Assembly: GCA_029060545.1 (NCBI GenBank)
Contig: JAIDTT010000082.1
Span: forward strand, 25,294-89,293
Reading direction: 5' to 3'
DNA length: 64,000 nt
Origin: Paramuribaculum sp.
GTDB lineage: Bacteria; Bacteroidota; Bacteroidia; Bacteroidales; Muribaculaceae
Part shown: piece after piece, positions 1 through 64,000 of the stretch
Layout of the letters: each line of letters starts with the position of its first letter
Position numbering within the stretch: position 1 is the first letter of the stretch
The notes under the pieces: generated by a model
The model's input: the letters and a program-made list of their open reading frames with translations, nothing else
The model's database searches: none
What the model was told of the DNA's origin: nothing
Position numbers and translations under genes: made by a program

Positions 1-957
1 GTGCTTTTTGCTATCGGGCCAACTTTCACAGCAAAAGAAAAAAGGATAATCCGAGGTATATGCTGGATCAATATCTTTATCATCGCAATTTGTTTTGCAG
101 GAGGGAATAAAATGGTTGAACTCGTGATGTATCATCCAGCCTTCCCATCGATGTATGCTCTGGTATGCGGTATGTTTTACTACTACTGTTCGATTGATCC
201 GACAACAAACGCAGTACCGACAAATAAGCAATGGACCGCGCTCGCGATGATGGCTGTAGGTATATTCGGATTAAAAGCAAAATTCTTTGCGACTTTTATA
301 CTCGCCATTTATCTAATAAGATTTTATAAACCCGGTCTATTCAAACAATTTTCACTCCGCCACTTTATTATTCTGCTTTTTCTTGCAGGTGCTGTGATTG
401 CATCAACGTGGAACAAATTCAACTACTATTTCCTTCAAGGCGACACAGGTACTTTCGATCCAAGAACCATCGAATCGTTTGCCCGCCCGGTGCTTTATAT
501 GACCGGTGGCCTCATATTCATAGATCATTTCCCATTCGGTTCGGGGCTGGCATCATTCGCCTCATTTGCGTCTGCCGAGAATTATTCCCGGATATATTAT
601 GAGTACGGCATAAGCAATGTCCACGGTCTTTCGCCCAATCATCCGGTATTTATATGCGATGCATTCTACCCGTCGTTGGCCCAGTTCGGTATAATCGGCG
701 TGATTCTTTTCATATATTTCTGGATATATATTTATAAATTCCTGCGTGTATACGTACGGACTGATCCTTATTACTACAGGCCACAATTCATCACCGGTAG
801 CCTGATAATAATATTTATACTTGTGGAATCCACCACCGCAACCACATTCACCCAAATGGGCGGTATGATTACGATGTGCCTACTCGGTATGTGCTGTGCC
901 GGAGGACGTAGCCTTATGCAATCCAGCAATCAAAAATCGGAAATAAAAAAAATATAA
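1..957 (+). CDS. O-antigen polymerase/ligase-like multi-pass membrane protein (5' end at window edge, possibly partial)
   Basis: Hydrophobic multi-TM protein with a Wzy/ligase-like central loop (SPNHPVFICDAFYPSLAQFGIIG), directly upstream of a Wzz-like gene. Confidence 0.6.
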   Translation: MLFAIGPTFTAKEKRIIRGICWINIFIIAICFAGGNKMVELVMYHPAFPSMYALVCGMFYYYCSIDPTTNAVPTNKQWTALAMMAVGIFGLKAKFFATFILAIYLIRFYKPGLFKQFSLRHFIILLFLAGAVIASTWNKFNYYFLQGDTGTFDPRTIESFARPVLYMTGGLIFIDHFPFGSGLASFASFASAENYSRIYYEYGISNVHGLSPNHPVFICDAFYPSLAQFGIIGVILFIYFWIYIYKFLRVYVRTDPYYYRPQFITGSLIIIFILVESTTATTFTQMGGMITMCLLGMCCAGGRSLMQSSNQKSEIKKI

Positions 958-969
958 ATACAACTTAAT

Positions 970-2997
970 ATGCAACAAGAAGAGACCAAGATCGATACCC
1001 GACGTTTCTGGCGAGCCGCGAAGCAATGGCGTTGGCTGTTAATAGCCGGTACAATCATTCTGACAGCCGCAGGTACATGGTTCGGCTTCACTCGACTCAC
1101 CAAATATGATATTATGGGTGAGGTGCTCATTGGCGACAATAGCGCAGACAGCGACGCAAGTGCCGGCGGATTGCAGCAGATGATGCGTACATTTTCCGTA
1201 GGAGGATTTGCCGGAACAGGTGTGAACAACGAGCTCATGATTCTTGGAAGCCACGATGTAATGCTCCGCACGGTGAGAGCACTCGATCTAAATCGTGTAT
1301 ACATGGCAAAAGATGTTAATGGAACGAGAAGTAGACTCTATAAGAATATCCCGGTACGCGTAGAAGCTCCGGCGGAGCAGTTCGACACCCTTTCGACCGC
1401 CTTCAATATCAAGATCGAGTTTCTCGATAATGGCAAAGCAAACGTAAAGGCTACCAAAGGTTTTTTCAAAACTCTACTTGCCGAAGCCGAAGGCATCACT
1501 TTCCCTTATATGCTGGAAACCCCATTTGGCAACTACCAGCTTATACAGTCCGACGACAATGCCACTAATAAGTTCAAGGAGCTCAAAGTTGGTGTATATG
1601 GTAATGAAATTGCCGCTGAAATGCTGTTTGACCAGGTGAAGTCAAGCCAACCCGACCGACTTGCCGACGTAATATCAGTAGAATACCAATCCGATAATGC
1701 TGAATTAGGTATAGCAATAGTTAACGGCATAATGGGCGAGTACAATGCTAAACGCCGCGATAGGCTTCATGAATCCTCTGAGATATCTATCCAATACTAC
1801 GACGAGCGTATAGCTGAAACTTTCGCAGCCCTTCAGGATGCAGAGCGTAAAGTCAAAGAATACCAGAAGAGCAACGAACTCATGGGTCTTGACTCCGAAC
1901 TCGGTCTGCTCGTTGGCGACGCTTATGCATCGCGACAGGATATCCGCTCAACACATTACAATATTGCCTACTACGAGACGGTACTCGACATCCTCAAAAA
2001 CCGACTCAACGACGATGTGATCATTCCTTCAATAGAAACACTTGGAGATGCAAATGTAGATGCCTTCAATGCCGCTATACATGCTCGCCGTGATTTGAAA
2101 AGATCTGCTACAGAGGATAACGATGCACTAATTCAACTCAACAAGAAAATTGCAGAACTCCGCGACCTTATCATTGAAAACTCCACCAAGCAACTCGCTA
2201 AATACAAAAAAGATCTTGCTCATAAAGAGGCTCTTGCCGCAACTGCGGAAACACGTCTCGACAAATACCCCGAATACCAGCTCGAGCTCTCAAACATCGC
2301 CCGCAACAACGGACATCTCAACGCACTCTACTCTTATCTCGTGAATCAGCGTGAGAGCGCCGTGCTCCAGCATTATTCCAATGTCAATATCGGATTTGTG
2401 TTCCAGCCCGCATACGTGGATAAGACCAGCGGTGTGCTAAAACGACTAATCTGGCCTGTTGCCGCACTCCTCTTCTCTATATTCTGCTGCTGCTGCTGGT
2501 GCCTGCTTATGATGTGGTGCTCGCGCAAAGTAAATGATCCTATGGATCTAACCAAACTCGGAATTGAAAACAAGTCAATAAAATTCGACGGCCACATGGA
2601 TTCCATTCACAGACTGCGCAATCTTATTACGGCCAAACCCGACATAAGAGTCATTTACTTCAATGCACTCAACGACACAGAAGATATGCGACAGCCGTTT
2701 GTCGACTCACTTCTATCAATCGGCCGCTCAGTGGAAGTTCTCGATGGATTTGCCAACAATGATGCAATCCTCACCCCGGATACCCTACGGCAGATTGAGT
2801 CTGCTCTACGCACCACAGACTACGTCATAGTCTGCGTGGCAGACCCCGAAAAAGTGTTTGATCTTGAAAACGCCATCGATGCCGCCAATGCCGCCATGCT
2901 TCTCACCCTACGCAGCGGTAAACTTACACGTGAACAGCTTAAGCAAATCCTCAAAGGCCAGACCGCTGATAAGATTTTCACTCTAATTATCGCCTGA
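970..2997 (+). CDS. Wzz/chain-length-determinant-like exopolysaccharide protein, C-terminal region without a recognisable kinase P-loop
   Basis: N-terminal TM plus Wzz-like region, coiled coil, second TM near residue 500, then a Rossmann-like tail lacking GxxxGKT. Confidence 0.75.
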   Translation: MQQEETKIDTRRFWRAAKQWRWLLIAGTIILTAAGTWFGFTRLTKYDIMGEVLIGDNSADSDASAGGLQQMMRTFSVGGFAGTGVNNELMILGSHDVMLRTVRALDLNRVYMAKDVNGTRSRLYKNIPVRVEAPAEQFDTLSTAFNIKIEFLDNGKANVKATKGFFKTLLAEAEGITFPYMLETPFGNYQLIQSDDNATNKFKELKVGVYGNEIAAEMLFDQVKSSQPDRLADVISVEYQSDNAELGIAIVNGIMGEYNAKRRDRLHESSEISIQYYDERIAETFAALQDAERKVKEYQKSNELMGLDSELGLLVGDAYASRQDIRSTHYNIAYYETVLDILKNRLNDDVIIPSIETLGDANVDAFNAAIHARRDLKRSATEDNDALIQLNKKIAELRDLIIENSTKQLAKYKKDLAHKEALAATAETRLDKYPEYQLELSNIARNNGHLNALYSYLVNQRESAVLQHYSNVNIGFVFQPAYVDKTSGVLKRLIWPVAALLFSIFCCCCWCLLMMWCSRKVNDPMDLTKLGIENKSIKFDGHMDSIHRLRNLITAKPDIRVIYFNALNDTEDMRQPFVDSLLSIGRSVEVLDGFANNDAILTPDTLRQIESALRTTDYVIVCVADPEKVFDLENAIDAANAAMLLTLRSGKLTREQLKQILKGQTADKIFTLIIA

Positions 2998-3018
2998 CAG
3001 TATATAATTCAAGACTAT

Positions 3019-3058
3019 AATTTGTGCCGCGACTTTTCAATAAGCCACGGCACAAATT
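3019..3058. terminator. Bidirectional terminator-like hairpin between convergent genes
   Basis: AATTTGTGCCG (3019-3029) and CGGCACAAATT (3048-3058) are perfect inverted repeats between convergent ORFs. Confidence 0.65.
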
Positions 3059-3134
3059 TTATATCCACCGCTTAACATTTAATCGTACAACATCCCTAAA
3101 CGAATGTTTAGCTACCGTATTAGTATCTAAGACA

Positions 3135-4169
3135 CTATCTATCCTTCATCGCTATTATGGCGTTACTCCAGTCAAGTACTCGCCGCATAGTAGGCACACT
3201 GACTCCACAGGTGTCAGCAAGTTCTACATATTTCTTAAGCCCACAGTTAAAATCTTCAATGAAGTATCGGCTTGAGAAGTCCGGAAGCCATCCGCCCTCC
3301 ACCTCCTTTACTGGCATACGTATACCTTTGAATGAATCAATCGAACGCAACTTTCGTGAAAGCGATGCGGCATTGGTCTGCTCATAGTAGTCAAGCACAT
3401 ACGGCAAGCATTCATTATCTATCGGAAGCGCCTCTATGATCCTATGCAGATCCGCATCAAGCGCAATATATACTTCGGAAGCATCGTCAGTCCATTCTTC
3501 ATAGAAGAGGGGATTCTGTGTCAATACCTCTCCATTCCAACCTTCAAGCCAGGTGGATATACGAGCCGGATGGAGCAAGGGATTACTATTGGATAGCGTC
3601 ACCTCAAGATAACTCGACATCAATTGTGCAGGTAAGCCAAATGCTGTTTCAACCCACTGCCTGAAAGCTTCTTTATCAACCTGTTCAGCGTTCTCCACCG
3701 CTATCTGGCAGGACGTCTTATAAGCCTTTATTGCTCCGACCTTACCATATTCCGAGACTTTACCTATAAATGGTACGCGCTGGAATCCCCAAAGAGGGTA
3801 ACGGTCTCCTAATATTTTCAATGCGTCAAAAAAGAATCCGTTTGAGCAAAATACCCCACCGACAAATGCGCCGGATTTCAGATGGGGCATAATTCGTTTA
3901 ATTTCGTTGGCATTGACAAATCCCGGCACTGTAACTATTACGACATCAGCCGGAGACACGGTCTCCTCCGGAGCCGAAGATATGGTGCCAAGCGTGACAG
4001 CCATCTCTTCTCCGTCAGGTAATATATATTTGAAATCTCGCGTCCACTTATCCGGATTGTTGGTAAGGATATTAACTGTGTAACCTTGGATAGCGAGCCA
4101 AGGGGCAATAGCATGGCACTGACCGCCGCCGCCACATATACAAATAGTCTCAATATTCCCCATCTTCAC
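3135..4169 (-). CDS. NAD/NADP octopine/nopaline (opine) dehydrogenase-like protein
   Basis: N-terminal dinucleotide-binding motif ICICGGGGQCHAIAPWLAIQGYTVNILTNNP; C-terminal region with NPLLHPARISTWLEGW, like the opine dehydrogenase substrate domain. Confidence 0.65.
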   Translation of the reverse strand: MKMGNIETICICGGGGQCHAIAPWLAIQGYTVNILTNNPDKWTRDFKYILPDGEEMAVTLGTISSAPEETVSPADVVIVTVPGFVNANEIKRIMPHLKSGAFVGGVFCSNGFFFDALKILGDRYPLWGFQRVPFIGKVSEYGKVGAIKAYKTSCQIAVENAEQVDKEAFRQWVETAFGLPAQLMSSYLEVTLSNSNPLLHPARISTWLEGWNGEVLTQNPLFYEEWTDDASEVYIALDADLHRIIEALPIDNECLPYVLDYYEQTNAASLSRKLRSIDSFKGIRMPVKEVEGGWLPDFSSRYFIEDFNCGLKKYVELADTCGVSVPTMRRVLDWSNAIIAMKDR

Positions 4170-4236
4170 GCGGCTTTATAATTATATGTAGGGGACAAAG
4201 CCACAAATGCTAATTCACATTCTCGCAACTTGGAGT

Positions 4237-5175
4237 TCAAAATCCGGCGGCAATAGCGGTGATGGGGGGGGTAATTTGTTGATTCATAATATTTTCTATT
4301 TGAAAAGCAAAGTATACATCGAAAAGAGCGAGGCCGATATTGTAAGACAAAATGCGCTCGCTGTCAGATTGTCGCCCAGCAATCTCGCCGGAGAGAACCT
4401 GACCCAGTTCGCCGAATTGCCTGAATTCATTGAAGTATTTGAATCCTTTCACGTGCCCTTCATCGTCGGCAAAAACCTTATCAAACACAGTATCACAATT
4501 CTGAAATCCACGTGTATGCACAGGCACTACAAGCACTCCGGGGTTGAACTTTGTGGTATCATCCACCAAAAGACCGTCAGCATCCGTAATACAAGATACC
4601 ACCACATCGGCTCCCTCTACAAGCTCATCCATCGTATCGCAAATTACGAAAGTAGTGTTCGGAATATGCTTATAATGTTCTACTACCCTTTCAGCCTGAT
4701 CCTTATAGCGTTTTAGCCGAATCTCTAATTGTTTATCCGTATTGGTGGCAAAAAAGCAGTCAAGCGTGGCATAGGCCATTGCCCCGAGCCCAATAAACGA
4801 ATAGACGCGTGCCGATGACGATCTGAGTGTATTGATCGCAAGTGTTGCCACAGCGCCGGTGCGACGAGCTGTTATCCAGTCAGTATTCACAAGCGCCGTC
4901 ATTTCACCTGTCAGCGTATCAAACATCACCATCTCACTCCTCAAGGCAGGATGATTGCCTTTCACGCGGCTTACCACCTTGCAGCCAAATGTATGAAACT
5001 CATCAGGAAGCATACACGGCATCGTATTAAAAAAATCATTTCCGCGAGGATGCAGCGATATTTTCGGCGGAAGCTGGCATAACGTTTTAATACTAAATGC
5101 CTTTCTCACCCATTCCACACTTTGCTCAGGTGATATGTTCAACTTTCGTATCTCCTCGGAAGTGATAATCTTCAT
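4237..5175 (-). CDS. Ornithine cyclodeaminase/mu-crystallin family protein
   Basis: Family-like motifs: TGEMTALVNTDWITARRTGAVATLAI, SFIGLGAMAYATLDCF, DVVVSCITDADGLL. Confidence 0.75.
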   Translation of the reverse strand: MKIITSEEIRKLNISPEQSVEWVRKAFSIKTLCQLPPKISLHPRGNDFFNTMPCMLPDEFHTFGCKVVSRVKGNHPALRSEMVMFDTLTGEMTALVNTDWITARRTGAVATLAINTLRSSSARVYSFIGLGAMAYATLDCFFATNTDKQLEIRLKRYKDQAERVVEHYKHIPNTTFVICDTMDELVEGADVVVSCITDADGLLVDDTTKFNPGVLVVPVHTRGFQNCDTVFDKVFADDEGHVKGFKYFNEFRQFGELGQVLSGEIAGRQSDSERILSYNIGLALFDVYFAFQIENIMNQQITPPITAIAAGF

Positions 5176-5179
5176 TCTG

Positions 5180-6991
5180 TCAGAAATTTTTTAGGACTTC
5201 AACTAACTTGTGGTTGTCGGCGCGGTCGCGTATAGCTATACGCACATATTGTTTATCTGTCGGAAAGCCCTTCTTTGCCGAGCAGTCCTTTATAAATATA
5301 TTGTATTCGGTAAGCAACCTTAGAGTAAGTTGATAGGAGGTATATTTACCGGTAAGTTCACAGAGAAAGTAATTGGCTTGCGAAGGGATCACACGCAAAA
5401 ATGGTATCGCGTCCAGTTCTTCGCGGAAGATGTCGCGCTCTTCGCGGAACTTTTCGCACGAATCAGCATAGTCCTTTTCATACTTGCCGTAGATCTGGAG
5501 ATAAAATTCGGCAAATGAATTGATGTTCCAGATACCTACATCCTTTCGCATATAGTCGATCAGCGCCTTATCGGCCGATGCCAATACTCCGAGGCGGAGT
5601 CCGGGCACACCATAACTTTTTGATATCGATTTCATTACACACATCAAAGGATGTGCTTCCAGAGTATCGTTATAGAGCAACGTCGCCTCCACGGCATCAT
5701 CAGCAAAGTCAACAAACGATTCATCTACAATGAGCCTTACACCATTGCATTCAGCCCACTCGGCAAGTTTCTCCAACCCCGCTCTGTCTATAAAATTACC
5801 CGAAGGATTGTCTGGGTTAACAAGGAGCAGATTCTCTACCGGATTGGCTGAATAGTAACCGATAAGATCATCGACTGTATAGGAAAAGTCATCGTTTGAC
5901 GGGTGGAATGCCACAATTCGCTCTGCCGGCAGGCGATTGGGATACTCTTCAAAGGTGGGATAGGTGATACCTATCCTACCGGAAAGATATCCCATCAGAC
6001 TTTTGATAAGTTCGGCTGCTCCATTGCCTACAACCACATAATCGTGTCGGAGCGAAAAGTATTTGGCTGCCAATAGCGAATTTACCCCCATACCCGACGG
6101 ATAGTCGCGAAGCAAAGGCTCAAAGTTGGCCTTCATTTCATCGATCATCCTTTGGCGAGGGAAATAAGGGTTGACCAAATAACAGAAGTCAAGCAACCCC
6201 GGGTAACGCCAATATCCGCCATAAGATTGCTGAATCTTCTTCAGCCTTTGCTCAGGCTCGGCAAAGATTGCCTCGGCAATACGCAGATCCTGCACGTCGT
6301 CGATCTCATACCAATGCATTCCAGTAATCGGCAGAGCCTTTATACCCGTTGCATCGATAAGGGTAATCACGCGAAGCACCTGCTCGTAATACTCATTCTC
6401 CCCGAGCACACGGATATACGCTTCAAGGAAAGGCAGATAGTGATTTACGATAAATTCCCTTGAGAACTTATATATGTTGACCGTCTTATAATAATAGTCT
6501 GTGTCGCTGTACTTAAACGCCTTCTTCGGTATGAAATTCACGATATTGTTATCGTCGTCAATGCGCACCATCGTGCCGTCCATCCACGTCTCATACTTCG
6601 ATATCAGTGCACAGTCCTTATATTCACTTTTTAATGCCGCTTCAAGTACCGAATCCTCAAAAATCAAATCCGATTCAAGCAACAGCGTCTCCTCCTCGGC
6701 CATAAAATCGCGTGCAAGCCACAGGGAGTAGATATTGTTTGTCTTATCGTAGACAGTATTTTCCACAAACTCAATCGGTGCCGTCGGATAATTCGCCAGC
6801 AGATAGTCCTTCAGTTTATGCCCCTCGTAACCGATCACCACAACAATCCTCGAGAGGTTTAGCGTACCAAGTTGGTGGAGCATCCTGTCGATCAGACGGA
6901 CACCATTCACCTCAAGCATACATTTAGTATTGTCGGCTGTAAACTCGCCCAACCGGCGCCCCATTCCTGCGGCAAGGATTATTGCTTGCAT
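5180..6991 (-). CDS. Bifunctional LicC/PntC-like nucleotidyltransferase fused to a HisC/CobD-like PLP-dependent aminotransferase/decarboxylase
   Basis: N-terminus MQAIILAAGMGRRLGEFTADNTKCMLEVNG plus NNIYSLWLARDFM; C-terminal LLVNPDNPSGNF, LIVDESFVDF, MKSISKSYGVPGLRLG (PLP lysine region). Confidence 0.85.
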   Translation of the reverse strand: MQAIILAAGMGRRLGEFTADNTKCMLEVNGVRLIDRMLHQLGTLNLSRIVVVIGYEGHKLKDYLLANYPTAPIEFVENTVYDKTNNIYSLWLARDFMAEEETLLLESDLIFEDSVLEAALKSEYKDCALISKYETWMDGTMVRIDDDNNIVNFIPKKAFKYSDTDYYYKTVNIYKFSREFIVNHYLPFLEAYIRVLGENEYYEQVLRVITLIDATGIKALPITGMHWYEIDDVQDLRIAEAIFAEPEQRLKKIQQSYGGYWRYPGLLDFCYLVNPYFPRQRMIDEMKANFEPLLRDYPSGMGVNSLLAAKYFSLRHDYVVVGNGAAELIKSLMGYLSGRIGITYPTFEEYPNRLPAERIVAFHPSNDDFSYTVDDLIGYYSANPVENLLLVNPDNPSGNFIDRAGLEKLAEWAECNGVRLIVDESFVDFADDAVEATLLYNDTLEAHPLMCVMKSISKSYGVPGLRLGVLASADKALIDYMRKDVGIWNINSFAEFYLQIYGKYEKDYADSCEKFREERDIFREELDAIPFLRVIPSQANYFLCELTGKYTSYQLTLRLLTEYNIFIKDCSAKKGFPTDKQYVRIAIRDRADNHKLVEVLKNF

Positions 6992-7063
6992 AAAGTATAT
7001 GATCAGATTTATTGAGTTAACGAATTACGACATTTGCCAAAGACCATACTTAGGCACCAATTG

Positions 7064-7071
7064 CAAAGGTA
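7064..7071 (-). promoter_or_regulatory. Bacteroidetes-type -7 element (TACCTTTG) upstream of the three-gene operon
   Basis: Reverse complement of caaaggta, ~70 nt upstream of the ATG at 6991. Confidence 0.5.
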
Positions 7072-7184
7072 ATCAAAAGAATCCAATCCTCAGCCTTGCC
7101 GACACAATATTTAGTAATCCCCGGCCTGCCGAGAGCCCTTGGTTTCGAATACTTTCCTGAGATGCCTGATAATACGGTTATTCT

Positions 7185-8897
7185 TTATTTGAAGTTGAGG
7201 AGGGTGGCGCCGTGGGGCGGAATGGTGACGCGGATGGTGACGTCGGGAGCAAGCTCGACTTCAGCCGGACTGCTGTCTGTGAGAAGATCAATGGCTTTAT
7301 AGCGTCCGGGCTTGATACCGAGGCATTCGAAAGCGTGGGCGGGTATCATCACGTCGGCATCGGCCTGGCGGTCACCGAAGTTCACGCCCACGAGTATGAG
7401 CTGACCCGACTCGCTGTCGTGGCGCAGATAGAAGTACTGTCGCCAGGGATCGAGGCCGGCCGAATGATAGTTGACATACATAAGGTCAAACATCGATCCG
7501 CGCCGCAGAGCCGGTTCATCCATAGCGAGGTTCAGCACTCGGGAATAGATACCGCGCAGGCGCTTCTCGTCGACGGTAAGGCGGTTGTCGGAAGGCATGG
7601 GCGACTTACCATCGCCAAGCCAGCGGCGCATGCGCTCCAGGCTCCAGTAGTCAAATATGGTGGTGCGTCCGTCGAGTCCGCTGAAGCCCTCGGCCTCTGT
7701 AGCCGGCTCGCCGAGTTCCTGTCCGAAATATATCATCATCGGAGCAGCGGTGAGAGTAGCGCTCACTACCAGCGACGGCACCACGCGCATAGCGTCGCCG
7801 GCATACTGAGTTGAGGCAAAGCGCTGTTCGTCGTGATTTTCGAGGAAGTTGAGCATGTGCTGCTCCTGTCCGCCGAGGCTCTGCCAGCAGCCGGTGATAG
7901 CTGCAGCCGACTGATGACCCTGCTCTATAGCGCGGAGTGTGTCGTATAGACCTACCTTGTCGTAGAGATAATCAAATCCGCCATACTCTATATAAGGACG
8001 ATAAAGCGCCGGCTCGTAGATTTCGGCTATAAAAATCACCGTCGGATAGTCAGCCTTTACCTGCGGGATAGCCCAGTGCCAGAACTCAACCGGTACCATG
8101 TGGACCATATCGCAGCGGAAGCCGTCGATATTTTTCGACGCCCAATACTTGAGGATATGCACCATCTTGTACCATAGCGGTGGTACCGGATCGAAGTGGC
8201 AATTGAAGCCACCGCCCCATCGGGGCTCGATACCGTAATTGAGTTTCACGGTCTCATACCAATCGTTGCGTGAAGGATGGGCCGTGAAGCAGTCGTTTCC
8301 CGAAGCCTTTGCCGGATATTCTCGGTAGGCATCGGCTCCCGAGCCGAGATCCACATCATAAGGGGCAAACTCTTCGCCCGGCATATAGTAGAAGTCGTTG
8401 GTCGGAGAGAAGAATACATTAGTATCATCGTCGGCGCCGAATGGAGCGGGAGCATCGGCAGGAGCCGCATCTGTTGTGTAGCAACGTGCCACGTGGTTAG
8501 GCACAAAATCTATCAGCACTTTCATGCCGGCGCGGTGAGTACGCTCCACAAGAGCCTCAAACTCTTCCATTCTGCGACGCGGATCCACCGCTATGTCGGG
8601 ATCAATATCATAGTAGTCGCGTATCGCATAGGGAGAGCCGGCTTTGCCCTTTACCACATTGGGATTGTCGACCGGTTCGATTCCATAATTCGTGTAATCG
8701 GTGGCATGCGCGTGCTCTATCACGCCTGTATACCACACATGTGTGGCTCCGAGTCGACGTATCGAGCGGAGCACGTGACCGTTGATGTCGGCCAACTTAC
8801 CGCAACCGTTCTCTTCGATCGAGCCGTTGGAGCGAGGATTGGGTGTGCGGTTCATAGCCACACGCGGCACCATTTGATATATGACAAATTTTTCCAT
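7185..8897 (-). CDS. Alpha-amylase family glycosidase (GH13-like)
   Basis: GH13-like motifs: LIDFVPNHV, GFRCDMVHMVP, FIAEIYEP, FLENHDEQR. Confidence 0.85.
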   Translation of the reverse strand: MEKFVIYQMVPRVAMNRTPNPRSNGSIEENGCGKLADINGHVLRSIRRLGATHVWYTGVIEHAHATDYTNYGIEPVDNPNVVKGKAGSPYAIRDYYDIDPDIAVDPRRRMEEFEALVERTHRAGMKVLIDFVPNHVARCYTTDAAPADAPAPFGADDDTNVFFSPTNDFYYMPGEEFAPYDVDLGSGADAYREYPAKASGNDCFTAHPSRNDWYETVKLNYGIEPRWGGGFNCHFDPVPPLWYKMVHILKYWASKNIDGFRCDMVHMVPVEFWHWAIPQVKADYPTVIFIAEIYEPALYRPYIEYGGFDYLYDKVGLYDTLRAIEQGHQSAAAITGCWQSLGGQEQHMLNFLENHDEQRFASTQYAGDAMRVVPSLVVSATLTAAPMMIYFGQELGEPATEAEGFSGLDGRTTIFDYWSLERMRRWLGDGKSPMPSDNRLTVDEKRLRGIYSRVLNLAMDEPALRRGSMFDLMYVNYHSAGLDPWRQYFYLRHDSESGQLILVGVNFGDRQADADVMIPAHAFECLGIKPGRYKAIDLLTDSSPAEVELAPDVTIRVTIPPHGATLLNFK

Positions 8898-8962
8898 ATT
8901 CGGGGTCAGAGTTATGAATGTGATGCAAAATTACTCAATTTGCCCCGGTTGTGCAATAAGTT

Positions 8963-9646
8963 TCAGAGCCTTACAAGACGTGAGCCCGACACACCGAGCC
9001 GACTGGCTTCAGCGAGAGCCTCGCGCAGTATGGAGTCGTCGACTTCGGCCATACGCATCGATGTGGATGTAGGGAAGCGGTCGAAAAAAGGATTGTCGTG
9101 GAGATAAAGTTCCACACCTCGCACCTGACGCATCCCCTTTAGCGCCTTATAATAAGCCACTACCTTGGGTTCTACTCTTGGAAGCACCTTCACCACACGC
9201 CGACGGTCAGCCAGTTCCACCACCGCTATCACATGCCATCGGCGACGTACCGGCGCAGCGGACTCACGCTGGACGGCATCAGCCTTGTGGCTTATGGCGA
9301 TATTGCGACCGTGGGTATCGTTGATGCTTGCCATAATGGCCCGGAATATACGTCCGTGTGATGAGGTGTCCTGCAGCCCGTTGACGAGAATGAAATAATG
9401 TATCATCTCGTGGATTATCGTATCCTCCACCACGCGCTCAGGCAGATCCATAAGCGTGCTTACCCGAATCTCGAAATCATAGGCCTCACGACGCCCGTCG
9501 GGGAGCAGCCTCACCTTATATATACATTTACCTAAATATGTACGTGCCTGGGCAAGACGCATTCTCACTTTTGGGAGCCGGCCGCCGAACATACGGCGAT
9601 TGAACTCATCGTACCGCCCTTCTACAAAATCCTGATCGGGACGCAT
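8963..9646 (-). CDS. SprT-like domain zinc metalloprotease
   Basis: HEMIHYF zinc motif with FNRRMFGGRLP and SHGRIFRAIMASIN. Confidence 0.8.
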   Translation of the reverse strand: MRPDQDFVEGRYDEFNRRMFGGRLPKVRMRLAQARTYLGKCIYKVRLLPDGRREAYDFEIRVSTLMDLPERVVEDTIIHEMIHYFILVNGLQDTSSHGRIFRAIMASINDTHGRNIAISHKADAVQRESAAPVRRRWHVIAVVELADRRRVVKVLPRVEPKVVAYYKALKGMRQVRGVELYLHDNPFFDRFPTSTSMRMAEVDDSILREALAEASRLGVSGSRLVRL

Positions 9647-9653
9647 ACGTCCG

Positions 9654-10865
9654 TCATTGAGCCGTCTGCGATGCCTGTTCGGCTTTCACCGCCTCGGCCA
9701 ACTGACCGAGCGCCTTGAGCAGCTGCGTGCGGGGACACGCGATATTCAGGCGCATAAATCCGCGACCCTGAGTGCCGAACATCGCACCCGAATTGAGAGC
9801 CAGATGCGCTTTGTTGAGGAAGAATTGCTCTATCCATTCCTGATCGGGACTGAGACCTCGACAGTCGAGCCATATCAGGAACGAAGCCTGTGGACGCACC
9901 ACTCGCAGCACAGGAGCGTTCTCCGCGAGGAAGCGCTCCGTAGCCTCGATATTCTCCTCGAGATACGACAGCAGTTCCTCAAGCCAAGGCTCACCATGCT
10001 TGTAGGCCGCCTCTGTAGCTTCGGTGGCGGTAAATAGAGGCGCGGAAAATTCGTTCACCTCCATCCAGTGATAAAAGTCGCGGCGCAGTTCCGGATTGAG
10101 AATAACCATCCATGAGCTACCGAGACCAGGGATATTAAAGGTCTTCGAAGGCGCGCCGAAAGTAATAGACACTGCCGCGGCGTTATCGCTCACCGACGCA
10201 AACGGGATATGACGTATACCGCCGAGCATAAGGTCGCCGTGGATCTCGTCGGATATCACGATCACATTGTATTTGCGGGCAAGGCGAGCCACCTCTTTCA
10301 GAGTGGCCTCATCCCACTGGATACCGACAGGATTGTGAGGATTGCAGAGTATCATCATACGCGGATGCTCTTCGGCAAAAATTCGTTCCAGACCTTCGAG
10401 ATCCATACGGTAACCTACGCCATCGGCAAGCGGCACGAGCGGATTCTCCACCACGATGCGACCGTTTCCTTCAGTGACATTGCGGAACGGATGATACACC
10501 GGCGGCTGTATCACCACCTTATCGCCCTTTTCCGTGAAGAAGTTGAGCACAAAAGCGATACCGCGCACCACTCCGGCCACGAACGCCATACTATCCGTAG
10601 GCACATCCCAACCGTGGCGGCGACGAAGCCAGTCGGCTACCGTAGCCCAATAATCGGCCGGCGGACAGCTATAGCCCAGCACCGGATTGGAAAAGCGCTG
10701 ATTCAAAGCTCCGAGAATCTCCGGACACACAGCAAATTCCATATCGGCAATCCACATCGGGGTCACCGATCCGGCATCTACGCCGTAAAGTTCCACAAGC
10801 GAATCATACTTCATGGCGTGAGTGCCACGACGGTCAATTATAGTGTCGAAATTATATTTTCCCAT
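9654..10865 (-). CDS. MalY/PatB-family PLP aminotransferase (putative C-S lyase)
   Basis: PMWIADMEFAVCPEI, LCNPHNPVGIQW, ISDEIHGDLML, SKTFNIPGL. Confidence 0.85.
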   Translation of the reverse strand: MGKYNFDTIIDRRGTHAMKYDSLVELYGVDAGSVTPMWIADMEFAVCPEILGALNQRFSNPVLGYSCPPADYWATVADWLRRRHGWDVPTDSMAFVAGVVRGIAFVLNFFTEKGDKVVIQPPVYHPFRNVTEGNGRIVVENPLVPLADGVGYRMDLEGLERIFAEEHPRMMILCNPHNPVGIQWDEATLKEVARLARKYNVIVISDEIHGDLMLGGIRHIPFASVSDNAAAVSITFGAPSKTFNIPGLGSSWMVILNPELRRDFYHWMEVNEFSAPLFTATEATEAAYKHGEPWLEELLSYLEENIEATERFLAENAPVLRVVRPQASFLIWLDCRGLSPDQEWIEQFFLNKAHLALNSGAMFGTQGRGFMRLNIACPRTQLLKALGQLAEAVKAEQASQTAQ

Positions 10866-10940
10866 GTCGGTCGGTATTGCCTTTACTAAAAAATTTTACA
10901 CAAAGATACTGAATTATTGCCTATCTTCGTCAAATTTGCG

Positions 10941-10948
10941 TAATTTTG
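10941..10948 (+). promoter_or_regulatory. Bacteroidetes-type -7 element (TAATTTTG)
   Basis: 18 nt upstream of the RelA/SpoT ATG at 10967. Confidence 0.45.
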
Positions 10949-10966
10949 TGAAACAACTATCGCCCT

Positions 10967-13198
10967 ATGGATACCGAAAGAAATCCTAACACCACCGCCG
11001 AGGAAGAAGCTCTGATCGAACACGAGTTTCAAGACCTGCTCAATGGCTATATCAATAGCAATCACCGCAAGAAAGTGGAGATAATAGAGCGCGCCTATCA
11101 CTTTGCCAAGAAAGCTCACGGAGGCATACGCCGCCGGTCAGGCGAACCGTATATACTCCATCCTATTGCTGTGGCCAAAATCGCCTCACGCGAGATAGGA
11201 CTCGGATCCACATCGATCTGTGCCGCGCTGCTCCATGACGTCGTGGAGGACACCGACTACACCGTCGAGGACATCTCGCGCCACTTCGGTCCTAAGATTG
11301 CCGAGCTTGTAAGCGGCCTCACCAAGATCTCCGGCGGCATATTCGGCGACAAAGCATCCCTGCAGGCCGAAAACTTCCGGAAGCTCCTGCTCACCATGTC
11401 GGAGGATATCCGAGTGGTTCTGATCAAGATGGCCGACCGTCTGCACAATATGCGCACACTCGGCTCCATGGCTCCCAACAAGCAGTACAAAATCGCCGGC
11501 GAGACCCTTTACATCTACGCTCCTCTGGCATATCGCCTCGGCCTCTTCAATATCAAGACCGAACTTGAAGATCTCAGTTTCAAATACGAGCATCCTCAGG
11601 CATATCAGGAGATAGCCGATCAACTTCGGGCCTCGGAAGAACGCCGTCAGGCCGTATACTCCGACTTCTCCGCGCCCATACTCGAGCGCCTCAACGGCAT
11701 GAACCTCAAGTATGAGGCGAAAGCCCGGGTGAAGTCCGTCTACTCCATCTGGCGCAAGATGGAGACCAAGAAAATTCCATTCAAGGAGGTCTACGACCTC
11801 TACGCAGTGCGTATCATCTTCGACTGTCCGGATCCCTCCGCCGAAAAGACCGTGGCTTGGAACATCTATGCCGCCATTACCGACCTCTACAAGCTCCATC
11901 CCGAGCGAACTCGCGATTGGATCAACACGCCGAAAGGCAACGGCTACCAAGCCCTCCACCTCACCGTAATGGGCCCCGACGGCAACTGGATAGAGGTACA
12001 GATACGCTCACGCCGCATGGACGAGATCGCTGAAAAGGGCTTTGCCGCCCATTGGAAATATAAAGTTGGCGAAGGCGAGGAAGAGACAGAACTCCATGCA
12101 TGGCTCGCAACCATCAAGGATATTCTCGACGACCCGACACCCGACGCGGTCGACTTCCTCGACACCGTAAAACTCAACCTCTTCGCAGCGGAGATAGTAG
12201 TGTTCACCCCCAAAGGCGAACTCATCACCTTACCCCAGAAAGCTACAGTAATCGACGTGGCCTTCACCCTCCACTCCGAACTTGGCTCGCATTGCATCGC
12301 CGGCAAAGTCAATCATAAACTCGTACCTCTTAGCTATCGTCTCAACAGCGGCGATCAGGTAGAGATTCTCACATCCAAGTCCCAGACTCCGAAACCCGAG
12401 TGGGAGCAGTTCATGGCCTCGGCCAAAGCCCGCACGCGCCTGCGCCGAGCCCTCCGTGCCGAAGTTGCACCCGACATCGAGAAAGGCAAGGAGATACTTG
12501 CCCGATTCCTTGAAAGAGCCCAGGTAGAGGCCACCAACGAGGTCATCACCAAGATGATGGCATTTTACAAGATCCCTACTCGCGACGATCTGTATATGCG
12601 GCTCGGCACCGGGTCCCTCTCTCTTGAGGGCTATATACTCAAAGACTCCCCCACTACCTCACCGAGCCTTCTCAAAAAGATATTCCGCATCGGCACCTCC
12701 AAAAAGGCTACAGCAGAAACTACCCCGGCGCCTCCCAAGCCGAAGATCAACCCGAAGGAGGTGTACAAGCTCCATATCACCGGTGAAGGTCAGAACTTCG
12801 TGTTCGCGCCCTGCTGCCGACCGGTGCCCGGCGACGACGTGATGGGATTTATCAACGACGACGGCGACCTCGAAGTACACTCCCTCTCGTGCCCCCGTGC
12901 ACAGGTTCTTAAGGCAGGCTACGGCCCGCGCATCGTGGCCACCCAGTGGGAATCCGTACAGAAGTCCATGCCCGCAACCATCGTAGTGGAAGGTGTCGAC
13001 CGCCACGGAGTACTCCACGAACTCACAGGCATAATATCCAACCAGCTCAATATCGACATCCGTGCACTCAACATCTCTACCCATGCCGAAGTATTCGAAT
13101 GCCGGCTCGACGTACTCGTGCACAACACCGGCGACATAGCCGCCCTCTGCGCCAAGCTCAAGAAAATCGACGGAGTGCAGAGCGCCGTCCGCCATTAA
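10967..13198 (+). CDS. spoT: RelA/SpoT-family bifunctional (p)ppGpp synthetase/hydrolase
   Basis: HD hydrolase (LLHDVVEDTDYT), synthetase (YDLYAVRIIF, NGYQALHLTV), TGS and ACT domains. Confidence 0.93.
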   Translation: MDTERNPNTTAEEEALIEHEFQDLLNGYINSNHRKKVEIIERAYHFAKKAHGGIRRRSGEPYILHPIAVAKIASREIGLGSTSICAALLHDVVEDTDYTVEDISRHFGPKIAELVSGLTKISGGIFGDKASLQAENFRKLLLTMSEDIRVVLIKMADRLHNMRTLGSMAPNKQYKIAGETLYIYAPLAYRLGLFNIKTELEDLSFKYEHPQAYQEIADQLRASEERRQAVYSDFSAPILERLNGMNLKYEAKARVKSVYSIWRKMETKKIPFKEVYDLYAVRIIFDCPDPSAEKTVAWNIYAAITDLYKLHPERTRDWINTPKGNGYQALHLTVMGPDGNWIEVQIRSRRMDEIAEKGFAAHWKYKVGEGEEETELHAWLATIKDILDDPTPDAVDFLDTVKLNLFAAEIVVFTPKGELITLPQKATVIDVAFTLHSELGSHCIAGKVNHKLVPLSYRLNSGDQVEILTSKSQTPKPEWEQFMASAKARTRLRRALRAEVAPDIEKGKEILARFLERAQVEATNEVITKMMAFYKIPTRDDLYMRLGTGSLSLEGYILKDSPTTSPSLLKKIFRIGTSKKATAETTPAPPKPKINPKEVYKLHITGEGQNFVFAPCCRPVPGDDVMGFINDDGDLEVHSLSCPRAQVLKAGYGPRIVATQWESVQKSMPATIVVEGVDRHGVLHELTGIISNQLNIDIRALNISTHAEVFECRLDVLVHNTGDIAALCAKLKKIDGVQSAVRH

Positions 13199-13216
13199 CA
13201 ATCACCTTACAAGCCA

Positions 13217-15265
13217 ATGAAGCGACCCAAGATAGAAGACCTGCGCCGTCCGTCGGTGATCCACGCGCTGATGTTCGCAGCGGCGGTCATACTCCTGTTC
13301 CTCGCCATACCGTCAGCCGAGACCGACGGTTACGAGTACACCGTGGGGCGACCGTGGAACTATGATGCTCTTGTGGCCAACATTGATATCGAGCTCTTCC
13401 GCGATCCCGAGACTCAGAAGCATCTCGAGGATTCAATGAAAGCCAACGCCGAAAAGGTATATTACCGCAACGACGATATCGCCGAAGAGGTAATCCACGA
13501 CTTCAGCAATGCCCTGTATAATGTCGACGAACTCCGCAACGCCGGCGCTTTCCGCCGTCGTCTCATCGAGAATCTGCGACAGATCTACGCACAGGGCATC
13601 ATCGCCCTCGACGAGTCGGGCGACAAGATGCCGCCCATGATAAGTATGCGCACATCCGACAACGGCCGCACGCCCAATCAGCCCACATCTTCATTCTACA
13701 CCTTCGCGTCAGCCCACTCCGATATGCAGCAGATGCTAAATTCGCAACCCGATCTGCGCGAAGCCCTTTCCGGCATAAGTCTCAATCCGCGCCCCAACAT
13801 CCTCCCCGACTCGGTGATGACAAGTATGGAGTTGCGCAATATCGAGGCATTCGCCCGTTCACCCATCGGTATGGTACCGCGTGGCGAGACCATCATCGAC
13901 CGTGGCGAGATAGTCACTCCGCGTGCCGCCCAGATTATATCCACCTACGAGAAGAAACTCGAGCGACAGGGTCTCACCGCCGACTATGGCCTCGACCTCA
14001 GCGCACTCGGATCACTTCTGGTCATAGCATCGCTCATGCTCATGCTCTTCGCCTACGTCTACATCTTCCGCCCCGATTACTATAAGAACAATCGCATACT
14101 GGCGCTACTCACCATCATGGTGGTAGCTTTCACATTCTTCGCAGCCATACTCAACGGCTCCTTCGAGCGCGGAATATACCTCGTGCCCATCACCATAGTA
14201 CCGATAGTGCTCGTAGTATTCCTCGACTCCCGCACAGCATTCTTCACATATATCACTACCGTACTGCTGTGTGCCGTGATCACCCACTATATGTGGGACT
14301 TCATACTCATCCAGACCCTCGCCGGATTTGTAGCCATGGCCTCAATCCGCGAACTCAGCAAGCGTTCGCAACTTCTGGTAGCCGCACTGCTCGTATTCGC
14401 GGCCTACACCATAGCTTACATATCCATCACACTGATGACCACCGGTAGCCCCTCCAACATCGAGAGCGGTATGCTCGGCGCACTTGGCATCAACGCCCTC
14501 CTCATATCATTTGCTTATGTAGTGATATTCCTCATCGAGAAAGCATTCGGATTCATATCCCGCGTCACTCTCGTAGAGCTATCCGACATCAATCATCCCC
14601 TCCTCCACGAGCTCTCGCAGGAATGTCCGGGCACCTTCCAGCATTCTATGGCCGTGAGCAATATGGCCGCGGCGGCAGCTGCCAAGATCGGCGCCAACGT
14701 ACAGCTCGTCCGCACAGGCGCACTCTATCACGACATAGGCAAGACAGCCAATCCCGCCTTCTTCACCGAAAATCAGCGCGGCATCAATCCACACGAAGCA
14801 CTCACACCACACCAAAGCGCCAAGATCGTCATAGACCATATCCACGAAGGCCTGCGCAAAGCCGAGAAAGCGAAGCTTCCTCCCCGTCTGCGCGATTTCA
14901 TCTCCGAGCACCACGGCCGCGGCAAAGCCCGATACTTCTATAATACATATTGCAATCAGCACCCCAACGAGGAAGTAGATCCGGCACCCTTCACCTATCC
15001 CGGTCCGAATCCGCGCAGCGTGGAGACATCGATAATGATGATGGCCGATGCCGTGGAAGCCGCCTCACGCTCACTCAAGGAGCATACCCCTGAAGCCATA
15101 AGCGCACTCGTCAACAAGATCATCGACTCGCAGGTGGCCGAAGGGCTCCACAACGACTCCCCCATCTCCTTCCGCGACATCAGCGAGATAAAGCGCTCGT
15201 TCGAGTCTACGCTCCGCACCATGTATCATTCACGCATTTCCTATCCCGAATTGGCCCGTAAATAA
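13217..15265 (+). CDS. 7TM-HD family phosphohydrolase (PgpH-like, putative c-di-AMP phosphodiesterase)
   Basis: Extracellular domain, multi-TM block, then HD region (ECPGTFQHSMAVSNMAAAAA, LYHDIGKTANPAFFTENQ). Confidence 0.85.
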   Translation: MKRPKIEDLRRPSVIHALMFAAAVILLFLAIPSAETDGYEYTVGRPWNYDALVANIDIELFRDPETQKHLEDSMKANAEKVYYRNDDIAEEVIHDFSNALYNVDELRNAGAFRRRLIENLRQIYAQGIIALDESGDKMPPMISMRTSDNGRTPNQPTSSFYTFASAHSDMQQMLNSQPDLREALSGISLNPRPNILPDSVMTSMELRNIEAFARSPIGMVPRGETIIDRGEIVTPRAAQIISTYEKKLERQGLTADYGLDLSALGSLLVIASLMLMLFAYVYIFRPDYYKNNRILALLTIMVVAFTFFAAILNGSFERGIYLVPITIVPIVLVVFLDSRTAFFTYITTVLLCAVITHYMWDFILIQTLAGFVAMASIRELSKRSQLLVAALLVFAAYTIAYISITLMTTGSPSNIESGMLGALGINALLISFAYVVIFLIEKAFGFISRVTLVELSDINHPLLHELSQECPGTFQHSMAVSNMAAAAAAKIGANVQLVRTGALYHDIGKTANPAFFTENQRGINPHEALTPHQSAKIVIDHIHEGLRKAEKAKLPPRLRDFISEHHGRGKARYFYNTYCNQHPNEEVDPAPFTYPGPNPRSVETSIMMMADAVEAASRSLKEHTPEAISALVNKIIDSQVAEGLHNDSPISFRDISEIKRSFESTLRTMYHSRISYPELARK

Positions 15266-15297
15266 TCTCCACAGGGCTTTCATACGTTATATAATAT

Positions 15298-15831
15298 ATG
15301 TCGATATTCTTCACCATACTTACAATATGCGCCGTAGCCGCCTCATTGGCAGGCGTATTTCTGTCGTGGCGCTGGAGTGCCATACCCGCGTGGCTTGCGA
15401 TCGTGCCTATGTACTTCATCGACGGCCGGCCCGTCACCGGCTCCACACTCCTCTTCTGGGGCGTAGCATGCGCCATAGCGCTCGGCATCAACGTCCTCCT
15501 TCCGCAGCCCGTAGTACGCAGCCGGGTAGGAATGCCTTATATGGTAGTAGGCGCACTCGCTGGTGCATTTGCCGGGATGCTCATGCCCCTGCAACAGGCC
15601 GGAATGATACTCGGCGCCGTAGCAGGCCTGCTGCTCGGAGCCATAGCTTATAGCCGTACCCCCGCAAGCTCTGCCAAAGGGCTCCTCTTCCCCACACGCC
15701 GGTGGTTCAACTATACCTGTGCCAAGGGATTCCCCGTCGTTGTGACCATAGCCACAGCAGCTATCGCAATAATGGCGGTAGTCCGTATCTCTTACACCAC
15801 GGTTACATCGATCTCTTCTATTGCGGTATGA
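15298..15831 (+). CDS. Hypothetical multi-pass membrane protein
   Basis: Long hydrophobic ORF; its stop overlaps the next start (ATGA, 15828-15831). Confidence 0.6.
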   Translation: MSIFFTILTICAVAASLAGVFLSWRWSAIPAWLAIVPMYFIDGRPVTGSTLLFWGVACAIALGINVLLPQPVVRSRVGMPYMVVGALAGAFAGMLMPLQQAGMILGAVAGLLLGAIAYSRTPASSAKGLLFPTRRWFNYTCAKGFPVVVTIATAAIAIMAVVRISYTTVTSISSIAV

Positions 15832-16544
15832 AACGAATCCTGCTTCTACTACTTCTGGCGGTAATAAGCATCGGCGCTTCAGCCGAGACCACCATATTCG
15901 ACCGTATCAAGCGCACACGGCCTGATTTTGCCGAGATAAAAAAGCAGATCAACGACCGCACTTCGGATTACTACTATCCTCGTCTCATGGAGGAGTATCT
16001 ACGCAACGATACCCTCATGAAACTCGACAAATACCGATACCTATACCTCGGCTACTCCCTCCAGGAAGACTACAACCCCTACCGTGAACCGGCATTCACC
16101 AACCTCACCGCCAACACTGTCACACCGGCCAACATGACTTCAACCCAGTGCGACACAATAATACACTACGCCAATCTCGCGCTCGAAGACAATCCGTTTG
16201 ACCTCCAGCAGATGGCCGTACTCATTTCCGCCCTGCGCCAGCGTGGACGCACCGGTCTGGCCGACATCTGGCAGTATAAATTCAACTACATCCTTATGGC
16301 AATCGTATCCACCGGCACAGGTCTCGACGAAGATAACGCCTGGTACGTGATCGAGCCACAACACGAGTATATCCTCCTGAATATGATGGGATATACCGTC
16401 ACCAACCATCTCTTCTACGAGCCGGCATTCGAATACCTCACCGTAGTCGACGCTCGGGGAGCCAATGCCGACGGATTCTATTTCAACATTAAGCATCTGC
16501 TCGAGGAATACTACCGGAAATTCCCCGACGATCTCAACGACTAA
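15828..16544 (+). CDS. Secreted DUF4919-like hypothetical protein
   Basis: Start trimmed to ATG 15828 (MKRILLLLLLAVISIGASAE signal peptide); the longer ORF in the track is an N-terminal overextension. Confidence 0.7.
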   Translation: MKRILLLLLLAVISIGASAETTIFDRIKRTRPDFAEIKKQINDRTSDYYYPRLMEEYLRNDTLMKLDKYRYLYLGYSLQEDYNPYREPAFTNLTANTVTPANMTSTQCDTIIHYANLALEDNPFDLQQMAVLISALRQRGRTGLADIWQYKFNYILMAIVSTGTGLDEDNAWYVIEPQHEYILLNMMGYTVTNHLFYEPAFEYLTVVDARGANADGFYFNIKHLLEEYYRKFPDDLND

Positions 16545-19702
<3,158 letters not shown>

Positions 19703-19703
<1 letters not shown>

Positions 19704-20959
19704 TGAATACCACGACCGCACTTACCCGCTCCGATATTGAAATCATGGCTCCCGTAGGGAGTTACGAATCCCTCTACGCCGCCATCGATGCAGGCGCCAA
19801 CGCCGTCTACTTCGGCGTCGAAGGACTCAATATGCGCGCCCGTTCGTCGGTCAACTTCACCCTCGACGACCTGCACCGTATAGCCGCCATCGCTTCCGAG
19901 CGTGGCGTCAAGACATACCTCACGGTCAACACCATAATCTACGACGATGATATCCCCACCTGCCGCGCCGTGATCGATGCCGCGCGGCAGGCGGGCATCA
20001 CCGCCATCATAGCATCCGACATAGCTGCCATCACATACGCCCGCTCAATCGGTGTCGAAGTGCATATATCCACACAATTGAGCATCAGCAACATCGAAGC
20101 CGTGCGCTTCTACTCCGCGTTTGCCGACGTAGTAGTGCTCGCCCGCGAGCTCTCGCTCGATCAGGTAGCCGCCATCCACCACGCCATCATCGACGAAGAC
20201 ATACGCGGCCCCAAAGGCGAACTCGTGCAGATCGAAATGTTCTGCCACGGAGCCCTATGCATGGCCGTAAGCGGTAAGTGCTACCTCAGCCTCCACCAGA
20301 TGAACTCCTCCGCCAACCGCGGAGCCTGCACCCAGATCTGCCGGCGCAGCTACCGCGTCACCGACCTTGAGACAGGCGACGAACTCCAGGTCGACAACAA
20401 ATACATCATGTCGCCAAAAGACCTAAAGACCATCCACTTCCTTCCCCGCATGCTCCAGGCCGGAGTGAGAGTACTCAAGATCGAAGGACGCGCCCGCGGC
20501 CCCGAATACGTAAGCATCGCCGTGCGGTGCTACTCCGAAGCCGTCGAAGCCATCTGCTCCGGCACATACTCCGACGAGAAAGTAGCCGGATGGGATGAGC
20601 AGCTCACCAAAATCTTCAATCGCGGATTCTGGGATGGCTACTACCTCGGCCAGCGCCTCGGCGAGTGGTCAGCCAAATACGGCTCCTCCGCCACCCGCGT
20701 CAAGCGCTACGCAGCCAAGGGCGTGCGTTACTTCTCGCGCCTCGGCGTAGCCGAATTTTACGTCGAGAGCGGCAGCGTGCGCGTAGGCGACGAAATCATC
20801 ATCACCGGCCCCACCACAGGCGCCTTGATACTCACCGTCGACGAATTGCGCGTCGATCTCAAGCCAGTCGAAGAAGCCACCAAAGGCCAGAGCTTCTCCA
20901 TCGCCGTCCCATCCAAGATCCGCCCCTCCGACCGCCTCTACGTCTGGGATCCCAAATAA
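19703..20959 (+). CDS. U32 family peptidase (YegQ/TrhP-like)
   Basis: EIMAPVGSYESLYAAIDAGANAVYFGV; MFCHGALCMAVSGKCYLS; NRGACTQICRR. Overlaps the previous stop (TAATG). Confidence 0.9.
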
Positions 20960-20969
20960 TCCCACCTCA

Positions 20970-21527
20970 TTATTTTTGCGAATTACGACACTCGATGCGC
21001 CCGCGTGTCATCTGTTCGCGTATCCCTCCACACTCAACAAAGTCCGCTTTAGCCCTCTCTATCAACTTACGCAGAAATACATCGGCCTGATGAATCAGAG
21101 TCACCGCCAGATTAGCAGCCATCTCTGCAGTGCACTTATCGAACAAATCTCGATAAAATGCCGAGTCATTATTGGCGCAGCATAGTCTCCGCAACTTGTC
21201 AAGCCGCTGATTTCCCATTTGCCATAGAGAAAGATTGTTGACTCGCAGATAATCTTCAAAATCCAGCAACAACTCCTGAAGCGACGCCTTGGCCACATTC
21301 AGAAGCTTGATTTCCGTTTCCCGCGAAGTAGTAGAAGCCACACATCCCTCAGCAATATTCTGCTTACCACTTCTGGCAGCCTGAACCATTTGATCAATAG
21401 TGCGGTCACCTATCGACAGATATTTGCGCGTAAATAGCACCGTCACATCATAGATGCATTCCGCCTTCTAAAAAGCAATCAGATCGCGAAAATTACCGCG
21501 CAGTGGCAGAAAAGATGGCTTAGTCAT
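20970..21527 (-). pseudogene. Four-helix-bundle (S23/IVP-like) protein gene with an in-frame amber codon at codon 20
   Basis: Manual translation: MTKPSFLPLRGNFRDLIAF-TAG-KAECIYDVTVLFTRKYLSIGDRTIDQMVQAARSGKQNIAEG. TAG at 21470-21468; ATG at 21527. The ORF track reports only the downstream GTG-start fragment (20970-21446). Confidence 0.75.
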
Positions 21528-21583
21528 ATCGGTTATAGGTCTTATTGGTCCAATTAGCCTTATTAGTCTTATAATCTGCAAAC
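21528..21583. repeat. Degenerate ~9-nt repeat leader abutting the four-helix-bundle start codon
   Basis: Minus strand: TTATAAGAC TAATAAGGC TAATTGGACC AATAAGACC TATAACCGAT-ATG. Confidence 0.6.
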
Positions 21584-21652
21584 TTAGTCAAATTTAGCGA
21601 GCCTCCAAAACAAAAAATCTCCTTTGGCTTGCCTCACAAATTTTTGTCCCGG

Positions 21653-21672
21653 AAGCGAACTTCAGTTCGCTT
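21653..21672. repeat. Palindrome AAGCGAACT-TC-AGTTCGCTT
   Basis: Perfect 9-bp arms, 2-nt loop. Confidence 0.7.
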
Positions 21673-21715
21673 AAAGCCACACCCTTAACTTTTCTCCGGT
21701 TTCCACAACATCGCA

Positions 21716-21747
21716 GGGAACATCGCTTCGCGATGTAGCAGATTCCC
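21716..21747. repeat. Palindrome GGGAACATCGC-TTC-GCGATG...TTCCC
   Basis: Inverted repeat ACATCGC/GCGATGT with outer GGGAA/TTCCC. Confidence 0.6.
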
Positions 21748-21754
21748 AGCCGAT

Positions 21755-21779
21755 TGTAGGGATGTACCCTGGTACATCC
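21755..21779 (+). repeat. REP-like element TGTAGGG-ATGTACC-CT-GGTACAT-CC
   Basis: GTAG head followed by a perfect hairpin with 2-nt loop. Confidence 0.7.
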
Positions 21780-21943
21780 TCCTTTTCCGCATCCACCATT
21801 TCAGCACCCCCATCAATCCTGCATCCCGCAATTGAGCATCTTGTACCTTCAGAAGGGCAGGCGCCTCTTCATATATCACTACCTATTACTCCACCACAGG
21901 GACGTCTATATGCAAATCCTCACACACTTTCGCACTGATTTCA

Positions 21944-22423
21944 TTAATCCCATAGATGCAGTCTCCAAGGAATTCTGTTGTCAGTATGATTCATTTCTGA
22001 TGGCTTCAAGCCGTAATAGCACATCGCCTTTTCATATTCATTTTTGGTGGCATATTCATATACTTCATAATCATCCGCACAATCAGCACTTGAAGTAATT
22101 AAAAATTTAATTATGCAATACTTTGCTATTATTTTACCTTCACGATCGGTGCATACTACTACAATGTAACTATTATTCCAAAATATTTGATAAGGAACCC
22201 CATCCAAACTAATACCGCTAAAACCTTTTTCTGAAGGATTACGAGAATAATACAACCCTGGTAAAGGTCTACCGTCAGAAGAATTGGCCATTGTTTCTAC
22301 TAAATAGAAATTTGTATCTCCGATACGTTTATACTGTAAAAGATCTACACATGCTGCTAAAAAAACCGATATAGGGATTAGAACTATCATTAATGATAAT
22401 CGTCTAATAATATCTTTTTTCAT
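21944..22423 (-). CDS. Small putative lipoprotein of unknown function (possible immunity-type protein)
   Basis: Signal with lipobox-like FLAAC; start overlaps an upstream stop (ATGA, 22423-22420). Confidence 0.6.
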   Translation of the reverse strand: MKKDIIRRLSLMIVLIPISVFLAACVDLLQYKRIGDTNFYLVETMANSSDGRPLPGLYYSRNPSEKGFSGISLDGVPYQIFWNNSYIVVVCTDREGKIIAKYCIIKFLITSSADCADDYEVYEYATKNEYEKAMCYYGLKPSEMNHTDNRIPWRLHLWD

Positions 22424-22617
22424 TTGCGCACTCTCTTAATATAAAATTGGTAAGTATTTCCAAACTTCCTTCCCTGACTACGTCTATGGTTATTCAAAAA
22501 TGGAATATGGTATCCAAGTGATGTTACGCTCTTTGAATCCGTGACAACATTATTTATGTATTGCCCATCTTTACTACTACATCCATCGTATCGATATGTA
22601 CCAATAACCTGTTCCCA
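22424..22617 (-). pseudogene. 3' stub of a gene lacking a start codon (possible polymorphic-toxin C-terminus)
   Basis: 65 sense codons directly after the YifB TGA: WEQVIGTYRYDGCSSKDGQYINNVVTDSKSVTSLGYHIPFLNNHRRSQGRKFGNTYQFYIKRVRK*; stop overlaps the lipoprotein ATG. AT-rich relative to yifB. Confidence 0.5.
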
Positions 22618-24177
22618 TCAGAACGGCAGGCCGGCGTTGGTGGCGCCCCAGGAGGAGCGGTCGAGATTGCGGTAGCCCACAGCCTCGCGCATGTGTTCGG
22701 GGCGGATCTGCTCCGAGCCGTCGAGATCGGCGATCGTGCGCGCCACCTTCAGGATACGGTCGTAGGCTCGTGCACTCATATCAAACTTCTGCATCACCGT
22801 GCGCAATATATTCAGACTGTCGGCGTCGAGCACAGCATACTGCTTGAGCAGTCGCGTATTCATCTGAGCGTTGCAGTACACCCCCGGCTCCTGAGCATAT
22901 CGCTTGAGCTGTATGGCTCGGGCACGGATCACACGCTCACGAATGGCGGCGCTCGGCTCGCCGTCGGGCGTATTGGCCAGCTCATCAAAAGCCACAGGCA
23001 TTATCTCCACCTGCAGGTCGATACGGTCGAGAAGCGGCCCCGAAATGCGCGCCAGATACTTCTTCACAGCTCCGGGCGGACACTCGCAGCGTTTCGTTGG
23101 ATGATTGTAGTAGCCGCACGGGCAGGGATTCATCGACGCCACGAGCATGAACCCGCAGGGATAGTCAATCGAATATTTTGCGCGTGAAATGCTTATGTGG
23201 CGATCCTCCAGCGGCTGACGCATCACTTCGAGCACCGAGCGAGTGAATTCCGGGAATTCGTCGAGAAAGAGCACACCGTTGTGAGCCAGCGATATCTCAC
23301 CCGGCATCGGATTCGATCCTCCGCCCACGAGAGCCACAGGCGAGATCGTGTGATGCGGCGCGCGGAAGGGGCGCTGAGTGAGCAGGCGCGAGCCTTGCGG
23401 CAGTTTGCCCGCTACGGAGTGTATCTTCGTAGTCTCCAGCGCCTCCGACAGTGTAAGGGGCGGCAATATCGACGGCAGGCGCTTGGCCATCATCGATTTG
23501 CCCGATCCGGGAGGGCCTACGAGAAGAATATTATGTCCACCGGCACAGGCCACTTCAAAGGCACGGCGCACATTCTCCTGACCCTTCACCTCCGAGAAGT
23601 CGCAGTCGAAGAGCATCGACGCCTCGGCAAATTCGCGGCGCGTATCCACCAGCGTAGGCTGCAGGTCTTTGGCTCCCGCCAGGAAGTCGATCACCTCCTT
23701 GAGATTATCCACACCATATACATCCAGATTGTTGACCACAGCAGCTTCGGTAGCATTGGCACGAGGCACTATCATACCCTTGAAGCCCATTTTGCGCGCC
23801 AGAATCGACATCGGCAAAGCACCGCGAATCGGGCCCACACTGCCGTCGAGCGACAGCTCACCCATGATCATGAACTCCGACAGGCGATCAGCCGGCAACT
23901 TACCGTCAGCCGCAAGAATACCTATTGCTATCGGCAGATCATAGGCCGCACCCTCCTTCTTCACATCGGCAGGCGCGAGATTGATCACTATGTGGCGGCG
24001 CGGCATCCCGTAGCCCGACTGCTTCAGAGCCGACATCACGCGCTGATACCCCTCCTTCACCGCAGCGTCGGGCAGACCTACAAGATGGTAGGCAATACCG
24101 TTTTCAGCCGACACTTCTATCGTCACCGCAATCGCGTCGATACCCTGTAGGGCGGCTCCATAAGTCTTTACAAGCAT
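22618..24177 (-). CDS. YifB-family Mg-chelatase-like AAA ATPase (ComM-like)
   Basis: GIDAIAVTIEVSAENGIAYHLVGLPDAAVKE; Walker A GPPGSGKSMMAKRLP; NPCPCGYY. Confidence 0.93.
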   Translation of the reverse strand: MLVKTYGAALQGIDAIAVTIEVSAENGIAYHLVGLPDAAVKEGYQRVMSALKQSGYGMPRRHIVINLAPADVKKEGAAYDLPIAIGILAADGKLPADRLSEFMIMGELSLDGSVGPIRGALPMSILARKMGFKGMIVPRANATEAAVVNNLDVYGVDNLKEVIDFLAGAKDLQPTLVDTRREFAEASMLFDCDFSEVKGQENVRRAFEVACAGGHNILLVGPPGSGKSMMAKRLPSILPPLTLSEALETTKIHSVAGKLPQGSRLLTQRPFRAPHHTISPVALVGGGSNPMPGEISLAHNGVLFLDEFPEFTRSVLEVMRQPLEDRHISISRAKYSIDYPCGFMLVASMNPCPCGYYNHPTKRCECPPGAVKKYLARISGPLLDRIDLQVEIMPVAFDELANTPDGEPSAAIRERVIRARAIQLKRYAQEPGVYCNAQMNTRLLKQYAVLDADSLNILRTVMQKFDMSARAYDRILKVARTIADLDGSEQIRPEHMREAVGYRNLDRSSWGATNAGLPF

Positions 24178-24198
24178 AGCGTATACAGGATGTATTGG

Positions 24199-25227
24199 TT
24201 ATGATTCCGGATTGATCGTTTTCAAAGCCGCCTCGGCACCCTTGAGCGACGGGCCGCGATAGAGTTGCGCACCGGTAGAGTCAGTCACTATGAAATAAGG
24301 CAACCGCGGTATGCCCAACTTCCTCACCGCCGGAGCGCCCATCGAGCCGGGCACCCAGGTGCGGTACCAGTTCGACACCGTGTCGGCACGGAAACTGCGG
24401 CGCCACGAAGCCGAGTCGGGCGCGGTAGAGATCTCCACCATCTGCAGCCGCTCCTTGGGCTGAGCCAGACGCAGACTGCGCAGACGCGGACGTATGGAGT
24501 CGAGCGACGTACGGTCGTCGGTCGTGAAGCACAGAAGCGACACCGAAGCTCGTCCCGGCGTAAACGATATCAGCGAATCGCGCAACTCATACAGAGCCAT
24601 ATACGTCACCGGTGCCTGACCGGTCGACGACAGTTGCGCATTCACCACCGAATTGAACCCCTGCACAATCTCCGACGGGCGTGCCTGCACCGTCAGGAGC
24701 GAGAAGAGCGAATCAGCCTTAGCCTCATAGCCTTCGCAATTATAATAATTGACCAGAATAGCCGTGGCCGACATCTTATCCTTATTGCCCGACACATATT
24801 GCGCCACGGCTGCATTGACGGCAGCCGGATTACGCGACTCAAGCGACTCCGCATTGGCATTGAGCCACGAAGCGATCTCGCGCGACTCCGCATTGCCCGA
24901 TACCTTGGCCAGATAGGGATTTGTAGGGTCAACCTCGATCGTCACCTCGTCGCCGTTTTTCACCACTAAAGTAGCCAGACGCTGACCGTCGCCAAGCGAT
25001 ATCACCGCCAGCGTAGGCTTCGAAGCAGTGCCTCGGAAGCTGAACTTACCTCCGAGCGACTGCACACTGTAGGACTGCAGACCGCCGCGATCGAAATACG
25101 TCATCGTCACCGTCTGCACATCCACGCCGGCCATTTGCCCGCGCACCACGAAATCGTCCGTGCTGCCACACGCCGACATCACTATGGCCGTGGCAATAAT
25201 CAATACTAAGCGATAAATCGGTTTCAT
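24199..25227 (-). CDS. DUF4369-domain lipoprotein
   Basis: Start trimmed to MKPIYRLVLIIATAIVMSACGS (lipobox); domain architecture typical of Bacteroidetes DUF4369 proteins. Confidence 0.7.
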   Translation of the reverse strand: MKPIYRLVLIIATAIVMSACGSTDDFVVRGQMAGVDVQTVTMTYFDRGGLQSYSVQSLGGKFSFRGTASKPTLAVISLGDGQRLATLVVKNGDEVTIEVDPTNPYLAKVSGNAESREIASWLNANAESLESRNPAAVNAAVAQYVSGNKDKMSATAILVNYYNCEGYEAKADSLFSLLTVQARPSEIVQGFNSVVNAQLSSTGQAPVTYMALYELRDSLISFTPGRASVSLLCFTTDDRTSLDSIRPRLRSLRLAQPKERLQMVEISTAPDSASWRRSFRADTVSNWYRTWVPGSMGAPAVRKLGIPRLPYFIVTDSTGAQLYRGPSLKGAEAALKTINPES

Positions 25228-25233
25228 AAGTTG

Positions 25234-25241
25234 CAAAGGTA
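25234..25241 (-). promoter_or_regulatory. TACCTTTG -7 element 6 nt upstream of the DUF4369 lipoprotein ATG
   Basis: Reverse complement of caaaggta; ATG at 25227. Confidence 0.5.
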
Positions 25242-25305
25242 TGGAATCACGGCGACTATTACAAGATTTTTCGCTCCTCACCGCCGCTATTTATCCGTAA
25301 GTGAT

Positions 25306-25313
25306 TATCTTTG
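25306..25313 (+). promoter_or_regulatory. TATCTTTG -7 element 4 nt upstream of the PldA-like ATG
   Basis: tatctttgcggtATG; ATG at 25318. Confidence 0.5.
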
Positions 25314-25317
25314 CGGT

Positions 25318-26166
25318 ATGAAATCAATCGTTGTCCGTCTATTGCTCCTCTTAATAGCCGTCGCAGCCGTCCCCGGCGCGAACGCTCAGATCGTGGAGAC
25401 CGAAGGCACAGGCACCATCGACACCGACAGCCTGCGCCGCGACTTCGACAATCAGCCATACTTCGGCCTGTATAAAGACAATTACTTCACCTTCGGCGTC
25501 CCCGTAGGCCAGACGCCCAACAAACACAACTCCAACGTAAAATTCCAGATCTCCATAGCCCAGCGCCTCACCCGAAGCACACTCCCCTGGAACACCTACC
25601 TCTTCCTCTTCTATTCCCAGAAAGTATTCTGGAACGTCCTTGAAAACTCCATGCCGATGACCGATCTCAACTTCAATCCCGGTATCGGACTCGTGAAGCC
25701 CCTCTTCGTCAAAAACCGCTACATCGGTAAGCTGCAGCTCCTCCTTGAGCACGAAAGCAACGGCCGCGACGGTGTGAAATCACGCTCGTGGAACAAAGTG
25801 AGCCTTGGTGCAAGCATCATGATCGACCCAAACTTCATCGTCCACGGCAAATTCTGGATACCCATCGTCGACGGTGCCGAAAACAGAGACATCCTCGACT
25901 ACTGCGGCATATATCAGGTAGGCACATCCTACTTCACTCCCAACCGACGCTTCGGCGCCTCCGTCACATTAGTCAAACGCAAAGGCTGGGCGCTCAACTA
26001 CAACACTATCGTGGAACTCAACTACCGCCTCTTCCGCCGCGACAACCAGTATCTCTTCCTGCAATACTACAACGGCTACGGCGAGGGCCTGCTCGACTAC
26101 AAGCAATTCCACTCGATGCTCCGCGTAGGTATCGTCATCAAGCCCAAAATCTTCAGCGAATACTAA
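25318..26166 (+). CDS. pldA: Outer-membrane phospholipase A1-like protein
   Basis: Signal peptide, FQISIAQRLTR..PWNTYLFLFYSQKVFWNVLENSMPMTDLNFNPG and LLEHESNGRDG, resembling OMPLA active-site regions. Confidence 0.85.
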   Translation: MKSIVVRLLLLLIAVAAVPGANAQIVETEGTGTIDTDSLRRDFDNQPYFGLYKDNYFTFGVPVGQTPNKHNSNVKFQISIAQRLTRSTLPWNTYLFLFYSQKVFWNVLENSMPMTDLNFNPGIGLVKPLFVKNRYIGKLQLLLEHESNGRDGVKSRSWNKVSLGASIMIDPNFIVHGKFWIPIVDGAENRDILDYCGIYQVGTSYFTPNRRFGASVTLVKRKGWALNYNTIVELNYRLFRRDNQYLFLQYYNGYGEGLLDYKQFHSMLRVGIVIKPKIFSEY

Positions 26167-26174
26167 GACAACGA

Positions 26175-26208
26175 ATCGGAGAACTCAGAATCCTCCGAGC
26201 TCTCCGAT
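26175..26208. terminator. Terminator-like hairpin between convergent pldA-like gene and pgi
   Basis: ATCGGAGA (26175-26182) / TCTCCGAT (26201-26208). Confidence 0.6.
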
Positions 26209-26230
26209 ACATTATAAGAATTTTTCAGAT

Positions 26231-27568
26231 TTAGATTTTTGCTTTGATCGCGGCGGTCTGATCCTCGTAGCCGGGCTTGCCGAGCAGTGCAAACATATTG
26301 CGCTTGTAGTCCTCCACACCTGGCTGATTGAAGGGATTCACACCGAGCAGATAGCCGCTGATGCCACAGGCCTTCTCAAAGAAGTAGATCAACTCGCCCA
26401 GATAGGTCTCCTGAAGAGCCGGAATGGTGATGCGCAGATTGGGCACACCGCCGTCCACATGAGCTATACGGGTACCGATCTCGGCCATCTTGTTTACATG
26501 ATCTACGGCACGACCTGCAATATAGTTTAGGCCGTCGAGATTCTCATCATCGGTAGGGATAAGCATTTCATGCTCGGGACGTTCTACTGATATTACAGTC
26601 TCAAATATAGTGCGCTCGCCATCCTGAATCCACTGGCCCATTGAGTGAAGGTCGGTCGAGAAGTCAACGGCAGCCGGGAAAATACCCTTGCCGTCCTTAC
26701 CCTCCGATTCGCCGTAGAGTTGCTTCCACCATTCGCCGAAGTAGTGAAGCTTCGGATTGAAGTTCACCAGAATCTCGATCTTCTTGCCGGCACGATAGAG
26801 AGCATTGCGCACGGCGGCATAGTAGAGCGCCGGATTCGATGCATAGTCGGCGGCTTTGGTAGCCTGCTCCATACGGCGGGCGCCCTCCACGAGAGCCTTG
26901 ATGTCGTAGCCGGCCACTGCTATAGGCAGAAGGCCTACGGGGGTGAGCACCGAGAAGCGTCCGCCCACATTGCCGGGAATTTCAAACGAAGTATAGCCCT
27001 CTTTGTCGGCCATAGTGCGCAGAGCGCCGTGCGAAGCGTCGGTCACAGCCACGATACGCTTCGAGGCCTCCTCCTTGCCTACCTGCTGCTCCAACTGCTC
27101 GCGCAGGATGCGGAAGGCAATGGCAGGCTCTGTCGTTGTACCCGACTTCGATATCACGATGATACCAAACTTCTTGTCGCGCAGCATACGCGAGAGTTCG
27201 AAAAGATAGTCCTCGCCGATATTCTGACCGGCAAATACAACCTTCGTGCGGCCGTCGCCACGGTAGGGCGCGAACGTATCGGCCAAAGCCTCTATCACGG
27301 CCTTGGCCCCGAGATAGCTGCCACCGATACCGATGGTCACTACGATCTCGCAGTGGTTCTGGAGCTGAGCTGCGGCCATGTTTATAGCCTCCAGTTGCTC
27401 GTCGGTGATCGACGAGGGCAGACCTACCCATCCGAGGTAGTCATTGCCTGCGCCGGTACCCTCTTCCACTGTGGCGAGAGCCTTGGCAGCTTCGGGCTGC
27501 ATATCGTTGACTGTAGCGGGGGCTATCGCGCCCGCGGTGTTTGTGATGTCGAAAGTGAGTTTATCCAT
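26231..27568 (-). CDS. pgi: Glucose-6-phosphate isomerase
   Basis: [41 protein letters not shown]. Confidence 0.93.
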
Positions 27569-27602
27569 ATACTTGATTTGATATGAGGGGGGTATATATT
27601 CT

Positions 27603-28598
27603 CTAAATGAATGTTTCGGCCATGTGGCGAACCGCCGCTATCGGTTTCACCTTGCGGTAGAGGATATCATAGACACCCTCGAGAATCGGCATCGTCACAC
27701 GGTGTTTCTGATTTATCTCGTAGATACATTTGGTACCATAGTAGCCCTCGGCCGTCTGCACCATCTCCATACGTGCGGCGTGCACACTGTAGCCGTTGCC
27801 TATCATGGCGCCGAAATTATGATTGCGGCTGAAGCGCGAGTAGGAGGTCACGAGCAAGTCACCCAGATATACGGAGTCGCAGATCTGGCGCGGACGCGGA
27901 TACACGGTATCGACAAAGCGCTCCATCTCGCGGATCGCATTGCTCACGAGCATCGCCTGGAAATTGTCGCCCGACTTCAGTCCGTGCACTATGCCCGAAG
28001 CGATCGAATACACATTCTTCAGCACTGCAGCATACTCGATACCCGTCACGTCCGACGACGTGATTGTCTTAAGCGCCTTGCCGGCAAGTACATTGGCAAA
28101 CTGCTCTGCGTGGAAGATATCGTTACAGCCCACCGTAAGATAGCTCTGGCGTCCCAGCGCCACCTCCTCGGCGTGACAAGGACCCGACACCACCATCATA
28201 CGCTCCGGAGCCACATTATACATCTTCTGCATATAGTCGGAGATGATCATATTCTCGTCGGGAACGATTCCCTTCACAGCCGACACCACAAACTTGTCGG
28301 ATATGTCGACCGTAAGCTTCTCAAGGTGACTCTTGAAGTAAGGCGACGGCATCACCAGAAGCAGCGTATCGGCCTTGGTACAAACCTCGTTGATATCGCT
28401 CGAAAACTCTATACGGTTGATGTCGAACTCCACGTCCGACAGATATGCGGGATTATGGCGCAAGCGCTTGAAGTCCTCGATGCGGTCATCGCGGCGCATG
28501 TACCATAGTATCGATTCACAATTGTTTAGCAGCAGTTTGGCCAAAGCTGTAGCCCAGCTTCCGCCTCCCATTACCGCCACTTTTCCGGGACAATTCAT
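27603..28598 (-). CDS. gpsA: Glycerol-3-phosphate dehydrogenase [NAD(P)+]
   Basis: [46 protein letters not shown]. Confidence 0.92.
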
Positions 28599-28616
28599 AA
28601 CACTGATTATAACGTA

Positions 28617-30368
28617 TTACGCCTCCTGAGTGTTCACGGCTCCGGTCACCCACGCCTTCACATCCTCCACTGTCGGATTCTGATAGCCGAGCTTGAACTT
28701 CTTGTTCAGGCCGCAGATATCCTGCTGCAACTTGCCTGCCGACTGTACGGCTGCGAGCTGAGACATAGTATAGATACCGAGCTTGTAGAGGCCGGGCACC
28801 CATTCGGCGGGTACGCCGACGGTGGCGAACACATCAGCCTTGTCGCGCGGCTGCTGCTTCTCTGGACGCATCTGCGGGAAGAAGAGCACCTCCTGAATCG
28901 TAGTCTGACCGGTCATCAGCATCACCAGACGGTCCATACCGATACCCATACCCGATGTGGGGGGCATACCGTATTCGAGAGCGCGGATGAAGTCATGGTC
29001 AATGATCATAGCCTCGTCGTCGCCCTTCTCGCCAAGTCGCATCTGCTCCACGAAGCGCTCATACTGGTCGATCGGGTCATTGAGCTCGGAGTAAGCGTTG
29101 GCCAGTTCCTTACCGTTGACCATCAGTTCGAAGCGTTCGGTCAGTTCGGGATTGTCGCGGTGGCGCTTGGTAAGCGGCGACATCTCTATCGGATAGTCGA
29201 TAATGAAAGTAGGCTGAATATACTTGCCCTCACACTTCTCGCCGAATATCTCGTCGATCAGCTTGCCTTTGCCCAGCGAGGGGTCCACTTCGATTTCAAG
29301 ATCGGCACACACCTTGCGGAGCTGCTCTTCATCCATACCATTGATATCCACGCCTGTGTGTTCGAGGATTGCATCGCGCATCGTCACGCGGCGGTATGGA
29401 GCCTTGAAAGAAATGGTCTGTCCGCCCACTTCCACCTCGGTAGTGCCGTTCACGTCCCGGCATATCTTTTCGAGCATACGCTCGGTGAAGTCCATCATCC
29501 AGTTGTAGTCCTTGTAGGCCACGTAGATCTCCATACAGGTGAACTCCGGATTGTGAGTGCGGTCCATACCCTCGTTGCGGAAATTCTTCGAAAACTCATA
29601 TACGCCTTCGAAGCCGCCCACGATCAGACGCTTCAGATAAAGCTCGTCGGCGATACGCATATACAGCGGTATGTCGAGCGCATTGTGATGGGTGATGAAA
29701 GGTCGGGCCGACGCACCGCCGGGGATAGCCTGCAGTATCGGAGTCTCCACCTCCATATATCCGTTGGTATTGAAATATTCACGCATGGAGTTATACACCT
29801 TCGTACGCTTGATGAAGATATCCTTTACACCTTCATTGACCACCAGGTCAACGTAACGACGGCGGTAGCGCAATTCCGGATCATCGAAGGCATCATAGGT
29901 CACACCCTCCTTCACCTTCACAATAGGCAGCGGGCGCAGAGCCTTCGAAAGCACGGTGATACGCTCGGCGTGGATAGTGATTTCGCCCATCTGTGTACGG
30001 AACACGTAGCCATCCACTCCGATGAAGTCGCCGATATCGAGCAACTTCTTCACTACCGTGTTGTACATCTCCTTATCCTCGCCCGGACAGAGGTCATCAC
30101 GGCTCACATAGACCTGAATACGACCCTCCGAATCCTGCAGTTCGATAAAGGAAGCCTTGCCCATCACGCGGCGACCCATTACACGGCCGGCCACCGATAC
30201 CTGACGGCGGGGAGCGTCGTCGGCAAAGGTCTCTTTAATTTCTTTCGACATACCGCTCACGGGAAATTCCGCTGCGGGATAAGGATTTATGCCAAGCGCA
30301 CGCATCTGTTCGAGACTATTGCGGCGCACTATTTCCTGTTCGCTGAGTTCAAGTACGTTTGTTGCCAT
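28617..30368 (-). CDS. lysS: Lysyl-tRNA synthetase
   Basis: Class II motifs: [31 protein letters not shown]-fold N-terminus. Confidence 0.95.
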
Positions 30369-30445
30369 GCGAAATATTTACTTGTTATATTCTGATTTTA
30401 TGCAAAATTAGTCAAAATCTACCATTTCTGAGTATATATAGGCCA

Positions 30446-31669
30446 TTATTCGGCTGTGCCGCGGTAGATGTCGATAAGTTTGGCGTAATGTACATCTGGA
30501 GTGTAGAGCGTCATCGAACGACGTTTGATAGCGTTGCGGTCAAATGTCATATCCCACATCCGCTTGATACTCTCGACGAGAGCCACTGCATCACCACTCG
30601 GATAGGTTGTGCCACACTGATCGTCGATCAGCTCGGGTATACCGCCGATCGCCGCTCCTATCACCGGCGTACCGGCACAGAGCGATTCGATCACACCCAT
30701 CGGATTATTCTCGTAGCATTCCGACGGCATCACCGAAAAGCGGGCTCGTTTCAGCACCTCCAGCACCTCCGCCGGATCCTTGCGGCCAAGCAGTTTGATA
30801 TTGGCACAGTCGCCATATTTGGCGCGAAATTCATCCATAAGCGAACCGTCGCCCACCACCCGGAGCTCGTAAGGCAATCGGGAGGCAGCTTCAAGCAAAG
30901 TGCCAACACCTTTCTCCGGCGACAGACGCCCTATATAGCAGTAATAATCCTGCGGTTTCGAAGCCTCTGACCCGCAAGCAAGTTTCTCAGCCATCTCTGA
31001 TGCCACGAAGTTGCACAGCACATTCAGCTTATCCGGAGCGAAGCCACCTTGAGCCATCTTCCCGGCCATAAAGGAGCTGGGGCATACAAACGCATCCGTG
31101 TATCGTTCAAGCTTTTTCCGATTCCACCACTCCGCCTCAAGCCAAGCAATCGCGCTTGCGGCCATAGAGCCCTTCATGCAGCGCGTGGTAAGCACATGGC
31201 GCTTCGATGTGTAGCATAGTTCACACGTCTTGCCGTCGCGCAGACATGAATATGCCGGACAAATCAGTTTATAGTCGTGGAGCGTCCACACCACCCTCGC
31301 GCCAAACTTTTTGGCAAGTTTTGCCACAACCGGCGAAAGATAGGAGTGAATATTATGCAGATGCACCACATCGGGTTTGAAGTCGCGCAGCATCCGCTCG
31401 AAGTTGGCAGCCACATCACCCATACCGAGCGTACGCTTCACGGCATTCACCTTATTCTTAACGCCGCCGCCAAACGACACCTCTTCAGGCCAGTACGCTT
31501 CCCACTCCGATTGAAGATTGTCGGGATGCTTCATCGCGAATACGGCTACCTCATGCCCCCGGGCGCGCAGCAGATTCTCAAGATTGATAGCGCACACGCA
31601 GTCGCCACCGCGGCGGTAGTAAAACTTTGTTACGATCAGTACCTTCTCTTTTTTCATGGACGTGGTCAA
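30446..31669 (-). CDS. Glycosyltransferase family 4-like protein
   Basis: VDVVHLHNIHSYLSP-type region, YIGRLSPEKGVGTLLEA, MPSECYENNPMGVIESLCAGTPVIGA. Confidence 0.88.
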   Translation of the reverse strand: MTTSMKKEKVLIVTKFYYRRGGDCVCAINLENLLRARGHEVAVFAMKHPDNLQSEWEAYWPEEVSFGGGVKNKVNAVKRTLGMGDVAANFERMLRDFKPDVVHLHNIHSYLSPVVAKLAKKFGARVVWTLHDYKLICPAYSCLRDGKTCELCYTSKRHVLTTRCMKGSMAASAIAWLEAEWWNRKKLERYTDAFVCPSSFMAGKMAQGGFAPDKLNVLCNFVASEMAEKLACGSEASKPQDYYCYIGRLSPEKGVGTLLEAASRLPYELRVVGDGSLMDEFRAKYGDCANIKLLGRKDPAEVLEVLKRARFSVMPSECYENNPMGVIESLCAGTPVIGAAIGGIPELIDDQCGTTYPSGDAVALVESIKRMWDMTFDRNAIKRRSMTLYTPDVHYAKLIDIYRGTAE

Positions 31670-31699
31670 CGGTGATTAATCGGCAGATACAGCACTCTC

Positions 31700-32908
31700 T
31701 CAGTCGAGGCCGTACTCCTTGATTTTACGATAAAGCGTACGCTCCGATATATTAAGCGCGCGTGCCGCTTCCCGGCGGCGGCCGCCGCTCTTTTCGAGAG
31801 CCAGTCGTATGCTCTTGCGCTCAGTCTCTTCGAGCGTAGGCATCGGTTGCGATTCGTCAGATTCGGCCGGAGCGGAAAAGTTCAGCAATCCGCCGGTCGG
31901 TTCGGTATATTTCACAAGCGAGCAAGGCATATCCACGCTCTTAACCTCAGCCGCCGAGCCCTGCTTCAATTCCTCGAGTTCGCCACGGATTGCATCGAGC
32001 TCACGCTGCATCCCGAAGAGCATATTGAGCAACGCCTCGCGCTCCTGTTCATACTTATTGTTGGCCGAGGTAGCGGCCGGAGCGGGAGTGTACGACATTG
32101 CGGCTGCCGGTAGCGACACCTCGATCACCGCACGATCTATCTCCGTGCCCGGATGAAACAGTGCAAGCTGCTCCACCACATTCTTGAGCTGGCGCACATT
32201 GCCCGGCCAGCGGTAGTGAAGCATCAGCGCGCGTGCCTCATCCGAAAAGGATATCGCCGGCATCGAATAGCGCTCCGAGAAATCGCGGGCAAACTTACGC
32301 GCCAGCAACATAATATCACTGCCGCGGTCGCGCAACGGCGGCACCGATATCTGCACCGTCGACAGACGGTAGTACAGATCTTCGCGGAAACGTCCCGAAG
32401 CCACAGCCTCAAGCATATCCACATTCGTAGCCGCTACGATGCGCACATTCGTCTTCTGCACCGTCGATGAGCCTACTTTCAGAAACTCACCGCTCTCCAG
32501 CACACGCAGCAGGCGAGCCTGAGTAGTCAGCGGAAGCTCGGCCACCTCGTCGAGAAAAAGCGTACCGCCGTCAGCCTCCTCGAAGTAGCCCTTGCGCGCA
32601 GCCACAGCGCCCGTAAACGAGCCCTTTTCATGACCAAACAGCTCGGAATCAATCGTACCCTCGGGGATAGCGCCGCAGTTCACCGCTATATAGCGGTTGT
32701 GCTTGCGAGGCGAGAAATTGTGGATTATCTGCGGAAAAAACTCCTTGCCCGTACCGCTCTCGCCTGTCACAAGCACCGACAGATCTATCGGCGCCACCTG
32801 TATGGCACGCGAGATAGCTCCGATCAGCGCCGGAGCATTACCCACGATACCGAAGCGCGTTTTCGCTTCAGCCACCGCAGGCGGTATTTCGGGTATATTT
32901 ATCTGCAT
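31700..32908 (-). CDS. Sigma-54 interacting transcriptional activator (AAA+ domain plus Fis-type HTH, no obvious receiver domain)
   Basis: VTGESGTGKEFF Walker A, EKGSFTGA loop, GGTLFLDEV, C-terminal Fis-like HTH. Confidence 0.92.
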   Translation of the reverse strand: MQINIPEIPPAVAEAKTRFGIVGNAPALIGAISRAIQVAPIDLSVLVTGESGTGKEFFPQIIHNFSPRKHNRYIAVNCGAIPEGTIDSELFGHEKGSFTGAVAARKGYFEEADGGTLFLDEVAELPLTTQARLLRVLESGEFLKVGSSTVQKTNVRIVAATNVDMLEAVASGRFREDLYYRLSTVQISVPPLRDRGSDIMLLARKFARDFSERYSMPAISFSDEARALMLHYRWPGNVRQLKNVVEQLALFHPGTEIDRAVIEVSLPAAAMSYTPAPAATSANNKYEQEREALLNMLFGMQRELDAIRGELEELKQGSAAEVKSVDMPCSLVKYTEPTGGLLNFSAPAESDESQPMPTLEETERKSIRLALEKSGGRRREAARALNISERTLYRKIKEYGLD

Positions 32909-32917
32909 ATCTTTTAA

Positions 32918-33961
32918 TTAAGAGTGTGTGGTAAGCTCTCCGCGGAGCGATACGCCCAGCAGTTCGCCCACCTGACGGGGGGTATAGCCCGCCCCGAACA
33001 GAAACATCATCTTCGTAAGAGCAGCCTCTGTAGTCATATCGCCGCCCGACACCACACCGGCCCGAGCCAGAGCATCGCTTGCAGCATAGCGGCGTGTCAC
33101 GCTGCCGTTGACACACTGCGTCACGTTGAGCACCACCACTCCGCGATCTATCGCCTCCTGCACCGTCTCCTTAAACCACGAAGCCGTAGGCGCATTACCC
33201 GCACCATACGTTCGGAGTATCACGCCCTTCACACCGGGAGTAGAGAGTTGGTGGCGCAATATCTCCGGCTTGATACCGGGGAATATATCGATGATCATCA
33301 CCGACTTATCGAGTACACAATGACACTTCAGCGGCCTCGGCTTACCGGCCGGATAGCGCATCAGCGCCTCCTCGTGGAAGTTGATACCCAGACCGATCTT
33401 GGCCAGCTCCGGATAGTTGTGGCTCTTGAACGCGTTGAAATTGTCGGCACTTCGCTTCGTGGCGCGGTTGCCTCGCCAGAGATAATCCTCGAAGAGGATA
33501 GCCACCTCCTGCACCATAGGCTCGCCGTCGGGCGTACGCGCCGCCGCTATCTGCACCGCCGTGATAAGATTTTCCTCACCATCCGTACGCACTTCGCCGA
33601 TCGGCAGCTGCGAACCGGTGATAATCACCGGCTTGCGCAGATTCTCAAGCATAAACGACAATGCCGACGCTGTATAAGCCATCGTATCCGTACCGTGAAG
33701 CACCACGAAGCCGTCGTAGCGGTCGTAGTTCTCCTCTATAGCGCGTGTGATATCTACCCAATGGTCGGGATTCATATCGCTCGAGTCGATAGGCTTGAAA
33801 GAGATATTGTCGATGCAGTAGTTGAGCATCTTTATCTTGGGCACATTATCGATCAGGTGCGTGAAGTCGAATGGCTCCAGCGCATGGCTCACCGGATTCT
33901 CGATCATACCGATCGTGCCGCCGGTGTAGATAAGCAATATGCGAGGCTGCGATTTTGGCAT
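32918..33961 (-). CDS. ansA: Type I L-asparaginase
   Basis: ILLIYTGGTIGMIEN; VVLHGTDTMAYTASALSFM. Start trimmed to MPKSQPR to remove overlap with metG. Confidence 0.9.
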   Translation of the reverse strand: MPKSQPRILLIYTGGTIGMIENPVSHALEPFDFTHLIDNVPKIKMLNYCIDNISFKPIDSSDMNPDHWVDITRAIEENYDRYDGFVVLHGTDTMAYTASALSFMLENLRKPVIITGSQLPIGEVRTDGEENLITAVQIAAARTPDGEPMVQEVAILFEDYLWRGNRATKRSADNFNAFKSHNYPELAKIGLGINFHEEALMRYPAGKPRPLKCHCVLDKSVMIIDIFPGIKPEILRHQLSTPGVKGVILRTYGAGNAPTASWFKETVQEAIDRGVVVLNVTQCVNGSVTRRYAASDALARAGVVSGGDMTTEAALTKMMFLFGAGYTPRQVGELLGVSLRGELTTHS

Positions 33962-33993
33962 TGACTGTCTCGGGTGGGTTGAGGATGATGATA

Positions 33994-36045
33994 TTATTTG
34001 ATTTGAGCTCCGGGCACCACAGGAGCCATCGGAGTGATCAGAGCCAGCGATCCGTCGGCATTCTCGGCCGAAAGGATCATACCCTGCGACTCTATGCCCT
34101 TGAGCTTGCGCGGAGGCAGATTGGCTATGAAACACACTTGCTTGCCCACGAGCTCCTTCGGATCATAATGCTTGGCGATGCCCGACACTATGGTGCGACG
34201 CTCCATACCATCGTCGATCAGGAAGCGGAGCAACTTGTCGGCCTTCGGCACTCGCTCACATTCGAGCACCGTGCCCACTCTGAGGTCAGCCTTCATAAAT
34301 GTGTCGAAATCCACATCGGGAGCCTGCGGTGCAGCCTTGAAATTCTTTATCTTGTTCTCCTGCTTGATGCGCTCCAGACGCTCAAGTTGGGCGGCGATAG
34401 CCTCATCGGAAATCTTCTCAAACAGCAATTCGGGTTCGCCCAATCGGCGACCGGCGGGAATCAGATCGAAACGACCCAGCATATCCCACGATATCTGCTC
34501 CATACCGAGCATACCGCGCAACTTTGCGGAACTGAAGGGCAGGAATGGCTCGAACGCCACAGCCAGATTAGCACAGAGCTGAAGCGCAGTGTTGAGCACC
34601 GTAGCCACGCGTCCCATATCGGTCTTGGCTACCTTCCAGGGCTCAGTCTCCTGCAGATACTTATTGCCAAGGCGGGCAAGCTCCATAGCGCTCTTCACAC
34701 CCTCGCGGAAGTGGAATTCCGACAGATTGTCGGTAAGCTCCTTACGCACCTTCTCCACATCAGCTATCAGCTGACTGTCAATATCCTGAAGTTCGCCGGC
34801 TTCGGGCACCACGCCTTCGAAATACTTGCCGGTGAGCACCATCGCACGGTTCACGAAGTTGCCTAATATGGCCACAAGCTCATTATTGTTTCGCGCCTGA
34901 AACTCAGCCCAGGTAAAATCATTGTCGCGTGTCTCGGGCGCATTGGCCGTGAGCACGTAGCGAAGCACATCCTGCTTGCCGGGGAAGTCGCGAAGATACT
35001 CATGGAGCCACACGGCCCAGTTGCGCGACGTCGATATCTTGTCGCCCTCGAGATTGAGGAATTCATTGGCAGGCACATTGTCGGGAAGCTGATAGCCGTC
35101 GCCGTAAGCCATAAGCATCGCCGGGAACACGATGCAGTGAAACACGATATTATCCTTGCCTATGAAGTTGATCACACGCGTCTCGGGATCTTTCCAATAC
35201 TTCTCCCAAGTATCTGGCAGAATCTCCTTCGTATTGGAGATATAGCCGATCGGAGCGTCGAACCACACGTAGAGCACCTTGCCGTCGGCACCCTCCACCG
35301 GCACAGGCACACCCCAGTTGAGATCACGGCTCACCGCGCGGGGCTGCAGACCCAGATCGAGCCACGACTTGCACTGGCCGTACACATTGGGGCGCCACTC
35401 CTTGTGACCTTCGAGGATCCATTCGCGCAGAGCCTCCTCATAGCGGTTGAGAGGCAGATACCAGTGCGAAGTGGAGCGGAGCGATACGGGAGCCGATGTC
35501 AGGCGCGAATGAGGATTGATAAGGTCGGTGGCGTTAAGCGTCGAGCCACAGGCCTCACATTGGTCGCCGTAAGCACGGTCACTGCCGCAGCGCGGGCAAG
35601 TACCCATCACATAGCGGTCAGCCAGAAACTCTCCGGCTTGCTCATCATAGAGTTGCTCCGAAGTATGGAGTTCGAATACGCCCTTATCGTACAGACGGCG
35701 GAAAAATTCGCTCGCCGTCTCGCGATGTATATCCGAAGTAGTGCGTGAATACACATCGAAGGAGATACCGAGCTCCTCCATCGAATCCTTGATTATCTTG
35801 TGGTAGCGGTCTACGATATCCTGGGGAGTGACACCCTCCTCGCGCGCCTTAATAGTGATAGGCACACCATGTTCGTCGCTGCCGCCGATCATCACCACAT
35901 CCTCGCCGCGCAGGCGCAGGAATCTTACATATTCGTCGGCCGGGACATATACACCGGCCAGATGGCCTATATGCACCGGACCATTGGCATAAGGAAGAGC
36001 TGTAGTGACGAGCGTACGCTTATAGTTCTTATTCATATTATACAC
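33994..36045 (-). CDS. metG: Methionyl-tRNA synthetase with C-terminal tRNA-binding domain
   Basis: [17 protein letters not shown] (HIGH), [18 protein letters not shown] zinc motif, [13 protein letters not shown] (KMSKS region). Confidence 0.95.
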
Positions 36046-36171
36046 ACAGATTGGATGTGAGAATTTTTATTCAACCTACAAAATTACAAATTATTCTTAT
36101 CTCCATCAATAGCAGCATCAAGGTCTTTAAAATCCATAACGACCTTCAATAACCCTAAGCCCTTGTGCCGG

Positions 36172-36870
36172 TCAGAATGTGTAGGCAGCGGATACGCCAA
36201 TTATCTGCTCCCTGAAATGGAAGGGCGCGTCATAACCGTTTTCGAAGTCGGTCGACATATTCAGCAGACCCCGCGAAAAGTTGAAACCGACCGTATAATG
36301 GCGACTATAAGTGACGGAAACACCCGCGCCCCAAAACAGATCGACGCGACGTATATAGCTTGCACCGAGATCATATAGAGTATTGTCGCTTTTCTTCCCG
36401 GGGTAATGCGCGCCGGATGAGAAGCCTATGGCAAGCTGCGGGCCGGTAGTGATATTCAGCCTCCATCGTTCGGAAAAGTCAAAGTGGTACCCGAGCATAC
36501 AGTTCAGTCTGGCGCCCATAATCCATATAAAGTTAAGCGGCTTACCATAGAGCTTCCTCCCCTCTACGGAGTATTGTGACTCAAAAATAGATAGTCCGGG
36601 CTCAAGATACATATTTTTCCAGAGCGGGGCTCCGATCGCTATACCGGCACTCATCCCCGAACGCGAGCCAAGGCTTATGCCCGATGTGTGGAAATCCTGC
36701 TCTACAGGTGTCGAATACTCGTAAGCCGCCCCAACGGAAAACGCAGGTCGATTATTGGCCGCATTATCGAATATCTCGGATGCAGTTGCTGCCGGTATTC
36801 CAGCGACGGCTACCAGAGTCGATGCAATAATCCATTTAAGATTCCTGATTGGTTTCATGGTCGGATTCAA
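36172..36870 (-). CDS. Outer-membrane beta-barrel protein (PorT-like/unknown)
   Basis: Signal-like N-terminus and alternating beta-barrel pattern. Confidence 0.6.
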   Translation of the reverse strand: MNPTMKPIRNLKWIIASTLVAVAGIPAATASEIFDNAANNRPAFSVGAAYEYSTPVEQDFHTSGISLGSRSGMSAGIAIGAPLWKNMYLEPGLSIFESQYSVEGRKLYGKPLNFIWIMGARLNCMLGYHFDFSERWRLNITTGPQLAIGFSSGAHYPGKKSDNTLYDLGASYIRRVDLFWGAGVSVTYSRHYTVGFNFSRGLLNMSTDFENGYDAPFHFREQIIGVSAAYTF

Positions 36871-36887
36871 TTTAAGTTAAAAACATA

Positions 36888-36920
36888 AGGAGGTGGCCAA
36901 ACGGATTTGGCGCACCTCCT
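36888..36920 (-). terminator. Terminator-like hairpin downstream of secDF
   Basis: AGGAGGTG (36888-36895) / CACCTCCT (36913-36920) with inner GCCAAA/TTTGGC pairing. Confidence 0.6.
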
Positions 36921-36946
36921 GATTTAGATATATGCTAAGCTAAAGA

Positions 36947-39790
36947 TTATGCTTTGGCCTTGTCTGTTTTGTGTCTGCGGGCATCAGTAAGGTAAGCCAC
37001 GGGAGCTGCCACAAAGATGGTAGCCAGTGTACCGATCACAACGCCGAAGATCATCGCGAAGGTAAACGAGCGGATAGCGTCGCCACCGAGGATGAAGATA
37101 CACAGAAGCACGAGCAGAGTCGATGCCGAAGTCATCACCGTACGACCGAGAGTCGAGTTGAGCGACTGATTGATGGTCGTTGCGAAGTTCTGCTTCGGAT
37201 AGAGGCCTACATTTTCACGCACGCGGTCGAATACCACCACGGTATCGTTGATCTGATAACCGATCACCGTAAGGATAGCCGCGATAAACGACTGGTCGAT
37301 TTCCATCGCGAAGGGGAACACACCCCAGAAGATCGAGTAGAAACCTACGATCGAGAAAGCAGTGAAAGCTACGGCTGCAAGAGCACCCACGGAGAAGGCG
37401 ATATTGCGGAAGCGGAACAGGATGTAGAGGAACATAGCCAGCAGCGAGAGACCCACTGCGATGTAAGCGTCGGTGCGCATATCGTTGGCCACGGTCGGAC
37501 CCACCTTCTGAGCAGAGATGATACCCATGCTCTCGTTGGATGCCGAGAAGTCCTCATATTTCATATCGCCGATCGAGTAAGGCTTGCCTTCCACGGAGAA
37601 TGCGGTGTAGAGCTTCACCATGATAAGAGAGTCTACATTCTGAGTCTCGTCGTCGATCATATAATTGGTGGAGATACGCACCTTCGAGGGTTCGTCGATG
37701 GTGATTACGGTAGGCTTGTTGCCGTCGAATACGGGAGCCAGATCCTCAGCCATTTCCGAAGGCACCTGTGCCTTGTCGAACTGTACCACGTAGTTGCGGC
37801 CACCCGAGAAGTCGATACCGGGATTGAGGCTCTTGGTGCAGAGCGAGATCACGAATACTGCGCAGAGAGCCAATACCACACCGAAGGCCACCTTGCGCTT
37901 GCCAAGGAAGTTGATGTGAGTGTTGGTAAACATCTTGCGGGAGATACCGGTAGAGAAGGTAATGGTGCTGAATGCCTTGGTCTTCTGGAATGCCATGAAC
38001 ACCAGACGGGTCAGGAACACTGCGGTGAAGAACGAGCAGACGATACCGATGATGAGGGTCGTTGCGAAGCCCTTGATCGGGCCGGTACCGAAGAGAAGGA
38101 GGATCACGCCGGTGATTACCGAAGTGAGGTTGGAGTCGAAGATAGCCGAGAAGGCGTTGGAGTAACCGTCGGCGATAGCTGTGCGGAGGTTCTTGCCAGC
38201 GCGAAGCTCTTCCTTGGCACGCTCGAAGATAAGCACGTTGGCGTCAACGGCCATACCCAGCGCGAGTACCACACCGGCGATACCCGACAGCGTGAGCACT
38301 GCCTGGAACGAGGCTAGGATACCGAAGGTGAAGAAGATATTGAATACCAGACCGAGGTTGGCGATAAGGCCGGGGATCAGACCGTAGAAGGCACACATGA
38401 AGATCATCAGGAGCACCAGTGCGAACACGAACGAGAGCATACCGTCCTTGATAGCCTGCTGGCCGAGCGACGGACCGATCTTCGTAGAGCTTACGATCTT
38501 CACACCGCCGGTCATCTTACCCGACTTGAGCACGTTGGCCAAGTCCTGAGCCTCTTCGGGAGTGAAATTGCCGGTGATCTGCGAGCGGCCGCCGGTGATC
38601 TGGCCCTGTACGGTAGGAGCCGAGTACACGCGGTTGTCGAGCACGATGGCCACACGCTTGTGGATATTGTTGCCGGTGATCGAAGCCCACTGGCCGCCGG
38701 CTTCGCCGGTCATGGTCATGTTCACGTAGATACCCTGGCCGTGATCATTGTCGTATTCCATAGAGGCATCTTTCACCACGTCGCCCGACAGCACGGGTTC
38801 GCCGGCATCGGTCTTGAGGCTGTAGAGCTCATAGAACTCAGCGCCGCCCTCTTTGGTCACGGGCTTCACGCCCCATGCGAAGTGCACGTTGTCGGGAAGC
38901 TGGTGGGTATTGATAGCGTCGTCGAGGATCGAGTCGATAGCGGCCATCTCATGTTTGGCAGCGATACCGAGCACAGCTCCGCTGGGCAGAGTCTGCACGA
39001 AGTGGCTGTAGAGTTGGGTCTTGTTGTTGAGAGCGCTGAGGTTGGGCAGATAGTCCTTCACGTCGCGTTCGATATAGAATTCGAGGTTGGCGGATGCCTT
39101 GAGCAGCTCTTCCATACGCTCGTGGTCGGTAACGCCGGGGAGTTCGAGCAGAATCTGGCCGTCGTTTTCAAGCTCCTGGATGTTGGGCGATACCACACCG
39201 AACTGGTCGATACGCTGACGGAGCACGTTGGCCGATGCGCTTACAGCCGACTTCACCTGTGCCTGAAGAGCGGAGATGGTAGCCGAGCGGCTTTCGCCGG
39301 GCTTCACATACTCGCTGTAGATGGCGGCGAGGTCGAGCTTGGGTGTTACCTGCTGGCTCTGGTCGTAGAACACGGCTACATAGTCGTTGCTCTTCGTCTG
39401 GGCCACTACTGAGTCGGCGCGGGCGATTACCTCGTTGAAGCGGGCATCGGCTTTGTCGCCGGCGATCGAGCGCAGAATGTCGGGTACCGACAGCTGCAAT
39501 GTCACGTTCATACCGCCCTTGAGGTCAAGACCAAGGCCGATGCTCAGCTTCTCTACCTGACGGTAGGTGTAGCCAAGCCATACTTTCTCATTTGATACGG
39601 AATCAATAAAGTGCTTGTAGGCGTCCTTGTATTCTACGACGCCGGCTGCGGAGGTTTCGGTGGCATACTGTTCGGCCTTCTTCTCGAAGCGGCTGTTGAC
39701 CAGCGAGAACGACAGGTAGAACATGCAGATGATTACCAAGAAGATGGCAAGCACTCCGGCCACTACACTTCCTAATTTTCCTTTTTGCAT
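36947..39790 (-). CDS. secDF: Fused protein translocase subunit SecDF
   Basis: GLGLDLKGGMNVTLQL; LALGMAVDANVLIFERAKEEL; LNPGIDFSGGRNYVVQF; QINDTVVVFDRVREN. Confidence 0.95.
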   Translation of the reverse strand: MQKGKLGSVVAGVLAIFLVIICMFYLSFSLVNSRFEKKAEQYATETSAAGVVEYKDAYKHFIDSVSNEKVWLGYTYRQVEKLSIGLGLDLKGGMNVTLQLSVPDILRSIAGDKADARFNEVIARADSVVAQTKSNDYVAVFYDQSQQVTPKLDLAAIYSEYVKPGESRSATISALQAQVKSAVSASANVLRQRIDQFGVVSPNIQELENDGQILLELPGVTDHERMEELLKASANLEFYIERDVKDYLPNLSALNNKTQLYSHFVQTLPSGAVLGIAAKHEMAAIDSILDDAINTHQLPDNVHFAWGVKPVTKEGGAEFYELYSLKTDAGEPVLSGDVVKDASMEYDNDHGQGIYVNMTMTGEAGGQWASITGNNIHKRVAIVLDNRVYSAPTVQGQITGGRSQITGNFTPEEAQDLANVLKSGKMTGGVKIVSSTKIGPSLGQQAIKDGMLSFVFALVLLMIFMCAFYGLIPGLIANLGLVFNIFFTFGILASFQAVLTLSGIAGVVLALGMAVDANVLIFERAKEELRAGKNLRTAIADGYSNAFSAIFDSNLTSVITGVILLLFGTGPIKGFATTLIIGIVCSFFTAVFLTRLVFMAFQKTKAFSTITFSTGISRKMFTNTHINFLGKRKVAFGVVLALCAVFVISLCTKSLNPGIDFSGGRNYVVQFDKAQVPSEMAEDLAPVFDGNKPTVITIDEPSKVRISTNYMIDDETQNVDSLIMVKLYTAFSVEGKPYSIGDMKYEDFSASNESMGIISAQKVGPTVANDMRTDAYIAVGLSLLAMFLYILFRFRNIAFSVGALAAVAFTAFSIVGFYSIFWGVFPFAMEIDQSFIAAILTVIGYQINDTVVVFDRVRENVGLYPKQNFATTINQSLNSTLGRTVMTSASTLLVLLCIFILGGDAIRSFTFAMIFGVVIGTLATIFVAAPVAYLTDARRHKTDKAKA

Positions 39791-39922
39791 GGGGTGATTA
39801 AATGATATTATAGTTTATAAATATATTTGCGTTCAATGAGGCAGCCTCGGCATTAAGCCAAGGTTTCAGCCTGCAAATATAGTATTTTCTTTTGAAATCT
39901 CCGAATTTTTATCGAGGGAGTA

Positions 39923-41002
39923 TCAGCACGATGCAATAATCTCCCGCATCTGCGGCAGCTTTGCCTCCGCATCTTCCCATAGTCGCATCTGAGCCAGGGT
40001 GCGTGTCAGGTTGTGTTCGGGGCCGTTTATCTTATAATATGTGTCGCCGTTGAGATAGTCGGTATAGAAGCGTACCGCCTGCATATACGGGAAGAGTGTG
40101 GCGGCGAACGGCAGCATCTCACGCTCGGTGGCAGTCAGGAATTTACCCGCACTCTCGATATATCCCTCAGCGAAGGCGCGGAATATGTCGAGGTCGAAGC
40201 TCACGCTCGAAAGGTCGGCCGCATCCTCGGCTCCGGTATTGGCTGCCGTGCGCAGGAAGTCGCCGAAATCGGAGAATACGAAGGAGGGCATCACCGTATC
40301 GAGGTCGATCACGCAGAGCACCCGCCCGTCGGCATCGAAGAGCATATTGTTGACCTTAGTATCGCAGTGACATATACGTTTGGGCAGACGACCCTCGCGG
40401 TGCATACGCTCGGCAGCAGTCATCCTCTCGGCCGCATCGAGAAGTTTGTCGGCTATCTCGCGCGTCGGTTCAAGGCGTCCGGCAGCATCAGCGGCAATAG
40501 CCTCGCGCAGCTGTTCGAGGCGGAATTCCATATTGTGGAAATTCGGAATCGTCTCCACCAGATCCTCCTTGATATCGGTGAGCTGCGCCTCGAATTCGCC
40601 GAAAGCACGGCCGGCATGGCGGGCATAGTGGGGATTCACCGTATCGAAGGTATAGGCATCGGAGATAAAGCGGGTCATACGCCACACCTCGCCGTTGTCG
40701 TCCACGAGATAGGTCAGCCCGGGATCATCCTTCAGAGCCACCGGAGTGAGCACACGGCGCGACGGATCAGCGTCGGCCGGAAGCTTCGAGGCCAGATGTC
40801 GGGTCACAGCCACGATATTACCCTGCAGTCCGGCAGGGTCGGTAAAGATATTGGTATTGATGCGCTGCAGCACGTAGTCGGGTGTCCCCTCGGCCGTAGC
40901 AGCCAGATAAGTGTCGTTGATCAGACCCGCGCCGAGCGGACGGATCGACTCTACCGGCGCCTCGGTTGCGAAGCGGCCGGCAATACTCTTCAGATGATCC
41001 AT
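39923..41002 (-). CDS. Aminoglycoside phosphotransferase-fold kinase (N-acetylhexosamine kinase-like)
   Basis: Start trimmed to MDHLKSIAGRF; PLGAGLINDTYL, ICHCDTKVNNMLFD, VIDLDTVMPS. Confidence 0.8.
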   Translation of the reverse strand: MDHLKSIAGRFATEAPVESIRPLGAGLINDTYLAATAEGTPDYVLQRINTNIFTDPAGLQGNIVAVTRHLASKLPADADPSRRVLTPVALKDDPGLTYLVDDNGEVWRMTRFISDAYTFDTVNPHYARHAGRAFGEFEAQLTDIKEDLVETIPNFHNMEFRLEQLREAIAADAAGRLEPTREIADKLLDAAERMTAAERMHREGRLPKRICHCDTKVNNMLFDADGRVLCVIDLDTVMPSFVFSDFGDFLRTAANTGAEDAADLSSVSFDLDIFRAFAEGYIESAGKFLTATEREMLPFAATLFPYMQAVRFYTDYLNGDTYYKINGPEHNLTRTLAQMRLWEDAEAKLPQMREIIASC

Positions 41003-41030
41003 GATATTGTACTCTTGATTTTTAGTTATG

Positions 41031-42455
41031 CTATTGGTTGAATATCTCGTAGGCACCGATCGCCGGCTGTGCAGGGCGTTCGGTTCCGTAGAAGTCGGTG
41101 GCGGGCAGAGCGACGGTTGTCGCGGGATCGGAAGCACCAAGCGCGGGCGAATCGGCGTCAAGGCGGTAGTCGAAGTAGTAGTCCTCGCGTCGCGTCTTAA
41201 AGAGCGGATTGCCGCCCCATATTATATTGGTGAAATGCTCGTCGTCGCTGCCGGTGCTGCGAAGCAGACAGCGATGCACATATACATCCGTTCCATCAAG
41301 CGACGTCGGCGACATATCGCCCGACGAGCCGTAGAGCACCGAGTTGGTCACCCGCACCTTAGCACGCGGCAGCCCCGGCTGCTCGGCGTCGAGATTATCG
41401 TCTGTGCAGTGACTCACCTGCAGCAGCGGCCCCGTGATAGCCGCGAAGAGATAATAGTTGGAGAAAGTGCAATGATCGAAAAGAGCCTCTCCGCCTATCA
41501 CCCACACCGGACTGGCGCCCGATTCGGCAAACTCGGTCGACACGGCGCGCACCGACGTATGGTAGGCGGCGAGCACATTGTCGCGACTGTTGCGCAGACG
41601 ACAACCTATCAGCGTGAGCTGCGGTACGTCGGTCGCCGTAGGTCCGTCGACAAATACGCCATATTCCGTATTACGGATCTCCGTGAAGCGAAGCTCACAT
41701 GGCGAAGCATCGGGATGAATCGTCATTCCGGCCCACTGGCGCGACATCAGGTCAAACGTAATGCCGGTGATCACCGTGCCGCTGCGGTCGCCGCGGATCA
41801 CCACCGGAGCATCCGCAGTGCCTTCGCTGAATAGCGAGCCGTGAACCTCGATCGACGCCTTATCGTGCATATACACCGTAAGACCCTCACCGAGGGTAAG
41901 CCGGGCGCCCGGAGCCACAGTAAGCTCGCCGTAGACGCGCACAGGCTTGTCGGCCTCCCAGCGCGTATCGCTGTCGATCACCGGATCGGTAAGCGTCACC
42001 ACATCCAGCCCCGTAGCCTTGAGCACCACCGAGCGCGTCACGCCATTGGCCTCAAACTCAAGTTTGTCCTCCACGTCCGGAGCCATAAGATCTCTCGGCA
42101 CAGTGGCACTGACGAGTATGAATATCGAATCATTGGGGCGGATATCCACATCGCGAAAATCCTTGCCTGAAAAACCGTCGACATTGATACGGAAACACCC
42201 CTCCGAGCCGGCTTGAAAACCGATGCGGCTGATACGCATCACCTTGCCGGAATGGTTATAGGCCTTTATAGCGTGAGTCTGCGACGGCTCATCCATGAAT
42301 ATTGTGCCCACATCGAGCGTATCGGCTGAGAAAACGGGCTGATCGGCAGGCGATAGCGTCACATCATCCTCGATACACGACGTAAGGCAGGCGCCTGTGG
42401 TCATCAGACCCGCGGCGGCGCATAGTATATTGTGTATTATACGTATCGGATTCAT
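41031..42455 (-). CDS. Putative lipoprotein with right-handed beta-helix-like region
   Basis: Lipobox-like LTSC; parallel beta-helix-like repeats. Confidence 0.6.
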   Translation of the reverse strand: MNPIRIIHNILCAAAGLMTTGACLTSCIEDDVTLSPADQPVFSADTLDVGTIFMDEPSQTHAIKAYNHSGKVMRISRIGFQAGSEGCFRINVDGFSGKDFRDVDIRPNDSIFILVSATVPRDLMAPDVEDKLEFEANGVTRSVVLKATGLDVVTLTDPVIDSDTRWEADKPVRVYGELTVAPGARLTLGEGLTVYMHDKASIEVHGSLFSEGTADAPVVIRGDRSGTVITGITFDLMSRQWAGMTIHPDASPCELRFTEIRNTEYGVFVDGPTATDVPQLTLIGCRLRNSRDNVLAAYHTSVRAVSTEFAESGASPVWVIGGEALFDHCTFSNYYLFAAITGPLLQVSHCTDDNLDAEQPGLPRAKVRVTNSVLYGSSGDMSPTSLDGTDVYVHRCLLRSTGSDDEHFTNIIWGGNPLFKTRREDYYFDYRLDADSPALGASDPATTVALPATDFYGTERPAQPAIGAYEIFNQ

Positions 42456-42531
42456 ATTCAGAAAAACGCCGCAATATACCCATTATTGCGCATTTATGAA
42501 AATTTGACACTCACATATTGACGAATAGAAG

Positions 42532-42559
42532 GAGGGCACGGCCTCACGGTCGCACCCTC
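42532..42559 (-). terminator. Terminator-like hairpin downstream of rpsA
   Basis: gagggcacggcc-tcac-ggtcgcaccctc imperfect inverted repeat. Confidence 0.45.
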
Positions 42560-42598
42560 GGATATTAGTGGATGGGAATTTGGGTTCTATTCCTGAGA

Positions 42599-44392
42599 TT
42601 ACTTGCCTTCGGAGAGCTTCTCCTTGAGAGCTGCGAGAGCCTCGAGGTCGCCGAAGGTAGTCTTTTCGATAGGCTGGTTGAGCATCGGAGTCTCCTCAGC
42701 ACGCTTGGTAGCGGCTGCTGCACGCTTGGCCTTGCGGGCCTCGTTGCGCTCTGCCTTAGCCTCATCTTCGAAGATACGGCTGTGGGAGAGGATGATGCGC
42801 TTGCTATCCTTGTTGAACTCGATCACCTTGAAGTTGAGCTTCTCGTCGAGCTTGGCCTGAGTGCCGTCTTCCTTCACGAGGTGCTTGGGAGTAGCGAAGC
42901 CTTCCACACCGTAGGGAAGAGCGATCACAGCACCCTTCTCTACCATCTCGATGATGGTGCCTTCGTGTACGGAGCCCTGAGTGAAGATAGTCTCGAATAC
43001 ATCCCAGGGATTCTCTTCGAGCTGCTTGTGGCCGAGGCTCAGACGACGGTTGTCCTTGTCGATTTCGAGCACCTGCACTTCGATGGGAGCACCGATCTTG
43101 GTGAATTCACCGGGGTGCTTGATCTTCTTAACCCATGAGAGGTCGGAGATGTGGATCAGACCGTCTACACCCTCTTCGATCTCTACGAATACGCCGAAGT
43201 TGGTGAAGTTGCGCACCTTGGCGGTGTGCTTGCTGCCCACGGGATATTTGGTTTCGATATCTTCCCAGGGATCGTTCTTGAGCTGCTTGAGACCGAGGCT
43301 CATCTTGCGCTCGTCGCGATCGAGAGTAAGCACTACGGCTTCTACCTCGTCGCCTACCTTGAGGAAGTCCTGAGCCGAACGCAGATGCTGGCTCCACGAC
43401 ATTTCGCTTACGTGGATCAGACCTTCTACGCCGGGAGCGATTTCGATGAATGCGCCGTAGTCGGCCATCACTACTACGCGACCCTTAACCTTGTCACCAA
43501 CCTTGAGCTCGCTGTCGAGAGCTTCCCAGGGATGAGGCATGAGCTGCTTGAGACCGAGTGCGATACGCTTCTTTTCGTCGTCGAAGTCGAGGATTACCAC
43601 ATTGAGCTTCTGGTCGAGCTCTACCACTTCCTGCGGATGGCTTACGCGGCCCCAGGAAAGGTCGGTGATGTGGATAAGGCCGTCTACGCCGCCGAGGTCG
43701 ATAAACACACCGTAGGAGGTGATGTTCTTGACGGTACCTTCGAGGATCTGACCCTTTTCGAGCTTGGCGATGATTTCGCGCTTCTGCTGCTCGAGTTCGG
43801 CTTCGATGAGTGCCTTATGGCTTACCACTACGTTCTTGAATTCCTGGTTGATCTTCACAACCTTGAATTCCATGGTCTTGCCAACAAACATATCATAGTC
43901 GCGGATGGGGCGTACATCGATCTGCGAGCCGGGGAGGAACGCTTCGATACCGAATACATCCACGATCATGCCGCCCTTAGTGCGGCACTTGATATAACCT
44001 TTGATAACTTCGTCTTTTTCCAGAGCCTCGTTGACGCGGTCCCAGGAGCGGGCTGCACGGGCTTTGCGGTGGGAGAGGATCAGCTGACCCTTCTTGTCCT
44101 CCTGGTTTTCGATGAATACCTCTACAGTGTCGCCAACCTTAAGGTCGGGGTTGTAGCGGAATTCGTTCATGGGGATGATACCGTCGCTCTTGTAGCCGAT
44201 GTTCACCACAGCCTCACGCTTGTTGAGGGCGATGATAGTGCCTTCGATTACTTCCTTGTCCTTTACGGTGTTGAGCGATTCATCGTAGGTTTTGGTAAGC
44301 TCTTCACGAGTCTTATCGCCCAGGGCATCACCTTTCTCATAAGCCTCCCAGTCGAAATCTTCGATAGGAGTGTTTTTTACTTCTTCAGTCAT
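42599..44392 (-). CDS. rpsA: 30S ribosomal protein S1
   Basis: Multiple S1 domains (GVFIDLGGVDGLIHITDLSWGRVSHPQEVV and related repeats). Confidence 0.95.
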   Translation of the reverse strand: MTEEVKNTPIEDFDWEAYEKGDALGDKTREELTKTYDESLNTVKDKEVIEGTIIALNKREAVVNIGYKSDGIIPMNEFRYNPDLKVGDTVEVFIENQEDKKGQLILSHRKARAARSWDRVNEALEKDEVIKGYIKCRTKGGMIVDVFGIEAFLPGSQIDVRPIRDYDMFVGKTMEFKVVKINQEFKNVVVSHKALIEAELEQQKREIIAKLEKGQILEGTVKNITSYGVFIDLGGVDGLIHITDLSWGRVSHPQEVVELDQKLNVVILDFDDEKKRIALGLKQLMPHPWEALDSELKVGDKVKGRVVVMADYGAFIEIAPGVEGLIHVSEMSWSQHLRSAQDFLKVGDEVEAVVLTLDRDERKMSLGLKQLKNDPWEDIETKYPVGSKHTAKVRNFTNFGVFVEIEEGVDGLIHISDLSWVKKIKHPGEFTKIGAPIEVQVLEIDKDNRRLSLGHKQLEENPWDVFETIFTQGSVHEGTIIEMVEKGAVIALPYGVEGFATPKHLVKEDGTQAKLDEKLNFKVIEFNKDSKRIILSHSRIFEDEAKAERNEARKAKRAAAATKRAEETPMLNQPIEKTTFGDLEALAALKEKLSEGK

Positions 44393-44481
44393 TAAAAAAA
44401 ATAGGTTAATAAAGTTGATTAATACAGATGCTCAGTTATCGGATCGGCGCATGTGCGGTACGTCCGACACTTTGAGCGGTG

Positions 44482-44489
44482 CAAAGTTA
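44482..44489 (-). promoter_or_regulatory. TAACTTTG -7 element upstream of rpsA
   Basis: Reverse complement of caaagtta; ~90 nt upstream of the rpsA ATG. Confidence 0.5.
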
Positions 44490-44617
44490 CGATTAATTTT
44501 CTATTCCACAATCCCTTCACCAATTTTTTTCACATCGGTCGAGTATTCCGTCCTTAGTATTCGGAGCTGAATCCCTCAGTGTGACAATAGAAGCACAAAC
44601 AGAGTTTTCAAGAGGGG

Positions 44618-45958
44618 TCAATTGATGCGCTTGAGGATGCGCCAGGGTGCGGGGTGGAGATTGTTGGCGCGGTTGCCCAGATTCTTCACTATGCCGAGCG
44701 GACGGCCGCAGTATGTCACTATCACAGGCCCACGCTCCGCGGCGGCGAGCGTTATTGCATTGCCTCGGAGATATTCTATCGCAGTGTCATAGTCGAGTTC
44801 GGCCGTCGGGAACGCGTCCGGTCGGAGCGCCGCAGACAGCGCCAGTTCAACCGTAGGCAACGGGTCGCGTCCCTTGATATCGGCTATATGCAGCGCCGGC
44901 CGGAGTTCGGGATGAATATCTACGCTCACAGCCGGTCGCGCAATCACACGTCCACGCTGATCCACCACTATATCAGCTTCAATATCAAGCCATTTGCCGC
45001 ATATCTGCGTAAGTTTTTTGTCGGTCTTTACCGCCGGCACGCCCTTCGGCTTGCGCTGACGGCCTCCGCCATTATCATCCGCAGGCTTGCGGAGCACCGC
45101 CATAAACAGTCCCTCCGAGCGTGTCGTGCCCGGGATGAAGCGATAGCAAGGATAAGGGGTATCGATACCGGGCAGGATATTCCACGACGGATCCACGGGT
45201 ATCTCCACAGGCTCGGCGCCGTAGGTATCCACGATATACCGGATCATCTCCTCATCCTCCTCGCGCGCATACGTACATGTGCTATATATAAGGTAACCGC
45301 CGGGCTTGAGTGCCGGCCAGAGGTCGTCGACAATCTTATGCTGACGCGCCGCACACTCCTTCACCAGTGCGGGACTCCACTGCTCCACCGCCTTAGGATC
45401 CTTGCGCATCATACCCTCGCCGGAACAAGGCACGTCGGCCGCCACGATATCGAACCGCGCGCCCATGCGGGCAAACCGGCTCACATCACCCTGGGTCACG
45501 CACACATCGGGCACGCCCCACTTGGCCAGATTCTCGCGCAGGATATCGGCTCGCGAAGCCACATACTCATTGGCCACTACCACCGATCCCGACGGCAGAG
45601 CGTCGATGGCAGCCGTAGTCTTGCCTCCGGGTGCCGCACACGCATCGAGATAGGCTATCGGCCCAATGCCGGCTGTCAGGAAGCTGATCACCCGGGCTAT
45701 AAACATCGAGGCCGCTTCCTGTACGTAGAAGCAGCCCTGATGCAGTTCAGGCATAAAGGTGAAGGCAGGCCGCTCGGCCAGATACAGTCCGCCGGGCCAC
45801 CACGGCACACGCTCCGTAGCACCGGCCAACTCGACCGGCTTACGGGGATTCAGGCGCACCGACACCGGAGCCTCCTCATGCAGAGCCTGCTCCAGACGGT
45901 CGAAAGCCTCAGTGCCGTAGCTTCTGATCTTAGATAGAAAGTCGGCGGAGAGTGTCAA
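44618..45958 (-). CDS. NOL1/NOP2/Sun (RsmB/RsmF-like) rRNA methyltransferase
   Basis: [46 protein letters not shown]. Probable TTG start at 45958 overlapping pfkA by ~29 nt. Confidence 0.85.
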
Positions 45959-46919
45959 CGAGGGTGCGGTTGATAGGCTTGTCGTTCTTGATGGCCTTGG
46001 AGAAAGGCACGTACACGATCTCATCGTTCTTGATGCCGATCATCACATTGCGCTGGTCGTCGAGCAGGGCATCGATGGCCGATGCGCCCATACGCGAAGC
46101 GAGGATGCGATCCTTGGCCGTGGGCGAGCCGCCGCGCTGCAGGTGACCGAGTATGGATACGCGCACGTCGTAGCCGGGATACTCATTCTTCACACGCTCG
46201 GCCAGACCCATAGCACCGCCGGTGACGGGGCTTTCGGCCACGAGCACGATCGATGAGTTCTTGCTCTTGCGGAAGCCGTTCTGAATCAGCTCGGCAAGCT
46301 GGTCGACCTCAGTCGATATCTCGGGAATAATGGCAGCCTCGGCTCCGGATGCGATAGCACCGTTGAGCGCCAGGAAGCCGGCATCGCGGCCCATCACTTC
46401 GATGAAGAAGAGGCGCTCGTGGGATGTGGCCGTGTCGCGGATCTTGTCGACACACTCCATAATCGTGTTGAGAGCCGTATCGTAGCCGATCGTGGCGTCA
46501 GTGCCGTAGAGATCATTGTCGATCGTGCCGGGCAGGCCTATGATCGGGAAGTTGAATTCGTTAGCGAAAATGCGGGCACCGGTCAGAGAGCCGTCGCCGC
46601 CGATCACCACCAGAGCGTCGATCTCGTGGCGGCGCAGATTATCGTAGGCCAGCTGCCGACCCTCCGGGGTCTGGAACTCCGGACACCGCGCCGTCTTGAG
46701 TATCGTGCCACCCATCTGAATGATGTTGGACACATTCTGAGTCTTAAACTCCACAATTTCGTCGGAGATAAGGCCGCGGTAGCCGCGGTAGATACCCTTC
46801 ACACGGAAGCCGCTGAATATCGCACTGCGGGTCACGGCACGGATAGCGGCGTTCATACCCGGAGCATCACCTCCCGAGGTAAGAATGCCTATACATTTGA
46901 TAGTCGACATATCTGACAT
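45930..46919 (-). CDS. pfkA: ATP-dependent 6-phosphofructokinase
   Basis: [50 protein letters not shown]. Confidence 0.95.
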
Positions 46920-47024
46920 ATATCTTGATGATTAAACCTAATTATTTACTTACTCTCTTGGCGTAGTGCAAAGATAGGCATAAAATCGCAGACTACGCAC
47001 TTCGCTGTAACATATAACGCTCAA

Positions 47025-48089
47025 TTACTTTTTTCGGTTCACGCGCCGATTGCGCAGCGTGATCACGCCAAACGCCATCAGGCCAAGCAGAATGAAGAGT
47101 ACCGTCTGCGAACCCATAACCATATTGGCAAAGGTAGCCGCGTACCCTTCGGTAAGTTCCGGCACTCCCGCCGCATACAGGCCGAGACCGAACATCACGG
47201 CCCACTGCCACGGACCTATACCTCCCTGCGATGGCACAGCCATAGAGAGGCTCGACAGTACGAAGCACACCAGCACCACCTCCACACCACTCCGGGCGAG
47301 CACCTGCTCCGTGGCGGGGAATGCGTGGAAGGCAAGGTAGAGCGACGAGAAGTAGCACACCCACAGACCGAGCGTGTAGAGGAGCCACAATCCCTTGCCG
47401 CGCATACGGAGTATGGCGATGAAGCCGTCCCACAGCCCGCGACCGAAAGCTATCAGCTTCTGCATCCAGGGCTTACGGCGGCAGAGATACCACACTTCCG
47501 CACACAGGGCGCAGCCACAGACGGCTGCAATCCACAGCCACGGAGACATGAGCAAGCTCATCATCCCTCCTTCGCCCTGCCCCAAATAGCTCATCAGTTC
47601 CGGGCCGCTTACGGCAAAGGTAAGAGCTGTGAGCAAGCCTACGGTAAGCGTGTCGGCCAGACGGTCGGATACCATAGAGCCGAATATCGAGTCGAACGGA
47701 GCGTGCTGATCCTGTGCGATATATCCGGTGCGCCACAATTCGCCCAGACGCGGAAACACGAGGTTGACGGCATACGTGCCGCAGAAGCTGAGGAAGAGGG
47801 TGCCGAGCGTAGGACGCACACCTATGGCCTGCAACTGCAGGCGCCAGCGCAACGCCCTGAACCATAGCGCGCCGATATTGAGCACCAGCCCGTAGGCGAT
47901 CCAGCTGTAGTCACATTCGGTCCGGACTATCCTTACCATCTCGCCGAAGTCCTGCTTGGCGAAGAGGATGTAGCAGAGACCCACCGACACTACGAGCGGC
48001 ACGATGATCTTCAGCAACATACCCCACAGGGATCGCTTGCTTTTGCGCTCCTGCTGATCCGGGGTCGATATGATTGGCGACTTACTCAT
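47025..48089 (-). CDS. Lysylphosphatidylglycerol synthase TM/flippase-like membrane protein
   Basis: Multi-TM; RALRWRLQL, NLVFPRLGELWRTGYI, VPSQGGIGPWQ family motifs. Confidence 0.8.
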   Translation of the reverse strand: MSKSPIISTPDQQERKSKRSLWGMLLKIIVPLVVSVGLCYILFAKQDFGEMVRIVRTECDYSWIAYGLVLNIGALWFRALRWRLQLQAIGVRPTLGTLFLSFCGTYAVNLVFPRLGELWRTGYIAQDQHAPFDSIFGSMVSDRLADTLTVGLLTALTFAVSGPELMSYLGQGEGGMMSLLMSPWLWIAAVCGCALCAEVWYLCRRKPWMQKLIAFGRGLWDGFIAILRMRGKGLWLLYTLGLWVCYFSSLYLAFHAFPATEQVLARSGVEVVLVCFVLSSLSMAVPSQGGIGPWQWAVMFGLGLYAAGVPELTEGYAATFANMVMGSQTVLFILLGLMAFGVITLRNRRVNRKK

Positions 48090-48097
48090 TACGCCTG

Positions 48098-48105
48098 CAA
48101 AGATA
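48098..48105 (-). promoter_or_regulatory. TATCTTTG -7 element 8 nt upstream of the LPG-synthase-like ATG
   Basis: Reverse complement of caaagata; ATG at 48089. Confidence 0.45.
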
Positions 48106-48262
48106 CGCTATTTCCGCCGAATAGCCCTACCGCCACACCTATTATTAGCATTTTATTCACCTTTATTGGTCAAAAAGGCAAAAACTTCGCCCTTTTATAC
48201 AAAATTTATTCCTTTTTACTTACATTTGTGCCAAAGTCCGAGAGAGAGCATCACATCCCTAT

Positions 48263-49165
48263 ATGTCTAACGCACAGATCCCACAGGCTCACGCCGAAAA
48301 TATGCGTAAGTATTCCCGTCAGTTCAGCAGTCTGGCCGACGGCTACATATTCTCGCGCGTGACCAAGACCGAGCAGTTTGCCGAATTCTCGTCGCAGACG
48401 ATGCGCCTGCGCGGTATCACGATGATTCTCTGCCTCAGCGGAACGGTGACGCTCAACGTCAACATGGAACCATTCCAACTCGTGCGCAACTCCCTACTGG
48501 TCATTCCATCCCAGAGCGTATTCCGCCTGGGTGAAGTAGACTGGGACACTCTCGATGCCTACGTATTCATCCTCTCGCCGGAATTTCTGCGCGATATCAA
48601 TTTCGAGATCAGCATCCTCACTTCCTACAAGATTTCATCGAGCCAGCCGGCGCAGATGCAGCTCACCGACGAAGAGGCCAGCCTCATGGGTCGGTATCTC
48701 GATCTCGTACACTACAACACGGTAGACAATACCGATGCCATCTACGTGCGCTCCATATCGCGCGCGCTCATCGCAGCTGCCGTATACCAGCTCATGCAGT
48801 TTGCCGGCAATCACGACATCAGCCGCAAGCCCGTAAAGCTCTCCCGACGCGACAAGTACGTCAAGGAATTCATCACACTCGTATCGCAGTGCTACAAGCG
48901 CGAGCGCTCCGTAGCCTACTATGCGGGGAAGCTCTTCATATCACCAAAATACCTATCCTATATAGTCAAGGAGCACACCGGCCGCTCCGCAGCCCAGTGG
49001 ATCGACGACTACGTGATACTTGAAGCGAAAAACCTGCTGCGCTACTCCGGCAAGAATGTACAGCAGATAGCCTATGAACTCAACTTCTCCAATCAGTCAT
49101 CGTTCGGCAAATACTTCAAGCATCTCACCGGTATGTCACCGACGAAATTCCAGCGTTCGACCTAA
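48263..49165 (+). CDS. AraC-family transcriptional regulator
   Basis: C-terminal double HTH: YYAGKLFISPKYLSYIVKEHTGRSAAQWIDDY...VQQIAYELNFSNQSSFGKYFKHLTGMSPTKFQ. Confidence 0.92.
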   Translation: MSNAQIPQAHAENMRKYSRQFSSLADGYIFSRVTKTEQFAEFSSQTMRLRGITMILCLSGTVTLNVNMEPFQLVRNSLLVIPSQSVFRLGEVDWDTLDAYVFILSPEFLRDINFEISILTSYKISSSQPAQMQLTDEEASLMGRYLDLVHYNTVDNTDAIYVRSISRALIAAAVYQLMQFAGNHDISRKPVKLSRRDKYVKEFITLVSQCYKRERSVAYYAGKLFISPKYLSYIVKEHTGRSAAQWIDDYVILEAKNLLRYSGKNVQQIAYELNFSNQSSFGKYFKHLTGMSPTKFQRST

Positions 49166-49223
49166 AAATCAATTTTTTAATAAAAAAGTTGCACATTTTT
49201 TTGGTAAATATGAAATAGGTTTA

Positions 49224-49231
49224 TAATTTTG
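49224..49231 (+). promoter_or_regulatory. TAATTTTG -7 element with no protein-coding gene immediately downstream
   Basis: tttataattttgcgcc. Confidence 0.5.
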
Positions 49232-49234
49232 CGC

Positions 49235-49353
49235 CACAATTGATAGCTTGGCTATATACATCCGGCTGTCGATTCCATACATACAAAGACAATAGTTGTT
49301 TTATAGATAATTGTGTATTTGAAGCTTAAGGGAGATCGTGAGATTTCCCTTTT
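49235..49353 (+). ncRNA. Candidate structured small RNA (promoter to terminator, ~115 nt)
   Basis: Promoter at 49224-49231; CACAATT (49235-49241) pairs with AATTGTG (49309-49315); terminal hairpin 49328-49351 then TTTTGTCTT. Confidence 0.35.
49328..49353 (+). terminator. Terminator-like hairpin AAGGGAGATC-GTGA-GATTTCCCTT + T tract
   Basis: 10-bp stem (one G-T wobble) followed by T-rich sequence. Confidence 0.55.
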
Positions 49354-49382
49354 GTCTTATCCCGACCTCGATGCTCAACACA

Positions 49383-49410
49383 ATGCACGATGCACGATGC
49401 ACAATGCACA
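49383..49410. repeat. Heptanucleotide tandem repeat ATGCACR x4
   Basis: ATGCACG ATGCACG ATGCACA ATGCACA. Confidence 0.8.
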
Positions 49411-49418
49411 TATATTTA

Positions 49419-49443
49419 TGTAGGGGAGATTTTCAAATCTTCC
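49419..49443 (+). repeat. REP-like element TGTAGGG-GAGATTT-TC-AAATCTT-CC
   Basis: GTAG head plus hairpin with one G-T wobble. Confidence 0.65.
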
Positions 49444-49545
49444 GCGTCGACAATCCCGCCTTTCTCGCATGGCTACTTGTCGGAGCCAGGATTGCTGCGC
49501 AATCTGTAGGCTCCGGTCCTTGCTACGCAATACGTCTGTAATGGC

Positions 49546-49570
49546 GGCGGCTCAAATGAACCGCCCTACA
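49546..49570 (-). repeat. REP-like element (minus strand) TGTAGGG-CGGTTCA-TT-TGAGCCG-CC
   Basis: Plus strand ggcggctcaaatgaaccgccctaca. Confidence 0.65.
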
Positions 49571-49659
49571 TGTCTTGGGGGAGGATATATCTCGAAATAA
49601 TTTGAGATGTAGAATTTTATCCATATATTCGCAATTCCAATCTTTTATTCATTGATACC

Positions 49660-50058
49660 ATGGAAAATAAAGAAAAGAGGAGCGATCTAATACTCGTTTA
49701 TATTGCGAGAGCATACATTATATTCTTCACAATATCGTTTATAAGTATTTGGTTTTATTCCAATGGCATGCATCTTGTAGGGGATGGGGTAGCTTTATTG
49801 GCGTCACTAATAATATACTCTCCATTGAACACCTTATTACTGTTTCTCCTATACACTTTGGGATGGTGCAAACCGGCTCTATCAAAATGGTGGGTAGTAT
49901 TTTTAGAAAGTATGGCGTATATACTCATCTTCGCAATAAACGAATATTTCGGGTTTGCAAAAAATTTCTGGAGTATGGTATTCCCATATTATTTCATCTT
50001 ACCATGCTTAATTGCTCCATATATTATTACGCATATTAGAGAAAGAGGCTCGAAATAG
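49660..50058 (+). CDS. Hypothetical small multi-pass membrane protein
   Basis: About four hydrophobic helices, AT-rich ORF. Confidence 0.55.
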   Translation: MENKEKRSDLILVYIARAYIIFFTISFISIWFYSNGMHLVGDGVALLASLIIYSPLNTLLLFLLYTLGWCKPALSKWWVVFLESMAYILIFAINEYFGFAKNFWSMVFPYYFILPCLIAPYIITHIRERGSK

Positions 50059-50083
50059 CATGATAATATCGTTACTTTACTGA

Positions 50084-51982
50084 TTACCAACCAACTCTTA
50101 CCGCATCCGATCGTAGCGGTGAAGAGGGGGTGATGGGCGGGAGGGTGTCGATGACGTAGAGGGCGATGGCTCGGGTGATGAGCTGGTCGTCGTGGTAGCC
50201 TCGCTTTGCGGCGTAGCTACCGGTGTTGTCGACTTCGTAGACGAGCATTTCGTTGAGGGCGTCGGAGGAGTTTTCTTCATATAGCCCGTCGCGCACTACG
50301 CGTATGAGATTGGCTATGATGGCGGCTTTGGTGGCGCGGTTGGTGTGGAATCCGACGCGGGTGTCGAATGTGGCGTCGCGCGCACGGTCGCGGCTCCGGC
50401 GGACGTAGAGGTTGTGGTAGCGTTCGTTGAGCTGCTCGAGGAGGTATTGCGATGACTCGGTCTGGACGGATTCGAGTGTGTTGCTCTCGATGATGAGGAG
50501 TGCATCGCCGTAGGCTCGGGCTATCTGCTCGGCATACCGGGCCATGAGGTCGTGGTCGGCGTGGCCACGCCACTGTGCTACTACGCGTGCGATGCGTCCG
50601 GCGCCGCATCCGAGGCGATCCATGACGGTGATTACGGAGTAGTCGCTCGATGCGGCACGGCCTCCGACATCGACGGCCACCACATAGCGGTCGGGTGGTG
50701 TGAGGCTGCGGCGGCCGGGCTGTGGCGGCAGGCTCCAGAGGCTTAGATGAGAGTCGCGGCCGGGTGGCGAGAGCATCCAGCGAAGGTCGGGACGTTCGGC
50801 CACTATTTCGGTGAGCCGGCGCTCGGGGTGGCATCCGCGACGGAGGCGCTCTACGGCTTCGGAGTCGAATACGGAGCGGTCGGTGGCGGCAAATGCTTCC
50901 TCGGCTGTGGTGGGGAACTCGGAGCAGAGGGCGAGATGCGAGTTGACTTCGCGCGCTTTCTGCCTGTACCAGTAGATCTGATCGAGGGTAAGGCCGATGC
51001 CCCAGAGGCGCTTCTCAAGGCCGGTCCAATCGGCAACGAATGCTTCGGGATCGGGGGGCTCGATACGGTTCAACTCGATCTCGTACCAGGGTATGAATAC
51101 AGGAACAAATGAGGAACGCCCGCTGACGGCTGCGGTCCACTGGCTATGGAAGAAGTTGCCGGTGCCGTTGGCGGTCGACTCCATGACTATAAGCGAATCA
51201 GCTACCATGGCTATGCCGCCGGTGATGGAGCGTGTGAACTCTTCGGGCGAAAGTACGTCGCCGCTCTTCCAGTAGGCTACCTCCGAGAGGTGGGCCATAG
51301 AGAAGGGCAGACCGCGTATGGCGTCGGGCGCGAATGTGGAGGTGATGGTGACGGTGGAGTCGGTGCCGGTGATTACGCGTGTGCAATCGGAGGATTCCCA
51401 AGGCTTCATGGCGGGCTTGCAATCGTAGGGCCAGAGCTCTTCGGGGTATGAGGTGAGGATGTTGCGGATATTGGAGCGGATCTGTCCGGAGGTATTGCGC
51501 GTCTGGGAGCAGATGATTGAATTCCAGTGGGTATGGTGGAGGAGCTGAATCCACGTCATATATACTTGCACGAGGGTGGATCCGCCCCACTGGCGCGCCT
51601 TGAGGAGAATCACGCGTATGGGCATACCTATGCGGCGCTGACGCTCGAGTTCGTCGAGCAGGATACGCTGCGCCGAGTTGAGTACGAACGGTACTTGGCG
51701 GCAGGTGATCTTATGGTAGATCTTCACGCAGTTGGCGGCCCAGTACTCGAAATCGTAGCGGCATCGGAGCGCTTTGTATTCGAGCTTACCGGCGAGCGAT
51801 GCGAACGCGGGATCTTCGACCATGGCCTGCGGGAGGTATACTTCGCCTATCTCCCAAGGTACACGGCGGGATACGCGCCAAGAGTGGTCGGCACATCCGG
51901 TAATGGGGTCGTAGCTACGCGGGCGGAGGCTCCGGCGCTCGGCGTCGAGCCTCAATATTTCGGTTATCTCAGAGGCAGTCAT
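50084..51982 (-). CDS. Phage terminase large subunit-like protein (ATPase + nuclease)
   Basis: KARQWGGSTLVQ ATPase motif, MAHLSEVAYW Walker B-like, VVAVDVGGRAASSDYSVITV and YHDDQLITRAIALY nuclease-like motifs. Confidence 0.8.
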   Translation of the reverse strand: MTASEITEILRLDAERRSLRPRSYDPITGCADHSWRVSRRVPWEIGEVYLPQAMVEDPAFASLAGKLEYKALRCRYDFEYWAANCVKIYHKITCRQVPFVLNSAQRILLDELERQRRIGMPIRVILLKARQWGGSTLVQVYMTWIQLLHHTHWNSIICSQTRNTSGQIRSNIRNILTSYPEELWPYDCKPAMKPWESSDCTRVITGTDSTVTITSTFAPDAIRGLPFSMAHLSEVAYWKSGDVLSPEEFTRSITGGIAMVADSLIVMESTANGTGNFFHSQWTAAVSGRSSFVPVFIPWYEIELNRIEPPDPEAFVADWTGLEKRLWGIGLTLDQIYWYRQKAREVNSHLALCSEFPTTAEEAFAATDRSVFDSEAVERLRRGCHPERRLTEIVAERPDLRWMLSPPGRDSHLSLWSLPPQPGRRSLTPPDRYVVAVDVGGRAASSDYSVITVMDRLGCGAGRIARVVAQWRGHADHDLMARYAEQIARAYGDALLIIESNTLESVQTESSQYLLEQLNERYHNLYVRRSRDRARDATFDTRVGFHTNRATKAAIIANLIRVVRDGLYEENSSDALNEMLVYEVDNTGSYAAKRGYHDDQLITRAIALYVIDTLPPITPSSPLRSDAVRVGW

Positions 51983-52350
51983 AGTGAAGCAAGGTAAAGG
52001 GTGATACCATAAAGGGTGAAATCGGCCGAAGCCTCGCCTGCGACCTCCACTACTGCCACGGGGCGCAGGGGCATATCGATACGCGCCACGACGGGGCTAC
52101 AGAGCGGGCCGCCGACGGTGAGGGTGGTAGCGATATCTTCATCGGCAGTGTCGGCGGTATGGGATGCACGGAGAGTGACGGTGCCATCGAAGTGTGATGC
52201 GGAAGCGTGGATGCACACTGCCCGGATGCGTCGGCCACAGGGGATGTGGACAATGCGTCGCCACGCCACAGGCCTTGCATCGGGCGACGCAGCGGGAAGC
52301 CACACCCCTTCGGCAGAGGTGACGAGGAGCTCGGTGGCTATGTTGGCCAT
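51979..52350 (-). CDS. C-terminal portion of a phage-structural-like protein (separate ORF or frameshifted continuation)
   Basis: Stop overlaps the terminase ATG (ATGA); its frame joins the upstream ORF by +1 at the C6 run. Confidence 0.55.
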   Translation of the reverse strand: MANIATELLVTSAEGVWLPAASPDARPVAWRRIVHIPCGRRIRAVCIHASASHFDGTVTLRASHTADTADEDIATTLTVGGPLCSPVVARIDMPLRPVAVVEVAGEASADFTLYGITLYLASL

Positions 52351-52362
52351 TGATTTGGGGGG

Positions 52363-54475
52363 CGATTGGGAGCGCCAGTGCCGCTACGGTATCCTGCTGT
52401 GGGTCGTAGAGCGCGATATTGCCGCGCCGGTCGAGGATCCACGCCAGCGAATCCGCATAGCTCCATGCCACTGCGCGTATCGGGAAGCCGATCAGCCGCT
52501 CACGCACCGTGGTGCCGCTCAGGAGCAGGAGCCGGGAGCCGCTTGCCGCCATGACTCCATCAGGGGTGACGGTCACAGAGGCGCCTGAGGTCACCGGCCT
52601 GCGGTCGATGAGCGCCGAACTCAGAGCAGTGGTGTCGGCGCGACCTGTATTTATGGCAAAGATACCGGCCGAACTGAATGCGTAGGCTCTCGCCGATGCC
52701 GAGTCCCAAGCCGACAGGGTGCGCCTGGCGGGAGCTATGGCTACGATAGGTGCCGCGCAGCACAGGGCGGCCTTAACCGGCACGGATGGTGCGGATAGAG
52801 GAGCTACGGCCACGGCGCCTGAATGATCGCTGCCGGTGAGGCAGGGCTTCGGATCCGGGATGGAACCGGAGAAGGCAGGCCATGGCTGTGACTGAAAGTC
52901 GGGGTCGAGGTGGAGCGCCGAGGCTCCATCGGCTGCCGGATCGAGGTCGATATGGCCGTGAAGCATGGCAGATCCGCGCTTCATATACACATCGACTGAG
53001 AGGGCATCGGCCGAAGGCCATGCAACGAGCGGCGCCCATCCGACCGGGGGGCTTCCCGAGCCCGAGAGGGTGTAGGCGAGCTCTGCGCCACCGCGCATGG
53101 CGACGCGCACCTCGGCCGTCCACGCTCCGGATAGAGATGTGTCGAAGGTGCAGATATTGATCAGATCGGCTGTAGCAGGGGGGAGCGGGGTGAGGTTGCC
53201 CCACAGCACGCGGTCGCCGCACACGCATCCGCAGCGGGCGATGAATGAGGCGGGAGCCTGAAGGCTGCGCAGCAGAGTGGCGGCGCGGGTGGTCAGACCG
53301 GCTTCGGCAGCTAAAGTTTCGGCCTTAGCTGCGGCGCGGTTGTCGGCCCCTACACCTTCAAACGGCGGAGCTTCGACAATATAATCTCCTTCGGCGAAGG
53401 GCGCGGAGAGCCGCAGGCGGGGTGTGAGCACTCCGGAGGGATTGGACAGGATGGCCTTGAAGCGGCGGGCGTATGCACCCTGATTGGAAGCGAAATGCGA
53501 CGTAGCGCCGGGTATGGCTACGGAGAGTGCGGGTTGCTGCGTGGATACGGCCGTCCACCTCACGGGCATTTCAGCCGCGGCATCGACGGGGTGGCACTGC
53601 GGACCGGTCCATACCTCTACGGAGCGCACTCCGGCGGCGTTGAGGCCGGCGGCGACGGCTGCCGACAGGCGCAGCTTCAGCCGGTAGGCGTCGGCTGTGA
53701 TGGTGATCGCTCCGACTTCCACCGATTCGGCCGAGGGCTTGGAGCATAGAGCCGTGAGCAATGCGGTGGCTTGCACCGTGGAGCGCGACATGACAGGAGC
53801 AGACTCGATCAGAGCGTTGCCGTCGGTATCGCGGAGTATGATCCGCGCCGCCACTGGCTGCAGCCACAGTCCGCCATTGGCCGCGGCGGCGGCCATATCC
53901 TCATACGCTCCGCAGAGGTCGGAGGCAAGGGCGCGCATCTGACTCTCGGGTACTTCAATACCGGTGCGCGTGAACGTCACTTTGGTGAAGGTGCGCTCTG
54001 ACACACGCGAGGTGAGGCTTCCGGCCGAGGCCGTGAGGAGCTCCGGAATCATCAGTCCGGGTGCTCCTGCCTGAGGGCATATCCACTCGTCGCCCGTAAA
54101 CTGCAGGGTGAGCGGCCCGGCGGAGGTCATCGCGGTGAAGCCACCGACGGTGGCGACGGCGCAATATATCTCTTTGACAGAGGGGTGCTCCACTTCGTAG
54201 AGCTCGTCGGCGCCCACGGCTACCCAAAGCGACATATCCACTGCAGTGCGTCCGCAATAGAGGGTAGTGGCAAGGTCGGTATCGCCGGGGTGATGCCAGA
54301 CGGCGAGCGGTGTCAGCGGGGCATCGGCGATCGACTGCAGAGCGGGGGCGCAGCGCAGGGCACGCCGGCCGGAGGTGGTGGTGGAAAGGAGGTTGACGCA
54401 GCGATTGACCGCGCCGTCGGCACCCATTGCCTGAGGTGCCAGATCGATAGTGAGATCGGTGGTGTGTGTCTTCAT
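52363..54475 (-). CDS. Large hypothetical protein encoded with the terminase (possible phage head-tail hub/structural protein); coding frame judged to end at the C6 run
   Basis: Start trimmed to MKTHTTDLTIDLAPQ; text after ALALPIAPQ in this frame (52139-52362) looks out of frame. Early NRCVNLLSTTTSGRRALRCAPALQS faintly resembles phage DNA-stabilisation proteins. Confidence 0.5.
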
Positions 54476-54523
54476 AATAGTGATAAATGTGTGAATATTC
54501 TGTTCGACAAAGGAATTACGCTG

Positions 54524-54531
54524 CAAAATTA
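54524..54531 (-). promoter_or_regulatory. TAATTTTG -7 element upstream of the terminase operon
   Basis: Reverse complement of caaaatta, ~50 nt upstream of the ATG at 54475. Confidence 0.5.
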
Positions 54532-54578
54532 CTACCGCCGGGAGCGGGCCAACACATATTTTTAAAAAAAATTTTGCG

Positions 54579-54586
54579 TACCTTTG
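54579..54586 (+). promoter_or_regulatory. TACCTTTG -7 element 6 nt upstream of the lptE ATG
   Basis: tacctttgtgacctATG; ATG at 54593. Confidence 0.5.
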
Positions 54587-54592
54587 TGACCT

Positions 54593-55111
54593 ATGAAATC
54601 CGTCCGCTACATACTACTCACCCTCACTACCGCCATAATGCTCTCGCTGGGGGGCTGCATACCATCGTTTACGCTCAACGGCGCTCCGATCGACTACAAT
54701 GTGTACAAGACTATCCACGTGTCGAATTTCCCCATCCGCGCCGCGCTCGTATATCCTCCGCTACAGCAGACTTTCGAGAACGAACTCCTCAACTATATCA
54801 CGCGAAATACGCGCCTGCAGACTACCGACGGCCCCTCCGACCTATCGCTCGAAGGTGAGATCACCCAATACTATCTCACGCCGCAGGCTGTGACGGAGGA
54901 TGCATACGCATCGCGTACGCGCCTGACGATAGGTGTGCGCGTGAAGTATTCCGACAATAAGAACGAGGGTAAGGACGTGGATCAGACCTTCTCGGCCTAC
55001 CGCGACTTCGACAGCTCGCAGATGCTCAACGACGTGCAGGATCAGCTCTGTCAGGAGATATCGGAAGAGCTCGTGCAGCTGATCTATAATTCGACTCTCG
55101 GCAACTGGTAA
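54593..55111 (+). CDS. lptE: LptE-family LPS-assembly lipoprotein
   Basis: Lipobox-like LGGC; FPIRAALVYPPLQQTFENELLNYI, LSLEGEITQYYLTP, QDQLCQEISEELVQLIYNSTLGNW; next to secG. Confidence 0.85.
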   Translation: MKSVRYILLTLTTAIMLSLGGCIPSFTLNGAPIDYNVYKTIHVSNFPIRAALVYPPLQQTFENELLNYITRNTRLQTTDGPSDLSLEGEITQYYLTPQAVTEDAYASRTRLTIGVRVKYSDNKNEGKDVDQTFSAYRDFDSSQMLNDVQDQLCQEISEELVQLIYNSTLGNW

Positions 55112-55118
55112 TAAGGCT

Positions 55119-55871
55119 ATGGATAACGTCAACGACCGCACATATACTCTCTCCGACTTCTGCCGCGATGCAGCTGACAGAGCAGGAAGCCCCACTCCGG
55201 AACAGATAGAAAACTGGCGCGCCATCGCCGCCCGCTACCCGTATATGACTCTGCCGGCAATGATGGAACTGAGCCATACGCCTGCCGACTCGCCGGCTTA
55301 CCGCAGCCTTGCGGCCCGCGTGGCTCTGTCGGCTCCCGACATCGACTCTCTGCTGCGCCTCATCGACCCTGACGCGCACTCGCTCAGCAGCTTCTATCCC
55401 GAAGAGGAGGAGCCGGAGACGCCCTCGACCACTCAGGCACTCGATACGTTTCTCTCCACCTACGCCCGTGCCGACGATCTGCCCGACGAGACACGCCTTC
55501 TGGAAAAGATCATCTTCAACCCGGTGCCGGCCGATTATGCGCTGACGCTCACTGACGATGATGATCCACTCCCCCAACCGGCCGACGAGCAGGACTCGCT
55601 CCTCGATGCATTTCTGGCCAGCCAGGGGGTAGGCACGACACTCCCCGCAGCGGAGCCGGAACGGCCTGCAGCCACTTCCATACCCGCCGCCCGGGCTGAC
55701 GATCCGCTAAGCGAATCACTCGCTATGATTTACATCCGTCAGGGCCGATATGAGAAGGCATACGAAATAATCCGGCAATTAAGTTTGAATTTTCCAAAAA
55801 AAAGTATTTACTTTGCAGACCAATTGCGCTTTCTCCGAAAGCTTATGCTTAACGCAGGGAGTGCGAAATAG
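55119..55871 (+). CDS. Hypothetical protein with C-terminal TPR-like helix (between lptE and secG)
   Basis: IYIRQGRYEKAYEIIRQLSLNFPKKSIYFADQLRFLRKL. Confidence 0.7.
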   Translation: MDNVNDRTYTLSDFCRDAADRAGSPTPEQIENWRAIAARYPYMTLPAMMELSHTPADSPAYRSLAARVALSAPDIDSLLRLIDPDAHSLSSFYPEEEEPETPSTTQALDTFLSTYARADDLPDETRLLEKIIFNPVPADYALTLTDDDDPLPQPADEQDSLLDAFLASQGVGTTLPAAEPERPAATSIPAARADDPLSESLAMIYIRQGRYEKAYEIIRQLSLNFPKKSIYFADQLRFLRKLMLNAGSAK

Positions 55872-55901
55872 CTCGAATCACATACGTAAAATACTACCAA
55901 T

Positions 55902-56297
55902 ATGATATTTACCATTCTTATTATCCTCGTGATACTTGCAGCAGTGCTGCTCATCGGCGTGATCCTCATCCAGAAATCCAAAGGCGGCGGTCTGGCCTCT
56001 TCGTTTGCCGGCGCCAATCAGATCGTAGGCGTGCGCCGCACCAACAACTTTATCGAGAAGGTGACCTGGTCGCTCGCCGGCGCCATCGCTATCCTCGCTA
56101 TCCTCTCTGCATGGACTATGCCTAACGATGCTATCCAGTCGAAATCGCGCGTAAAGCAGGCCAATACTGAAGCTGCCGCCGCTACCTTCGACGGCAATGC
56201 CGAGCAGCCCGCGACTGAGGAGGCTCCCGTAGCAGTTCCCGAAGCTACTCCCGAAGCTACCCCCGAACTTCCCGCTGAAGCTCCCGCAGCTGAATAA
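55902..56297 (+). CDS. secG: Preprotein translocase subunit SecG
   Basis: VILIQKSKGGGLASSFAGANQIVGVRRTNNFIEKVTW. Confidence 0.9.
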   Translation: MIFTILIILVILAAVLLIGVILIQKSKGGGLASSFAGANQIVGVRRTNNFIEKVTWSLAGAIAILAILSAWTMPNDAIQSKSRVKQANTEAAAATFDGNAEQPATEEAPVAVPEATPEATPELPAEAPAAE

Positions 56298-56321
56298 TCT
56301 CAACTCTATCATATATGCAAG

Positions 56322-56349
56322 CAGAGGCGCTCCGACCGGTGCGCCTCTG
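56322..56349 (+). terminator. Terminator-like hairpin downstream of secG
   Basis: CAGAGGCGC...GCGCCTCTG. Confidence 0.65.
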
Positions 56350-56361
56350 TTGGTTAGTGGC

Positions 56362-56386
56362 GGATGATCAAATGATCATCCCTACA
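56362..56386 (-). repeat. REP-like element (minus strand) TGTAGGG-ATGATCA-TT-TGATCAT-CC
   Basis: Plus strand ggatgatcaaatgatcatccctaca; perfect arms, 2-nt loop. Confidence 0.7.
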
Positions 56387-56407
56387 TCGTTAAGGGAAGA
56401 AAATTCT

Positions 56408-56674
56408 TTATTGCACCGATATGATGGGCTGACCAAAGTATGCCGACAGCATAGCAAGGGTGGAGATCGTGAAATTATGCTCTCCACTCAACCATCGGGT
56501 AATTTCACTCGGCCGCTTACCTATAGCATCGGCCAACTGCTTCTTTGAAAGACCCTTCTGCCGCATAAGAAAGTCAAGACGATTAGAAATCATGAACGAA
56601 AGTCGAGCCTCGGCGCGTTCCGCCGGAGTTATATCGCTCAGAAGTTCACGAAGTGATGTTGTGGCTCGTCTCAT
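56408..56674 (-). CDS. XRE-family HTH protein (antitoxin-like)
   Basis: KGLSKKQLADAIGKRPSEITRWLSGEHNFTISTLAMLSAYF. Confidence 0.85.
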   Translation of the reverse strand: MRRATTSLRELLSDITPAERAEARLSFMISNRLDFLMRQKGLSKKQLADAIGKRPSEITRWLSGEHNFTISTLAMLSAYFGQPIISVQ

Positions 56675-56749
56675 AATTCAAATGTCTTATCGGTATCTAT
56701 TTCGCTTTCACTTATAATCACACTGCCATCCTTTACGCCCTCCTTAAAT
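56672..56749 (-). pseudogene. 3' stub of the gene upstream of the XRE gene (possible partner/toxin remnant)
   Basis: Frame FKEGVKDGSVIISESEIDTDKTFEL-TGA whose stop overlaps the XRE ATG (ATGA); an upstream stop leaves ~25 codons without an ATG. Confidence 0.35.
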
Positions 56750-56762
56750 CATTCGATTTTAC

Positions 56763-56802
56763 GGAAGCAGGCGCGCTGAAGCGTCCGCTCCCGGCTGACG
56801 CA
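56763..56802. repeat. Dispersed palindromic repeat, copy A
   Basis: GGAAGCAGGCGCGCTGAAGCGTCCGCTCCCGGCTGACGCA, near-identical to copy B at 58465. Confidence 0.75.
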
Positions 56803-56830
56803 ATTGTATCAGTGGGGTGACCTCTTAGTA

Positions 56831-58222
56831 TTATTGGTATTCAGGGCCATTCATCAAATAATAACCTCCATTCTTTTTTGCTCCGCGATATTCTATCAAG
56901 CCATCCTCCGTAAGTTGCTTTACAACCCTTCGTATAGTCCTAACACTCTTATTCGTGCGTTGTATTAACTCGTTGGCTGATACGCCGGGAGTTGTCTTTA
57001 TTTGTTCCAATACCAATTTTAATGTGCCATTTAATGTGCCATTTAATGTGCCATTTAATCTATCATCTATGGCACTCTTCGCTTTAGCACGCTTCATAAA
57101 CGTGACCGTAAAGAAGCCTCGGGTATCAAATTTTGGTTCGGGCAATCCAGCTTCTTTCATCAGCCTACGCATACGAGGAATACCGGATCCGACTTTCTCA
57201 ACGACTTGCATCCTTGTGAAAAGACCGAATATAAGCGGATTACGGCTCATACTCTTATGCCCGAATTCCGCAGCGACAACCGGTAATAATCCACCGGGAT
57301 TGGATATCTCAACTCGGTCATCATAAACCTCCACCATAATTGTACCACCTTCTTCATATAAGTCACGGTGGCAAATAGCGTTCATAATGGACTCTTTGAA
57401 AACATCAAGCGGAATCTCCCATATTTCCTGACGGGCTCCCGTTCCCCTAATGATGTATTCAACCTCAAGTTTACTTTCTATCCACGAAAGAGCATTAAGA
57501 TATTGCTGATATAATGGGCCTCCGAAAGTCTTGTCGTCTATGATATGTACCTTATCAAGACCTTTAAACCTAAGGCATCTAATAACGGCATGAGAGAATT
57601 TACGTTCGGGCTCGCGGCCAAAGAATAGAGCAGCCGCATTTTTGGCAATTCCTTCCTCGGTTAAAAGTTCAAGACTCTCAAATAGTCGATTGATAGGTAA
57701 GGTGTCAGACAATTTTGCCATTTCCATAAATGTCTGGAAATTGCCTGGCTCAATATCCTTGTCGATGTCAAACCATCGGCATGGAATAGCATCATAGAAA
57801 ATCTTGGAACATTCGGCGAAGAATGCGCGTATCTCTTCGGCATGACGGAGTTTCTGACAGTTGGCTCCTTCTCTTACGTATATGATACCTCCCGTTATAT
57901 ACGGCTTGTCCTTGCCACTTGGAACATCTATAACCCATACCGTCTTACCTTCAATATCTATGGGATATATTTCACACTTTAATGCGGGCGAAATCTCGCT
58001 AATGGTATCCTGAATGGCTGAACGCTTATTGTTGTCTATTTCGACACCAATAATCTGGTTATTATTGTCAACCCCAATGAGGATATAGCCACCATCCGCA
58101 TTTGCGAAGCCGACGACCTCATCAGAAATTTCCTTTACCTTGGAAGGCAGACTGCGTTTGAAGTCTACATTGTAGCCTTCTCCACCTTTTACAAGTTCAA
58201 GTATTTGAGTTGCTGTCAACAT
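56831..58222 (-). CDS. AlbA_2/Schlafen-like DNA-binding ATPase-type protein with C-terminal wHTH
   Basis: NVDFKRSLPSKVKEISDEVVGFANADGGYILIGVDN; C-terminal winged-helix region after an (NGTL)3 linker. Confidence 0.85.
   Translation of the reverse strand: MLTATQILELVKGGEGYNVDFKRSLPSKVKEISDEVVGFANADGGYILIGVDNNNQIIGVEIDNNKRSAIQDTISEISPALKCEIYPIDIEGKTVWVIDVPSGKDKPYITGGIIYVREGANCQKLRHAEEIRAFFAECSKIFYDAIPCRWFDIDKDIEPGNFQTFMEMAKLSDTLPINRLFESLELLTEEGIAKNAAALFFGREPERKFSHAVIRCLRFKGLDKVHIIDDKTFGGPLYQQYLNALSWIESKLEVEYIIRGTGARQEIWEIPLDVFKESIMNAICHRDLYEEGGTIMVEVYDDRVEISNPGGLLPVVAAEFGHKSMSRNPLIFGLFTRMQVVEKVGSGIPRMRRLMKEAGLPEPKFDTRGFFTVTFMKRAKAKSAIDDRLNGTLNGTLNGTLKLVLEQIKTTPGVSANELIQRTNKSVRTIRRVVKQLTEDGLIEYRGAKKNGGYYLMNGPEYQ
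57021..57059. repeat. In-frame 12-bp tandem repeat x3 encoding NGTL units
   Basis: aatgtgccattt x3 inside the AlbA_2-like gene (minus-strand LNGTLNGTLNGTL). Confidence 0.9.
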
Positions 58223-58226
58223 AGTG

Positions 58227-58234
58227 CAAAGTTA
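58227..58234 (-). promoter_or_regulatory. TAACTTTG -7 element 4 nt upstream of the AlbA_2-like ATG
   Basis: Reverse complement of caaagtta; ATG at 58222. Confidence 0.5.
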
Positions 58235-58277
58235 GGGAATTTTTAATTATAAACTATTATTGAGTGTATATTGCATT

Positions 58278-58418
58278 ATGACAGCCTACGGTGTGAAACG
58301 ATTTCTGCCATCGCGGAATTTAAAACCCACCGAATTCGAGGGGTTTAGAATGCAAGCAGGATTGAATGCTTTTACCCTATCTCCAAAGAAGTGGTTTGAA
58401 GTTTTTAGAGCTATTTAG
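58278..58418 (+). pseudogene. KilA-N domain protein fragment
   Basis: MTAYGVKRFLPSRNLKPTEFEGFRMQAGLNAFTLSPKKWFEVFRAI*; EFEGF..GLNAFTLSPKKW resembles the start of KilA-N domains. Confidence 0.5.
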
Positions 58419-58464
58419 CGAATAATCTGATCTTCGGCTATGAAAATCCGGGATATGGAATCTC

Positions 58465-58514
58465 GGAAGCAGGCGCGCCACGGCGCGCTGAAGCTTCCGC
58501 TCCCGGCTGACGCA
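58465..58514. repeat. Dispersed palindromic repeat, copy B
   Basis: GGAAGCAGGCGCGCCACGGCGCGCTGAAGCTTCCGCTCCCGGCTGACGCA; hairpin at 58465-58498. Confidence 0.75.
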
Positions 58515-58603
58515 TTGCAACGATGTGGGGGCAAGCACGGGGGTGGTAGATGCATTGCTTTTGCGGGAGCCTGCGCCTCGGGATTCTTAGGTGAATTTAG
58601 TGA

Positions 58604-59773
58604 TTATGAGTGGCGGCAGGTGGGGTAGAGGTAGCGGGTGGTGAGGACGGCGGTGAACATGTAGATGCCGGCGAGTACCCAGAGCATGATGTAGGGCTGT
58701 GAGTTGGCCGAAAGGAGTGCGCCGTTGGAGTTGAGGCGGATGAAGCCTTCGACGCCCCATGTGGCGGGGATGGCGTCGCCGACGAGCTGCCAGAAGCCAT
58801 TCATGGCGTAGCGCGGCCATGTGAGCCCGGATAGGAAGAGGAATACTACGGAGGTGAACACGAGCACGAGCATTGAGCTCTCACGCTCTTTGACAAACAC
58901 GCTCAGGGTGATGCCCAGACAGCCGGAGGCTATGAGCAGGGGCAGGATGAAGAGCATATAGTCGGTGAGCTCGCCGATATGGGGCAATGAGAAGATGCGC
59001 GGCACGATAAAGAGTACGAACACGCATACGGGTAGGTAGAGGGTGACGTAGCAGAGCACTTTGCCTACGACGGTGGTGAGGCTTCCGGCGGGTACGGCGA
59101 GGGGGTCGACACCGCCGTTGCGTCGGCGTCGCTCTGATCCGCCCGCGGCAAGCATGGTGGTGCCCAAGAGCATACTCTGCTGAAGGATGAGGACGAGTAT
59201 ACCGGGGATGATGAAGGATGCGAAGCCTTGCGTGGGGTCGCCGAGCCAATATGCTTCGGATCCGGTGGGTGCGCCGCTGATGCTCTGCCCTATGAGGCCG
59301 AGATCGTCGAGTGTCTGCTGCTGTATCTGCGCGCCGGCGGCGAGCTGCACGTCGGTAAGGCAGGTGAGGAAGGTGCGGTAGCGCAGGAGGAGCGACATAT
59401 CGCTGTAGAAGGTGGCCACGCCCTGCTCTCCGCGACCGAGGCGGTTGCCATAGTCGGAGGGTATCTCAAGTACGGCAAAGGCGTCGTGAGAGTTGAGGAT
59501 GTCGCGGGCGGCGGGAAGGTCGGGTGCATAGTCGTAGACCTTCATACCCTGGGTGGCATCGAGCATCCTCACCAGATTGCGCGACTGCTCGGAGCGGTCG
59601 TGATCCACGACGACGAAGGGGAGATCGGTGAGTGTCTCCGGATTATAGATTATCGTATAGACCAGCGGATAGGCGATGGTAAGGAAGAAGAAAAACAGCA
59701 TGACGCCCACGTCGGAGAATACCAGACGGAATTCCCGGCGATATACTCGAAGTAATGTTGCAAGCCAGTTCAT
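58604..59773 (-). CDS. ABC-2 type transporter permease
   Basis: RREFRLVFSDVGVMLFFFFLTIAYPLVYTIIYNPETL; late TM cluster with a conserved SGLTWP segment. Confidence 0.85.
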   Translation of the reverse strand: MNWLATLLRVYRREFRLVFSDVGVMLFFFFLTIAYPLVYTIIYNPETLTDLPFVVVDHDRSEQSRNLVRMLDATQGMKVYDYAPDLPAARDILNSHDAFAVLEIPSDYGNRLGRGEQGVATFYSDMSLLLRYRTFLTCLTDVQLAAGAQIQQQTLDDLGLIGQSISGAPTGSEAYWLGDPTQGFASFIIPGILVLILQQSMLLGTTMLAAGGSERRRRNGGVDPLAVPAGSLTTVVGKVLCYVTLYLPVCVFVLFIVPRIFSLPHIGELTDYMLFILPLLIASGCLGITLSVFVKERESSMLVLVFTSVVFLFLSGLTWPRYAMNGFWQLVGDAIPATWGVEGFIRLNSNGALLSANSQPYIMLWVLAGIYMFTAVLTTRYLYPTCRHS

Positions 59774-60936
59774 GGTACGTACACCGGATTTTTACAATGC
59801 TTCTTCAATCGTGGCAGACCGATGAGGCCTACGAGCGGGAATATGAGCAGGGCTACGTAGAAGAAGCGTGAATAATATAGATCGATGCCGTTGAGCGCCT
59901 GATCCACATATATGAGGAAGTAGTAGCGCACGGGCAGTATGTAGCTGAAGATACCGACGGCTCCATACATCTGCTGCACGGGGAATGAGAAGGCTGCGAT
60001 GGAGAAGGCCAGGATGCTCACGAGCGAACAGATGCTGACGGCCAGACGGAGGTTGGGCACGGCGCAGCACACCGTAAGTGCGAAGCCCTGGCAGGCGAAT
60101 ACCATGAGTACCATGGCGAGTATCATGTGCCATGCGGGGCAGTTCATGGGGAAGTGGAAGAAGCCGTACATGATGGCCTGACAGCCTACGCCTACTATAA
60201 TCTCGATGACGGCCTGCGGCATGAGCTTGCCCACTACGGCCACGAGCATGGAATTGCCTGACCGGCGGAGCCACTCGGGTGAGGTGCCGCGCTTCATCTC
60301 CTCGCAGATGCTGTAGGCTGTGACGAGGCAGACCATAAGGGCTATCACGCCGGGCACGAAGGAGTTGGTGAGATAATAGTTGTAGTTGGTCCAGGGATTG
60401 CCGATCTGCTGCTGCACGATGCTCACGGGCTGTATGAGGGCGGCCACGGCCCCATCTTCCATACCGGTGCTGACGAGGGTGGTCTGCACGAGGCCGCCGG
60501 TGGTGGTGACGGCTGTGGTCTTGAACCCCTTGAATGCCAACGAACCGGGCACGAAGTAGGTGAGGTTGCAGTAATATGAAATTGTGGGCTGCTGTCCGCT
60601 GAAGGCTTTCTGCTGGAAGTCGTCGGGGATATAGAAGAATCCGAAAATCTTGCCGGAACGGACGGCCTCCACGGCTTCGTGGTAGGAGTCGAGCTTCATC
60701 GACACGTCGGTGAGCTCTCCGGCGGCGAGATTGCGCGTCACCGTGCGCGACAGTTCACTCTGGTCGAGGTCGACCACGGCAGTAGGCACTTTCAGCGGCA
60801 GGCCTTCGTCCATCATATTGATGAAGAAGAGCGTGAAGAGCAGCGGCACCACTATGATGCACACCACGTAGATGCGGCGGCTGAAGAGTGAGCGCCATCC
60901 GTAGCGAAGCGACCGGCTGAGAGTGGATTGTGACAC
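59770..60936 (-). CDS. ABC-2 type transporter permease
   Basis: ABC-2 architecture; 4-nt overlap with the downstream permease. Confidence 0.85.
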   Translation of the reverse strand: MSQSTLSRSLRYGWRSLFSRRIYVVCIIVVPLLFTLFFINMMDEGLPLKVPTAVVDLDQSELSRTVTRNLAAGELTDVSMKLDSYHEAVEAVRSGKIFGFFYIPDDFQQKAFSGQQPTISYYCNLTYFVPGSLAFKGFKTTAVTTTGGLVQTTLVSTGMEDGAVAALIQPVSIVQQQIGNPWTNYNYYLTNSFVPGVIALMVCLVTAYSICEEMKRGTSPEWLRRSGNSMLVAVVGKLMPQAVIEIIVGVGCQAIMYGFFHFPMNCPAWHMILAMVLMVFACQGFALTVCCAVPNLRLAVSICSLVSILAFSIAAFSFPVQQMYGAVGIFSYILPVRYYFLIYVDQALNGIDLYYSRFFYVALLIFPLVGLIGLPRLKKHCKNPVYVP

Positions 60937-60975
60937 GGCTTGCGGGGATTATCTGTTGGAGGGGGTGGATTCGGA

Positions 60976-61995
60976 TTAATTGAGATAGTGGACTACGGTC
61001 ATGCCGGGACGCAGCTCGGGGAGCGGCTCTGTGGGTCGAGCCTTCACTTCGAAGGTGCGTGAATCCCATTCGCCGGTCGACTTGGTGGCTCGCCACGTAG
61101 CGTAGCTGCCCATGTCGCGACTGTAGTATACTTCGAGCTTGGTCTCCTTCTTGTCGAGCGCGGGTACCATCACGGTGATGGTGTCGCCGAGCTTCAGATC
61201 GGAGAGGTAGTCCTCGCGCACGTTGAAGGTCACCCACTTGTCGTCGATCTTGAGGAGCGACATGATGGGGGCGCCGAGGCTCACGAGTTCGCCAACCTGG
61301 GGATAGATCTGATCGATCTGGCCGTCGCAGGGTGCGGTGAGGTACTGGTCCTCAAGCAGGCTCTCCACTTCGGCGATACCGCTCTGAGCCACATTGACCA
61401 TAGAGGCGGCTGCGGCCTTGTCCTCGCGCTGTGCGCCTGCACGGGCGAGCTGGAGCTGACTGCGGGCTGCGGCTTCGGCACCCTTGGCGGCCTCGAAGGC
61501 TGCCTTGGCTTCGTCGCGCTTCTGCTCGGACACTACGCCGGCCTTATAGAGATTTTCCATGCGGTCGTAGGTCTTCTGGGCTATCTGGCGCGCTGCCTCG
61601 GCCTGGCTCACCATGGCCTGAGCGGTCTGCACGATCTCGGAGCGTGTGCCGGCGTCGACTTTCTGCTCACCGGCAAGGGCTACATCTTTCATCGACTCGG
61701 CCTGAGCCAGCTTGGCCTCGGCGAGCGACGAGTGGATATGCACCAGCGTGTCGCCGGCCTTCACCATATCGCCCTCCTTGACGTAGAGCTCAACCACACG
61801 TCCGGGCAACTTGCCGGAGATGCGCACCGACGTGGCATCGGCCTGTCCCTGAAGGAGATTGTCGGGGTGCTCAAGGAAGAGGAAGCCCACGATAGCGAGG
61901 CCTATCACCACCAGTATCACTATAAGCATGGCAAACATCAACACCCGGTTTTCGCGACGGACGTCGGCTGCAGTATTCAAAGGTTCTTGTGCCAT
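60976..61995 (-). CDS. HlyD-family periplasmic adaptor (membrane fusion protein)
   Basis: Single N-terminal TM, biotinyl-lipoyl-like GRVVELYVKEGDMVKAGDTLVHI, coiled coil, AP CDGQIDQIYPQVGELV. Confidence 0.9.
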   Translation of the reverse strand: MAQEPLNTAADVRRENRVLMFAMLIVILVVIGLAIVGFLFLEHPDNLLQGQADATSVRISGKLPGRVVELYVKEGDMVKAGDTLVHIHSSLAEAKLAQAESMKDVALAGEQKVDAGTRSEIVQTAQAMVSQAEAARQIAQKTYDRMENLYKAGVVSEQKRDEAKAAFEAAKGAEAAARSQLQLARAGAQREDKAAAASMVNVAQSGIAEVESLLEDQYLTAPCDGQIDQIYPQVGELVSLGAPIMSLLKIDDKWVTFNVREDYLSDLKLGDTITVMVPALDKKETKLEVYYSRDMGSYATWRATKSTGEWDSRTFEVKARPTEPLPELRPGMTVVHYLN

Positions 61996-62053
61996 AATCT
62001 TTTTGATTATAAAGTAGGTTTGTATTTCTTGAATTCGGTTATGTCGGTTGGGA

Positions 62054-63523
62054 TCACTTGGCGTCGGCCTCGGGGTAAGGGAGATTGCCGAGCACTTTGG
62101 CCAGATACACGTCGCAGAGATGCACGTCGATCATGGCGTCGATCTTCTCGGAGTTGGCCTTGAGCCATGCGGTCTGCGCCTCCATCACATTGTCGGTGGT
62201 CATCACACCCTCGCGGAATCCGAGGTCGGCCTGACGCAGATTCTCGTCGGCTTTCTCAAGATTGGTGAGAGTCATGTGATAGGTCTTCAGGGCCTCCTGT
62301 GCGCGGAATGCCGACTGGCTGACCTGCAGTTCGACGAGTTCGCGGGCATCCTCGAGTTCGAGTGCTGCGATCTGAGTGTCGACCTGTGCGGCTTTGTATT
62401 TATGGTAGTTGCCACCCCAGTGCCATAGCGGGATGCTTACGGTGGCACCGATGGAGAATGCGCCGCCGAAGCGGTTGGCGAAGCCGTTGAACATATTGGG
62501 GTTGGAGAATGAATAAGCACCTATCAGCGCTACCTTCGGGAGCATATCGCTCATAGCCACGCGCTCCTTCTGCTTCAGGGCGTTGACCCCCATCTCAAGT
62601 GCGCGGAGATCCTGACGGCGGGCGTAGACCTCCTCCATATTATAATATGTGGCGGGTGGAGTTGTCTGCTCTACGGCGCGCGAATCCTCGTCGGCCAGCG
62701 TCATGCGGGTGTCGACCGGGAGGCCACACACCTGGGCGAGCGCCATGCGGGAGAGCACCAGACCATTGTCGACCTTCGTAAGATCCACTTCGGCCTGATT
62801 GAGCTTTACGTCCACGGTCAGCAAGTCGGAGCGGGTGGCCACACCGTTTTCGACCATCAGCGCTACATTCTGGCGGAGCGACTTGAGCAGATCCACATAG
62901 CTCACGGCCAGCTCCTGCTTGGCCTTGAGGCTCACCACCTGCCAGTAGGCTCCGTCGACGGCGTAGATGAGATTCTGCGCCTCGGCATTGTGGAGCGAGC
63001 GGGCTATCTCTTCGGCATAATGGGTCAGTCGGTTCATAGCCACAATCTTGCCGCCCATATACACGGGCTGGGTAAGGGTGACGGCGCCGAAAAATACGTT
63101 GTGTACGTCGTAGGTCATCGCCTCCTTCGGTATCAGAGCTACAGTGGAGGGGATATATTGTCCGTCGGGGCCTTTGACGGGCTCGCCGGTGGCGGGATTC
63201 TTCACCAGATTGAACTCATACTGCTGTGTCTCGAGATTGAACGTCTTGGTAGGCAACAGCTGATCTTTGGAAAATATCGATACTTCCTTCTGATTGTAGG
63301 CGTATCCGCCGTTGAAGTCGAGGGCGGGGAGATAGGCGGCGAAAGCCTCCTTCTGCTCATAGCCGGCCTTGCGCACGGCCTGCGAGCGTATGCGCAGCTG
63401 CTTATTGTTGGCCAGCGCCAGGGCGCGACACGAGTCGAGCGTCACTACCTGTGCGTCGGCAGCCACCACAGTGATTCCGAAAGCAAACGATATCAACAGA
63501 ATGCGGATGAATAATTGTTTCAT
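62054..63523 (-). CDS. TolC-family outer membrane efflux protein
   Basis: Signal peptide, LDSCRALALANNKQLRI, duplicated coiled-coil/beta architecture. Confidence 0.9.
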   Translation of the reverse strand: MKQLFIRILLISFAFGITVVAADAQVVTLDSCRALALANNKQLRIRSQAVRKAGYEQKEAFAAYLPALDFNGGYAYNQKEVSIFSKDQLLPTKTFNLETQQYEFNLVKNPATGEPVKGPDGQYIPSTVALIPKEAMTYDVHNVFFGAVTLTQPVYMGGKIVAMNRLTHYAEEIARSLHNAEAQNLIYAVDGAYWQVVSLKAKQELAVSYVDLLKSLRQNVALMVENGVATRSDLLTVDVKLNQAEVDLTKVDNGLVLSRMALAQVCGLPVDTRMTLADEDSRAVEQTTPPATYYNMEEVYARRQDLRALEMGVNALKQKERVAMSDMLPKVALIGAYSFSNPNMFNGFANRFGGAFSIGATVSIPLWHWGGNYHKYKAAQVDTQIAALELEDARELVELQVSQSAFRAQEALKTYHMTLTNLEKADENLRQADLGFREGVMTTDNVMEAQTAWLKANSEKIDAMIDVHLCDVYLAKVLGNLPYPEADAK

Positions 63524-63690
63524 AACCTAAGAGTTAACAGTTTCGACGGCGAGCTTGCGGCCACAGCACTACAATGCCCGGGCGCGGCTGCTCTACAAAT
63601 ATAACTCCATCCGGGCAGAAATGGTTGGGTCGGCACGCGAAATTTCCCCTTTCGCCCAACTTTTACCCATTTTTTCCGACTTATGGGTCA

Positions 63691-63725
63691 AAATGGGTGT
63701 TTTTCAGAGCGAAAAACGCCCATTT
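63691..63725. repeat. 15-bp stem hairpin upstream of the transposase-like fragment
   Basis: AAATGGGTGTTTTTC-agagc-GAAAAACGCCCATTT with one G-T wobble. Confidence 0.6.
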
Positions 63726-63815
63726 AACATTCTATAGGTCATTTTGGGTGCTATATTCGTTGTAAATACCTGTAATTCATTATTTTTGTCACTTTCAAAA
63801 GTTAAAAGCTGCGTT

Positions 63816-64000
63816 ATGAACAAAAAAGTGCCCGTCATGCGATTCCCCCAATGTGCGCAAGGACGGAACGTACAAATCCACCCAACGCTATAAGTGCGTG
63901 ATATGCGGTCTGCGCTTCCGAGGGGGTCATAAAATAACTGCGGAAGAGGTGTGGGATCGTTATCTTCACGGTAAGCAAACGGTAGCAGAGATCAGTGCTC
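63816..64000 (+). mobile_element. N-terminus of a zinc-ribbon transposase-like gene (truncated by window edge; apparent frameshift at A6)
   Basis: Frame from 63829: CPSCDSPNVRKDGTYKSTQRYKCVICGLRFRGGHKITAEEVWDRYLHGKQTVAEISA; ATG at 63816 is out of frame by one base. Confidence 0.6.

Follow-up and report, generated by a model that had tools for sequence, protein, structure and literature searches.

A cytidylyltransferase-CobD-like fusion with opine-dehydrogenase-type partners: a candidate cassette for an opine-type amino-alcohol phosphate on surface glycans of gut Bacteroidales

Cytidylyltransferases joined to PLP enzymes are known from phosphonate metabolism. FrbH, which belongs to the FR-900098 pathway of Streptomyces, unites an N-terminal cytidylyltransferase and a C-terminal PLP decarboxylase in a single chain; its substrate is a phosphonate, and its product goes on to N-hydroxylation and acetylation. 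According to two accounts (PMC8976061, PMC8007912), cytidylylation is followed by decarboxylation, and the amine is modified while the later intermediates remain on CMP. In PntC-AEPT of Treponema denticola (Tde1415), the cytidylyltransferase is joined to a class V AEP transaminase, again with a phosphonate substrate. A CDP-amino-alcohol donor is also employed in the LicC-LicD/Wzx phosphocholine decoration (for example in P. mirabilis O18), which uses imported choline, a LicD transferase and Wzx/Wzy assembly (PMC8027243). The CobD-like fold is found in stand-alone enzymes that decarboxylate Ser-P or Thr-P (Cj1436, SMUL_1544 and CobD). Cj1436 decarboxylates Ser-P and Cj1437 makes serinol-P (PMC12409886), the product of Cj1436 being used as a glucuronamide and not via CDP; SMUL_1544 governs norcobamide formation, as worded in a title cited in PMC6461909. 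Finally, N-[(R)-1-carboxyethyl]ethanolamine phosphate occurs in a Proteus mirabilis O-polysaccharide (PMC9630907). No genes for this compound were found described in the open-access literature, and the main text of a Proteus serotyping paper makes no mention of ethanolamine genes. The Proteus serotype that bears it is O14.

The locus studied here lies in a stretch of 64,000 nucleotides from Paramuribaculum sp. (contig JAIDTT010000082.1), referred to as the window. Three genes follow each other on its minus strand: the fusion gene (5180-6991, an ORF of 603 aa), the OCD gene (4237-5175, 312 aa) and the ODH gene (3135-4169, 344 aa, with a GTG start and an in-frame ATG two codons later). Their ORF coordinates confirm the gaps of 4 nt (fusion/OCD) and 67 nt (OCD/ODH) given in the initial annotation. 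The motif that it had placed ahead of the genes is also present, as the Bacteroidetes -7-like TACCTTTG at 7064-7071 (minus strand, read 7071-7064), with 72 nt between it and the fusion gene's start codon; its role as the promoter of the trio is only plausible, because no TTG is seen at the usual spacing of 19 nt and there is no obvious -33 partner. TANNTTTG is over-represented in the window (44 observed, 19.7 expected). Two plus-strand genes of the adjacent polysaccharide locus converge on the trio and do not share an operon with it. The Wzz-like chain-length gene (970-2997) is backed by weak NCBIfam matches to chain-length determinants and Wzc, while the polymerase/ligase-like membrane protein gene (1-957 in the window, starting 329 nt to its left) is so called from position and appearance, with no family match in Pfam or NCBIfam.

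By its domains, the 603-residue protein combines a cytidylyltransferase of the LicC/PntC type with a PLP enzyme of the CobD type, the likeness to FrbH being one of domain layout. Pfam places NTP_transf_3 at residues 3-121 and Aminotran_1_2 at residues 309-600, and the AF2 model (pLDDT 90.4) has its best full-length Foldseek match in PntC-AEPT (6pd2), from which it differs in that its C-terminus is CobD/HisC-like. The best PDB matches of the cytidylyltransferase domain (residues 1-245; 6257-6991, minus strand) are PntC (6pd1, 6.8e-12) and LicC (1jyk, 5.1e-11). Residues G9xGxR13...K23, D108 and E229-x-D231-D232 are identical in 36/36 aligned fusions, and K23 aligns with the catalytic lysine of PntC, K25, which corresponds to K38 of FrbH (PMC6697681). 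The PLP domain (residues about 249-603; 5183-6247, minus strand) matches 6oux (phmmer, 1.1e-37) and CobD (1lc5, 2.3e-29); its key residues are the PLP lysine K458, D423, N323, R584 and R588, with K458 found in 35/36 fusions and D423 and R584 in all 36. The nucleotidyltransferase-CobD/HisC fusion proposed in the initial annotation is thus borne out by Pfam, PDB matches and fold, and the active sites of both domains, whose inspection it had suggested, are invariant at K23, D423 and R584. The annotation recognized no precedent for the three genes, and none was found described for the exact trio in the open-access literature; the layout of the fusion itself is already known from FrbH.

The best NCBIfam model for the fusion is CobD (TIGR01140), at 163.8 bits and thus below the family cut-off of 290.55 bits; the CobD-like domain could be a transaminase or take phosphothreonine instead. 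In the corresponding alternative, which we consider unlikely, O-phospho-L-threonine would yield 1-amino-2-propanol phosphate, or dihydroxyacetone phosphate would be transaminated to serinol phosphate, and CDP-aminopropanol or CDP-serinol would then be N-alkylated. Besides the CobD model, which points to L-Thr-P, a TMt of 0.85 to CobD (1lc8) and the serinol-P made by Cj1437 are consistent with this scheme. It is opposed by the best match of the domain in both sequence and fold, SMUL_1544 (6oux; TMt ~0.84 to chain B), which we take to be a Ser-P decarboxylase, and by the substrate of FrbH, L-2-amino-4-phosphonobutyrate, a phosphonate isostere of phosphoserine. Moreover, phosphoserine is a universal intermediate, whereas phosphothreonine requires a dedicated kinase. 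The position of CobD R323 is occupied in the fusions by Lys or Ser, the equivalence being read from the phmmer alignment.

The other two proteins belong to unrelated families. The OCD protein (Pfam OCD_Mu_crystall, PF02423, 2e-29) is predicted to be an imine reductase of the ornithine-cyclodeaminase/mu-crystallin family, with an uncertain reaction; its best match in a profile search is the P2C reductase 6t3e, followed by SbnB (4m54), and Foldseek matches include 6t3e, AlaDH, mu-crystallin and SbnB. K66 and R105 are retained. True ornithine cyclodeaminases are marked by a catalytic Asp/PGK region, which is replaced here by a conserved family-specific motif, H220-T-R-G-F-Q-N-C-D228 (HTAGFQNCD in one member; equivalence assigned by eye), and the protein does not qualify as an ornithine cyclodeaminase proper, its nearest matches in profile and fold being P2C reductase, AlaDH and SbnB. 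The ODH protein is a member of the opine-dehydrogenase family (Pfam Octopine_DH, PF02317, 7.8e-29, above the cut-off), with reductive N-carboxyalkylation as its predicted reaction. It matches octopine dehydrogenase (3c7a) at 7.6e-31, and H200, R301 and D306, invariant among the aligned homologues, align with H212, R324 and D329 of that enzyme. The likeness to octopine dehydrogenase and to the SbnB/P2C-reductase families covers the fold and, for ODH, the H-R-D catalytic residues, but the amine partner, an amino acid in those enzymes, is here probably CDP-ethanolamine or phosphoethanolamine, and the OCD motif is divergent.

The relationship between the fusion and these reductases was followed in 198 genomes from the family to which the host belongs, 44 with the fusion and 154 without it, kinship being ignored in the association tests. 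OCD or ODH is present in 42/44 fusion genomes as against 2/154 of the others, a linkage far beyond chance. ODH is the only partner in 18 of the 44 genomes and OCD in 21, while both are found in 3 (the genome of the window included) and neither in 2, so that the two reductases mostly exclude each other. At least 21 OCD/ODH swaps can be counted on the fusion tree, and in four MAGs NTase, CobD and ODH form a triple fusion (83-98% identical, with the same short join). The conserved unit is the fusion with ODH or OCD; the three-gene unit of the initial annotation is one version of this recurrent partnership, the exact trio being rare (4/109 loci). In 26/109 loci no reductase lies directly downstream of the fusion, and many of these have one elsewhere. 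Conservation of the genes without linkage, which the annotation had named as evidence against its proposal, gave a mixed but favourable picture, as unlinked genes still mostly co-occur in the genome. Unlinked ODH/OCD copies mostly lack LicD within about 8 kb (exceptions are L158, L163 and L166), so that their presence alone is no sign of a further decoration locus. Overall, a survey of bacterial genomes yielded at least 570 related fusion loci.

This near-obligate co-occurrence, together with the direct ODH fusion, argues for an intermediate shared between the fusion and the reductases, and hence against a scheme in which the fusion supplies plain CDP-ethanolamine to LicD while OCD and ODH produce an independent amino acid of the opine type, to be attached through an amide bond to a uronic acid or in some other way. 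Such a scheme would suit three surveyed genomes (L104, L120 and L132) that have the fusion-LicD layout and no ODH or OCD anywhere, as well as a Fusobacterium vincentii locus (L167) with fusion and LicD and no recognised ODH/OCD nearby; amide-linked amino acids are also common in O-antigens. No amide ligase was noticed beside the trio, however, and we regard this scheme as distinctly unlikely. The family genomes also bear on the possibility, suggested by the match in fold and layout to PntC-AEPT and FrbH, that the fusion activates an AEP-like aminophosphonate as in those pathways. A Rhizobium plasmid does carry NTase, CobD-like and ODH genes near a PEP mutase, but the search for PEP mutase was negative in the host's own genome and in 42 of the 44 fusion genomes, the 2 positive ones representing no enrichment (p = 1). 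A phosphonate pathway is thus strongly disfavoured, to the point of being very improbable, and the absence of PEP mutase points to a phosphate ester as the probable substrate.

Candidates for the missing transfer and export steps are found just outside the window, on the same contig. The LicD gene, the only one in the genome, extends from -3951 to -3112 in window coordinates, 3.1 kb left of the window and ~7-8 kb from the trio, and overlaps by 4 nt a Wzx flippase gene (-5381 to -3948); a Wza-like gene and a glycosyltransferase-like gene also lie to the left. LicD and a flippase thus lie together in the polysaccharide locus beside the trio, as expected of a LicC/LicD pathway. Of 101 loci, 72 have LicD within about 9 kb of the fusion, 80 have either LicD or a PF04464-like transferase, and 56 have Wzx, but LicD is common without the fusion too (42/154 genomes). 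With LicD, Wzx and glycosyltransferases as the recurrent neighbours, the alternative product offered in the initial annotation, an opine or metallophore for secretion, goes unsupported, and we hold such a compound, akin to staphylopine or to SbnB products, to be extremely improbable. ODH and SbnB-like OCD families do occur in metallophore pathways, and in a P. mirabilis record (L172) ODH adjoins a cysteine-synthase-like gene outside any O-antigen cluster; yet the genes next to the trio showed neither an exporter nor a receptor for metallophores, and a cytidylyltransferase would be superfluous in such a pathway.

The central proposal of the initial annotation, that the fusion both produces an amino-alcohol phosphate and activates it as a CDP derivative, and that the reductases provide an opine-type group for a surface glycan, emerges as the best-supported reading through the conserved partnership and the LicD/Wzx linkage, its enzymology being predicted from homology. 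In the form that we judge to be somewhat more likely than not, the cytidylyltransferase domain would move CMP from CTP onto O-phospho-L-serine and the CobD-like domain would decarboxylate the product to CDP-ethanolamine, all in one polypeptide, although the domains may act in the reverse order. ODH and/or OCD would then join the free amine to a 2-oxo acid, for example pyruvate, and use NAD(P)H to reduce the resulting imine to CDP-N-(1-carboxyalkyl)ethanolamine, with CMP as the handle. To judge from gene position, LicD would transfer the phospho-group to the O-unit, Wzx would flip it, and the Wzy-, Wza- and Wzz-like proteins would build and export the polymer. Several observations count against this model: the CobD-like score below the family cut-off, Lys or Ser at the position of CobD R323, the divergent motif of OCD, the loci and genomes that lack a reductase, the frequency of LicD outside fusion genomes, and the presence of both OCD and ODH in the window, which is more than the scheme needs; possibly the two give opposite stereochemistry or different side chains, and both act here. 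The window system would differ from that of FrbH in its PEP mutase-free genome, its reductase partners and LicD as the likely consuming enzyme, and from LicC-LicD systems in a donor probably derived from a phospho-amino acid and N-carboxyalkylated.

More tentatively, and as a suggestion a little short of probable, we propose that these loci represent an undescribed pathway widespread in gut Bacteroidales, in which an FrbH-like enzyme makes CDP-ethanolamine from phosphoserine, the interchangeable and unrelated ODH and OCD carry out N-carboxyalkylation on CMP, and LicD adds the opine-phosphate decoration. The chemistry of an opine-type ethanolamine phosphate is known from the Proteus O-antigen, and the cassette offers a first testable gene route to it. 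If true, the logic of FrbH (CMP activation, decarboxylation, amine modification) would not be confined to phosphonate antibiotics but would apply to ordinary surface glycans as well, and the coats of abundant gut commensals would be predicted to carry an unrecognised charged decoration, with a bearing on phage receptors and immune recognition.

The trio is encoded on the minus strand in the order fusion (6991-5180; 603 residues, two domains), OCD/mu-crystallin-family reductase (OCD, 5175-4237) and opine dehydrogenase (ODH, 4169-3135), and the ORFs are separated by 4 and 67 nt, in agreement with the gaps of 4 and ~67 nt in the initial annotation. Its reading of the first gene as a nucleotidyltransferase-CobD/HisC fusion is also borne out: residues 1-245 form a cytidylyltransferase domain whose closest solved structures are PntC and LicC, and residues ~249-603 a CobD/HisC-like PLP domain closest to SMUL_1544 and Salmonella CobD. 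AlphaFold models the protein with confidence (pLDDT 90.4), and the model's top full-length structural match is the PntC-AEPT fusion. K23, D108 and D423 are kept in 36/36 homologues, and the PLP lysine, K458, in 35/36. A fusion homologue at L043:9039-10859 has Gly in place of the PLP lysine and is probably decayed in the PLP half.

The OCD-like and opine dehydrogenase-like assignments hold as well. OCD is closest to pyrroline-2-carboxylate reductase, alanine dehydrogenase and SbnB, with a conserved motif of its own where ornithine cyclodeaminase has its motif; ODH retains H200/R301/D306, equivalent to H212/R324/D329 of octopine dehydrogenase, and has an unusual Rossmann motif (GGGGQCHA). At window:3135-4169 and L031:7737-8786, two loci that also carry OCD, the dinucleotide motif of ODH is non-canonical and reads GGGGQCHAIAPWL where GGGxLGxV is usual; L032, with both reductases, has the usual motif.

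Among 198 genomes of the host family the fusion occurs in 44, OCD in 24 and ODH in 23; all 24 OCD genomes and 21 of the 23 ODH genomes also have the fusion. At least one reductase is present in 42/44 fusion genomes versus 2/154 others (Fisher test, 5e-38, which ignores kinship). Since fusion and partner are unlinked in several genomes, the association is not merely one of gene order. Where the fusion is present, OCD and ODH tend to exclude one another (ODH only 18, OCD only 21, both 3, neither 2; p = 3e-7). The neighbourhood check proposed earlier was run on 109 distinct loci of family and GTDB genomes in which the sequence downstream of the fusion was long enough: the next gene is ODH in 47, OCD in 31, both in 4, a fused ODH in 1 and neither in 26, and in 8/12 genomes of the last kind in the GTDB set a reductase lies elsewhere. 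The partnership recurs, with a reductase adjoining the fusion in most loci; the complete trio is rare (4/109). At least 21 OCD/ODH exchanges were counted on the fusion tree by a quick method, and four MAGs (L103, L105, L107, L109) encode a single NTase-CobD-ODH chain of 943-946 aa, 83-98% identical, with the same short join. Co-occurrence, mutual avoidance, exchanges and triple fusions together suggest that OCD and ODH have equivalent jobs on the fusion's product.

On a Rhizobium sp. 007 plasmid (L168), NTase, CDP-alcohol phosphotransferase, CobD-like and ODH genes stand separately in a row, so that the NTase, CobD-like and ODH functions travel together in another phylum too; PEP mutase and methyltransferase genes are close by, the functions perhaps act on a phosphonate, and an opine-type phosphonate cluster is possible. 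Plasmids of Rahnella and Erwinia (L169, L171) carry a fusion homologue followed by CDP-alcohol phosphotransferase, HAD, ATP-grasp and MFS genes. On Priestia megaterium pBM700 (L170) a homologue of 33% identity lies near DXR and AAC(3)-like acetyltransferase genes, a setting that recalls a fosmidomycin/FR-900098-like cluster carrying self-resistance. Near relatives of the Bacteroidales fusion, with ODH or OCD, in two Akkermansia-labelled MAGs (L131, L137; Verrucomicrobiota) reflect either transfer or a binning error. In L038, L039, L041 and L065 the fusion is just 3' of myo-inositol-1-phosphate synthase, with ODH in three of the four, a CDP-alcohol phosphatidyltransferase nearby, GHMP-kinase-like and large putative hydrolase genes following, and no LicD in these stretches.

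LicD (PF04991) lies within ~9 kb of the fusion in 72/101 loci, LicD or a CDP-glycerol-glycerophosphotransferase-like protein in 80/101, and a Wzx-type flippase in 56/101; genome-wide, LicD is present in 36/44 fusion genomes versus 42/154 others (p = 9e-11). The only LicD of the window's own genome lies 3.1 kb beyond the window's left edge (contig 91:21342-22181); it overlaps a flippase gene by 4 nt and is followed by glycosyltransferase-like, Wza-like, polymerase-like and Wzz-like genes, the last reaching the trio. LicD, Wzx and Wzz are profile matches; the other three labels were given by eye from sequence. Of the polysaccharide neighbours first proposed, the Wzz-like gene is supported by weak profile hits and the polymerase-like one keeps a label by eye. 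Loci that pair the fusion with LicD but lack a reductase (L104, L120 and L132, and one from Fusobacterium vincentii) may add plain phosphoethanolamine.

L-2-amino-4-phosphonobutyrate is the phosphonate isostere of O-phospho-L-serine. FrbH, identical to our fusion in domain order, cytidylylates the former and then decarboxylates it to a CMP-aminophosphonate, and later steps of the FR-900098 route act on CMP-bound intermediates (PMC8976061, PMC8007912). Because PEP mutase is absent from the window's own genome and from 42/44 fusion genomes, the natural substrate should be a phosphate ester, yielding CDP-ethanolamine. We infer that O-phospho-L-serine would be cytidylylated and then decarboxylated to CDP-ethanolamine, both substrate and order being presumptive; Ser-P decarboxylation for capsule is known from Campylobacter Cj1436 (PMC12409886). 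Neither this kind of fusion nor the enzyme families nor the class of product is new; their combination and its distribution appear undescribed in the open-access literature searched. ODH or OCD would N-carboxyalkylate the amine of CDP-ethanolamine with a 2-oxo acid (acid and stereochemistry again presumptive), and LicD would move the group onward to a putative surface glycan: N-[(R)-1-carboxyethyl]ethanolamine phosphate, reported in a P. mirabilis O-polysaccharide (PMC9630907), is just the type of product that the window's cassette would make.
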